Shown: piece after piece, positions 1 through 36,475 of the stretch | Numbering within the stretch: the first letter of the stretch is position 1 | Layout: every line of letters begins with the position of its first letter | Source: a virus | DNA length: 36,475 nucleotides | Direction: 5' to 3' (one strand) | Virus record (IMG/VR): IMGVR_UViG_3300028031_000008 | Coordinates: 1-36,475 of that record | Notes under the pieces: generated by a model | Seen by the model: the letters and a program-made list of their open reading frames with translations, nothing else | Told to the model about the DNA's origin: nothing | Databases searched by the model: none | Translations under genes and position numbers: made by a program

Positions 1-127
1 CCATCAAGAAGGAGAATAATATGTATTTAGTAACAAGATTAAAAAAGTACGTACATACAAACGAAGGTAAAGTTTACCTTAATACAAATGGATTGTGTGG
101 AGTTATGCTTGTTTATGAAGATGAAAA
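1..127. repeat. Left copy of 127-bp terminal direct repeat (circular overlap)
   Basis: The first 127 bases are identical to the last 127 bases of the window (36349-36475). An exact overlap of 127 bp is typical of a de Bruijn assembler closing a circle at k=127, so this most likely marks a circular or circularly permuted genome rather than a biological terminal repeat. The unique genome is then 36,348 bp. A real short terminal repeat cannot be excluded from sequence alone. Confidence 0.95.
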
Positions 128-194
128 AGAAGCTATAGAAGCGGCTAAAGGGTGTAATCCACCTGCTCAAGTATTAGAAATGTCGGAGAAATAA
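21..194 (+). CDS. Small hypothetical protein (57 aa)
   Basis: A 57-aa ORF that begins MYLVTRLKKYV and ends VLEMSEK. An AGAAGGAG Shine-Dalgarno lies 7-8 bases before the ATG. It reads as a short soluble alpha/beta protein with an acidic stretch (YEDEKEAIEAAK) and one CNPP motif. I do not recognise the family. On the circular genome it follows the 163-aa gene ending at 36336 and is followed at one base by a HTH gene, so it belongs to the right-hand + strand operon running into the terminase genes. The start of this gene is repeated at the right end of the window by the assembly overlap. Confidence 0.75.
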   Translation: MYLVTRLKKYVHTNEGKVYLNTNGLCGVMLVYEDEKEAIEAAKGCNPPAQVLEMSEK

Positions 195-195
195 A

Positions 196-375
196 ATGAA
201 ATGGCAAGATAAAGCAATATATCTATTTGGCACTAAATGGAAAGCCTCACTGGCTGAAATTGCAGGTGTATCAAAAAGAACTATACAGCGTTGGAATTGT
301 GGCGAACAAAACCCGAATCCGATGGTATTAATGAAATTAGATGAAACTTATGAAACGTGGAGAGTGAATAAATGA
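196..375 (+). CDS. Small helix-turn-helix protein (59 aa)
   Basis: A 59-aa protein whose residues about 18-39 (SLAEIAGVSKRTIQRWNCGE) form a clear helix-turn-helix, with the canonical A-G-V-S turn and an R-T-I-Q-R-W recognition helix. The arrangement resembles XRE/Cro-type domains. Little lies beyond the HTH, so it would act as a small DNA-binding regulator, perhaps a Cro-like or late-gene switch. Its stop overlaps the next start by ATGA, implying translational coupling. The target is unknown; an anti-repressor or packaging-site binding role would be equally compatible with its place just before the terminase genes. Confidence 0.75.
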   Translation: MKWQDKAIYLFGTKWKASLAEIAGVSKRTIQRWNCGEQNPNPMVLMKLDETYETWRVNK

Positions 376-671
376 AAGCTTCAGATTTTTTTGTGTGGAT
401 TTTACTAATATATTATATTCTAACTTATGTTGTTGGCAACGAGGAATTAAAGACTGGAAGTTGGTATAGCTCAAGGTATGGTGATACTGATTATATTGAT
501 CATAAAAAGAGTGGCTTATTGCTATTCGTCGACCAAGCTACGGGTTGCCATTATATTAAAACAAATGTCTTTGACTCTCTAACTCCTAGATTAGATAAAG
601 ATGGCAAGGTTATTTGTGAGTATCAGCAACAAGAAATATACTATCTAGATAAAGATGAAAGAAATGAGTAA
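372..671 (+). CDS. DUF6440-like membrane-anchored protein
   Basis: A 99-aa protein with a hydrophobic N-terminus (about residues 6-22, FFVWILLIYYILTYVV) that reads as a signal anchor. A C-terminal segment at about residues 48-80 carries GLLLFVDQATGCHYI and LTPRLDKDGKVI. This V-D-x-x-T-G-x-x-Y and L-T-P-x-x-D-x-D-G-K pattern is that of the DUF6440 family, which is common in phages and prophages and has no established function. It overlaps the previous gene by 4 nt and the next one by a few bases. The protein is likely tethered to the inner membrane; its function is unknown. Confidence 0.65.
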   Translation: MKASDFFVWILLIYYILTYVVGNEELKTGSWYSSRYGDTDYIDHKKSGLLLFVDQATGCHYIKTNVFDSLTPRLDKDGKVICEYQQQEIYYLDKDERNE

Positions 672-951
672 ATCATCACTCCATATGTCACGAGTAGCAT
701 CTCTATGCTGTGTCGTATGCAGAAATGAAAAACTAGCAGAAGATAGCCCTGCGGAAGTGCATCATATTCGAGATGGTTACGGCAGAGGGCAGAAAGCACC
801 ATATTACGAAACTATCCCATTATGCACAATACATCACAGGAGCGGAGCAGAAGGTGGTCACGTTGGATTTCATCAAAGCCCTGCTCGGTTTATTGAGAAG
901 TATGGAAGTGAGAGAGATCTGTTGGCACAAACGAATATTGACTTACAATAG
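664..951 (+). CDS. Ref/DUF968-like HNH nuclease family protein
   Basis: About 95 aa. A C-V-V-C pair near the N-terminus is followed by a V-H-H motif, then Y-Y-E-T-I-P-L-C-x-x-H-H-R and a C-terminal F-I-E-K-Y-G-S-E. This order matches the zinc/HNH core of the RecA-dependent nuclease Ref of phage P1 and the DUF968 family, where the His pair and Cys residues bind Zn and one His is catalytic. An in-frame ATG at 655 would add three residues; ATG 664 is preferred because MSKSSLHMSRVASLCCVVC matches the usual family N-terminus, though neither start has a strong ribosome site. It sits just before the terminase genes, where HNH proteins often assist packaging, so a packaging-associated role is an alternative to a recombination role. 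Confidence 0.7.
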   Translation: MSKSSLHMSRVASLCCVVCRNEKLAEDSPAEVHHIRDGYGRGQKAPYYETIPLCTIHHRSGAEGGHVGFHQSPARFIEKYGSERDLLAQTNIDLQ

Positions 952-973
952 GTTTGGTGGTATTATATGCTGT

Positions 974-1020
974 AACCTAGTGATTCCCCATTTCCCCTCG
1001 CTAGGTTGCACTAGGGGAAT
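974..1020. other. Overlapping inverted repeats before terS (possible packaging or regulatory site)
   Basis: The short gap before the small terminase gene holds competing inverted repeats: AACCTAG (974-980) with CTAGGTT (1001-1007), ATTCCCC (983-989) with GGGGAAT (1014-1020), and TTCCCCT (992-998) with AGGGGAA (1013-1019). Several cannot form together. There is no T-run, so this is not an ordinary terminator. Cos and pac sites commonly lie near terS, and TerS proteins bind repeated sites, so this is a candidate; an RNA switch upstream of the strong TerS ribosome site is the alternative. Confidence 0.4.
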
Positions 1021-1032
1021 TAAGGAGGTTAT

Positions 1033-1476
1033 ATGCCAAGAAGCCCAACAGGTAAACCAAACGGTAGACCGCCGTTATTTACAAGCAAAGAACAAGTAGA
1101 AGAAATACTAACTGCTTATTTCATTGAATTAAACAATCCTGATAACTTTACGCCCGCAGGATTTATGAAAAGAAAACCGACAGTTTGTGGGTTAGCATTG
1201 GCTCTGGGCATGGCAAGAATGACCCTTTTAGAGTACGCAAAGAAGGGCGAGTTTTCTGACACAGTAATGAAATACAAGACAATGGTAGAGGAAGCTTTAG
1301 AGCAAAGATTGGACGGAACATCCCCTACAGGAGCTATTTTTAACCTAAAGAATAACTTTAGCTGGCGTGATACAAGTGAAACTGCTGATGTTACAGAAAG
1401 GGTTAATCGTGAGCTTGACGAAGAAATGACAGAGCTAGAAGCTAGCAAAGCCTATGACGCAATTATCTCCGATTGA
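1033..1476 (+). CDS. terS: Terminase small subunit (P22 gp3-like)
   Basis: A 147-aa protein preceded by a strong TAAGGAGG site. The central stretch (about residues 48-95) reads KPTVCGLALALGMARMTLLEY, then a basic/acidic helix, then GAIFNLKNNFSW. This P-T-V-x-G-L-A-L-x-L-G and G-x-I-F-x-L-K-N-N-F-x-W pattern is characteristic of the P22 gp3-like DNA-packaging family (GP3_package). TerS recognises the packaging site and loads the large subunit. The N-terminus is basic (PRSPTGKPNGRPP), as expected for DNA contact, and the C-terminus is acidic. It overlaps terL by 23 nt, a usual coupled arrangement. P22-type TerS suggests headful (pac) packaging, but this is inference. Confidence 0.88.
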   Translation: MPRSPTGKPNGRPPLFTSKEQVEEILTAYFIELNNPDNFTPAGFMKRKPTVCGLALALGMARMTLLEYAKKGEFSDTVMKYKTMVEEALEQRLDGTSPTGAIFNLKNNFSWRDTSETADVTERVNRELDEEMTELEASKAYDAIISD

Positions 1477-2986
1477 TTTTACATCACCGTCTTATAAAAG
1501 CGTTTTTATCTCACGTGCTAAAATGTTAAGTAAAGTGCGTAGTGGTAAAAAATGGGGGGCTTTAAAGCGTTATTATAGAGATAATCCTGTTGACTTTATA
1601 AATGATTGGGGAATGACTTTTGACCCTCGTAATGTTGAAAGGGGTTTGCCCGCTAAAATTCCATTTTTATTATTTCCCAAACAGGCCGAATGGGTGGAGT
1701 GGGTAACTGCACGTTGGAAAGCTCAAGAGGACGGAATAACCGAAAAGAGTCGTGACATGGGTTTATCTTGGCTTTCTGTTGCCGTTGCCGTTCATTTGTG
1801 GCTATTCTATAGTGATACCGTGGTTGGTTTTGGCTCTCGTAAAGAAGAGTATGTAGACCGTTCAGGCTCGCCTAAATGCTTGTTTTGGAAGGCTAGACAG
1901 TTTATTGATATGCTTCCTGTTGAGTTACGCCCAAACGGGTGGGATTCACAGAAACACGCCCCACACATGAGAATTATTAACCCTGAAAACGGATCTGCTA
2001 TAGTTGGTGAGGCGGGGGACAATATAGGTCGTGGCGACAGGGCAAGTATATATTTCAAAGATGAGAGTGCTTTCTATGAGCGTGCAGACTTAATCGAGGC
2101 GGCTATCTCGCAGACATCTAACTGTAAGATTGATATATCTACGCCAAACGGAACTAACAATGCTTTTTATAGAAAGGTTATTGCAGGTAAAATATCTAAA
2201 TTTAGGTTTCACTGGCACGATGACCCTAGGAAGGGGCAGGAGTGGTATGATAGGCAGTGTGATATCCTTCCCCCGCACATTGTGGCTCAAGAAATTGACC
2301 TTGATTATAACGCATCAAATGAAGGGGCGTTGATTCCGCCGAAGTATATTCAGGCTGCGGTTAAAATAAACATTGAGAAATCGGGGATGATTCGTGCAGG
2401 ATTAGATGTTGCTGATGAGGTTGGTGCTGATAGCAATGCCCTTTGCGTAGGTCAAGGCTCGGTTATTGACTATATCAAGCTATGGAATGGCGAGAACACA
2501 ACAATGACAGCTCGTAAGTCTTGGGGAATCTGCAAAGACGAAGACGTGGAGCATATAACTTATGATAGCATTGGTGTTGGTGCAGGTGTGCGTGGGGAGT
2601 TCTCGCAGTTAAAAAGTAAGGATTCAGAATATAAGCCTAGAATAAAGCCATTAGCAGTTGGTGGGGCGGTAACAAAAGGTTCTGTCATTAAGGGCAGAAA
2701 AAACAAAGATATGTTTGCTAATCTAAAGGCTCAAAAGTGGTGGGAGCTACGAGTGAAGTTCGAGAAAACATTTGAAGTAGTTAATGGAATAGCCGAACAT
2801 CCCGAAGATGAGCTTATATCAATTCCTAATGATTCGATGTTGATTGCAGAACTTGCAAGCATAAAGCATACAATAAACGAGGCGGGCAAAATAATAATGG
2901 AGAGCAAGAAAAAGATGTTGCACAGTCCTAATGCCGCCGATTCTGTGTTGTTGTTTTTCGAAAAGCCTGCTGTATATAGATTATAA
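1454..2986 (+). CDS. terL: Terminase large subunit
   Basis: A 510-aa packaging motor. The ATPase Walker A-like motif is K98-S-R-D-M-G-L-S-W106, and the Walker B strand is SIYFKDES at about 198-205, ending in the D-E pair. The C-terminal nuclease half carries AGLDVADEVGADSNAL (first metal-binding Asp), HITYDSIGVGAGV and HSPNAADSVLLFF (last Asp), as in the RNase H-fold terminase nuclease. It cuts concatemers and translocates DNA into proheads by docking to the portal encoded next. Its start lies inside terS, and length is normal for the family. A likely promoter follows its stop codon, so structural genes downstream can be transcribed independently. Confidence 0.96.
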   Translation: MTQLSPIDFTSPSYKSVFISRAKMLSKVRSGKKWGALKRYYRDNPVDFINDWGMTFDPRNVERGLPAKIPFLLFPKQAEWVEWVTARWKAQEDGITEKSRDMGLSWLSVAVAVHLWLFYSDTVVGFGSRKEEYVDRSGSPKCLFWKARQFIDMLPVELRPNGWDSQKHAPHMRIINPENGSAIVGEAGDNIGRGDRASIYFKDESAFYERADLIEAAISQTSNCKIDISTPNGTNNAFYRKVIAGKISKFRFHWHDDPRKGQEWYDRQCDILPPHIVAQEIDLDYNASNEGALIPPKYIQAAVKINIEKSGMIRAGLDVADEVGADSNALCVGQGSVIDYIKLWNGENTTMTARKSWGICKDEDVEHITYDSIGVGAGVRGEFSQLKSKDSEYKPRIKPLAVGGAVTKGSVIKGRKNKDMFANLKAQKWWELRVKFEKTFEVVNGIAEHPEDELISIPNDSMLIAELASIKHTINEAGKIIMESKKKMLHSPNAADSVLLFFEKPAVYRL

Positions 2987-2988
2987 CC

Positions 2989-3017
2989 TTTACAGCATAC
3001 CTTATATAGTGTATATT
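2989..3017 (+). promoter_or_regulatory. Predicted sigma70-type promoter before portal gene
   Basis: TTTACA (2989-2994) and TATATT (3012-3017) are separated by exactly 17 nt in the 62-nt gap between terL and the portal gene. This is one of the few non-coding gaps in the late region, which supports a real promoter driving head and tail genes. It is a motif match only. Confidence 0.5.
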
Positions 3018-3048
3018 AATTGTAAATGTATCATTTAAGTGGCATATT

Positions 3049-5070
3049 ATGGTCTTTAGATTCTTTAAGAAAAAAGAAATAACGAAACCTGTTAGAAAGA
3101 AAAGTTTTAGCTCTTATATGGGGGCTGATGTATTTTCTTCTGGATTAACTGCCACCTCAAATCATTTGTTGGCAAAAGAGGCGTATCAAGGTAATTCAGT
3201 TGCTTTTCGCTGTATATCTGTAATTGCTGATGAGTGTGTTAATGTTCCTTTGTCTGTGTATCGTAAGAAAGTTATTGATGGAGATTACGAATACGAAAAG
3301 GATATATCTCATCCACTGAATAAGTTGTTATTAAATCCTGTGGCTGGAACTTCTGGTCGCACATTCCTAAATGACATGTTCTCCCACAAGGTTATTTACG
3401 GAAATGTTTATGTTGCTAATTTATTCAGTGGTGGAACGGTAGCAGGTGAGCCTATAGGCTGGAAGGTGTTGCGTCCTGATAGAATGATTATCAATAATGC
3501 TAGGGGCTTTGTAACTGATTATCAGTATACCGTTTCTGATGGTGCTAGCATTACATACCCTGTGAATCCGTTGAGTGGTGAATCTGCCATTTTCCATTAT
3601 AAGGAATTTAATCCCCTTGATGATTATTACGGTCAATCTCCGTTGCTTTCTGCTATGTCGCAAGTTGATATACTTAACCAATCATCTGTGTTTAATTTAA
3701 GCTTATTAAAGAATGGTGCAAAATTAGATATTGCATTGAAGCTAGAAGATTTTGCCGATGATGAAACTAGAGATAATATATATAGCCAGTTCGTTGCACG
3801 TAGTACGGGTGTTGATAATGCCTCACGTCCATTGTTGCTAGAAAACGGTTTAGAAATTCAGGAGCTTGGAATTAAACCAAAAGATATGGAGTTCCAGTCG
3901 TCGGTTGATAATGCTTCTAGGCAAATTGCATTGGCTCTTGGTGTTCCTGTGGTTATGATAGGTCTTAAGGACGCACAATCAACATATAATAATATGGAGG
4001 AAGCGAGGCTCTCTTTCTATCAAACGACTATTAAGGGTCATATTTCTGGTTTATTCGGCGATATGGATAGTGGTGCAGAAGGTGAGTTTAATATATATCT
4101 AAGCTCGTTCTATGGTGACGATATTTGTATTAAGCCTGATTGGGAAAAAGTTGATGCTCTTGCTCCTGTTCGTATTAAGCGATATGAGCGTGCGAATCTT
4201 ATGATTGGTGTTGCCACTCTTGATGAGCGTAGAGATGTTATAAATCTCGGTGAGCTAGGTAAAGATGAAAGGCAGGAGTTACTCGGGGCTAGCCAAGAAG
4301 TTCCTGTGCCTCCACTAAAGGCTATTAAAGCTAGTGAGTCTGATGTTTTTAACGAGATAGTGGACGAACAAGCTAAGCCGTTTTCTAAACAGGTGGAGTC
4401 TGAATTAGTTAGTGTTTCTGTTGCTTCTGCATCGTTATATGCTGATGGCAAGGATATAGAGAAAGCTATTAAATCTAGCTCAAAGAATATGCTGAAAATT
4501 ATATCATCTAATTATAAAAAGATTATAGATGACCACGCAAAGAGGGTGTTCTTCAGTGCAGAGAAGGCTGATGCGTTGCAGTATTCACGAAAGGATATAT
4601 TCGATAGATTTAGCGTGCTGATAATTGATTTTATAGCACAAAATGCCGCTGATGCAGTGGTTAATATTATGGGAACAACTCGGGAAGCTATTAATAGGCA
4701 AATATTGCTTGGTGATTCCGAAGGCTTGACTCGTGATGAGATATCTAAAAATATTGTTGAGACTACTAGCGGTAGTATTTCTAGGAATCGGGCAAATGTT
4801 ATTGCTCGCACTGAATCTGCAAGTGCTGCTAATTACGCGCAAAAAGAGGCTTCTATAGCTGCAACTGGCGTGAATAGGGTTAAGTGGCTAACTGTTAATG
4901 ATAGCAGAACTCGTGATAGCCATAGGGCAACTAATGGGCAGATTGTTAGCGGTAACAAAAAGTTCACTGTCGGCGGTCATAAGGCGGAATATCCTGCTGA
5001 CCCATCTTTACCTGCTAAAGATAGAATAAATTGCAGATGCACAACTAGAATAGTATTTGATGAGGCTTAA
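3049..5070 (+). CDS. Portal protein (HK97 type) fused to MuF head-morphogenesis domain
   Basis: A 673-aa protein. Residues 1 to about 425 form an HK97-family portal, recognisable from YQGNSVAFRCISVIADECV, the HPLNKLLLNP segment, YYGQSPLLSA, and LALGVPVVMIGL. The C-terminal 90 residues carry RANVIARTESASAANYAQ, WLTVNDSRTRDSH, and DRINCRCTTRIVF; the final I-N-C-R-C motif is diagnostic of the MuF (Mu gpF / SPP1 gp7) minor head family. A helical linker joins the two. Portal and MuF are more often separate genes; here one polypeptide would place twelve MuF domains at the portal vertex, probably facing the capsid lumen. MuF proteins assist head assembly and may be ejected. The start is supported by the basic N-terminus (FKKKEITKPVRKK); the ribosome site is weak. 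Confidence 0.93.
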   Translation: MVFRFFKKKEITKPVRKKSFSSYMGADVFSSGLTATSNHLLAKEAYQGNSVAFRCISVIADECVNVPLSVYRKKVIDGDYEYEKDISHPLNKLLLNPVAGTSGRTFLNDMFSHKVIYGNVYVANLFSGGTVAGEPIGWKVLRPDRMIINNARGFVTDYQYTVSDGASITYPVNPLSGESAIFHYKEFNPLDDYYGQSPLLSAMSQVDILNQSSVFNLSLLKNGAKLDIALKLEDFADDETRDNIYSQFVARSTGVDNASRPLLLENGLEIQELGIKPKDMEFQSSVDNASRQIALALGVPVVMIGLKDAQSTYNNMEEARLSFYQTTIKGHISGLFGDMDSGAEGEFNIYLSSFYGDDICIKPDWEKVDALAPVRIKRYERANLMIGVATLDERRDVINLGELGKDERQELLGASQEVPVPPLKAIKASESDVFNEIVDEQAKPFSKQVESELVSVSVASASLYADGKDIEKAIKSSSKNMLKIISSNYKKIIDDHAKRVFFSAEKADALQYSRKDIFDRFSVLIIDFIAQNAADAVVNIMGTTREAINRQILLGDSEGLTRDEISKNIVETTSGSISRNRANVIARTESASAANYAQKEASIAATGVNRVKWLTVNDSRTRDSHRATNGQIVSGNKKFTVGGHKAEYPADPSLPAKDRINCRCTTRIVFDEA

Positions 5071-5071
5071 A

Positions 5072-5710
5072 ATGAAAGACATACAAACAAAACATATTAG
5101 CAATGACGTTAATTACAAGATGGAAGGCGATAAGATGACTGTTAGCGGTTATGCTTCTGTATTTGGTAATGTTGATAGTTATGGCGATATCGTTGTGAAG
5201 GGTGCTTTTGCTAAGACCATAAGTGAAAATCGTGAGCGTAAAGTTAAATTTCTTTGGCAACACAAGATGGATACTCCTATTGGCGTTATAACAAGGCTAG
5301 AAGAAGATGAGAAGGGTTTGTTGTTCGAGGCTGAATTCGCCGATATACAGCAGGCTATTGAGGCTAGAAACCTCTTAAAGATTGGTGCTATAGATGGCGT
5401 TTCTTTTGGCTACAGCGTTATTCAAAGCGAAGTCGATGGTGAAAATCTGTTATTAAAAGAAATACGTTTATATGAAATATCAATTGTTACTAATGAAGCT
5501 AATAGTAAAGCTAAGGTTACAGATGTAAAGAGTGTAGACCCCGAAGAGCGGGCTATAGATACTCTTGTTGGTCTTGGTTATAGCTATGACGAAGCTGAAG
5601 GTAGCGTAAAGAAATTATCACTTGGAGTTAATCAAGCCGATGATGTGAGCCGTGACGAACTGTTGCACTCGTTAAAACAATTTAAACAACAATTAATCAA
5701 AGGTAATTAA
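5072..5710 (+). CDS. Prohead maturation protease (HK97 gp4-like, S78 family)
   Basis: A 212-aa protein matching the HK97 prohead protease family: VSGYASVFGNVDSYGDIVVKGAF near the N-terminus, the catalytic His in WQHKMDTPIG (H64), the nucleophile Ser in DGVSFGYSV (S111), and a downstream LYEISIVTNEAN strand. The protease cleaves the scaffold (delta) segment from the capsid protein and then degrades itself. An in-frame TTG/ATG lies 12-15 nt upstream inside the portal gene, but the ATG at 5072 has a TGAGG site at the right spacing. The C-terminal 60 residues are hydrophilic and may act as capsid-targeting tail. The capsid gene follows after one base. Confidence 0.93.
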   Translation: MKDIQTKHISNDVNYKMEGDKMTVSGYASVFGNVDSYGDIVVKGAFAKTISENRERKVKFLWQHKMDTPIGVITRLEEDEKGLLFEAEFADIQQAIEARNLLKIGAIDGVSFGYSVIQSEVDGENLLLKEIRLYEISIVTNEANSKAKVTDVKSVDPEERAIDTLVGLGYSYDEAEGSVKKLSLGVNQADDVSRDELLHSLKQFKQQLIKGN

Positions 5711-5711
5711 A

Positions 5712-6986
5712 ATGACTGATTTTAACGAAGAAGTTAAATCGGAAATAAAAGGTATTTCTGATGCTGTAGAGGCTACATCTAAACAGGTGACGGCTTCTAT
5801 TGAGTCTAACGATGCTACTATTAAAGGGCTAAGTGAAGACATTAAGAAACAAAACGATAATATTGAGAAATTCTCTGCGTTTATTCAATCTCAAGGCTTA
5901 AAAGGTCAGGAAGTTGAAACTCAAGAGCTTTCACTAAAGTATGACCAAGCGTTTTATAAGCTAATGCGTTCTGGTGATTCTGCTGATATTGGTATTGCTT
6001 CCACTGAATTGAAGTCAATGATTGGCGAATATTCTGATGCAATGGTAAAACTTGCTGAAAGCAAAGGTGAATTTGATACTGCTTGCGAGATTAAAGCTGC
6101 GGTTACGAACCAGTTCGGATTAGGTGGTGCATTAGTTCCCCTTACTTTCTCAAGTGGTATTATTAAAAAACAGCGTGATTTCTCTGATGTACGCCGTTAT
6201 GCTAGAGTTCAAACTTCTGATGTTGGTGGTTTATTAATCACTGCTGAAGATGAGGACTCAACTTTTAACTGGGTTGGTGAGCTAGAATCTACTTCTGATG
6301 CTACTCACGGCACATTTGGTGATGTTGAAATTCCCATGAATGAAGCTGAAGCTAAGATTGTTATCTCTAACAAGATGGCAATGAATAAAGCCTTTAATAT
6401 GGTTTCTCACGTACAGGCGACAATCGCTGACCGCATCTCTCGTGGCGAAGGTTCTGCGTTTACGACTGGAACTGGCACTAAAACTCCTAAAGGTTTTATG
6501 TCTTACGCTTCAGGAACTAGTAACGGGCAAATTCAGCAAGTTGTTGCTTCAACTTCAACATCTTTGGTTTATGAAGACTTTGTTTCTCTTGAAACGCAAT
6601 TACGTGGTGTTTATCGCCGTGGAGCTGCTTTCATTATGAACCGCTTTACTCTAGGTGAAATCAAGAAGATTAAGTCTACAGATGGTGTTCCTCTTTTCTC
6701 TCAAGGGAATGTTGCAGAGAATATTGCATCAACTATCCTTGGTTATCCTGTTATTATCCTTGATGATATGGCTGGAGCTAGCACAAGCGGAGTGTTTACT
6801 GCTAATGATTTAGTTGTTGCTTTCGGTAATTTAAATCTAGCTTACACAGTGCTTGATTTAGGTGCGGGAATGCGTGTCGTTCAAGATAACTCTGTATCTG
6901 GTGGTGTACGCTGGAAATTCACTAAATTCACTGGTGGCGGAGTTCACAATGGTGATGCTCTTAAAATTCTTAAAATCAAAGCTTAG
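5712..6986 (+). CDS. Major capsid protein (HK97 fold) with N-terminal delta domain
   Basis: A 424-aa HK97 gp5-family capsid protein. Residues 1-62 form a predicted coiled coil (the delta domain that serves as an internal scaffold). The folded body begins near residue 130 (TNQFGLGGALVPLTF), followed by SDVRRYARV, a Gly/Thr-rich region, and the GVPLFSQGN and GYPVIILDDM motifs typical of the family, ending with a basic DALKILKIKA. Cleavage is expected between the coiled coil and about residue 125, by the protease encoded immediately upstream. No separate scaffold gene is present, consistent with a fused delta domain. Confidence 0.96.
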   Translation: MTDFNEEVKSEIKGISDAVEATSKQVTASIESNDATIKGLSEDIKKQNDNIEKFSAFIQSQGLKGQEVETQELSLKYDQAFYKLMRSGDSADIGIASTELKSMIGEYSDAMVKLAESKGEFDTACEIKAAVTNQFGLGGALVPLTFSSGIIKKQRDFSDVRRYARVQTSDVGGLLITAEDEDSTFNWVGELESTSDATHGTFGDVEIPMNEAEAKIVISNKMAMNKAFNMVSHVQATIADRISRGEGSAFTTGTGTKTPKGFMSYASGTSNGQIQQVVASTSTSLVYEDFVSLETQLRGVYRRGAAFIMNRFTLGEIKKIKSTDGVPLFSQGNVAENIASTILGYPVIILDDMAGASTSGVFTANDLVVAFGNLNLAYTVLDLGAGMRVVQDNSVSGGVRWKFTKFTGGGVHNGDALKILKIKA

Positions 6987-6995
6987 GAGGCTATT

Positions 6996-7427
6996 ATGAC
7001 AACACGTGATTTAGGTTCTAAATTATTAACTACAAACTCTATTACAGCGGCGGTTCTTACTGCTACTGCTAATGGGGCTTCTGTATCAAATGCAGATGCA
7101 ATCTCAACTACTCATATTGTTAATGTGGGTGTTTCTGGTGATACTTTAAGCGGTACGGTTTACCATACTATTAAAGTTCAAGATTCAGATGATGGTTCTA
7201 CTTGGGCTGATTCTTCTGATGTCGAGGTTTATGTTGCAACAACTAAGCAATCGGGGGCGACTGCGGTTATTGACGACCCTGCTGAAGACGATGTATCTAT
7301 TCGTTTTGCTTACTATGGAAGTAAAGAGTTCACTCGTACTGTGGATGCCTTAACTGGCACGCACACGAACGGAACTCCTGTTTCTTCAACAGTTGTACAA
7401 GAAACTCGTTATAGCGTTCCTGTATAG
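6996..7427 (+). CDS. Putative head decoration / structural protein
   Basis: A 143-aa, Thr/Ser-rich beta protein directly after the capsid gene with a near-perfect AGGAGG site. The middle holds VNVGVSGDTLSGTVYHTIKV and a DSDDGSTWAD turn. This V-G-x-S-G-D-T-L-S-G pattern and position recur in phage and gene-transfer-agent-like structural clusters, where such proteins are virion-associated. An immunoglobulin- or jelly-roll-like fold that coats the capsid is plausible, but the role is inferred from position and composition. A strong terminator follows, so this gene and the capsid gene may be expressed at a high level. Confidence 0.65.
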   Translation: MTTRDLGSKLLTTNSITAAVLTATANGASVSNADAISTTHIVNVGVSGDTLSGTVYHTIKVQDSDDGSTWADSSDVEVYVATTKQSGATAVIDDPAEDDVSIRFAYYGSKEFTRTVDALTGTHTNGTPVSSTVVQETRYSVPV

Positions 7428-7436
7428 GTTCTGTTT

Positions 7437-7463
7437 GGGGGCGGTTAATTCTGCCCCCATTTT
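7437..7463 (+). terminator. Rho-independent terminator after capsid genes
   Basis: GGGGGCGG (7437-7444) and CTGCCCCC (7451-7458) pair over 8 bp with one G-U, leaving a TTAATT loop, and are followed by ATTTT. This is a compact GC-rich stem in an AT-rich genome. It probably cuts transcription after the abundant capsid proteins, so that the tail genes are read at a lower level. Confidence 0.75.
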
Positions 7464-7480
7464 AAAAGATGGAGATTATT

Positions 7481-7651
7481 ATGAAGAAAGTTAAAATGTT
7501 AAGAGATTGCCGATTTAATCCAACTGGTAAAGTTGGTGATTTTATCGAAGCTAAAAAGGGCGATGTGGTTGAAGTTAATCCTGCTCTTATAGAAGATATG
7601 GTTATTGCTAAGGCTTGCGGGCTTTATCAAACTAAAAAGAAGGCTAAATAA
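7481..7651 (+). CDS. Small hypothetical structural-region protein (56 aa)
   Basis: A basic 56-aa protein starting MKKVKMLRD with a GGAG site 6-7 bases upstream; an in-frame ATG at 7469 is less likely because the ribosome site would then lie inside the coding sequence. The sequence (FNPTGKVGDFIEAKKGDVVEV, then DMVIAKACGLYQTKKKAK) looks like a small beta barrel with a basic tail, a kind often found between capsid and connector genes. Its family and role are unknown. It is the first gene after the capsid terminator. Confidence 0.75.
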   Translation: MKKVKMLRDCRFNPTGKVGDFIEAKKGDVVEVNPALIEDMVIAKACGLYQTKKKAK

Positions 7652-7653
7652 TT

Positions 7654-8253
7654 ATGTTTGTTAGTAGTAATGTAACAGATGCTCCTTATGATTCGTCCGC
7701 CAACTATCCTTTGTCGGTTGCTGAATTTAAGGTTAGAAATCGAATAAGTAATTCGGTTGAGGATGCTTTTATAGCTGAATGTATCGTGTCTGCTACTTTG
7801 TTACTTGAGCGTTATTTGGGGCGGGCTATTGCTACTCAAACAAGAGAGCTGTTTATTGATGATATTTCTTACTTAGATAGTAATGATGTTATTTATATAT
7901 CTGGTCTGCCCATCCAGTCAATATCTAGCATTAAGATATACGATGAGGATAATGTAGAATCAACTATCGACTCAACAACGTATATACTAGATGCAGTAAA
8001 TGGTCGTATAGCATTAAATAAAGATGAGCGGTGGAGTGTTAAGCAACGTAATATAAACTCTGTTAAGATAACATATATTTGCGGTTATACTTCTGTTCCT
8101 ATTACGATTAAGTCCTTGGTATCCTCGTTATCAATTTATTTATACGGTGCAAGGGCTATGGAGTGTGATATTCCTAAAGGTTTAAAAGAGCTTGCATCAT
8201 CTTATCGTGTAATCAGGGTGGGATTCCCTCATAGTGGGGTTGTAAGATATTAA
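7654..8253 (+). CDS. Head-tail connector (gp6 / phiE125 gp8 family)
   Basis: A 199-aa protein. The N-terminal part contains YPLSVAEFKVRNRIS, then VEDAFIAECIVSATLLLERYLGRAI, the all-helical pattern of gp6-like head-tail connectors (TIGR02215/phiE125 gp8-like). The C-terminal part has a second mixed segment (VKITYICGYTSVP and IKSLVSSLSIYLYGARA) typical of this family. It would form the first ring below the portal. Spacing from the preceding gene is 2 nt and to the next gene 1 nt. Confidence 0.82.
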   Translation: MFVSSNVTDAPYDSSANYPLSVAEFKVRNRISNSVEDAFIAECIVSATLLLERYLGRAIATQTRELFIDDISYLDSNDVIYISGLPIQSISSIKIYDEDNVESTIDSTTYILDAVNGRIALNKDERWSVKQRNINSVKITYICGYTSVPITIKSLVSSLSIYLYGARAMECDIPKGLKELASSYRVIRVGFPHSGVVRY

Positions 8254-8254
8254 T

Positions 8255-8626
8255 ATGTCATGTTTTTGTAGCGGAAAAATATCTAAGGCATCAAGCAGAA
8301 ATAGGCTTGTTACGTTAAAAAAGATAGTCCGTTCTGCCGATTCTATGGGCGGGGAAACAATAACATATACTAAAATACGTGATTTATGGGCTAATTTTAA
8401 AGATAAAAGTGCAAAAGAGTCATATAATTTTCACAAAATAAATGAAGAAGTCGATAGCTATATTATCTGTGATTATAATGATGTTTCTGATTTGGTCTTG
8501 GCTAGCGACCGTTCAGAATGGATTATTGAATATAATAGTGTTTCTTACAACATTTTGTATATAATAAATGTAGAGGAACAAGATATGGACGTAAATATAT
8601 ATTTAAAAAGAGGAGCTAGAATATAA
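8255..8626 (+). CDS. Head-tail adaptor / head closure protein (SPP1 gp16-like)
   Basis: A 123-aa beta-rich protein. Its middle reads KKIVRSADSMGGETITYTKIRDLWANFKDK, the D-S-x-G-G and W-A motif of the phage head-tail joining family (TIGR01563, SPP1 gp16/HK97 gp7 type). Head closure proteins sit under the connector ring and plug the channel. The N-terminus has a CFC motif not general to the family. The stop overlaps the next start (TAATG). Confidence 0.8.
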   Translation: MSCFCSGKISKASSRNRLVTLKKIVRSADSMGGETITYTKIRDLWANFKDKSAKESYNFHKINEEVDSYIICDYNDVSDLVLASDRSEWIIEYNSVSYNILYIINVEEQDMDVNIYLKRGARI

Positions 8627-9051
8627 TGCCTTTTGACCTTGTTGGAAAAAGCTCTTTTATTGCTAAGTTGGCGGGCATATCTGCTGTTAGCAATACTGTT
8701 ATGCAGCGTTCTGCAATGAAAGCAGGTGAGTTTATTCGTGGCGAGGCTATTGAGGCGATTAATTCTGGTGGCAGGACTGGCTCTGTATATAAGCGTGGAA
8801 GCGTGACTCATACTGCGTCTGGAAAGGGTGAATTCCCTGCGACTGATACAGGTACTTTAGTTCAGAATATATTAGTTCAGCCCGAAGGTAGGGTTGGTGC
8901 AACGGTTGGTAGTCGTGCAAATGCCCCTCACGGCTATTTATTAGAAACTAGAGAGAGCAATGCCCGCCCTTGGTTAGCTCCAACGGTTGATAAGAATAAA
9001 GACAAGGTTTTTGATATGTTTGGAGTTAGCATAAAAGGGATGTTTAAATAA
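8626..9051 (+). CDS. HK97 gp10-like tail completion protein
   Basis: A 141-aa protein with AMKAGEFIRGEAIEAIN, then HTASGKGEFPATDTGTLVQNI, AHGYL-type segment APHGYLLETRES, and ARPWLAPTVDKNKD. The last R-P-W-L-x-P and the H-x-x-x-L-E pattern are hallmarks of the HK97 gp10 family, which joins the tail tube end to the head. AGGAG lies at 8611-8615, and the start overlaps the previous stop. Confidence 0.85.
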   Translation: MPFDLVGKSSFIAKLAGISAVSNTVMQRSAMKAGEFIRGEAIEAINSGGRTGSVYKRGSVTHTASGKGEFPATDTGTLVQNILVQPEGRVGATVGSRANAPHGYLLETRESNARPWLAPTVDKNKDKVFDMFGVSIKGMFK

Positions 9052-9461
9052 TGGGACAATCTGGCTTCAATATTAGAGTTGCAGTTTATGAGGGATTAAA
9101 AGATTCTTTTGATGTCTTTTCTCTTGTTGCTGACCGTATCTATAGTGGCTCTGCTCACGAGGGAGTTACGTATCCCTACATAGTTATTGCCGCCCGTGAT
9201 TCGTCTATGCAAGGCAGAACTAAAACAGAACTAATACAACGCCACAGGGTGCGAGTTTATGCTTATAGTGACAGCACTAGCCCTGCGGAAATAGAAAACA
9301 TCTCTGATGCAATATTTAATGCTCTTGATAGGGCTGATATTACAATGCTCGGCAATGAGCATGTGATAGGTATTACACAAGATGGAATAAATGATACTGT
9401 TCTCTTGGAAGATGGCAGGACTCATAGGGCTATACTTGATTTTGTAGCTTTAACACAATAA
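9051..9461 (+). CDS. Tail terminator-like protein (DUF3168)
   Basis: A 136-aa protein with VAVYEGLKDSFDVFSLVADRIYS, TYPYIVIAARDSS, and HRVRVYAYSD followed by AEIENISDAIFNAL. This matches the DUF3168 family, whose structurally studied members resemble tail terminators such as lambda gpU. It would cap the tail tube and connect with the gp10-like protein. It starts on the last base of the preceding gene. Confidence 0.85.
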   Translation: MGQSGFNIRVAVYEGLKDSFDVFSLVADRIYSGSAHEGVTYPYIVIAARDSSMQGRTKTELIQRHRVRVYAYSDSTSPAEIENISDAIFNALDRADITMLGNEHVIGITQDGINDTVLLEDGRTHRAILDFVALTQ

Positions 9462-9481
9462 TTTAATTTAAGGAGTTTATA

Positions 9482-9901
9482 ATGGCTGCACAGAATGGAA
9501 ATGATTTTTTACTAAAGATGGATATTGCATCCACAATGACAACTATAGCAGGATGTCAATCAACAACTTTCTCTCTAGCGGGTGAAGTTATCGATGTCAC
9601 TACAAAAGACTCTAGCCACTGGAGAGAGTTGCTAGCAGGTGGAAAGCGTACTCTAGACGTATCTTTTAACGGTGTTTATGCTGATGATGCTACGTTTAAT
9701 GCGGTACAGGTTGCTGTATTGGCTAACTCACTAGAAAGTTTTGAGGTTGTTTTGCCTGGGACTATTGGTGGAGCGGCAGGAACTTTTGCATTTTCTGGTA
9801 TTTTAGACACGCTAGAAAATACAGGCGATAATGACGCAGGTGTTACATTTTCAGCAACAATCAAGTCTACAGGAATTCCTGTATTCACTGATTTAGTATA
9901 G
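9482..9901 (+). CDS. Major tail tube protein (TP901-1 type)
   Basis: A 139-aa protein behind a strong AAGGAG site. It opens AAQNGNDFLLKMD and continues with DVTTKDSSHWRELLAGGKRT and LDVSFNGVYADDATF, the signature of phage major tail protein of the TP901-1 family (TIGR02126). Subunits stack as hexameric rings forming the non-contractile tail tube. No sheath gene was seen nearby, supporting siphovirus morphology. Confidence 0.92.
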   Translation: MAAQNGNDFLLKMDIASTMTTIAGCQSTTFSLAGEVIDVTTKDSSHWRELLAGGKRTLDVSFNGVYADDATFNAVQVAVLANSLESFEVVLPGTIGGAAGTFAFSGILDTLENTGDNDAGVTFSATIKSTGIPVFTDLV

Positions 9902-9920
9902 TTTAGGCAGGGGGAAAGTT

Positions 9921-10334
9921 ATGTTTATTAATAAAGAAGCATTATTGGAAATATCGCTTGTTGAGAGCGTTAATCTTGGTCAAAACTCTATTAAAATCAA
10001 GGTTGGAAAAAGACGAGTAACTATGCTCGGTAATATGCGACAAATTGCGAATGTGCAACGCTTTACTGGGCGTAGTGAAATAGAAAATGCGGAATTATTT
10101 AGCTCTTTAAAGGGTGGATTGTTTGACGCAATAACTGTTTTATACTATACTCTATCTGATGACGATCAGGCATTGTGGGAAGGTTTAGAATCTTTCGGTG
10201 ATAGCTTTGATACTACGGACAGAATTCATGTGATGGCTTTAGCTAGCTCTTGGTTTATGTTAGTATTACGTGATGAAAGTGAGGTCGAAAAAGCCCCTGC
10301 TGTTAAAAAAAAAGCTACTCGAAAGAAAAAGTAG
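9921..10334 (+). CDS. Tail assembly chaperone, short (unshifted) form
   Basis: A 137-aa protein located between tube and tape-measure genes, the position of lambda gpG/HK97 gp13. The mid-region GNMRQIANVQRFTGRSEIEN and a predicted helical body match a tail assembly chaperone. Its C-terminus becomes strongly basic (VKKKATRKKK) where the message passes through nine consecutive A residues (10305-10313). The -1 frame stays open beyond this run into the next ORF, so a fraction of ribosomes should make a longer fusion, as known for gpG/gpGT. The AGGGGGAAAG site before the ATG is good. Confidence 0.85.
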   Translation: MFINKEALLEISLVESVNLGQNSIKIKVGKRRVTMLGNMRQIANVQRFTGRSEIENAELFSSLKGGLFDAITVLYYTLSDDDQALWEGLESFGDSFDTTDRIHVMALASSWFMLVLRDESEVEKAPAVKKKATRKKK

Positions 10335-10335
10335 C
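10305..10335 (+). other. Programmed -1 ribosomal frameshift site (A9 run plus hairpin)
   Basis: Nine A residues (10305-10313) are read as three Lys codons in the zero frame and contain the slippery heptamer A-AAA-AAA. The run is followed directly by GCTACT (10314-10319), a 10-nt loop, and AGTAGC (10330-10335), a perfect 6-bp hairpin. The zero-frame stop (UAG, 10332-10334) lies in the 3' arm. The hairpin begins at once after the run instead of after the usual 5-8 nt, which is odd; slipping upstream in the A run would restore some spacing. Confidence 0.75.
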
Positions 10336-10615
10336 ACCTGTTAATATTGTAAGGCTCTTTGGCATATGGACTGGTATGCTAGGGCTATCTGCTAAGGAGT
10401 TTTACGATATAAGTATGGTTGAGTTTGTTTCTGCTTATGATGCTTATTGTATTAATAATGGGATTAAATTCACGCCTGATGTTAAAACCGAAGATTGGTT
10501 AGATGATTTACATCATAAATGTAATGATATAGAATCAAAGAATGCAGACGTTTTAGAAGGTATGCGAGCTAAAAGACGTATAGAACACGAAAGGATTAAA
10601 AATGGCAGTAGTTGA
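10313..10615 (+). CDS. Frameshift-only extension of the tail assembly chaperone (gpT-like)
   Basis: After a -1 slip the frame reads SYSKEKVAPVNIVRLFGIW and continues through the ATG at 10376 (MLGLSAKEFYDISMVEF) to the stop at 10615. The G-L-S-x-x-E-F-Y/W and M-x-E-F pattern is typical of gpT-like chaperone segments. No Shine-Dalgarno precedes ATG 10376, which argues against independent initiation there. The full shifted product would be about 230 aa and should bind the tape measure protein, whose gene overlaps the end by 14 nt. Confidence 0.75.
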   Translation, partial: SYSKEKVAPVNIVRLFGIWTGMLGLSAKEFYDISMVEFVSAYDAYCINNGIKFTPDVKTEDWLDDLHHKCNDIESKNADVLEGMRAKRRIEHERIKNGSS

Positions 10616-12563
10616 GGAATTAGTAGCAAAGATAAGTGCTGACACTTCTGGTCTACGCACACAACTAAATGCTGCGAATCAGAATCTATCTCGGTTTGGT
10701 TCTAAAGGTGAGAAGTCCGTTAAGAAGGTTGAAAAGAGCCTGACTGCGGCTAAAGTTGCTGCGGGTGCTTTTGCAGGATTTATTGCTTTTAAACTAATAA
10801 GTGTTATGGGGAAGCTTGCCTCCAGCACTGTTGATACAATAACGGAATTTGAAAGGCTTGACGCTAGACTTAAAACCGCAACAGGGTCTACAGAAGATGC
10901 GGCTAAAACTTTCGCAGCAATTAATGAGCTGGCTACAACTACGCCATTCTCAATCCAAGAGATAACCAATGCTTATATTAAGCTACGGAATCTAGGTCTT
11001 GATCCTACAAAAGAGGCTCTTATTTCTTTTGGTAACACTGCCGCCGCTACAGCTAAGCCTCTAGGTATGGTGATTGAGGCAGTGGCTGACGCTGCTGTTG
11101 GTGACTTTGAAAGGCTGAAAAACAGCTTTGAGATAAAAAGCAGGGTTATGGGCGATAATATAGCATTCACATTCCGTGGGGTAACCACAACGGTTGGAAA
11201 TAATACGAAGGAAATTGAAGGGTTCCTCCGTGATATTGGTGACATTGATTATGCAGGGGCTATGAAGGAGCAGGCGGATACCCTGGGGGTTGGAATATCT
11301 AATCTCGGTATTGCGTTTGATGATTTAAAGAAGTTTATCGGCGACATAGGTTTAACGGCATTCTTAAGTGATGGGACTGGCGGATTGACAAGGTTTGTTA
11401 AGTCAGTGAAGGCAATGATTGTAGATTTCGTTAATGGGTTTCACGATATAGACGCGGCTATTAGTGTCGTTGTTACTGGATTGCTAAAGATGTACAATAG
11501 TGTTCTTGCTAACTTCAATGGATTAATTAGTATACTTGATAATTTTAGTGAGGCTGTTTCTGGCATAATGGGTGGCGTTAAGGACGATATTCTTAATGCT
11601 TTAAATCCATTTTCGGGGAAGGAGGCGAGCTTATCTGGGGCAAAGAAGGCTTGGGAGGATGCTTTTTCTGGAATGGTAACTGCGGGTCATGACGAGGCAA
11701 TGCGGACACTTGACAAAGAAAACGCAGCTTTGGATAGTGCGTTAAATGACAGTCTTATTAGAATAGGACTTAAACAAGATAAGAACAAAGATTTATTGAA
11801 AAAGAAGGAGGGTGATTTTGCCACAGGAGATACTCCTGACACAGCACCAAAAGACCCTTTTGCGGACACTTTCCTCGGTAATGATGAAAAGCGTGAAGAG
11901 GAATTACAAAAACTCACAGATTATTTCTTAACTCGTGACGAGATAGAGCTTAATGCGAATCAGTCACGTATAGAGCAAATACAGGCGTATCTTGATAGTG
12001 AAGTTGAAATGACGGATAAGCAGAAAGGTGAGTTAATGGCTTTATCTGCACAGCATAGCAAGGTTATTGCATCTATCGAGCAAAAGGCAAATAAAAAGAA
12101 AACGGCAAATGATAAAAATGCGTTTTTGTCTACTTTATCACAGGCGGCTGGATTCAATAAGGTTTTCTTTAATCTAAATAAGGCAGCTAAGATTGCTAAT
12201 GCGTTGATTGACGCAAGGCAGTCTGTAGTTAGTGCTTATGCGTGGGGGTCGGAGATTGGCGGCCCGCCAGTTGGTGCTTTAGCGGCAGGAGTTGCGGCGG
12301 CAGCTCAAGCGGCGAATATTGCCTCTATTGCATCATCATCATTCGGTGGTGGTGGCGGAGTTGGTTCTGGTGGGGGCGGCGGTTCGTTCTCGTCCACGGA
12401 CACTCAAGACACTGCTAACAATAACGACAATGATGCTTCTGCACAAGATTTACGCTCAAGCAGGAATATAGAAATAACAATCAATACTGCTAGTGGGTAT
12501 GTACCTGAAGAATCCCTGCGGTTATTAAGTGAGCAATTAAAAGAAAGTTTGGAGGCTTCATAA
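10602..12563 (+). CDS. Tail tape measure protein
   Basis: A 653-aa protein with a typical TMP N-terminus (VEELVAKISADTSGLRTQLN), a predicted coiled coil, and a hydrophobic segment at about 50-75 (AAKVAAGAFAGFIAFKLISV). The TTTPFSIQEITNAYIKLRNLGLD-type segment is recurrent in TMPs of this class. The C-terminus has an Ala-rich hydrophobic stretch (GALAAGVAAAAQAANIASI) followed by a Gly/Ser-rich run. TMP length sets tail length; using the common rule of about 0.15 nm per residue, 653 aa suggests a tail near 100 nm. No peptidase or lysozyme motif was seen in it. Confidence 0.92.
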   Translation: MAVVEELVAKISADTSGLRTQLNAANQNLSRFGSKGEKSVKKVEKSLTAAKVAAGAFAGFIAFKLISVMGKLASSTVDTITEFERLDARLKTATGSTEDAAKTFAAINELATTTPFSIQEITNAYIKLRNLGLDPTKEALISFGNTAAATAKPLGMVIEAVADAAVGDFERLKNSFEIKSRVMGDNIAFTFRGVTTTVGNNTKEIEGFLRDIGDIDYAGAMKEQADTLGVGISNLGIAFDDLKKFIGDIGLTAFLSDGTGGLTRFVKSVKAMIVDFVNGFHDIDAAISVVVTGLLKMYNSVLANFNGLISILDNFSEAVSGIMGGVKDDILNALNPFSGKEASLSGAKKAWEDAFSGMVTAGHDEAMRTLDKENAALDSALNDSLIRIGLKQDKNKDLLKKKEGDFATGDTPDTAPKDPFADTFLGNDEKREEELQKLTDYFLTRDEIELNANQSRIEQIQAYLDSEVEMTDKQKGELMALSAQHSKVIASIEQKANKKKTANDKNAFLSTLSQAAGFNKVFFNLNKAAKIANALIDARQSVVSAYAWGSEIGGPPVGALAAGVAAAAQAANIASIASSSFGGGGGVGSGGGGGSFSSTDTQDTANNNDNDASAQDLRSSRNIEITINTASGYVPEESLRLLSEQLKESLEAS

Positions 12564-13318
12564 TGAGTAAAGTTAGAATTGGTTATGATAACCACCTAGA
12601 GAACCTTCAAAGCTATGTAATGACTTCTGGAACGGAAGATGCTTCTAATCTGTTTGCTAATTGTATAGATAATAATATTTATGACTGGTTTGGCGTAACA
12701 AGCACGGCGGGGGCAATCATTGATGTTACGTTCGCAAGCAATGTTAGTGCTAGCTATGTGGGTTTATATCGTGGTGTCGGAATTACTAAGGTAACTATAT
12801 ATTATCGTAGCCCTGATGATACAAGCTGGATTGAGGCGGGTCATAAGTTCACTACAGGAACACAGCCTATTTATTTTGATTTCAGCAAGGCATCTTCTAG
12901 TAAATGGAGGTTTGAATTTACAGCTACAACAACAATCACTATCGCAGATTTACGACTTGGCGAGTATTTAACTAGTGAGCAAGGTGTTTATATAGGGTAT
13001 TCATCGCCATATTTAAGTCGCAGGGTTGATTATAAAACAAACAAGAGCGATAGCGGGCTTCCTGTTGGACGTAGCATTAAATCTCAAGGGTATAGAAACA
13101 CGCTTAATCTCGAATTTATGACTGACTCTTGGGTTCGTTCTGATTTACTGCCGTTTATTAAGCACGCAGAGCAAAAACCGTTTTATATGGTTTGGAATGT
13201 TAGCGAATATCCCGATGAGGTTGCTTATTCTGTAACTGATGGCAATATCGCCGCACCAAGGCACAGTCACGCAGGGTTGCAGTCTGTGAGTATTAGAATG
13301 ACGGGGTTTGTTGAATGA
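12563..13318 (+). CDS. Putative distal tail / minor tail protein
   Basis: A 251-aa protein after the tape measure. Residues about 20-135 look like a discoidin/carbohydrate-binding-type beta sandwich (IDVTFASNVSASYVGLY, VTIYYRSPDDTSWIEAG, KWRFEFTATTTITIADLRLGEY). The C-terminal half (SRRVDYKTNKSDSGLPVGRS, LPFIKHAEQKPFYMVWN) resembles minor tail proteins that form the ring at the tail tip. Overlaps its neighbours by 1-4 nt. It likely connects the tube to the hub protein encoded next; binding of a cell-surface glycan by its N-terminal sandwich is possible. Confidence 0.65.
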   Translation: MSKVRIGYDNHLENLQSYVMTSGTEDASNLFANCIDNNIYDWFGVTSTAGAIIDVTFASNVSASYVGLYRGVGITKVTIYYRSPDDTSWIEAGHKFTTGTQPIYFDFSKASSSKWRFEFTATTTITIADLRLGEYLTSEQGVYIGYSSPYLSRRVDYKTNKSDSGLPVGRSIKSQGYRNTLNLEFMTDSWVRSDLLPFIKHAEQKPFYMVWNVSEYPDEVAYSVTDGNIAAPRHSHAGLQSVSIRMTGFVE

Positions 13319-15039
13319 GTTTTATTGTTGAGCGTGGCAAGATAGGCAGAAAGCCGATAACTATAGTTGAGTTAGAGCTTGATTTTTGTGATAATGATTT
13401 CTCAATAGCTCCTTGTACAGCAACTGGCGAGCCTTGTTATAACACTTTTGCGACCTGTAAAGATAAGCCTAATTACGTAAAGACCACTAAAATATATAGA
13501 TTCTGCGATGTTAAGGATATCCCTATTGGTCTTGAGGCTTTTCCCGTAATAAACAAGGCTGATTTAGCCCCTGCGGAGATAGTTCCTAATGGTATAGGCA
13601 AGAGAGCAAGCATCACACTTTCATTTAAAGACTTTCCTCATCACGATAGAGGAATCGACCCTAATGTTGCCCTACGTTCTTATGATGTTACGCAAGGTAC
13701 GTTCTTCGGTAAATTAAAGGCAAGGAATCCGCATTTGTACGGACGGAAATTAACTGTTTATACTGGATATATCGGCGAAACTTTCGATACTAGCTTGTTA
13801 GTTGATTTCGAAAAACATACATATTTCATTGAGTCAATAAGCGATGTTACTGCTAGAGGCGATGTTCGTATTGTTGCAAAAGATGTTCTTAAATTTGCTG
13901 ATGATGACAAATCAGCAGTTCCTTTATTAACAGAAGCTCCTTTATCAAGTGATATTTCATCTATAGTTGACGCTCTTGCTGTTTGTGATGGTTGCGGTGC
14001 GTCTTTGCCGTCTAGCGGGGTTATACGCATAAATGACGAGATTATGTCTTACTCGGGCAATTCCTCGGATATTCTGACTGGTTTAGTGAGGGGGCTTTAT
14101 AATACTGATGCCTCTAACCATAGTCAAGACGATGCTATTCAAGAATGCAAGGTCTGGTCTGACGCAAGGGTGATTGATATAATAAAAGAATTACTCCTGA
14201 CCTTTGCCAATATCGATGCTTCTTATATAAATTTCGTAGATTGGGAGGTTGATTATTCAACAGCGAGGTCTTTTTATAAGTTTGATGCCGTAATAACTGA
14301 ATCCACAGGGGTTAAAGAAATCCTTGCGGAAGTTCTGGAAAGTTCGGCTTCTTATCTGTGGTGGGATGGAACGGCGGAATTAATTAGATGGAAGCCGTTA
14401 TTTAACATAAACCCTGCCGCATCTACTGTTTTAATAAACGATGATAATATTTTAGATGGAAGTTTGCGGATTATTGAGCGTGATAAGGATAGAATATCCG
14501 ACGCTATTGTGTTTTTCGAGCAGTTCACGCCTATTAATGAGGTTAAAACGTCCAACTTTCAGAGAGTAATTGCAACGATTGACGTTGACAGCTCTAGCGT
14601 TAATGAATATAATTCCAAATCTACACAGAATATAAAAAGCAGATGGATTTCTGCGGGAAATATTGCTTTAAGTTTATCATCTAGGTTAATTGCACAATAT
14701 TCTCAAACTCCGAAAAGATTAACCTTTATTTTAGATGCAAAAGACGCTAGTATTTCAACAGGTGATATTATAACTATAAATAGTCGACTTCTGCAAGACG
14801 CCACAGGTGCAATCGCGGGCGGTCTGTATCTTATCACTAAGCGAGAAGAGAAGGATTTAGGCAGTACGTATATCTATACTGCGTTGCAATTTAATCTCGA
14901 TAGTCGCTTTGGACATATAACTAGTGCATTGCAAGCTGATTATTTAGCTTCTAGTGATGCCGATAAAGTACAATACGCCTTCATAACTGATAGTGAAGGC
15001 TTAATGAGTAACGGTGACGAAGGGTATGTTTTAGTATGA
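13315..15039 (+). CDS. Tail tip hub protein with Cys-rich N-terminus
   Basis: A 574-aa protein in the tail-hub position. The N-terminus carries five Cys (25, 34, 41, 48, 64) in a pattern C-x8-C-x6-C-x6-C-x15-C within DFCDNDFSIAPCTATGEPC, which recurs in siphophage minor tail proteins; lambda gpL, at a comparable position, coordinates an Fe-S cluster. A second C-D-G-C pair occurs near residue 223. Later sections (ARSFYKFDAVITESTGVKEILAEV-type and YLWWDGTAELIRWKPL) resemble the baseplate-hub portions of lambda J-like or T4 gp27-like proteins. It would close the tube and carry the fibre proteins encoded next. Metal binding is inference. Confidence 0.72.
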   Translation: MSFIVERGKIGRKPITIVELELDFCDNDFSIAPCTATGEPCYNTFATCKDKPNYVKTTKIYRFCDVKDIPIGLEAFPVINKADLAPAEIVPNGIGKRASITLSFKDFPHHDRGIDPNVALRSYDVTQGTFFGKLKARNPHLYGRKLTVYTGYIGETFDTSLLVDFEKHTYFIESISDVTARGDVRIVAKDVLKFADDDKSAVPLLTEAPLSSDISSIVDALAVCDGCGASLPSSGVIRINDEIMSYSGNSSDILTGLVRGLYNTDASNHSQDDAIQECKVWSDARVIDIIKELLLTFANIDASYINFVDWEVDYSTARSFYKFDAVITESTGVKEILAEVLESSASYLWWDGTAELIRWKPLFNINPAASTVLINDDNILDGSLRIIERDKDRISDAIVFFEQFTPINEVKTSNFQRVIATIDVDSSSVNEYNSKSTQNIKSRWISAGNIALSLSSRLIAQYSQTPKRLTFILDAKDASISTGDIITINSRLLQDATGAIAGGLYLITKREEKDLGSTYIYTALQFNLDSRFGHITSALQADYLASSDADKVQYAFITDSEGLMSNGDEGYVLV

Positions 15040-15704
15040 CAAGCTATGTAACAGTTCCGAATGGTGATATTGACGTTGATAGTCCTGTGACTACTGATTT
15101 AGTCACTGCGTTGCGTGATAATCCTATTGCTATCGCAGAAGGTTCTTCAGGAAGTCCCAATATACGAGTTAAAGGTCAAACTAGACTGCTGTTCGATGCA
15201 AGTACCACGCACGTTGTTCCGTCTGGAGTGACAGAAGTATGGTATGAAATTTTCGCAGGTGGCGGTGGTGGCTCTGGTTCAAATACAGCTAACAGCATAA
15301 CTGCTAATGCTACGAATGGCGGGAATTCTGTTATTGTGTCGACCGCCGTTACGGTTACTGCAGCTGGCGGAATAGGTGGGGCTTTCATAAATAATGCTAC
15401 TGCAACATCTCGTCCTGCCGTGGCTCATAGTTCAGGTACGAATGGCGATATTAACATTCTTGGTGGTGGTGGAGTTGGTGGCATTGGTGGACTTGTGGAG
15501 GGGGCGTTGTTGGGCGACACCTATGTTGGTTCTGACGGCTCTAACGGCGGGTATTGCTCTGGCTCTCTAGTTTCTGTTCCTGCTGAAACTCTAACAATAA
15601 CGATTGGTTCTGGGGGGGCTAAAGGAACTAGCTCTGGTGGTGCGGGGGTTACTCACGCCGATGGTTCTGATGGTGGTGATGGTTATATAATTATAAGGTA
15701 TTGA
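15036..15704 (+). CDS. Glycine-rich tail tip adhesin / fibre
   Basis: A 222-aa protein. The N-terminus has a widely seen phage motif (DIDVDSPVTTDLVTALRDNPIAIAEGSSG compressed over residues 10-40), then a beta strand block, then clusters of Gly (AGGGGGSGS, LGGGGVGGIGG, GSGGAKGTSSGGAG). Gly-rich patches of this kind form polyglycine-II bundles in T-even adhesins such as S16/T2 gp38-like tips. It begins 4 nt inside the hub gene. Likely a receptor-binding or fibre-tip protein; receptor unknown. Confidence 0.72.
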   Translation: MTSYVTVPNGDIDVDSPVTTDLVTALRDNPIAIAEGSSGSPNIRVKGQTRLLFDASTTHVVPSGVTEVWYEIFAGGGGGSGSNTANSITANATNGGNSVIVSTAVTVTAAGGIGGAFINNATATSRPAVAHSSGTNGDINILGGGGVGGIGGLVEGALLGDTYVGSDGSNGGYCSGSLVSVPAETLTITIGSGGAKGTSSGGAGVTHADGSDGGDGYIIIRY

Positions 15705-15711
15705 GGTTTTT

Positions 15712-16038
15712 ATGGCGACTATAGATTTTAAAAGAGGGGATTCTCTATATTACACGGTTCTTTATAAAGATGCGGATGGTTTACCTATTGATGTGACTGG
15801 TTATACTATAGAATGTATGATTCGTTATCAATATGATGATGTAACACCTGCTGCAACGGCAGCGGTGGTTATAACTGATGCAACTAATGGTACGTTCACT
15901 ATTGAGGTTTTACCTGCTGTAACTGCTTTATTCACTGTTGGATGGGCGAGGTTGGATATTCAATATACTGACGGCTCTAGCAGAATTAAATCTACTGACA
16001 CTGTCAATATCAACATAATAGGGGATATCACACGATGA
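15712..16038 (+). CDS. BppU N-terminal-like baseplate/fibre attachment protein
   Basis: A 108-aa protein reading MATIDFKRGDSLYYTVLYKD, then GYTIECMIRYQ, ending in a conserved-looking DTVNINIIGDITR. The F-x-R-G-D-x-x-x-x-x-V-x-x-x-D-x-x-G pattern belongs to the BppU-N-like domain, often a small beta domain linking fibres to the tail tip. The next fibre gene overlaps it by 4 nt, consistent with partner function. Confidence 0.68.
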   Translation: MATIDFKRGDSLYYTVLYKDADGLPIDVTGYTIECMIRYQYDDVTPAATAAVVITDATNGTFTIEVLPAVTALFTVGWARLDIQYTDGSSRIKSTDTVNINIIGDITR

Positions 16039-16637
16039 CAACTACAATTATATTGGACGATAGCCAAGTCACAGTTAGCGAGGTTGGTTCTACTGGGGCG
16101 ACTGGTGCAGGAGTTCCGTCTGGGGGTACTGCGAATCAGGTTCTTGAAAAGATAAATGCAACTGATTACAATACACAGTGGACTAATGCATTGAAGGTTA
16201 ACTCTATATCTTTTGATGGCGGAACTAATATCTTAGATGACTATGAGGAAGGTGTTTTTACGCCAACCGTCAGGGGTAAGACTACAGCAGGCTCGCCAAC
16301 ACTTTCTATTCAAAATGGAAAATACACAAAGGTTGGCGATTTGGTTCTTTGTGATATATATATAACCCTATCGTCCAAAGGAGGAATGGTTGGGCAGCTA
16401 TGGATCGGCGGACTGCCATTTGCTATACCATCTGGGACAACAACAAATAGGGCGAATGCTTCCATTGGGTTTATTGACGAAACTATAGCTGTCACAGGAG
16501 CAGTTCAGGCTATCGGTGTTGCTGGAACAAGTGATATATATTTTTATCATTTTGTGTCAAATAATTCGAGCAATTTTACAGATGCTAATATGCAGGATGA
16601 CTTTGTGGTGACCTTATCAATGGCATATAAAATTTAA
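16035..16637 (+). CDS. Tail fibre protein with short collagen-like segment
   Basis: A 200-aa protein. After a short N-terminus comes GSTGATGAGVPSGGTANQVL, a brief collagen-like/turn segment, then KINATDYNTQWTNAL, a linker pattern frequent in phage fibres. The C-terminal domain (from DDYEEGVFTPTVRG; G-x-Y-T-K-V-G-D-L-V-x-x-x-I) is typical of a trimeric phage receptor-binding head domain. It starts 4 nt inside the BppU-like gene and likely attaches to it. Confidence 0.72.
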   Translation: MTTTIILDDSQVTVSEVGSTGATGAGVPSGGTANQVLEKINATDYNTQWTNALKVNSISFDGGTNILDDYEEGVFTPTVRGKTTAGSPTLSIQNGKYTKVGDLVLCDIYITLSSKGGMVGQLWIGGLPFAIPSGTTTNRANASIGFIDETIAVTGAVQAIGVAGTSDIYFYHFVSNNSSNFTDANMQDDFVVTLSMAYKI

Positions 16638-16651
16638 TAAAGGAAAAGATT

Positions 16652-16897
16652 ATGATTATAGATGATTTGCAAGAAGTTACAATACACACAAAAACTGGTA
16701 ATATTGGTGTGCGTACTATCAGAGAAACTGAAACCACTCGTGATGATGGTAAAATATTAGTCACAAGTGTTAATTTCAGAGATACAATAGCAAAAAATGA
16801 TGTTGTTAAGCTGAATACTTACGTTTCTCAAGCATATAGCGATGTGATTGTTGGTTTATGGTCTGGTATTCCTGATGCAGAACAAGAGATATTGTAG
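16652..16897 (+). CDS. Hypothetical protein (81 aa)
   Basis: An 81-aa protein behind an AAAGGAAAAG site. It is beta-rich and hydrophilic (LQEVTIHTKTGNIGVRTIRET, VNFRDTIAKNDVV). There is no recognised motif or membrane segment. It lies between the fibre and the PLA2-like gene, so it may be a virion accessory or tail-tip protein; this is positional inference only. Confidence 0.65.
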   Translation: MIIDDLQEVTIHTKTGNIGVRTIRETETTRDDGKILVTSVNFRDTIAKNDVVKLNTYVSQAYSDVIVGLWSGIPDAEQEIL

Positions 16898-16898
16898 T

Positions 16899-17117
16899 GT
16901 GCCAAGAGCTTTTGGCTTTGGCGAATGGTTTGAAAAGAGATTTCATTTTGATTGCCAATTGCATGACTTTGAATATGAAACAGAGGCGAATGTGAGTAAA
17001 TTTGAAGCAGATATGAAGTTAACAAAGGCTATTTGGAATCATGGAAATAAAACATTAGCCGTGTTTTCATTTTTGTTTTTACTAACATTCGGTTGGTTAT
17101 ATTGGAAAAAGATTTAG
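16899..17117 (+). CDS. PLA2-motif small membrane protein
   Basis: A 72-aa protein starting at GTG 16899 (an in-frame TTG at 16848 would extend it inside the previous gene). It carries FDCQLHDFEYE, resembling the C-x-x-H-D-x-x-Y active-site/metal motif of phospholipase A2-like folds, followed by FEADMKLTKAIW, the second helix with an Asp as in those enzymes. The C-terminus is a single membrane span (TLAVFSFLFLLTFGWLYW) ended by KK. Such proteins are frequent near phage tail-fibre and lysis genes and have no settled function. A role in attacking or remodelling the membrane is a testable inference; catalysis is not established at this length. Confidence 0.6.
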   Translation: MPRAFGFGEWFEKRFHFDCQLHDFEYETEANVSKFEADMKLTKAIWNHGNKTLAVFSFLFLLTFGWLYWKKI

Positions 17118-17118
17118 T

Positions 17119-17472
17119 ATGGTAGATGAGATGTTACAAACTGTAAATAACTCAATGACTGGCTTTGAAAAGATGGTAATGAAAGTTGTTGGCACACTTG
17201 TTGCAGCAGGAATTTTAGCATCTATTGGCACAAATATTGCAATGACTATTTCAATCACTCGTGTTGAAGAAGAGTTGAAGTATGTATCAAAGAAGCTTGA
17301 AGAATCAACTCGTGATAGGTACACTAACACAATGGCTGTTGTTGACAAGCAGGCTGTTAATACAGCTCTAAAAGCCCTTAGTGAAACTCTTACACAGAAC
17401 CGTGATAAGCAAGGTAAAATTTGGTCAAGACTAAATGTTTTAGAAAAAGAAATTATTAAATTAGGTAGGTAA
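17119..17472 (+). CDS. Membrane / coiled-coil protein (holin-associated type)
   Basis: A 117-aa protein with one hydrophobic segment at about residues 18-45 (MVMKVVGTLVAAGILASIGT, then ISI) and a long C-terminal hydrophilic helix (VEEELKYVSKKLEESTRDR onwards) predicted to be coiled coil. This topology is reminiscent of XhlA-type hemolysins, accessory lysis proteins and spanin-like membrane proteins, but the sequence alone does not assign it. It lies between the PLA2-motif gene and the spike module, each within 4 nt. Confidence 0.6.
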   Translation: MVDEMLQTVNNSMTGFEKMVMKVVGTLVAAGILASIGTNIAMTISITRVEEELKYVSKKLEESTRDRYTNTMAVVDKQAVNTALKALSETLTQNRDKQGKIWSRLNVLEKEIIKLGR

Positions 17473-17475
17473 ATT

Positions 17476-17736
17476 ATGACAGATAAATTTAGCAATTATG
17501 AAGCAGGACTCACTTCACCAATTGAAACGCACTCAACTGTAACTCCAAGTGAAACAGAATTGTTGAATGTGAGTCGAGGTATTTACGTTGGTGTATCTGG
17601 TGACTTAGAAGTAACTGATCTAGATAATAATAAAGTTACTTACGTTGGTTTAGCAGCAGGTGTTTATCACCCTATACGAGCTAAGATTATTCATGCAACT
17701 GCAACAACAGCAGACAATATTATAGCAGGTTGGTAA
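17476..17736 (+). CDS. Head spike base protein (RCAP_rcc01079-like)
   Basis: An 86-aa protein reading NYEAGLTSPIETHSTVTPSE, ISRGIYVGVSG-type segment VSRGIYVGVSGDLEV, and ATATTADNIIAGW at the C-terminus. The S-P-x-x-x-x-x-V-T-P-S-[DE] and R-G-[IL]-Y-V-G-x-x-G-D patterns match the spike-base family named after Rhodobacter capsulatus GTA protein rcc01079, which anchors fibres on the capsid surface. The following 686-aa fibre gene is the expected partner. Confidence 0.75.
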   Translation: MTDKFSNYEAGLTSPIETHSTVTPSETELLNVSRGIYVGVSGDLEVTDLDNNKVTYVGLAAGVYHPIRAKIIHATATTADNIIAGW

Positions 17737-17737
17737 T

Positions 17738-19798
17738 ATGTTAGGTTTAGGCATAGCAATTTCCCCTTGCTTTATGTTGAGCGGAACTTCTTCACTCACT
17801 TTTTCACAATCCTTATTGTCATCAATCGGTAGTGGTTCATTCTCTCGTGCGTCTACGGCGACTGTTACTGATTTTGAGGGCTTGATTAAAACTGTATTGA
17901 GTAACGAGGTTCGTTTTGAAAATGCAAGACGTGTTGAGAATTTGGCTACAAAGAGTAGCGGTATATCTTCTTGGTCGGCAACAGGAACTGCTTTAATAGT
18001 TTCAAATAACGAAGTAAATCTTCCTGCAAACAATGATGACATAAATTTAAACATATCAACAGAGTCCGTAGATGATGTATATATTTTTTCTGTTACACTT
18101 TGGGGGGCTGAAGGGGAAACAGTAAAGATAGCTATCTGGAATTACCAATTAGGACAGGGTACGAGCAGTATTGTAACTTTAACAAATTCTCCAGTTAGGT
18201 ATGCAGTAACAAGGGCATCAACAGTTAATGGATTATTTAGAGCCAGTATTCAGAAGACCGCCTCAACAACTGCTGCTAACTTATTTGTAAAAGATATTCA
18301 AGTAGAAAATGTAACAGGTCAATCCAACCAAAACCCTGCTGAGTATGTAAGTCGTGATGTTGGAATAATCCCTGTTGATTTTGTAGCTGGTGATTTTACA
18401 GACAATGCTGATGGTTGGGTTTCTAATAATGGGAATTCCACATTAGATTTCATATCGACTGGTTTGGCAAGGTTTTCTAATTCGACAAATTGGTCATATA
18501 TGAGAGTGTTCCCGACCATATCCCTAGAAATAGGTAATTACGAAGTATCTTTTGAAGTATTTGAAATAACAGGAGGACTCCATATAGGGTTTGGTGTCAG
18601 TGGAAATAATGTAACAACAATAGGGCAACATACATATGTATACCAGCACTCAGGAGGAGCTGTAGAGTTCCAAATGAGACCTTTTAGTACTGGGCTAAAG
18701 ACTTGTGATATAGGAAACATTACATTTAAAAAATGTGACCACGGGGCAAATGTAGATTCCGTAAAATACTTTAAAACAGAAAACGGAAATACTGTATCAG
18801 GTAATATTGTAACGGAAGCAACAGGAGCTGCAATACCCGATGCTACGTTAAAGGGTATTCTCACTGAACCTACGACAACAAATTCAATAACACAAACAGA
18901 TTTTAATAGTGCCTCTTGGACGAAGAGAGGCTTCACGGTCAGTTCTACAACAATATTAGCACCTGACGGCACAAATACGGCAGCACGGCTTACTGAGGAC
19001 AACACCAGTGGCAATCCTGCTGTGTTTTTTGGTGCGGATTTAACGGACGGAGCATTGAGAGCATTTTCTGTTTATATTAAATCTGCATTAGAAACATCTG
19101 TTTATATTAGCACTCAAGGAAATCTAATAGGTGAATCAAGAACTATAACCTCAGAATGGACACGCATATACCTCGCCGACATGTTAGACGCTATATCTGG
19201 TCCACATATAGGAGGGTTTGCAACAATAACTAAAGGCTCAGGAGTTGTTTATGATGTTTGGATGCCTCAGCATGAGGAGGGAGGATTCCCAACTTCACCG
19301 ATCGAAACATCTGGATCATCTGTAACTCGTGTTGCTGACAAGCTATCCTACAGTTTGGATTCTAATCTAAACACAACTCAAGGGGTTATTAATTTTGAGT
19401 TTACTCCTGAATTTGACGTAGTATCTGGATTTACAATATTCTTATGGGGAAGTTATGTTGATGCCTCAAATTACACAGCAGTTTTACATGACGGCACAAA
19501 TATAATATTCCGCAAAAGAATTTCTGGAGTGAATACAGATTCAATTAAAGCGTTGTCATTTGTAAAAGGCACTACTTATAAAGTTGGAGTTAGATTTAAT
19601 GACACTGACGGGCAAGATATATTCATTGATGGTGTTAAAGGCACTAATAACGCAAATACAACAGCGTTACAGCTTGGCACTACGTTTGAGATTGGATCTG
19701 ATGGCAATGGTGCTAATCAAGCTTATTCAGCACTAAGAAATGAAAATCTATATACTGCATCTAAAACTGATGCTGAGATGATAACGCTAACAACATAG
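17738..19798 (+). CDS. Large spike/fibre protein with lectin-like domains
   Basis: A 686-aa beta-rich protein paired with the spike-base gene. Near the N-terminus it has GSFSRASTATVTDFEG and EVRFENARRVENL, the R-A-S-x-A-T-x-T-D-x-x-G and R-F-x-x-x-R-R-V-x-N-L motif typical of phage head-spike-fibre proteins. Two or three carbohydrate-binding-type sandwiches follow, each with ASWTKRG- or TSEWTRIY-type segments. The last about 150 residues (VINFEFTPEFDVVSGF, FIDGVKGTN) look like a concanavalin/LamG fold. It probably binds capsule or glycan on the host from the capsid side; a side tail fibre is the alternative. Confidence 0.72.
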   Translation: MLGLGIAISPCFMLSGTSSLTFSQSLLSSIGSGSFSRASTATVTDFEGLIKTVLSNEVRFENARRVENLATKSSGISSWSATGTALIVSNNEVNLPANNDDINLNISTESVDDVYIFSVTLWGAEGETVKIAIWNYQLGQGTSSIVTLTNSPVRYAVTRASTVNGLFRASIQKTASTTAANLFVKDIQVENVTGQSNQNPAEYVSRDVGIIPVDFVAGDFTDNADGWVSNNGNSTLDFISTGLARFSNSTNWSYMRVFPTISLEIGNYEVSFEVFEITGGLHIGFGVSGNNVTTIGQHTYVYQHSGGAVEFQMRPFSTGLKTCDIGNITFKKCDHGANVDSVKYFKTENGNTVSGNIVTEATGAAIPDATLKGILTEPTTTNSITQTDFNSASWTKRGFTVSSTTILAPDGTNTAARLTEDNTSGNPAVFFGADLTDGALRAFSVYIKSALETSVYISTQGNLIGESRTITSEWTRIYLADMLDAISGPHIGGFATITKGSGVVYDVWMPQHEEGGFPTSPIETSGSSVTRVADKLSYSLDSNLNTTQGVINFEFTPEFDVVSGFTIFLWGSYVDASNYTAVLHDGTNIIFRKRISGVNTDSIKALSFVKGTTYKVGVRFNDTDGQDIFIDGVKGTNNANTTALQLGTTFEIGSDGNGANQAYSALRNENLYTASKTDAEMITLTT

Positions 19799-19806
19799 GT
19801 GTAAAA

Positions 19807-20337
19807 ATGTTAAATGTAATATTTACTTTAAAAACTACCCCAACAATGGATATTGATACAGTTGATTTCCTTAGTAAAAATGCTATATGGGTGAGCCAAT
19901 TACCTGAATGCAGAGTTATTGAATCAAATACTCGTATATGTTCACAGGCTTGTGTAAATAATATGGAAACTCTTGAGCAGTTGAAAATGCTCATATCTGA
20001 CGCACTGCCTGAGGTGGTTGGTGTTTGGTATAGTAAAACTGGCTTGCAATATGGATATGAAAGTGTGAATACTGGAACAGTAGAAGCCCCTATTTATGAG
20101 ATTCAGCGTATAAAAGAATATGTTGATGGCGTGTTAATTGGTGATTTGCCGATTAAATATCCTTTTGACATAGCTAAATATACAGATTCATTATCTGATA
20201 TTGTTACTTATGATCAAGACCATAATGTTATTTCATCTGTACGTCCTACACAAGCACAAGCAAGGGATATACAGGTTAATACGTTTGGTGGAATGCCACC
20301 TAAGAGGAATCTAGAAAACATGGGTTTGTTGCCGTAA
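19807..20337 (+). CDS. Hypothetical protein after spike gene (176 aa)
   Basis: A 176-aa protein. It has a Cys pair region (PECRVIESNTRICSQACVNN) and a C-terminal RPTQAQARDIQVNTFGGMPP segment. Its place directly after a fibre gene suggests a fibre chaperone or accessory, but no chaperone family is clear. The lysis promoter begins on the base after its stop codon. It has no membrane segment and no recognisable lysozyme motif, which matters because an endolysin is otherwise missing. Confidence 0.65.
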   Translation: MLNVIFTLKTTPTMDIDTVDFLSKNAIWVSQLPECRVIESNTRICSQACVNNMETLEQLKMLISDALPEVVGVWYSKTGLQYGYESVNTGTVEAPIYEIQRIKEYVDGVLIGDLPIKYPFDIAKYTDSLSDIVTYDQDHNVISSVRPTQAQARDIQVNTFGGMPPKRNLENMGLLP

Positions 20338-20366
20338 TTGACATTCTTTTAGTTTGGTGTTATATT
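20338..20366 (+). promoter_or_regulatory. Near-consensus extended -10 promoter for the lysis cassette
   Basis: TTGACA (20338-20343), a 17-nt spacer, and TATATT (20361-20366), with TGT immediately before the -10 hexamer giving an extended -10. This is the best promoter match in the genome. Transcription should start near 20373, ahead of the 111-aa gene and the holin and spanin genes. Confidence 0.8.
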
Positions 20367-20372
20367 ATATAT

Positions 20373-20392
20373 AACAGAACAATCTGTTTTTT
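20373..20392 (+). promoter_or_regulatory. Hairpin at predicted transcript 5' end, followed by T-run
   Basis: AACAGA (20373-20378), ACAA loop, TCTGTT (20383-20388) and four further T. The hairpin begins at the predicted +1 of the lysis promoter. It could stabilise the 5' end, act as an early attenuator, or terminate read-through from upstream genes. The 6-bp AT-rich stem is weak for a terminator. Confidence 0.45.
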
Positions 20393-20417
20393 AAAAATTA
20401 TAATTGATGGGGCTATT

Positions 20418-20753
20418 ATGGACGAACAAACAGAACTATATTATGATGGATTATTATTAAATCTTCGCCAAATAGAATATATGCGTAGTGATAAGGCTGA
20501 TTTAATAACTAATAGCGATACTTACAAGATCCTACACGCTATTGATGTGCCTGATTATTTAATTTTAATTTTGCAAGAGTATGACGTAACTGCAAAAGTT
20601 AGTGGTGAAAAGATTTTGTTTTCTAAAGATAATTCTGTATTTGAATTTTCTGGCAGAAATGAAACTAACACATTACACATTGCAGCACGTATTGCTGACA
20701 ACCTAAAGAACGCTGAAATTAGAGGCGTTATTTACCCACCTGAAAAAGGATAA
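20418..20753 (+). CDS. Hypothetical protein at head of lysis cassette (111 aa)
   Basis: A 111-aa soluble, mildly acidic protein (YYDGLLLNLRQIEYM near the N-terminus, HIAARIADNLKNAEIRG near the C-terminus). It is the first gene after the strong 20338 promoter and 4 nt before the holin candidate. No catalytic motif of muramidase, amidase, transglycosylase or peptidase was seen, and no export signal. It could be a regulator of lysis, a very divergent endolysin, or unrelated. Confidence 0.65.
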   Translation: MDEQTELYYDGLLLNLRQIEYMRSDKADLITNSDTYKILHAIDVPDYLILILQEYDVTAKVSGEKILFSKDNSVFEFSGRNETNTLHIAARIADNLKNAEIRGVIYPPEKG

Positions 20754-20757
20754 TACT

Positions 20758-20952
20758 ATGGAAACTTTACAAACAATACTATCAGCAGCCCCAACTTGGA
20801 TTGTTGCTATTACTGGACTAGTAACTGCGGCTACTGCTATTACAACATTAACGCCAACAAAATCAGATGATAAGATAATTGGTGTGATTTTGAAAGTTCT
20901 AAACTTTCTAGCAGGAAACTTCGGCAAGAATAAAAATGCAGATGATAAGTAG
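20758..20952 (+). CDS. Holin-like small membrane protein
   Basis: A 64-aa protein with a first hydrophobic segment at about residues 10-31 (APTWIVAITGLVTAATAITT), a short T-P-T-K-S-D-D linker, and a second amphipathic/hydrophobic segment (IIGVILKVLNFLAGNF) ending with a Lys/Asp-rich tail. The T-P-T-x-x-D-D and L-A-x-N-x-G-K pattern recurs in small phage membrane proteins beside spanin genes. Two spans and a charged tail fit a small holin. It overlaps the i-spanin start by 17 nt. Confidence 0.68.
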   Translation: METLQTILSAAPTWIVAITGLVTAATAITTLTPTKSDDKIIGVILKVLNFLAGNFGKNKNADDK

Positions 20953-21130
20953 TATATTAAAACTCTTAGCCTCTCTTGCGTCATGGTTTAGTAATAAACA
21001 GTTAATTGATGCAGGGAAGGCTATAGAGAGGTCTGAAGCACAGGAGGCAACACTAGATGCTATTAAAAACATTGAGCGTAATCCTGATAACATTGATGAT
21101 AACATCTTGCTCGACAAAAACCGTAAGTAA
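20936..21130 (+). CDS. i-spanin-like (Rz-like) protein, short
   Basis: A 64-aa protein with a short hydrophobic N-terminus (ISSILKLLASLASWF) followed by a hydrophilic helix (AIERSEAQEATLDAIKNIER). Inner-membrane anchor plus periplasmic helix is the i-spanin layout, although at 64 aa it is shorter than typical Rz. The supporting evidence is the embedded lipoprotein gene in another frame starting at 21057. It starts inside the holin gene. Confidence 0.55.
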   Translation: MQMISSILKLLASLASWFSNKQLIDAGKAIERSEAQEATLDAIKNIERNPDNIDDNILLDKNRK

Positions 21131-21248
21131 TGGTTGCATTATATTCTCTCGTACTCCTGAAATCACAAGGCAGAAATTAGACTTGCTAGATGATGATATT
21201 ATTGATTGGCTTAAAACTTATCAGGACACTAGAGAAAAGAACTGTTAA
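21057..21248 (+). CDS. o-spanin lipoprotein (Rz1-like), nested start
   Basis: A 63-aa protein with a signal sequence (LLKTLSVILITLMITSC) and lipobox I-T-S-C at residue 18, giving a mature lipoprotein of about 46 aa. The body (NGCIIFSRTPEITRQKLDLL, then WLKTYQDTREKNC) resembles Rz1-family o-spanins, which sit in the outer membrane and fuse it to the inner membrane at lysis. AGGAGG at 21042-21047 provides its own ribosome site inside the i-spanin gene, in a different frame. This indicates a Gram-negative host. Confidence 0.8.
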   Translation: MLLKTLSVILITLMITSCSTKTVSNGCIIFSRTPEITRQKLDLLDDDIIDWLKTYQDTREKNC

Positions 21249-21252
21249 ATCT

Positions 21253-21296
21253 AACCCTCCAAGCCAATTAGCAATGCTCAAATCGGAGGGTTTTTA
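21253..21296. terminator. Terminator between convergent lysis and accessory operons
   Basis: AACCCTCC (21253-21260) and GGAGGGTT (21285-21292) form a perfect 8-bp stem, followed on the + strand by more T (21293-21295). The 24-nt loop contains smaller self-complementary bits. The element lies four bases after the o-spanin stop and overlaps the 3' end of the - strand phosphoesterase gene, whose stop is at 21268. It works best on the + strand; - strand action would lack a strong T-run. Confidence 0.7.
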
Positions 21297-21768
21297 ATTC
21301 CTCATAACTAATTGGTGTCATATTAATTTGCTCACAACTAACATTAACATATCTTCTATCATCTAAGTCTTTACTGTGTAAATGTCCATGTATGTTATAA
21401 TCCCATCTTGTAAATTGACTTTCATGCACTGGAATATGTGATAATATATTGCCGTCAAATTGAGCTGAACCATATACTTTATGGAAATATTTTAAATATG
21501 ATTCTGTACTAAAAGTATCGTGATTACCAAGCACAAGTTCTTTAAGACCATTTAATCTAGAGGCATACTCTAGATTCTTTTTTCCAAAACAAAAATCTCC
21601 AAGATGCCAAACAATATCCCGTTTCTTAACTACACTATTCCAGTTTTGTACTAATTTTTCATTATGCTCTTCAATATTATCAAACTGTCTACAGCCTTTT
21701 GAGCTGTCAAACTTTATAATATTTTTATGTCCAAAATGTGTGTCACTTATAAAAAATGTATTACTCAT
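21268..21768 (-). CDS. Metallophosphoesterase (calcineurin-like)
   Basis: A 166-aa enzyme with the complete motif set of the family: FISDTHFGH (D-x-H, about residues 9-11), WHLGDFCFG (G-D), LVLGNHDTF (G-N-H-D), LSHIPVH, and IHGHLHS (G-H-x-H). These residues bind two metals and hydrolyse phosphate esters. Phage members of this compact class have been described as phosphoesterases with nucleotide or nucleic-acid targets; the substrate here is unknown. It is the last gene of the - strand operon, overlaps the gene before it by 8 nt, and its end lies within a terminator. Confidence 0.88.
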   Translation of the reverse strand: MSNTFFISDTHFGHKNIIKFDSSKGCRQFDNIEEHNEKLVQNWNSVVKKRDIVWHLGDFCFGKKNLEYASRLNGLKELVLGNHDTFSTESYLKYFHKVYGSAQFDGNILSHIPVHESQFTRWDYNIHGHLHSKDLDDRRYVNVSCEQINMTPISYEELKTLRFEHC

Positions 21769-21931
21769 TTTTAACCTTCAGCATTTCCATAATCTCAATA
21801 GTCATCTGACGACGTAATTGTATATATTCAATTTCTCTACGATGCTTAACAGCAATAATTAAATAGGCTATAAATCCAACAGTTGATATTGCAATCAATC
21901 CAAGTATTCCTATTTGAATATGTACTGGCAT
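21761..21931 (-). CDS. Small single-span membrane protein (56 aa)
   Basis: A 56-aa protein with one membrane span (about residues 6-28, IGILGLIAISTVGFIAYLII) followed by a basic/amphipathic helix (KHRREIEYIQLRRQ). Its start overlaps the previous stop (TAATG) and its end overlaps the phosphoesterase start by 8 nt. The arrangement supports real translation. Function unknown; the cytoplasmic helix suggests a membrane-bound partner-binding role. Confidence 0.65.
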   Translation of the reverse strand: MPVHIQIGILGLIAISTVGFIAYLIIAVKHRREIEYIQLRRQMTIEIMEMLKVKNE

Positions 21932-22284
21932 TATCTTTCTGACTCCGTAATAATATACTGAATAGCATTTGCCATGTATGTAACAGATGATGCCAGCTGG
22001 GTTTCTAATAAATTATCTATGTATAAAGCCCTTCCCTTTGTGCGATAATCTATGCCAAATATTTCTACACCTTCGAGCACCTTAGGGAACGTAACATTTT
22101 CACAATCATAAATAAAATCATTATCATCAACTATATATTTTCCGTTTTCCAGCCCTTTACGAATCCGAACAGATACCACCTCGCCATCTCGTAACATACA
22201 GGTTGTTGGTATAATTACATCACCATTACCGTCAAGATACGCTACTCGTGAAGACTCTAGTATTTTGTTGATTGTATTCATCAT
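21931..22284 (-). CDS. DUF1828-like hypothetical protein
   Basis: A 117-aa protein. The segment DGNGDVIIPTTCMLRDGEVV and then VRIRKGLENGKYIVDDNDFIYD resembles DUF1828-type domains, whose members read I-x-I-x-[x]-x-G-x-Y-x-[IL]-[ST]-D-D-G. The likeness is moderate. It is linked to neighbours by ATGA and TAATG overlaps. No function can be stated. Confidence 0.6.
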   Translation of the reverse strand: MMNTINKILESSRVAYLDGNGDVIIPTTCMLRDGEVVSVRIRKGLENGKYIVDDNDFIYDCENVTFPKVLEGVEIFGIDYRTKGRALYIDNLLETQLASSVTYMANAIQYIITESER

Positions 22285-22826
22285 AATATAATTCCATGTT
22301 TTTTATTAAACCAGTCTTTAGCTTTTTGTATATCTTCTTTACTATGTGTGATATTCTCATTCATTTCAACATAGAAACACCCAACCTGATCCCATTCACA
22401 GAAATCATATATGCGAATTGCTATTGAGGTTCTAAAATGCTTAATTAAATCACCATATTCATGATAATAATATCCAAATGCTTTTATTTTTCCTGATATA
22501 AATGCCATTATTGCTGTACATCTTTGCAGACCATCAATTACCTTGGCTTCATCACAATCATTCAATATAAAAAACAACAATTCAGTTTTTACACCCGATA
22601 ATAAGTTTTCAATAAACTTAACCTGCATTTTCTCTGACCATTTATTATTTGCACGTTGAAATTCTGGAGTTACATAGCCTATCCACATGCTATCAACAAC
22701 ATCTGTGCGATAGTGTGTATGTAGTTTTATTTGTCCAACAAAATCATAAATACTAATATTCACTGAATAATTGGCCATATTAAATGAGCTATTCCTAGCT
22801 CGGTATATTACGTCCCCTATAGTCAT
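22281..22826 (-). CDS. Standalone DUF262 (GmrS/ParB-like) protein
   Basis: A 181-aa protein with TPEFQRANNKWSEKM (P-E-F-Q-R, 54-58), a FIENLLSGVKTELLFFIL strand and VIDGLQRCTAIMAFI (D-G-L-Q-R, 98-102). These are the P-x-[YF]-Q-R and D-G-Q-Q-R motifs of DUF262, the ParB/sulfiredoxin-like nucleotide-binding half of GmrSD-type modification-dependent restriction systems. Usually it is followed by a DUF1524 HNH nuclease; here the protein ends after the first domain. The Q to L change in DGQQR is notable. A decoy, anti-restriction or nucleotide-sensing role is an inference. Confidence 0.75.
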   Translation of the reverse strand: MTIGDVIYRARNSSFNMANYSVNISIYDFVGQIKLHTHYRTDVVDSMWIGYVTPEFQRANNKWSEKMQVKFIENLLSGVKTELLFFILNDCDEAKVIDGLQRCTAIMAFISGKIKAFGYYYHEYGDLIKHFRTSIAIRIYDFCEWDQVGCFYVEMNENITHSKEDIQKAKDWFNKKHGIIL

Positions 22827-23017
22827 ATTAATTGCCCCGCACCGTTATTTAAACTATTGTTAAAATCAACTATCTTTTGTTTATTTGCTCTTTGGTTTGC
22901 TTGAAAGGTTAGTCCCTTTCTGCATCTAGTACATTCGCCTGTAGTATTGTCTTTTTTGACATATAATGTTGCTAAACCATTACAAAGTTTACAATTAGTG
23001 TGTCTTGTCTTTCTCAT
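22823..23017 (-). CDS. Small zinc-ribbon protein (64 aa)
   Basis: A 64-aa basic protein with N-C-K-L-C near residue 8 and E-C-T-R-C near residue 29. Two C-x-x-C knuckles about 20 residues apart suggest one bound Zn in a ribbon. Basic residues (RKTRHTNCK) may contact nucleic acid. It is coupled by 4-nt overlaps to both neighbours. Confidence 0.68.
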   Translation of the reverse strand: MRKTRHTNCKLCNGLATLYVKKDNTTGECTRCRKGLTFQANQRANKQKIVDFNNSLNNGAGQLI

Positions 23018-23283
23018 AGCATTCCCTTAATTTCTACTTTCCAGTTGTTTTGTGGACTCTCTCCACCACCAAGTAAATGAACATCTCTTGGGTTTTGTAA
23101 GTATACTGAAACCACCTTGTCTAGCTCATTAAATGTTATAGCACCAAAACCATCAAAATTGGCAGTGAAGAAGTTGGATTTATTTCCAACATTCATTTTC
23201 TGAAAGTTTGTACCTTCAAAAACAATCATAGAATTGTTGGGGTAGATACATACAGAAATAAATCCATTAGTTATCTTTCTCAT
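23014..23283 (-). CDS. Hypothetical protein (89 aa)
   Basis: An 89-aa beta-rich soluble protein (FISVCIYPNNSMIVFEG, then FFTANFDGFGAITFNELDKV). No recognised motif or membrane span. It overlaps both neighbours by 4 nt in the - strand operon, which is the main support for its being a real gene. Confidence 0.65.
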   Translation of the reverse strand: MRKITNGFISVCIYPNNSMIVFEGTNFQKMNVGNKSNFFTANFDGFGAITFNELDKVVSVYLQNPRDVHLLGGGESPQNNWKVEIKGML

Positions 23284-23525
23284 ATCATTTCCCCCTTAAA
23301 TTCCAATATTTTATTTAGTATTTCTTTCTTTGTTTTATTACTAACTTTTCCCTCAATCTTAGGAACGCACAAGTTCCCAAACGCATATGGATAATTACTT
23401 ATCCAAATTCCATACCCGTTTTCTAAAGTTAAGATATGCTCATTAATACTTATAACCTTATATCTTTTTAATAGCTCTGACACTAAACTATCTAAGTTCT
23501 TATCATAGCTAGAGAATATTCCCAT
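23280..23525 (-). CDS. Hypothetical protein (81 aa)
   Basis: An 81-aa protein with a helical N-terminus (LDSLVSELLKRYKVI) and a beta middle (LTLENGYGIWISNYP), then a basic C-terminal helix. The family is not recognised. It starts with a TAATG overlap and ends with a 4-nt overlap. Confidence 0.65.
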   Translation of the reverse strand: MGIFSSYDKNLDSLVSELLKRYKVISINEHILTLENGYGIWISNYPYAFGNLCVPKIEGKVSNKTKKEILNKILEFKGEMI

Positions 23526-23686
23526 TATACTATTTCCTTAATTTGATAGTTACCATCAATAAAGCTTTCACTACTCCTGCCACCTTGATAGACTACTCCA
23601 AACTCATAAGCCTCAATTTGTGCAGCATCATAGGTGCTGTGTGCTTTTGTTATTTGTTTATTGCCTTTAAATAGTGCGTATGTCAT
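23525..23686 (-). CDS. Small conserved phage protein (MTYALF type, 53 aa)
   Basis: A 53-aa protein reading MTYALFKGNKQITKAHSTYD, then AAQIEAYEFGVV. The M-T-Y-A-L-F-x-x-x-x-Q-x-[TS]-K-A-H-S-T pattern is one I recognise as recurrent in small early-region phage proteins of Proteobacteria. No function is known. It lies between two coupled genes (ATGA and TAATG overlaps). Confidence 0.72.
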   Translation of the reverse strand: MTYALFKGNKQITKAHSTYDAAQIEAYEFGVVYQGGRSSESFIDGNYQIKEIV

Positions 23687-23907
23687 TCATCCCCCCAAAA
23701 TGTAAAGTTATCTGGCAATGGTATCCAGTATAAAAAATTATCTAAATAGCTTATTGGGTATTCGTCATAGTCATCACCGTCATGCAGGAAGCCATTTTCA
23801 TCAAAGTACAAGAATCTCGAACCACTACTGTCAGTATAAATAGCAATGAATTTACCCTTAGTCGGTGGAGTATCTGCTATTAAGTTCCATTGTAGTTTAT
23901 TTTTCAT
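23683..23907 (-). CDS. DUF551-like protein (74 aa)
   Basis: A 74-aa protein: KLQWNLIADTPPTKGKFIAIYTD, then FLYWIPLPDNF. The W-x-x-I-x-x-x-P-P-x-x-G-x-[FI] start and W-[IM]-P-L-P end are the DUF551 signature. Such proteins are common in phage early operons; the role is unknown. The gene immediately upstream encodes a second DUF551-type protein, suggesting an old duplication or paralogous pair. Confidence 0.72.
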   Translation of the reverse strand: MKNKLQWNLIADTPPTKGKFIAIYTDSSGSRFLYFDENGFLHDGDDYDEYPISYLDNFLYWIPLPDNFTFWGDE

Positions 23908-24110
23908 TTGCTTTCCTTTGGTGGTTTTTGTAATTCCATCCAGTGGGTTGGGAACTCATTTTTTCTGAATCCTGTGGTTAGGGTTCTTCTGTACCCTTGT
24001 TTTGTATAGATATTACCAGTGGCTTGATAAAACTTACCATTACTCCATACACCCATTAAAATACTTATATCATCCCGTGCTGTTTCTATTGGTTTCCATT
24101 CATACATCAC
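23904..24110 (-). CDS. DUF551 protein (68 aa)
   Basis: A 68-aa protein: YEWKPIETARDDISILMGVW, and later FPTHWMELQKPP. The W-x-P-I-E-T-A and P-T-H-W-M motifs are characteristic of DUF551. Two adjacent ATG codons are available; the first overlaps the HNH gene by 4 nt. It pairs with the downstream DUF551-like gene. Confidence 0.75.
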   Translation of the reverse strand: MMYEWKPIETARDDISILMGVWSNGKFYQATGNIYTKQGYRRTLTTGFRKNEFPTHWMELQKPPKESK

Positions 24111-24772
24111 TGAACCTCGCTTTCATAAATTGCATGCCTGTAGCACCTATTCCTTGGCTGATGGTGCTGACCATCTTTACCACACCAACCAATACACCAA
24201 TTACCTATAGTTGCTCTTGATACTCCTAAGAGTTTCCCTGCCTCACTAGCTGTTTTATATCTTTGTCCTAGAACGTACCATGTATAGCTATTACTGCGGT
24301 TGTTTGAGTTTACTTTGGGAGTTACCCACCTGCAGTTACTAGGTTCATAATTGCCGTTATTGTTTATTCTGTCAATCTGGTGCACAGGAGATGGTTTCTT
24401 GCCCATGTCTTCTAAGAAATTAGTAAAATTAGCTAACCACCTATCACAAACAGTAATTCCTCTACCGCCATAATTTTTATAATTACTAATACTTTTATTA
24501 CAACATCTGCTTTTTAAGTTCCTCCAAGATTGGTATTCAGGTGTATTGGTTAATCCATGATAATTTTCTCTCTTTTTATTCATTATACTTTTTGAACACC
24601 CGCATGTTTTAGACATACCCCTTTTAATATTACTTAAATTCATAATCTTATGGTTGCCACATTCACATAAACATTTTACAAATATTAAACTTTTTGAATC
24701 TCTATGCGAAAACTCAATTATTTTCAGCTTATTATATACATTCCCAATTTTGTATGATTTATTTTTAGACAT
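24107..24772 (-). CDS. HNH homing-type endonuclease with zinc finger and HTH/NUMOD tail
   Basis: A 221-aa protein. Residues 34-59 hold KCLCECGN and KTCGCS, a likely Zn knuckle. The HNH region runs from HGLTNTPEYQSWRNLKSRC (72-90), NYGGRGITVCDRW (100-112), FLEDMGKKPSP, to HQIDRINNNGNYEPSNCRW (131-149), the standard freestanding phage HNH signature in which the H-x-x-D and N residues form the ββα-metal site. Residues 168-192 (LGQRYKTASEAGKLLGVS) form a NUMOD1-like HTH. It nicks or cuts DNA and could spread by homing. AGAGG precedes the ATG, inside a structured leader. Confidence 0.9.
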   Translation of the reverse strand: MSKNKSYKIGNVYNKLKIIEFSHRDSKSLIFVKCLCECGNHKIMNLSNIKRGMSKTCGCSKSIMNKKRENYHGLTNTPEYQSWRNLKSRCCNKSISNYKNYGGRGITVCDRWLANFTNFLEDMGKKPSPVHQIDRINNNGNYEPSNCRWVTPKVNSNNRSNSYTWYVLGQRYKTASEAGKLLGVSRATIGNWCIGWCGKDGQHHQPRNRCYRHAIYESEVQ

Positions 24773-24789
24773 AAAAAAACCTCTTAAAA

Positions 24790-24850
24790 GATACTCCCAC
24801 TATTGCCCAGCAGGGGTATCATCTAAAAGGTCTCATATCAGAGGGGCAAT
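24790..24850 (-). ncRNA. Pseudoknot-capable leader of the HNH gene
   Basis: On the - strand the RNA holds AUUGCCC (24850-24844), GAUACCCC (24820-24813), GGGCAAU (24808-24802) and GGGAGUAUC (24798-24790). The first and third pair perfectly over 7 bp; the second and fourth pair over 8 bp with one bulged A. Their interleaved order is that of an H-type pseudoknot. The last arm ends a few bases before the AAGAGG ribosome site of the HNH gene. The stretch also contains three spaced copies of a CTTTTA-type motif. This fills the 107-nt gap upstream of the gene. Confidence 0.5.
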
Positions 24851-24879
24851 CTCTAAAAGACATTAAACCTTAAATAATA

Positions 24880-25245
24880 CTATTTGTCAAGTGTTTCTGA
24901 CTCCCTTATGGGTATTTTTCCATTTGCTAGCTGTATTACTTTATGAGATTCATAATTCAAACATATTTCATCAAGAAATGTATTAAATTCAACACCCAAC
25001 TTAAATATTTCTTTACTTGTGCGAGAACAACCTTCAACTAAACCAATAAAACCAGAAAATTCTACTTCTACAACATCGTTAAACTGAGGCTCGTAATCAT
25101 CTGGAATTATCTCAATTAAATTCATTATTTTATCAACAGATTCAACGCTTCTCTCTATAGAATCTAAATATATTCTAGCCCACTCAACATCTAGACCTTT
25201 GAATTTGTTAAGTGTTTCTCTTATGTGCTGTATTTTATTTGCCAT
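24880..25245 (-). CDS. Hypothetical protein (121 aa)
   Basis: A 121-aa acidic protein. The first third is helical (QHIRETLNKFKGLDVEWAR and SVESVDKIMNLIEI), then beta (DVVEVEFSGFIGLVEG). No known family. It overlaps the preceding gene by 11 nt and is the last gene before the HNH insertion, consistent with the HNH gene being a mobile addition. Confidence 0.65.
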   Translation of the reverse strand: MANKIQHIRETLNKFKGLDVEWARIYLDSIERSVESVDKIMNLIEIIPDDYEPQFNDVVEVEFSGFIGLVEGCSRTSKEIFKLGVEFNTFLDEICLNYESHKVIQLANGKIPIRESETLDK

Positions 25246-25663
25246 CTATTGATCCTTGTATAATTTCATCTTCTAAGTTATTTTCTTTTAATATTTCTTC
25301 CCAATCATCAGCACGTGATGTACGTTTATAAAAAGTTTTACTATATATTTCTTTATCCTGTCCATAGACTTTCAAAAGATCAAGCATATAATATATAGCT
25401 AATAGCTTTGCATTTGTTTTGTATCCAAGAGTATTATCGTCTGCATAGTTAATTGATCTTTTATATGACGTTATAAAATGTTCTTTACTTACACTCCCAA
25501 TCCTATGATTATTGAAATACACAAACCTATACCCGTGGAAATCACGACTCCATTCACCTAGTTTTATATTTAATTTATCATCCCACTTTCCGCTAGTAAA
25601 TTCTTTCCATAAAATTTTCATATCTTTTTCAGTAATTGTGTCACTCCCCTCAAACTGCATCAT
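25235..25663 (-). CDS. Hypothetical protein (142 aa)
   Basis: About 142 aa starting at ATG 25663 (MMQFEGSDTITEKDM). A TTG 66 nt further upstream is in frame but would overlap the zinc-finger gene heavily and lacks a ribosome site. The protein has aromatic, charged segments (WSRDFHGYRFVYFNNHRIG and LLAIYYMLDLLKVYG). No family recognised. Confidence 0.6.
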   Translation of the reverse strand: MMQFEGSDTITEKDMKILWKEFTSGKWDDKLNIKLGEWSRDFHGYRFVYFNNHRIGSVSKEHFITSYKRSINYADDNTLGYKTNAKLLAIYYMLDLLKVYGQDKEIYSKTFYKRTSRADDWEEILKENNLEDEIIQGSIDGK

Positions 25664-25781
25664 ACCATTTATCCCTGTATAATTTCTGTTTTGTTTTACA
25701 CCGCACACACTTTCTAGCTGTGCGTCCAATTATTCTAAAATCACTCCATCTGTGACCAATAAATAAACAAATTATTTTCAT
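25650..25781 (-). CDS. DUF1660-like zinc-knuckle protein (43 aa)
   Basis: A 43-aa protein: MKIICLFIGHRWSD, then RKCVRCKTKQKLYRD. The M-K-x-[IL]-x-C-x-x-[FI]-G-H-x-W start and C-x-x-C pair match DUF1660-type prophage proteins. Two or three Cys with the His could bind Zn. It overlaps the previous gene by ATGA and the next by 14 nt. Confidence 0.65.
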   Translation of the reverse strand: MKIICLFIGHRWSDFRIIGRTARKCVRCKTKQKLYRDKWYDAV

Positions 25782-26215
25782 TTTATTTCTCCTAAATGGT
25801 ATTTATATATTGCTTCTAAGAACTCTTTCTTATCTCTTATATTATCTACATAGTTATCATCTGGTTTCCATCCTAAAGCCTGACAACTTTTAGCAAAGTG
25901 GTGCAACAATTTCTTGTCTAATATTGAGCCATTAGAACAGTTTTTTTCATCAGAAATACCATAAACTGCATCTAGCGAACCAATCATTCCACAGCATTCT
26001 GTATTGCTAAACAGCTTTTTCCTTATTTTCATTGCAAAAGTTGCCAACAGCATATCTAAGGCATGACGGCTTTCAGAATCCCTACGTTTGGATTCAGCTT
26101 CCATTGACTCTTGCCATAATTTACTAATGATTTCTAAAGCTAAACCAATTTTACTATGGTCGCCTTGTAAATCAGTAATTAATTTTTGTTCAAATTCTTC
26201 TGGCGATTTATACAT
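25778..26215 (-). CDS. Hypothetical protein (145 aa)
   Basis: A 145-aa protein with helical N-terminal part (FEQKLITDLQGDHSKIGLAL, then WQESMEAESKRRDSESRHA) and a Cys-containing middle (NTECCGMIGSLDAVYG). No recognised family. It follows the methyltransferase-like gene at 2 nt and may be co-expressed with it. Confidence 0.65.
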   Translation of the reverse strand: MYKSPEEFEQKLITDLQGDHSKIGLALEIISKLWQESMEAESKRRDSESRHALDMLLATFAMKIRKKLFSNTECCGMIGSLDAVYGISDEKNCSNGSILDKKLLHHFAKSCQALGWKPDDNYVDNIRDKKEFLEAIYKYHLGEIK

Positions 26216-26217
26216 AA

Positions 26218-26829
26218 CTATTTTCCATTATTTGATTTAAAAAACTCTTTTGCAAAACCTTGACTACATAAGCTTCGAAACTCCATATCAGAATCAACAT
26301 CAAAACACTGAAATTCATCAATATATTTTATTGCCGACTTATGCAGAAAAGCTAATGATGGCTTCCCTCGTGTTGGTCTTATGTAAAGCTTATTGTTTTT
26401 TGGCACATCCTCCCAATTATTATATAGCGTTGGTGGCATATTAAACTTGCCCCATAAAGCCGTTCTTTTAGTCCAAGGGCTTCCATATTCCCATGGCTGA
26501 TATGTTTCTTTTGGTTTGCCTAGATGGTCTTTTAGCCGACCGCTTGCAGGATTCTCAAGAACCCAAAAACTAGGATTACATTCTTTTATAATTCGCAGGC
26601 AATGATTAACTAAAAACATTCCTTTATCAATATCACCAGTTTTATCAAAACCTGTTGCTATACTAAATTCCGTACATACTGGATTCGCAAACACACCGTA
26701 GACATTCTGTGGCGGATGATAATTCTCAACTCCAATATTTTTACCAACACAAATGACATTATAACCTGCATCACGAAACGGCTTGCTATCTGAACCTGTA
26801 TCAGCACATAAATGCAGTATTGTTTTCAT
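26218..26829 (-). CDS. C5-cytosine methyltransferase-like protein
   Basis: A 203-aa protein. Motif I is LHLCADTGSDSKPFRDAGY, motif IV VFANPVCTEFSIATGF and motif VI FWVLENPASGRLKD, followed by PWEYGSPWTKRTALWGKFN. The order fits a compact phage class of C5-cytosine methyltransferase-like enzymes whose motif IV normally reads P-P-C-T; here it is P-V-C-T. The catalytic Cys and the E-N-P are kept. Length is shorter than full Dcm-type enzymes, so the target-recognition part is small. It probably modifies phage DNA against restriction or acts on nucleotides. Starts in an ATGA overlap. Confidence 0.78.
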   Translation of the reverse strand: MKTILHLCADTGSDSKPFRDAGYNVICVGKNIGVENYHPPQNVYGVFANPVCTEFSIATGFDKTGDIDKGMFLVNHCLRIIKECNPSFWVLENPASGRLKDHLGKPKETYQPWEYGSPWTKRTALWGKFNMPPTLYNNWEDVPKNNKLYIRPTRGKPSLAFLHKSAIKYIDEFQCFDVDSDMEFRSLCSQGFAKEFFKSNNGK

Positions 26830-27029
26830 TTCTCAACCTTTTGTACATTGTCACTATACGCCCATATAAGAGCAACAACCCAGCCAATTACTAACCACCC
26901 TAAAAGCACGTTTAAAATGCCAATTTGAGCTAAAGCTTTATGCTTACGACCTTGTGCCAATATTGTTGGTAGCATATACACGCATATAATTAAAAATATT
27001 ACTAATATTCCGACAATTCCATCACTCAT
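26826..27029 (-). CDS. imm: Superinfection immunity protein (Imm family)
   Basis: A 67-aa protein with two membrane spans (about 4-24 and 38-58). The loop and second span read LPTILAQGRKHKALAQIGILN and LLGWLVIGWVVALIWAYSD. The P-T-I-x-A-x-x-R-x-H and I-x-x-L-N-x-x-L-G-W-x-x-x-G-W-x-x-A-L-I-W-A pattern is that of the superinfection-immunity family (PF14373) founded on T4 Imm, which stays in the inner membrane and blocks DNA entry by related phages. Followed by an ATGA overlap into the methyltransferase-like gene. Confidence 0.82.
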   Translation of the reverse strand: MSDGIVGILVIFLIICVYMLPTILAQGRKHKALAQIGILNVLLGWLVIGWVVALIWAYSDNVQKVEK

Positions 27030-27031
27030 AA

Positions 27032-27148
27032 TTATACCTTTATATCTAATATTTTAGTTGATTTCTTGTTTTTCTTGCGTTTAATCACAATCCGTTTCTC
27101 ACTAGTTGCATGAAACTTTGTATATACTGGCTGTATTTTCTGTATCAC
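27032..27148 (-). CDS. Small basic peptide (38 aa), GTG start
   Basis: A 38-aa ORF starting GTG 27148 in a GTGA overlap with the preceding gene, with GGGGAT as possible ribosome site. The product is very basic (RIVIKRKKNKKSTK). It fills the gap between two coupled genes, which supports reality, but the short length and GTG start leave doubt. Nucleic-acid binding is possible. Confidence 0.42.
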   Translation of the reverse strand: MIQKIQPVYTKFHATSEKRIVIKRKKNKKSTKILDIKV

Positions 27149-27297
27149 GATAAATCCCCAATATGAACAATTCGATAACCTTTGTTATAAAGTTCGCCAA
27201 TCTTAGCGTGCTTAAATCTAGTTGCTAAAGTTTCCCAACATTCCTGTAAAGTGCCTTGTGACAGTATTAGTTCGTTTTTTATTATTGCGTAACTCAT
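27145..27297 (-). CDS. Hypothetical protein (50 aa)
   Basis: A 50-aa protein starting MSYAIIKNELI. The ATG at 27297 overlaps the preceding stop (ATGA) and has a GGGAGG site; a longer in-frame start at 27360 is less likely. The sequence (LQECWETLATRFKHAKIGEL) is helical and ends in a beta strand. Function unknown. Confidence 0.65.
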   Translation of the reverse strand: MSYAIIKNELILSQGTLQECWETLATRFKHAKIGELYNKGYRIVHIGDLS

Positions 27298-27449
27298 ATA
27301 TTTTCCTCCCACGAGCCACATGGAGCTATATCCTGCGGATAAGTTATATTCTGTAAACAACCTTCACCAGTGTAAAGGCTTGGTTTTAAATCTGTGTTTA
27401 AACCTGCGTAAAAGCATAAACCTAAAAATATAATACTAAGTGTTTTCAT
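27294..27449 (-). CDS. Small exported protein (51 aa)
   Basis: A 51-aa protein with an N-terminal signal sequence (KTLSIIFLGLCFYAGLN). The mature part (TDLKPSLYTGEGCLQNITYP, then DIAPCGSWEEN) has two Cys that could form a disulfide in the periplasm. It is coupled by 4 nt to the next gene. A periplasmic role such as entry exclusion or envelope protection would fit a phage accessory operon, but is inference. Confidence 0.6.
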   Translation of the reverse strand: MKTLSIIFLGLCFYAGLNTDLKPSLYTGEGCLQNITYPQDIAPCGSWEENI

Positions 27450-27452
27450 TAT

Positions 27453-27671
27453 TTAATCCTTCAAATAATTTATTAAAGCCTGTATAGCATCTTGTGTATT
27501 GTCCATATCTTGGTCATTATGTGTTAATTCATTGAGCATTTCTATAATATCTGATGTGTAAACTAAATCCCCATTCTCGCGTGCATCTGTGCCACATGAA
27601 ACACTACCCCTTCTTTCAGGAAAATAAATAAGCTCCATTATCTCTGGTCTAATATAGTCAGTTTTATCCAT
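27453..27671 (-). CDS. Hypothetical acidic protein (72 aa)
   Basis: A 72-aa acidic protein (RPEIMELIYFPERRGSVSC, then NELTHNDQDMDNTQDAIQAL). It begins on the stop base of the preceding HTH-like gene (TAATG). No family recognised; the acidity is compatible with a DNA mimic, without further evidence. Confidence 0.65.
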   Translation of the reverse strand: MDKTDYIRPEIMELIYFPERRGSVSCGTDARENGDLVYTSDIIEMLNELTHNDQDMDNTQDAIQALINYLKD

Positions 27672-27856
27672 TATTTAATCCTCTCTTTTTCTAATAATCC
27701 AGCAGTAACTAACCTTTTTCTTACGCCTTTGAGCCTTTCTGCCGTTATGTGATAATCGTGTTCTTTTGCAAAAACTTCTGAAACTTGAGGCATTGATTTA
27801 CCACTCCGCCATTCTTTTGTTAGTATTTCTGCAATTTGTGATTTACTTAGTTGCAT
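27671..27856 (-). CDS. Small HTH-like protein (61 aa)
   Basis: A 61-aa protein: LSKSQIAEILTKEWRSGKSM, then PQVSEVFAKEHDYHITAERL and KGVRKRLVTAGLL. Two helix pairs with a basic recognition-like helix suggest a winged or homeodomain-like HTH. A regulator of the operon is plausible. Coupled to both neighbours by TAATG. Confidence 0.62.
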   Translation of the reverse strand: MQLSKSQIAEILTKEWRSGKSMPQVSEVFAKEHDYHITAERLKGVRKRLVTAGLLEKERIK

Positions 27857-28095
27857 TAATTTATCTCCTGTTTACATAATGGACATTCATCACCAATCTT
27901 TACAAGATCTAGGGAACTATTCTTTCCAGAATTGTAGAACTCTCCTGTTGAGGTGTATGTCTGAGGGAATCCATTACCATCTATAAGCACAGACACAGGA
28001 AACTCAGAGTCACATCCATAGCCACTGCCGTCAATGCTAGGTATACGTACATTCTGACCATCTCTGGTTTTATATTTAGTTTTTAAATCAATCAT
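27856..28095 (-). CDS. Conserved phage hypothetical protein (79 aa)
   Basis: A 79-aa protein: KYKTRDGQNVRIPSIDGSGYG, then PVSVLIDGNGFPQTYTSTGEFY and a C-terminal D-E-C-P-L-C. The Y-x-T-R-D-G-x-x-V-R-I start is one I recognise from small beta-rich proteins in many phage early regions. No known function. It overlaps the preceding gene by 8 nt (ATGATTGA). Confidence 0.7.
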   Translation of the reverse strand: MIDLKTKYKTRDGQNVRIPSIDGSGYGCDSEFPVSVLIDGNGFPQTYTSTGEFYNSGKNSSLDLVKIGDECPLCKQEIN

Positions 28096-28246
28096 TTTCT
28101 ACCTCACGTATATCTATATGAAATTCATCGTGGTTTAGGTTTCTACTAAGACCCAAGGCACACCTGTCTGCACCACCACCTGTATCAAACTTAAATTTAC
28201 TAACTAGATTTCCTGTTTCTGTTTCTACTATTTTAACTTCAAACAT
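28088..28246 (-). CDS. Small hypothetical protein (52 aa)
   Basis: A 52-aa protein (MFEVKIVETETGNLVSKFKF, then DTGGGADRCALGLSRNL) with an AAAGGA site and an 8-nt overlap with the next gene. It is beta-rich and hydrophilic, function unknown. It directly follows the tRNA-like gene on the same strand. Confidence 0.65.
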   Translation of the reverse strand: MFEVKIVETETGNLVSKFKFDTGGGADRCALGLSRNLNHDEFHIDIREVEND

Positions 28247-28266
28247 AATCTCATTCCTTTATATTT

Positions 28267-28343
28267 TGGTGGCGAGGGAGGGAGTCGAACCCCCAAATTA
28301 TCAAGCCATGAACCTTGACCGCAAATCCTCCTGCTTCCCCTCC
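28267..28343 (-). tRNA. tRNA-like gene, CAT anticodon likely, 8-nt anticodon loop
   Basis: A 77-nt element on the - strand ending in an encoded CCA (28269-28267). Acceptor GGAGGGG pairs with CCTCGCC with one A-G mismatch and one G-U. D arm is GCAG/TTGC with a GAGGAT loop. T arm GGGGG-TTCGACT-CCCTC is canonical. The anticodon stem TCAAG/CTTGA encloses GTTCATGG, eight nucleotides instead of seven. Read with U33 as the third loop base, the anticodon is CAT (Met or Ile2); read one base earlier it is TCA. Position 8 is A rather than the near-universal U. It could be a functional variant, a frameshift-suppressing tRNA, or a decayed copy. Confidence 0.7.
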
Positions 28344-28347
28344 GTTG

Positions 28348-28593
28348 TTATTTTTCAATACATATTTTAGTATTGTTTTGGTCTATAAAATATTGCTCAG
28401 ATGGTATTAAAGCTTTTAACATTGGTAGAATTGTCAAAATAATAACAATTACAACAAACATTTTTAATGCAAAACTATCTTCTTTTGCCTCTTCCTTATC
28501 CGTACATACTATTATGAAAATTATAAAAGAAAACATCCAAAGAAAAGTAAATGCATTATCTAAACCAACTAAAACTTCTTGCCAATATTCCAT
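28348..28593 (-). CDS. Two-span membrane protein (81 aa)
   Basis: An 81-aa protein starting MEYWQEVLVG. The ATG at 28593 overlaps the previous stop (TAATG) and has GGGAGG upstream; a start seven codons earlier is possible. Two hydrophobic spans (AFTFLWMFSFIIFIIV and MFVVIVIILTILPML) flank a charged loop (DKEEAKED). Function unknown; near the promoter, it would be among the earliest proteins made. Confidence 0.68.
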   Translation of the reverse strand: MEYWQEVLVGLDNAFTFLWMFSFIIFIIVCTDKEEAKEDSFALKMFVVIVIILTILPMLKALIPSEQYFIDQNNTKICIEK

Positions 28594-29045
28594 TACATTA
28601 GCCTCCCACGACATTCAGAAACCAAATCTTCCTGTGCACGCAATTGTTCTTCTTGCTCTTTCTTTAAATCTTCAAATAAATCTTGAACATCAGCAAATAA
28701 CATTTCGCCAGTAAGCTCAATATGATCTAACTCAAGATAATTATCATTAAGATATTCGTCAATAATAATTTCCGCACAGGCTTTAGTGCATTCAACAATT
28801 TCAGAATCCTCATAACCATTAAATATTTTCTGTGCAACTTCAATAATCGCAACAGCTTTTGTTTGATATATTTTTACATCGTGGACTAGGCTTTTGCTCT
28901 CTTCGTCATATGTAATTATTCCCACAAAACCATCTTCAAAAACAAACTTTTCTGGCGATGATTCTCTAAGCTCTTTGGCAACCCTAACTATATCAAGCTC
29001 AGCCTGTTTTGCTGTTCTCATTAACTGTTCGATTTCTTTTAACAT
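28593..29045 (-). CDS. Hypothetical acidic helical protein (150 aa), first gene of accessory operon
   Basis: A 150-aa acidic protein, mostly helical, beginning MLKEIEQLMRTAKQAELDIV, with a beta patch (FEDGFVGIITYDEE) and a charged coiled tail (EDLKKEQEEQLRAQED). A GAGGGA site precedes it, about 30 nt downstream of the - strand promoter. As first gene of the leftward operon it holds the place often taken by a repressor or anti-host protein, yet no HTH is visible. Family not recognised. Confidence 0.7.
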   Translation of the reverse strand: MLKEIEQLMRTAKQAELDIVRVAKELRESSPEKFVFEDGFVGIITYDEESKSLVHDVKIYQTKAVAIIEVAQKIFNGYEDSEIVECTKACAEIIIDEYLNDNYLELDHIELTGEMLFADVQDLFEDLKKEQEEQLRAQEDLVSECRGRLM

Positions 29046-29075
29046 TTTATTTCCCTCGTTTTGTTTCGATAACTA

Positions 29076-29104
29076 ACAATAACAAATACAAATCAACCTG
29101 TCAA
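29076..29104 (-). promoter_or_regulatory. Leftward promoter of accessory operon
   Basis: On the - strand: TTGACA (29104-29099), 17-nt spacer, TATTGT (29081-29076). Transcription would start near 29069, just before the 150-aa gene. It faces the rightward promoter at 29138 across a short operator-like region. Confidence 0.75.
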
Positions 29105-29112
29105 CAACTAAA

Positions 29113-29127
29113 TTACTAAAATAGTAA
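29113..29127. promoter_or_regulatory. Operator-like palindrome between divergent promoters
   Basis: TTACTA (29113-29118), AAA, TAGTAA (29122-29127): a perfect 6-bp inverted repeat. It lies 9 nt from the leftward -35 and 11 nt from the rightward -35. One site placed between both promoters is suited to a dimeric HTH repressor acting on both; the HTH protein encoded at 29198 is the obvious candidate. Confidence 0.55.
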
Positions 29128-29137
29128 ATAATATATA

Positions 29138-29166
29138 TTGACACTCCGAACAATAGAGTATAGAGT
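29138..29166 (+). promoter_or_regulatory. Rightward promoter of replication operon
   Basis: TTGACA (29138-29143), 17-nt spacer, TAGAGT (29161-29166). The -35 is perfect; the -10 matches at four of six positions, so it may be weak or activator-assisted. It would start the HTH-SSB-replication operon. Confidence 0.6.
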
Positions 29167-29197
29167 AAGGTTATTAATAATTAACAAAGGAGTAAAT

Positions 29198-29602
29198 ATG
29201 AGTAATTATTATTGTAGACCAAACACAAAAAATCTACTGGAGCATAGGATAAACGACTGGATAATCCGATTAAATTATCTTGATATTAGTATTAATAAAT
29301 TATCAAAAATATGCGGTTGTGACCAGCATACTTTGTCGGATATTCTGCGTCATAGGCAGAAAAATCCAAGAGTTTCAACGCTTGGCTTAATTGAATCAAC
29401 AATAACCAAACTGGAGAATGAAATGAATACGGATATCAAGAGTGTCCTCGGTGAGTTGTTTAAATACATTGATGAGTTACATAATCTACGTGATGGCATT
29501 AATAGTGAAGATGATAAGCAGGACTTTGACAAAGCGGTGGCTAAAGAACTTACTGATATGCTTGTAAAAACTACGCAAAACAAAGGAGAAAATAATGAAT
29601 AA
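29198..29602 (+). CDS. HTH regulator (candidate switch repressor/Cro)
   Basis: A 134-aa protein starting MSNYYCRPNTKNL at ATG 29198, with AAAGGAG 6 nt upstream; an upstream TTG at 29138 falls in the promoter and is rejected. Residues about 18-60 carry an XRE-type HTH (DISINKLSKICGCDQHTLSD, then ILRHRQKNPRVSTLGLI), with the N-P-x-x-x-T-L-x-x-I pattern after the HTH seen in Cro/CI-like proteins. The C-terminal half is a charged helix likely for dimerisation. As first gene rightward of the divergent promoters, it likely binds the 29113 palindrome. Confidence 0.75.
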   Translation: MSNYYCRPNTKNLLEHRINDWIIRLNYLDISINKLSKICGCDQHTLSDILRHRQKNPRVSTLGLIESTITKLENEMNTDIKSVLGELFKYIDELHNLRDGINSEDDKQDFDKAVAKELTDMLVKTTQNKGENNE

Positions 29603-29771
29603 AGGTAAAGTAACTGAAAGATATTCGAACGATACGATGTTTGATAAAATAATGAGAGATTCGCTTTCTGAATTAAAAGAGCTTGGTGGCTCAGAAATAG
29701 ACGCAACAATTAAATTTTCTGAATTCACTGTAAAGTTAAATATAACCAAAAATGGAGAAATAAATGAATAA
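29595..29771 (+). CDS. Small hypothetical protein (58 aa)
   Basis: A 58-aa protein (MNKGKVTERYSNDTMFDKIM, ending ITKNGEINE) with an AAAGGAG site and 8-nt overlaps on both sides. Acidic helix followed by two beta strands. Function unknown; the context suggests an early regulator or replication accessory. Confidence 0.65.
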   Translation: MNKGKVTERYSNDTMFDKIMRDSLSELKELGGSEIDATIKFSEFTVKLNITKNGEINE

Positions 29772-30048
29772 ATATATGCGAGTGAATATACCGTCCGATG
29801 TTGCGGAGATTATCAAGCATCATGCTAATAAAGAAAATAAAGAGATGAAGGAAATATTAGTCGATTGTTTCAATGAGGTTTATATTTACCCAAACGAAAA
29901 GAAAAGACTGCAAAATTCCATCACCAAGCAAGAAGATGCTCTTGAAAAGTTGGAATCTAAAGTTAAAAAACTAAGATATATGTTGCGACAAATTAATGGC
30001 GTAAGTAGCGTAAGTAAATTTAGAGGAGAAGAAGGATGGCTAGTTTAA
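29764..30048 (+). CDS. Ribbon-helix-helix-like / coiled-coil protein (94 aa)
   Basis: A 94-aa protein. Residues 1-40 (YMRVNIPSDVAEIIKHHANK, then EMKEILVDCFNEV) resemble a ribbon-helix-helix DNA-binding fold: beta strand with alternating residues, then two helices. Residues 45-80 are a predicted coiled coil (SITKQEDALEKLESKVKKL). It overlaps the SSB gene by 13 nt. A DNA-binding accessory to replication is inferred. Confidence 0.62.
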   Translation: MNKYMRVNIPSDVAEIIKHHANKENKEMKEILVDCFNEVYIYPNEKKRLQNSITKQEDALEKLESKVKKLRYMLRQINGVSSVSKFRGEEGWLV

Positions 30049-30473
30049 ATCAATGGACTGGAATAGGTAACCTCGGAGCAGATGCGGAAATCCGTCAAAC
30101 TAATGACGGAAAAACTGTAGCAACATTAAATCTTGCGTGTTCTGAATCTTGGACTGATAAAGCATCTGGTGAGCGTAAAGAAAAAACTGAATGGATAAGG
30201 ATTGTTGTATTCGGAAAGCCTGCTGAAATAATCGAGAAATACACTAGCAAGGGCAGTCAAATACACGTCACAGGAAAGTTTCAAACTCGCAAATGGACTG
30301 ATAAAGATGGAGTTGTGAAATATACTTCTGAGATAGTTGTGTCTGGATTCGGTGGGGGAATTATCCTGCTTGGTAGCAAGAAAGATAGTCCTGTGCCTGC
30401 TAGTGATGGTTTTACTGGCAAGACTGACGCATACGTTGACAATGGGATTGATGACGACGATTGCCCCTTTTAG
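30036..30473 (+). CDS. ssb: Single-stranded DNA-binding protein
   Basis: A 145-aa OB-fold SSB: NQWTGIGNLGADAEIRQTNDG, then ATLNLACSESW, KEKTEWIRIVVFGKPAEI, and KGSQIHVTGKFQTRKW with DGVVKYTSEIVV. These are canonical bacterial-type SSB elements. The C-terminus ends DDDDCPF, the acidic tip that recruits partner proteins (host SSBs end DDDIPF); C in place of I is a small change. It coats ssDNA during replication and ERF-driven recombination. Confidence 0.96.
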   Translation: MASLNQWTGIGNLGADAEIRQTNDGKTVATLNLACSESWTDKASGERKEKTEWIRIVVFGKPAEIIEKYTSKGSQIHVTGKFQTRKWTDKDGVVKYTSEIVVSGFGGGIILLGSKKDSPVPASDGFTGKTDAYVDNGIDDDDCPF

Positions 30474-30516
30474 CACTTGCAATTAATCCTCAACTAGATA
30501 TACTTAAATATATCGA

Positions 30517-30627
30517 GCCTCCAGTTGGACGGCAGATATTATAAAAGACTAGCTAGGTTTAGCGACCGAAAACCTGTTCTCCACAGCAGGTTGCTAGTCT
30601 AAACAATGTGGACTATTAGCCGTGGAG
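30517..30627 (+). ncRNA. Bistable structured leader with loop-to-SD pairing
   Basis: The 160-nt gap between ssb and the replication initiator holds ordered helices. A small hairpin lies at 30517-30533. An 8-bp stem AGACTAGC (30546-30553)/GCTAGTCT (30593-30600) encloses two mutually exclusive hairpins: AGGTTT (30555-30560)/AAACCT (30570-30575), or AACCTG (30571-30576)/CAGGTT (30587-30592). The second hairpin's loop exposes CTCCAC (30579-30584), complementary to GTGGAG (30622-30627), the initiator gene's ribosome site. No T-run is present. This looks like a translational switch; a DNA-level role is possible. Confidence 0.6.
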
Positions 30628-30633
30628 GGTTGA

Positions 30634-31350
30634 ATGACTGAAAACGAATTTCGAGATTTTATTATTGACAGCGAACTAGACTCAAAGTCTAAGTTCATCG
30701 CATTCCTATTATTGCACTACAGAAACAGAAAAACTGGTAAGTGCTACCCATCTCAACAAACATTATCTAGTGCGTCAGGTTATTGCACCAACGCCATTAA
30801 ATCAGCTACACAGAATTTAGAAGATGCAGGGTTTTTAAAAGTAACTCGTGCCAGATTAAAAGGCAATAAATTCACCAATATATTTTATGTGTTTAGTTTT
30901 GACCCCTCACCAGATGAGGTATCAAATGAACCCTCAAATGAGGTGTCAAATGACATCGCACCAGATGCGTATAAACCTATAGAACCTATTAAACCTAAAA
31001 AACCTAGTAAGAAAGAAAAAGTAATTAAAAAGAAAACTAACCTTCCTGATTTTATCGATAAAGATTTATGGAATGATTTTATAGATATGAGAAAGGGGTT
31101 AAAGAAGAATCCAACAGAATTGGCAATAGAGCTTCTTATTAAAAAACTTACCAAATTTAATGATGAAGGACAGGATACGAGTAAAATATTAGAAAACAGT
31201 ATAATGAATAGTTATCTAGGGCTATTCGCAATTAAAGAACTTAACCAAAAAGGAGATAGCAATGCAAAATCAAACGGACTCACAGAAATGGAAAGAGCAA
31301 CAGAGCAAATGCGGATTAACAGGGAAGCTAGATACGGAACAAGGGCTTAA
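30634..31350 (+). CDS. Replication initiator (lambda O / HTH_36-like)
   Basis: A 238-aa protein. Residues 1-90 form a winged helix (FIAFLLLHYRNRKTGKCYPS, QQTLSSASGYCTNAIKSATQ, LEDAGFLKVTRAR), typical of HTH_36 initiators. Residues 91-135 are a Pro/Lys linker with KPI-EPI-KPK-KPS triplets. The C-terminal part (LWNDFIDMRKGLKKNPTELA, then LENSIMNSYLGLF) matches the C-terminal domain of phage replication proteins that bind helicase or loader. The internal DNA has repeats like the lambda ori in gene O. GGAGGG gives a good ribosome site that can be masked by the leader. No helicase or polymerase is encoded, so host replication enzymes must be recruited. Confidence 0.82.
   Translation: MTENEFRDFIIDSELDSKSKFIAFLLLHYRNRKTGKCYPSQQTLSSASGYCTNAIKSATQNLEDAGFLKVTRARLKGNKFTNIFYVFSFDPSPDEVSNEPSNEVSNDIAPDAYKPIEPIKPKKPSKKEKVIKKKTNLPDFIDKDLWNDFIDMRKGLKKNPTELAIELLIKKLTKFNDEGQDTSKILENSIMNSYLGLFAIKELNQKGDSNAKSNGLTEMERATEQMRINREARYGTRA
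30905..31009. other. Candidate replication origin inside initiator gene
   Basis: Two iteron-like units, each CCTCA-N(5 or 2)-TGAGG followed by TRTCAAATGA, lie at 30905-30929 and 30932-30953. They are followed by four tandem 9-bp units AACCTANNN starting at 30974, 30983, 30992 and 31001, then a strongly A-rich stretch. Palindromic iterons plus an AT-rich segment within the initiator gene match the layout of lambdoid ori. The 9-bp repeats also encode the KPx linker, so protein-level selection could explain part. Confidence 0.5.
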
Positions 31351-31786
31351 GATGCTAGAAAATGCGCTGAGAGTATGTTTTCAAAATCTTAATACTTATT
31401 CAAAAAAGCCTTCTGATTTACCTAGTATTTGCAATGGGTTTATATTTATCTTAGGTGACTATGATGCTGATTCGGTACAGATGGCATTTAAAACACATTT
31501 AAAGCAAAGCTCGTTATTCCCTACACCATCGGACATTGTGAAGATAATAAGCCCACCAGACGTTAAGTTTGACCGCTCTATGTACATTTCATGCAAGCAA
31601 TGGATAAAAGAAAACGAATCCGCACCTTTTTCACTAAAAGAAAGGGATTGTTTAAAATATATCAAAGCTTATGAAGGTAGGGAATTGGAGATTTTGGACG
31701 AGGAAAACGACCACAAAGACAATATTAAGATATCAGATAGCCGTGTTTCTGGCTTAATTAATAATTTAACAAAGGAAATGAAATAA
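31262..31786 (+). CDS. Putative helicase loader / replication accessory protein
   Basis: A 174-aa protein whose start lies 89 nt inside the initiator gene, with its own AAAGGAG site. The core (GLKMLENALRVCFQNLNTYS, and FKTHLKQSSLFPTPSDIVKI) has the F-P-T-P-x-D-I motif common to phage proteins next to O-like initiators. Position equals lambda P, which delivers DnaB helicase. There is no Walker motif, so it is not an ATPase loader of the DnaC type. Assignment is by position and weak motif. Confidence 0.6.
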   Translation: MQNQTDSQKWKEQQSKCGLTGKLDTEQGLKMLENALRVCFQNLNTYSKKPSDLPSICNGFIFILGDYDADSVQMAFKTHLKQSSLFPTPSDIVKIISPPDVKFDRSMYISCKQWIKENESAPFSLKERDCLKYIKAYEGRELEILDEENDHKDNIKISDSRVSGLINNLTKEMK

Positions 31787-31974
31787 TGGTAAATAATATT
31801 ATATTCTTAATTTACTGCATACTGTACGAACTGATAGTTCTGGGTGGGTGTGGATATTCTGTTTTTATTTTAGGTAATAGCGGTTGGTGGTTCGTGTTAG
31901 CGACATTTTTATCTGGATGTCAGTTAAAACGTCATGATTTTTTTAATGAAGTAAATAATAAAACAGGAGAATAA
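31786..31974 (+). CDS. Small two-span membrane protein (62 aa)
   Basis: A 62-aa protein with two hydrophobic stretches (IIFLIYCILYELIVLGGCGY and SGWWFVLATFLSGCQL). The Y-E-x-x-V-x-G-G and G-W-W-F-x-L-A-x-x-L-S-G-C pattern recurs in phage early regions. Function unknown. The ATG overlaps the previous stop. Confidence 0.68.
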   Translation: MVNNIIFLIYCILYELIVLGGCGYSVFILGNSGWWFVLATFLSGCQLKRHDFFNEVNNKTGE

Positions 31975-31978
31975 AACA

Positions 31979-32332
31979 ATGACTGAACTTAAAGAATGGC
32001 ACAAAGCAACAGAAAAACTAACTGAAGCGTTTATCCGAAAATATTACGTTGAGGAAGATGTTCACTTTGATGAGATAGAATATGATTGGGTTGGGAATAG
32101 CTTCTTGAATGTTTTGTGTATTGGGGATGACTCTTACAGCCTAGAGAGGATAGTAAATGCACTCAACCTTGATGTTGACTACGATTTATTGCAGGAATAT
32201 AGCGAGTTTGAGCAGCTGTTTCCTGATGAAACTACCCCGATTAATTTTAATACTTATGTAAGAATGAGTTATAAAAACAGATTCCAAGCATTAATTAAAT
32301 ATATGCAGGATAAGGCGTTTAAAGATGATTAA
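31979..32332 (+). CDS. Conserved phage hypothetical protein (117 aa)
   Basis: A 117-aa acidic protein: FIRKYYVEEDVHFDEIEYDW, VGNSFLNVLCIGDDSYSLER, then LLQEYSEFEQLFPDETTPIN and YVRMSY. The layout (a beta strand with W-V-G, then Y-S-L-E-R-I-V-N-A-L) is similar to proteins that often lie before rusA. It overlaps rusA by 8 nt. No function known. Confidence 0.65.
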   Translation: MTELKEWHKATEKLTEAFIRKYYVEEDVHFDEIEYDWVGNSFLNVLCIGDDSYSLERIVNALNLDVDYDLLQEYSEFEQLFPDETTPINFNTYVRMSYKNRFQALIKYMQDKAFKDD

Positions 32333-32726
32333 CCTAACTTTCAATATCAATCCAGTTCCTGCCTCACGACCGAAAGTTACTAGGTATTCTGTATATTACG
32401 GCAAGAAATACACGCAGTTTAAAAAAGATATGTCGATTTTATTGCGTAAATATGGTGGGCAAAAGTACACTGGTATAGTTCGGTGCGATATTGAGTTTCA
32501 TATTCAAATAGCTAAAAGCACGTCAAAAAAGAAAAAGAATTTATTAGATGGGCAATATTGCGACAATAACGCTGATTTAGATAACTACGAGAAAGCGGTT
32601 CTAGATAGCCTCACAGGCGTTACATTTGGCGACGATAGCTCCATTGTAGAATTGTCATCATCTAAGCGGTGGGCTATTGATGGAAAGATAAATGTAAAAA
32701 TATATGATTTAGCTATTGACATATAA
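32325..32726 (+). CDS. rusA: Holliday junction resolvase RusA
   Basis: A 133-aa endonuclease. The N-terminus has P-V-P-A-S-R-P-K, a substrate-contact motif. The active site is NNADLDNYEKAVLDSLTG (D84, D86, K90, D94), followed by FGDDSSIVEL (D103/D104). RusA dimers cut four-way junctions symmetrically and help resolve replication and recombination intermediates before packaging. It precedes the ERF recombination genes, and a promoter for these lies over its 3' end. Confidence 0.93.
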   Translation: MINLTFNINPVPASRPKVTRYSVYYGKKYTQFKKDMSILLRKYGGQKYTGIVRCDIEFHIQIAKSTSKKKKNLLDGQYCDNNADLDNYEKAVLDSLTGVTFGDDSSIVELSSSKRWAIDGKINVKIYDLAIDI

Positions 32727-32744
32727 AGCGTGTCGGTTTAGTAT
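32716..32744 (+). promoter_or_regulatory. Predicted promoter before the erf operon
   Basis: TTGACA (32716-32721), 17-nt spacer, TAGTAT (32739-32744). The -35 is perfect and the -10 matches at four of six positions. It overlaps the last codons of rusA and precedes a 50-nt gap leading to erf, where a GAGGG site lies before ATG 32777. Confidence 0.5.
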
Positions 32745-32776
32745 ATAAGAATAACAACAATCATAAGAGGGAAATT

Positions 32777-33406
32777 ATGGATAATAAACAAGTTATAAAT
32801 ATCGAAACTAAATATGGAAGTCTAAGAATTGATACTTGGAGCAGTCCAACAATTACCAAGCTTGCGTCTGCGTTGGCTAAGGCACAACTAGAAATATCGA
32901 ACCCAAAAAAGAAGAATGATAATCCGTTCTTTAAAAGTAAATATGCTGATTTGGCGGAGTGTATCAATACTGCATTGCCTGTGTTAAATTCTCATGGAAT
33001 AGCTATTACTCAACTCCAACAAGGCGATAAGATGCATACTTTCTTATTGCTTGGTGATGAGTGGTTGCGTAGCGAATGCCCTATATGTTGTAACGGACAA
33101 AAGGCTCAAGACATGGGGAGTGCCATTACTTACGCTAGGCGTTATTCTTTCTCGGCTATTTGCTGTATCGCTCAAGAAGACGATGATGCAAATAATGCAG
33201 GTAAAGGAAAAATACACTTAACCGCCAAACAGCAAGAAGATATTGAGGACGAAATCAATGGAAATGCGGAAACTCTACAACTTATTTTGAGTGGATATAA
33301 TGTTTCTGGTTTGTCTGATATATCCTCAAATAATTTTAGTGGAATAATAAAACGTATTAAAGAAATTAACGATAAAAAAGATTTAAAGGGTGGTGGTAAT
33401 GAATAA
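32777..33406 (+). CDS. erf: ERF-family ssDNA annealing recombinase
   Basis: A 209-aa protein: KLASALAKAQLEISNPKKKN, DNPFFKSKYADLAECINTAL, PVLNSHGIAITQ, and AQDMGSAITYARRYSFSAIC followed by EDDDANNAG. F-K-S-K-Y-A-D-L and the G-S-A-x-T-Y-A-R-R-Y-x-x-x-x-x-x-x-I-x-x-x-E-D-D-D-x-N signature are diagnostic of the ERF superfamily (P22 Erf, Sak-type cousins). It anneals complementary strands, supports circularisation and recombination, and depends on an SSB partner (encoded at 30036). The C-terminal tail binds partners. Confidence 0.94.
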   Translation: MDNKQVINIETKYGSLRIDTWSSPTITKLASALAKAQLEISNPKKKNDNPFFKSKYADLAECINTALPVLNSHGIAITQLQQGDKMHTFLLLGDEWLRSECPICCNGQKAQDMGSAITYARRYSFSAICCIAQEDDDANNAGKGKIHLTAKQQEDIEDEINGNAETLQLILSGYNVSGLSDISSNNFSGIIKRIKEINDKKDLKGGGNE

Positions 33407-34070
33407 TTTACAAGAAGTAACTGATACAAAAGAAGTAATAACTGTAATAATGGGTGAAAATAGCGGTTTAGTTGCTAAGGCTAATTCTGTAGTTATTGAA
33501 ACAGGTGATGATTTAAATGTCGCTGCTGATTTATTGAGTGAGATAAAAGCTAGGTTACGAGATTCTGAGAAGAAGAGAAAGGAAATTGTAAAGCCGTTTA
33601 ATGATGGTGTTAAAGTTATTAATTCTAATTTTAAAGAAGTATCTGCTCCGTTAATGGAATCAGAGAAAATTATAAAAGGTAAGATGTTGCCAGTCCAGCA
33701 GCGTTTAATGCGTGAAGAGCAGGAGCGTGCAGAAAAACAACGTGCAGAACGTGAGGCGGAATTACTGCGTATTGCAGAAGATAAGGCGGAAAAAGGTCTT
33801 GATGACGATTCGGAGAAATTACTTGAGAAGGCTGTGCTTGTTAAAGCTAAAGTTGATAATAGCGATATTGGACGTGGTGGATTCCTTGGTGCAAAGTCTG
33901 TAGTCACTAAGCGGTGGGATTTTGAGGTTGAGGATATCTTGTTATTTGCCAAGAAATATCCGCATCTTATTCAGGTTGATTCTGTTGGTGTTCGCAAGAT
34001 AATTACTTCTGGCACTCATGAAATCGCTGGGCTGAAGGTTTTTCAAAAAGAAACAATTAGCGTTCGATAA
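33399..34070 (+). CDS. Coiled-coil recombination accessory protein (Gam-like role)
   Basis: A 223-aa protein beginning MNNLQEVTDTKEVITVIMG at ATG 33399, which overlaps the erf stop. The middle is a long, highly charged coiled coil (SEIKARLRDSEKKRKEIVKP and REEQERAEKQRAEREAELLR). The C-terminal part (GAKSVVTKRWDFEVEDILLF, then GTHEIAGLKVFQKETISVR) is a small domain seen in phage proteins that accompany ERF/RecT annealases. Related proteins have been proposed as nuclease inhibitors or recombination mediators; the role is inferred. Confidence 0.7.
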   Translation: MNNLQEVTDTKEVITVIMGENSGLVAKANSVVIETGDDLNVAADLLSEIKARLRDSEKKRKEIVKPFNDGVKVINSNFKEVSAPLMESEKIIKGKMLPVQQRLMREEQERAEKQRAEREAELLRIAEDKAEKGLDDDSEKLLEKAVLVKAKVDNSDIGRGGFLGAKSVVTKRWDFEVEDILLFAKKYPHLIQVDSVGVRKIITSGTHEIAGLKVFQKETISVR

Positions 34071-34510
34071 TGGAACATAAATTTAAAATAACTTGTATCC
34101 GTGATTTTGGTTATATTATTTATCGAGTCACGGAATACTTCAGGCAATTGCCTAAATATGGGCTAACTATAAAGGTTTCAGTTGATAAGCCTAAGCGTAG
34201 CAATAAACAGAACGCATACTATCATACGGTAGTTAAAAAGCACGTTGCTGAATACTATGCTGAGAATCAGGCTGATTTCCTTGGTGATTTAATTAATGCA
34301 ATGCAGGCGGAGATTACAGAGGAATTTATCCACGAGTTATTGAAGCTAATGTTCTTACACGGCAAAAGCACCACAAATAATAACACTGAAAAAATGGAGG
34401 AGTATATTCTCGCAATAAGAGAACACTTCTTCCATAAATACGGACTAGATATTCCACAACCTAACCAAGAGGCTCTACAATGCATAATAGAAGACAACTC
34501 GACAAAATAA
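34070..34510 (+). CDS. NinB/Orf-like recombination protein
   Basis: A 146-aa protein. It has KPKRSNKQNAYYHTVVKKHV, then LHGKSTTNNNTEKMEEYILA and HKYGLDIPQPNQEAL. The R-S-x-x-Q-N-A-Y-Y-H and S-T-x-x-x-x-x-x-M-x-E-Y-I and I-P-x-P pattern agrees with the NinB family (lambda Orf), which loads recombinases on SSB-coated DNA. Its place after SSB, ERF and partner fits. One base overlap with the preceding gene. Confidence 0.72.
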   Translation: MEHKFKITCIRDFGYIIYRVTEYFRQLPKYGLTIKVSVDKPKRSNKQNAYYHTVVKKHVAEYYAENQADFLGDLINAMQAEITEEFIHELLKLMFLHGKSTTNNNTEKMEEYILAIREHFFHKYGLDIPQPNQEALQCIIEDNSTK

Positions 34511-34716
34511 TAGCTGACAACTTTAAAAGCTGTGTTCATAAAGCTAAAGAGGATGGTATACCTGCCACTTCTATTATGCGTGAATTGGACGTTTCGGAGA
34601 TGATGTTTTATAACTATCTCAAGGCTAAAAACGGAATTCCTGCATCATTGCTGTTTAATATAGCAAAATACTTTGACGAGGATTTGAGAGATTTCTATAT
34701 TGAGGGGTGGATGTAA
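34480..34716 (+). CDS. Cro/CI-type HTH protein (78 aa)
   Basis: A 78-aa protein with an HTH at about 28-62: IPATSIMRELDVSEMMFYNY, then LKAKNGIPASLLFNIAKYFD. The turn and the following helix L-L-F-N-I-A-K-Y-F are typical of XRE regulators. It starts 31 nt inside the NinB-like gene with AGAGG upstream. Possibly a regulator of late or middle genes. Confidence 0.7.
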   Translation: MHNRRQLDKIIADNFKSCVHKAKEDGIPATSIMRELDVSEMMFYNYLKAKNGIPASLLFNIAKYFDEDLRDFYIEGWM

Positions 34717-34907
34717 TGAAATTACTAACAATAAAAACTAAAGGCAAGAATCAGGTGTCAATAAATCCACTCTTTATTTCAATGGCTCAGGAAAGTGATT
34801 GCAAAAAGAAAGTTGCAGTATGGATGGTTGGTTCTAACGAAAGTATTATTATTGATACAGAATATAAAGACTTTTACAAAAGGTGGTTAGATGTGTTAAA
34901 TGTTTAA
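34716..34907 (+). CDS. Small hypothetical protein (63 aa)
   Basis: A 63-aa protein starting MKLLTIKTKGKNQ at ATG 34716, sharing a base with the previous stop (TAATG); GGGGTGG acts as ribosome site. A three-codon extension from 34707 is less likely. The sequence is beta-rich with VAVWMVGSNESIIIDTEYKD. Family unknown. Confidence 0.65.
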   Translation: MKLLTIKTKGKNQVSINPLFISMAQESDCKKKVAVWMVGSNESIIIDTEYKDFYKRWLDVLNV

Positions 34908-35004
34908 TTTAATGGAATTATTAACCAAGGCTATAGAATCAGCTGTTGATGTTGTAACTGGCACTCCTGAAGATTTATATAACAAACTAAAGGATGATGA
35001 ATAA
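34900..35004 (+). CDS. Very small hypothetical peptide (34 aa)
   Basis: A 34-aa acidic helix (MFNLMELLTKAIESAVDVVT, then GTPEDLYNKLKDDE). It fills the gap between two genes exactly, overlapping the previous gene by 8 nt and the next by 1 nt (TAATG). Ribosome site is weak and spaced far. Probably real by context, but low certainty. Confidence 0.45.
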   Translation: MFNLMELLTKAIESAVDVVTGTPEDLYNKLKDDE

Positions 35005-35219
35005 TGGGGCTAAAAATTATAATTGAGGAAGATGTCGGGGATGAAAAACAAAGCGTTGTTCATGCACCTGCTCATTACACCTCCAAATGCGATACATTAT
35101 GTGGTATGATTAATTGTGTTGGTATTAAAAAAACACAAAAAGCTATAGACTGTAGTTTCTGTTCAGATGTTTTGCGTGTCTGTGCAACGTATAACAAAAC
35201 AGAAAAAGGGTGGGTTTAA
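35004..35219 (+). CDS. Cys-rich hypothetical protein (71 aa)
   Basis: A 71-aa protein. SVVHAPAHYTSKCDTLCGM is like the N-terminus of DUF3310 proteins (V-x-H-P-x-H-Y), but then diverges into a Cys-rich part: Cys at C-x3-C, then I-N-C, D-C-S-F-C and R-V-C. Seven Cys in 45 residues suggest metal binding. Ends about 25 nt before the next promoter. Confidence 0.62.
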   Translation: MGLKIIIEEDVGDEKQSVVHAPAHYTSKCDTLCGMINCVGIKKTQKAIDCSFCSDVLRVCATYNKTEKGWV

Positions 35220-35243
35220 TTATAAATAAACTGCATTTACCCG

Positions 35244-35272
35244 TTGACTATACATAAACTATATGGTATAAA
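35244..35272 (+). promoter_or_regulatory. Strong predicted promoter, entry to late/packaging genes
   Basis: TTGACT (35244-35249), 17-nt spacer, TATAAA (35267-35272), with TGG before the -10 approximating an extended -10. It lies in the 101-nt gap before the 82-aa gene. On the circle it can transcribe through the assembly junction into the HTH, HNH and terminase genes. Confidence 0.72.
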
Positions 35273-35320
35273 AGACATAAGGCAGGCAATCAAGTCGCTT
35301 TAAATGTCGGAGATACGATA

Positions 35321-35569
35321 ATGAAAGATTTAACTTACATACAAGAAAAAATATTTACAAAGTTTATCCCAAATACAAAGGCGGGTGAAGAAGCTTGGAA
35401 TGTTATGCAAAAAGACGGTGTCGCATCTGTTTATAATCAACACGCAGAGGATGTAATCAAGCAATTAACTGATGCAGGCTATACGGTTGAGAAATCTATT
35501 TTCCATTGTAATCTTATGGATAGTTTGAGTGAAGAAGATTTCGAATTATTAGATTCATTGGGGGGTTAA
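35321..35569 (+). CDS. Hypothetical protein (82 aa)
   Basis: An 82-aa acidic helical protein: KIFTKFIPNTKAGEEAWNVM, then HAEDVIKQLTDAGYTVEKS. The F-[IV]-P-x-T-K-A-G-E-x-A-W pattern appears in small phage proteins that I recognise but cannot name. GGAG precedes the ATG. First gene after the strong 35244 promoter. Confidence 0.68.
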   Translation: MKDLTYIQEKIFTKFIPNTKAGEEAWNVMQKDGVASVYNQHAEDVIKQLTDAGYTVEKSIFHCNLMDSLSEEDFELLDSLGG

Positions 35570-35573
35570 ATAG

Positions 35574-35843
35574 ATGGTTAATGAAGGTGCAATGATTGAC
35601 GTTGAAATACGTGAGTTAGAAGAAAAGATATTTCAACTGAGACAAAAACAAAAATATTTAAAAGAGCGTGAGATACAAGAGTGCAACCTTCTTAGAGAAA
35701 TAACTGCTGTTGATGGTTGGGTCATAAATTCTGATGGTCGATATTATATTTGCAGTAAGAGTTTCGATGGTGCATTAGGGCGTAGGTTATACGATGATGA
35801 GGTGCATATAGTGCAGATGAAAATGAAGATGATGAGGTATTAA
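35574..35843 (+). CDS. Coiled-coil hypothetical protein (89 aa)
   Basis: An 89-aa protein. Residues 7-40 are a coiled coil (MIDVEIRELEEKIFQLRQKQ, continuing KYLKEREIQE), followed by a small beta domain (DGWVINSDGRYYICSKSFDG). An internal ATG at 35592 could also serve as start. No known function. Confidence 0.62.
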   Translation: MVNEGAMIDVEIRELEEKIFQLRQKQKYLKEREIQECNLLREITAVDGWVINSDGRYYICSKSFDGALGRRLYDDEVHIVQMKMKMMRY

Positions 35844-35844
35844 T

Positions 35845-36336
35845 ATGAAAACTACAATATGTCTACGGCAGCTATATAGGATTGCAAATCCATATCACTA
35901 TAAGAATATATTATTTTATGTGTTTTCCAATGATGCGGCGAGTAAGAGTAATTGTCAATATAGCTTTGTTGAAACTAAAACCTCTGTAGATTTAAAACTA
36001 AATACACACGCATGTTATGATAATTATGGCTCGAAGGATATTATGTCAGACCCAGATGGGATTAGAAATTTATTAAACAGGTATGAGGAGAAACTGCTTG
36101 AAAAATCTGATAGGATGGCACAACAGGAAATTGAATGTTTAGAGCATAAATTGTTATCAATAAAAAATAAAATTGAGTATATCAAGAAGAATGGCATTGA
36201 TACCATAATAGGTAATTTTAATGAAAAGGAGTTTATTAAGAAAAATACAGAAACTGTTAGGCGGGAGCTTAATAATATAATCAACGGTGGTGTAAGTCAT
36301 ATGGAAGCCGTATGCAATAACCAAGGACAGGGCTAA
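35845..36336 (+). CDS. Hypothetical protein with C-terminal coiled coil (163 aa)
   Basis: A 163-aa protein. The N-terminal half is beta-rich with aromatic residues (YHYKNILFYVFSNDAASKSN), the C-terminal half is a long charged helix (LNRYEEKLLEKSDRMAQQEI, then IECLEHKLLSIKNKIEYIKK). No known family. It starts 1 nt after the previous gene, and the next gene begins 33 nt past its stop across the circular junction. Confidence 0.65.
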   Translation: MKTTICLRQLYRIANPYHYKNILFYVFSNDAASKSNCQYSFVETKTSVDLKLNTHACYDNYGSKDIMSDPDGIRNLLNRYEEKLLEKSDRMAQQEIECLEHKLLSIKNKIEYIKKNGIDTIIGNFNEKEFIKKNTETVRRELNNIINGGVSHMEAVCNNQGQG

Positions 36337-36348
36337 ACCCAGTCGCCA

Positions 36349-36475
36349 CCATCAAGAAGGAGAATAATATGTATTTAGTAACAAGATTAAAAAAGTACGT
36401 ACATACAAACGAAGGTAAAGTTTACCTTAATACAAATGGATTGTGTGGAGTTATGCTTGTTTATGAAGATGAAAA
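36349..36475. repeat. Right copy of 127-bp terminal direct repeat
   Basis: Identical to bases 1-127. It contains the ribosome site and the first part (36369-36475) of the same 57-aa gene whose full copy begins at 21, so no extra gene is present here. See the left copy for interpretation. Confidence 0.95.

Follow-up and report, generated by a model that had tools for sequence, protein, structure and literature searches.

A putative int-alpA RNA leader before a phage replication initiator gene, with one loop and two candidate downstream partners

In plasmids of the IncI/IncB type, a pseudoknot activates repZ and an antisense RNA opposes it. The int-alpA RNA (Rfam RF02996) was reportedly described by Weinberg et al. 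in 2017. Rfam classes it as sRNA, and no assignment of a function to it was found in the literature searched. Two phage RNAs act in trans on leader sequences. The c4 RNA of P1 binds the region around the ant ribosome-binding site (PMC12197685), and the CI RNA of P4 has two target sites, seqA and seqC, in the same leader and controls replication genes (PMC4825925).

The leader analyzed here lies in an IMG/VR virus record of 36,475 bases (IMGVR_UViG_3300028031_000008), hereafter the window, which belongs to a tailed phage with terminase, portal and tail genes. Like c4 (P1/P7, RF01695), it is a structured phage RNA with a loop complementary to the ribosome-binding region of its target (PMC12197685). 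In contrast to c4, it has a different fold, and its single loop faces two copies of the same partner. The c4 model gave no match in the window by cmscan, either at the gathering score or at E 0.3. With the CI RNA of P4 the leader shares one RNA segment that is complementary to two sites in its own leader (PMC4825925), here called PK1 and PK2. However, in P4 the sites lie on either side of the RNA and work through transcription termination, whereas both sites of the window lie downstream and one of them is the Shine-Dalgarno sequence (SD); fold, site order and genes all differ. The likeness to repZ lies in a loop pairing close to the initiator ribosome site, but the window has no evident antisense gene. 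An earlier note on this DNA had drawn the analogy to IncFII/IncI plasmids. No antisense RNA gene was seen in support of it, and the c4 and P4 CI RNAs would be the closer mechanistic analogues.

Fold and transcription start of the window leader

The leader sits between ssb (30036-30473) and the initiator gene (30634-31350). Its features, all on the plus strand, are the following.

30036-30473 (+): gene for SSB (single-strand DNA-binding protein), upstream of the leader; Pfam SSB, E 9e-30
30537-30542 (+): probable -10 box (TATTAT), 9 nt before the first nucleotide of the RNA; from the position of TATAAT-like hexamers in the family
30546-30612 (+): int-alpA RNA core (P1, P2, P3 and the 3' partner PK1); RF02996 34.7 bits, held-out model R1 44.7 bits
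30546-30600 (+): stem P1, 30546-30553 with 30593-30600; minimum-energy fold and family model
30556-30567 (+): hairpin P2, GGUU 30556-30559 / GACC 30564-30567; family fold, energy and held-out model R1
30571-30592 (+): hairpin P3, 30571-30578/30585-30592, hexaloop CUCCAC 30579-30584; minimum-energy fold, loop covarying with both partners family-wide
30607-30612 (+): PK1, UGUGGA pairing with UCCACA as the first partner of the P3 loop; position conserved in the family
30616-30633 (+): SD hairpin P4, arms UUAGCC and GGUUGA around the loop GUGGAG, stem 30616-30621/30628-30633; energy and family comparison
30622-30627 (+): PK2, the P4 loop GUGGAG, exact complement of the P3 loop; beyond the Rfam model, which stops at 30612 here
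30634-31350 (+): gene for an O-like replication initiator of 238 aa, downstream of the leader; PHROG 678 replication initiation O-like, E 1.6e-28; Pfam HTH_36

The minimum-energy fold of 30546-30640 consisted of exactly P1, P2, P3 and P4 (-28.1 kcal/mol). The outer 8-bp stem of the earlier note was recovered at 30546-30553/30593-30600. The same was true of its second hairpin, which extends over 30571-30578/30585-30592 and exposes CUCCAC at 30579-30584. As had been claimed, this loop is exactly complementary to GUGGAG (30622-30627), the SD of the open reading frame at 30634. The additional GUGGA at 30608-30612 was also found, and read as UGUGGA (30607-30612) it makes a 6-nt pairing. That the SD itself forms a hairpin loop (P4) had been overlooked. 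A small open reading frame at 30606-30641 (MWTISRGGLND) overlaps the initiator start; it is without an SD, and there was no sign of it in relatives.

The earlier note had also proposed a bistable pair of hairpins that share AACCT and exclude each other. This was rejected on energy as well as homology. Together with the outer stem, the first of these hairpins (30555-30560/30570-30575) reached -12.5 kcal/mol, which is 9.6 kcal/mol worse than the outer stem with P2 and P3 (-22.1 kcal/mol). It is also absent from leader L101, which has the same P2 sequence as the window and an unrelated P3, and where the shared AACCT is without counterpart. In the family fold, P2 coexists with P3 in a three-way junction of P1, P2 and P3.

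The hexaloops of P3 and P4 in the window are perfectly complementary, which in the predicted fold favors a kissing interaction. Simple duplex values gave -7.0 kcal/mol for PK1 and -8.0 kcal/mol for PK2, and by these values the two pairings would be close in energy, as required of a switch. The match between loop and SD is not decisive from the window alone: in 9.8% of cases a letter-shuffled loop still found an exact 6-nt complement within 30601-30633, and the z-score of the fold was -1.98. It is the comparison between members that is decisive.

Over the 89 viral members described below, TATAAT-like hexamers with starts between -17 and -6 from the RNA (P1) gave 54 counts, and further upstream there were about 1-2 per 10-nt bin. 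Since these hexamers are placed just before P1, the RNA probably begins at the 5' end of its transcript, and in the window the first transcribed nucleotide would fall at about 30546-30549. A good -35 box was not apparent before the window RNA. A possible promoter at 30477-30504 was at chance level and was discarded; the -10 box at 30537 suits the family better. On the minus strand, a promoter-match scan revealed one promoter-like match near the leader (30685-30656), with the total count at chance level, and no counter-transcribed antisense RNA gene was seen over the leader. This bears on antisense control of the IncFII/IncI type, to which the leader has a superficial likeness in its loop pairing beside the initiator ribosome site. 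The single minus-strand match at chance frequency argues against such control, as do the position of the partners on the same strand and the occurrence of family members before unrelated, non-replication genes. We consider such control very improbable.

Membership in the int-alpA RNA family

When the leader was scanned permissively against Rfam, RF02996 matched over the full model length with 34.7 bits, slightly below the gathering score of 35.8; standard Rfam annotation would miss the window copy. The E-value was 5e-6 when the leader stretch was searched and 1.2e-3 when the whole window was searched. A held-out model, R1, was built from 45 other int-alpA members with the window excluded. It found 30546-30612 over its full length (1-69) with 44.7 bits and an E-value of 1.1e-12, as the sole match in the window. 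The P1-P2-P3 junction with the CUAG and GAAAA motifs (CTAGGTTTAGCGACCGAAA) is present in the window, and the family fold is the minimum-energy one. By sequence and predicted fold, the window RNA is thus an int-alpA member with the conserved three-way junction, sharing with the family this junction, both motifs, the P3 loop and the 3' tail. The earlier note had known of no described phage RNA with this layout; its core is that of int-alpA. The setting differs from the one in which an integrase lies upstream and an alpA-like gene downstream, an arrangement that is not universal in the family; in the window the RNA stands between ssb, upstream, and the O-like initiator gene, downstream.

In the Rfam model the 3' tail is unpaired, and P4 as well as the second loop partner, PK2, lie outside the model. 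The model would thus stop short of the likely functional 3' half. Above the Rfam cut-off, RF02996 was matched in 67 of 300 genomes from a sample of the order to which an Achromobacter belongs, and in 38 of 369 from a sample of the class to which a Pseudomonas belongs. The window itself was without close relatives. No close relatives of the initiator or of the next gene were found in IMG/VR, no DNA relatives of the leader among phage records, no match to the exact leader pattern, and none to the primase-gene query against genomes. The sequence of P2 and the junction was found again in 23 IMG/VR stretches.

The P3 loop and its two partners across the family

The comparison drew on 158 RF02996 matches in phage records and in the genomes of several groups. 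A simple script was used to delimit P3, with four members left out as misparsed. Most of the 244 members have a P3 loop with two downstream partners, PK1 directly behind P1 and PK2 at the ribosome-binding site. The PK1 sequence is repeated 5-10 nt further downstream as PK2, at the SD. In the window, loop, PK1 and PK2 read CTCCAC / (T)GTGGA / GTGGAG. Examples from other members are CACCCTTA / TAAGGG / AAGGG, ATCGTCA / TGACGA / GACGA, CTAGAACCA / TGGTTC / GGTTC and TTCATCAC / GTGATG / TGATG.

Pairing of the loop was compared with controls in which partners were swapped between members, and which leave shared ancestry in place. In the genome set (n=153), at least 5 contiguous pairs were present for PK1 in 82% of members vs 24% swapped, and for PK2 in 75% vs 35%. 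Most loops of this set contain CCUU or CCCU and are anti-SD-like, so part of its PK2 signal is plain SD, and weight there lies only in the swap controls and the odd loops. An independent set was needed for this reason, and also since part of PK1 is contained in the Rfam model. Therefore, IMG/VR was scanned with two 19-base patterns that cover the CUAG, P2 and GAAA parts only, which gave 89 distinct loci; of the records found in this way and searched, 44 of 50 also matched RF02996. In this viral set, at least 5 contiguous pairs were present for PK1 in 89% vs 12% swapped, and for PK2 in 70% vs 19%. When only viral loops lacking CCUU, CCCU or CCUC were taken (n=73), the values were 89% vs 14% for PK1 and 68% vs 16% for PK2. 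The observed means were reached in 0 of 1000 permutations in every test, for the genome set and the viral set alike. Covariation among homologous leaders, the check that the earlier note had proposed, is thus present: over the 244 members, the loop-SD pairing and the upstream partner that competes with it are both conserved, and both covary.

A narrow set (A5) of 22 leaders with an almost invariant core, many of them before DUF1376-type initiator genes, was in line with these results. For PK1, 100% of cells were paired and 25 double changes were counted; for PK2 the values were 84% and 18. When the partner was slid along, pairing of both PK1 and PK2 was at most 50%. One of the five PK2 pairs (column 39-79) was unpaired in 10 of the 22 sequences. 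The 3' half of a wide MAFFT alignment (A3) is misaligned, so its pair counts were set aside in favor of the permutation tests and A5. Across these sets, loop, PK1 and PK2 vary as a triplet.

These data bear on the possibility that there is no switch, that PK1 is part of a tertiary fold for a protein or another partner, and that the second copy is an ordinary SD resembling PK1 since most loops are anti-SD-like. The stronger and more regular pairing of PK1 fits this, and so do the many genome-set loops with CCUU or CCCU. PK2, however, also tracks loops that are not SD-like, changes together with the loop in the matched set and sits in a conserved hairpin loop, and we regard this explanation as unlikely.

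Across the family, PK2 is usually carried by the loop of its own small hairpin, P4. A stem score of at least 10 was obtained for 75% of the viral set vs 25% with the arms swapped, and for 64% of the genomes vs 31%. The sequence of this stem varies between members and the pairing is kept. Start codons follow PK2 at SD distance, typically 5-7 nt. Among the 161 members with both partners, the PK1 and PK2 pairings share at least 4 loop bases in 156. Because both draw on the same bases, a single loop is unable to hold the two at once. PK1 is usually the longer pairing, and about one quarter of the members are without a 5-nt PK2 as parsed.

A proposed gate on translation and the genes behind it

From the comparative data, we propose with a probability of roughly two in three that the int-alpA RNA gates translation of the next gene by two mutually exclusive pairings of its P3 loop. 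When the loop kisses PK2, ribosome binding would be blocked and the initiator off. When it pairs with PK1, the loop would be occupied and the SD free. Which partner is held could be set by co-transcriptional folding, by cleavage or by a second RNA copy in trans, and the balance would determine the amount of initiator and the timing of replication start. As PK1 is longer, the loop may seldom reach the SD in cis. Of the pseudoknot switch on initiator translation put forward in the earlier note, the conserved loop-SD pairing stands, with gating as its best reading on the sequences compared, and the bistable hairpins do not. The layout with two partners would offer a concrete, testable mechanism for int-alpA RNA and a target, the ribosome-binding site of the next gene. 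Five RF02996 copies speak against a gate (L187, L190, L191, L193 and L246). They keep the loop and are without both partners or without a downstream gene, and may be decayed copies or stand-alone RNAs. In L246, a terminator-like inverted repeat lies behind the RNA.

By analogy with c4 and P4, the RNA might instead confer immunity in trans. The leader would be cut or terminated to an RNA of about 70 nt from a resident prophage, and its P3 loop would pair with PK1 and with the SD hairpin of fresh transcripts, both being targets, so that the early or replication operon is silenced. Such a role would fit the two complementary sites per RNA, comparable to seqA and seqC of P4 (PMC4825925), and the binding of c4 around the ant ribosome-binding site (PMC12197685). 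The Rfam type, sRNA, is also consistent with it, as is the diversity of the loops over a conserved core, with 153 distinct loops among the 244 members. Three phages with two copies carry different loops, each fitting its own targets, but this is expected by chance given the number of loops. In some genomes separate copies share a loop (L100/L103, L135/L243 and L123/L224), and the loop would be self-occupied when PK1 is attached, both of which would weigh somewhat against action in trans. We consider this reading possible, though improbable on balance; if the RNAs do act in trans, they would form a large new group of prophage and island repressors with loop specificities readable from sequence. 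The gate might be used in cis, with folding order or cutting setting the balance, or in trans, with a free copy silencing fresh transcripts. A broader picture, offered tentatively, is that int-alpA RNAs are widespread leaders of mobile elements whose single hairpin loop selects either a decoy or the SD hairpin, with a freely changeable specificity. Free copies may act in trans, so that each phage or island could carry an RNA-based code of its own, for immunity or for timing, that governs its first early gene (in the window the replication initiator).

The genes led by int-alpA RNAs are varied. In the genome set the RNA lies behind an integrase in 61 of 119 members, and an annotated E. coli locus has the order integrase, RNA, DUF6387 and helix-turn-helix regulator, the setting behind the family name. 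The first genes downstream are very diverse in genomes; integrase-adjacent, HNH and methyltransferase genes are also led by these RNAs. Among viral members HNH endonucleases are the leading group (HNH_3 in 17 of 86). DUF1376, primosomal or O-like initiators lie downstream in about 11 of 86, and the setting of the window thus recurs. In viral members L254-L276, int-alpA leaders stand repeatedly before genes of homing-type HNH endonucleases, a recurrence that hints at joint movement of the RNA and the nuclease gene.

Within the initiator gene of the window, repeats (CAAATGAGGTNTCAAATGA / TGACCCCTCACCAGATG) were seen at 30900-30967 and are probably a lambda-like origin. The location between ssb and the initiator gene could also point to a DNA element, such as a single-strand origin or a protein site, rather than an RNA. 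Against this stand the likely transcription start at one end, the start codon at the other and the partner at the SD, the same element before integrase-adjacent, HNH and methyltransferase genes, and the likely origin repeats inside the initiator gene. A DNA element is thus very unlikely.

Elsewhere in the window, an abiF RNA (RF03085) was matched above cut-off (40.3 bits) at 21255-21291 on the plus strand, where the late genes end. A search beside it revealed no Abi_F-like gene, and the match, which also resembles an intrinsic terminator (AACCCTCC...GGAGGGTTTTT), is possibly an orphan copy. The tmRNA model gave 17 bits against a cut-off of 47 at 28267-28343 on the minus strand, a very weak match that could be the remnant of an attachment site. 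On the minus strand at 22281-22826, a protein with a GmrSD_N (DUF262-like) domain is encoded, which matches the defence models NsnA and PD-T4-2_A.
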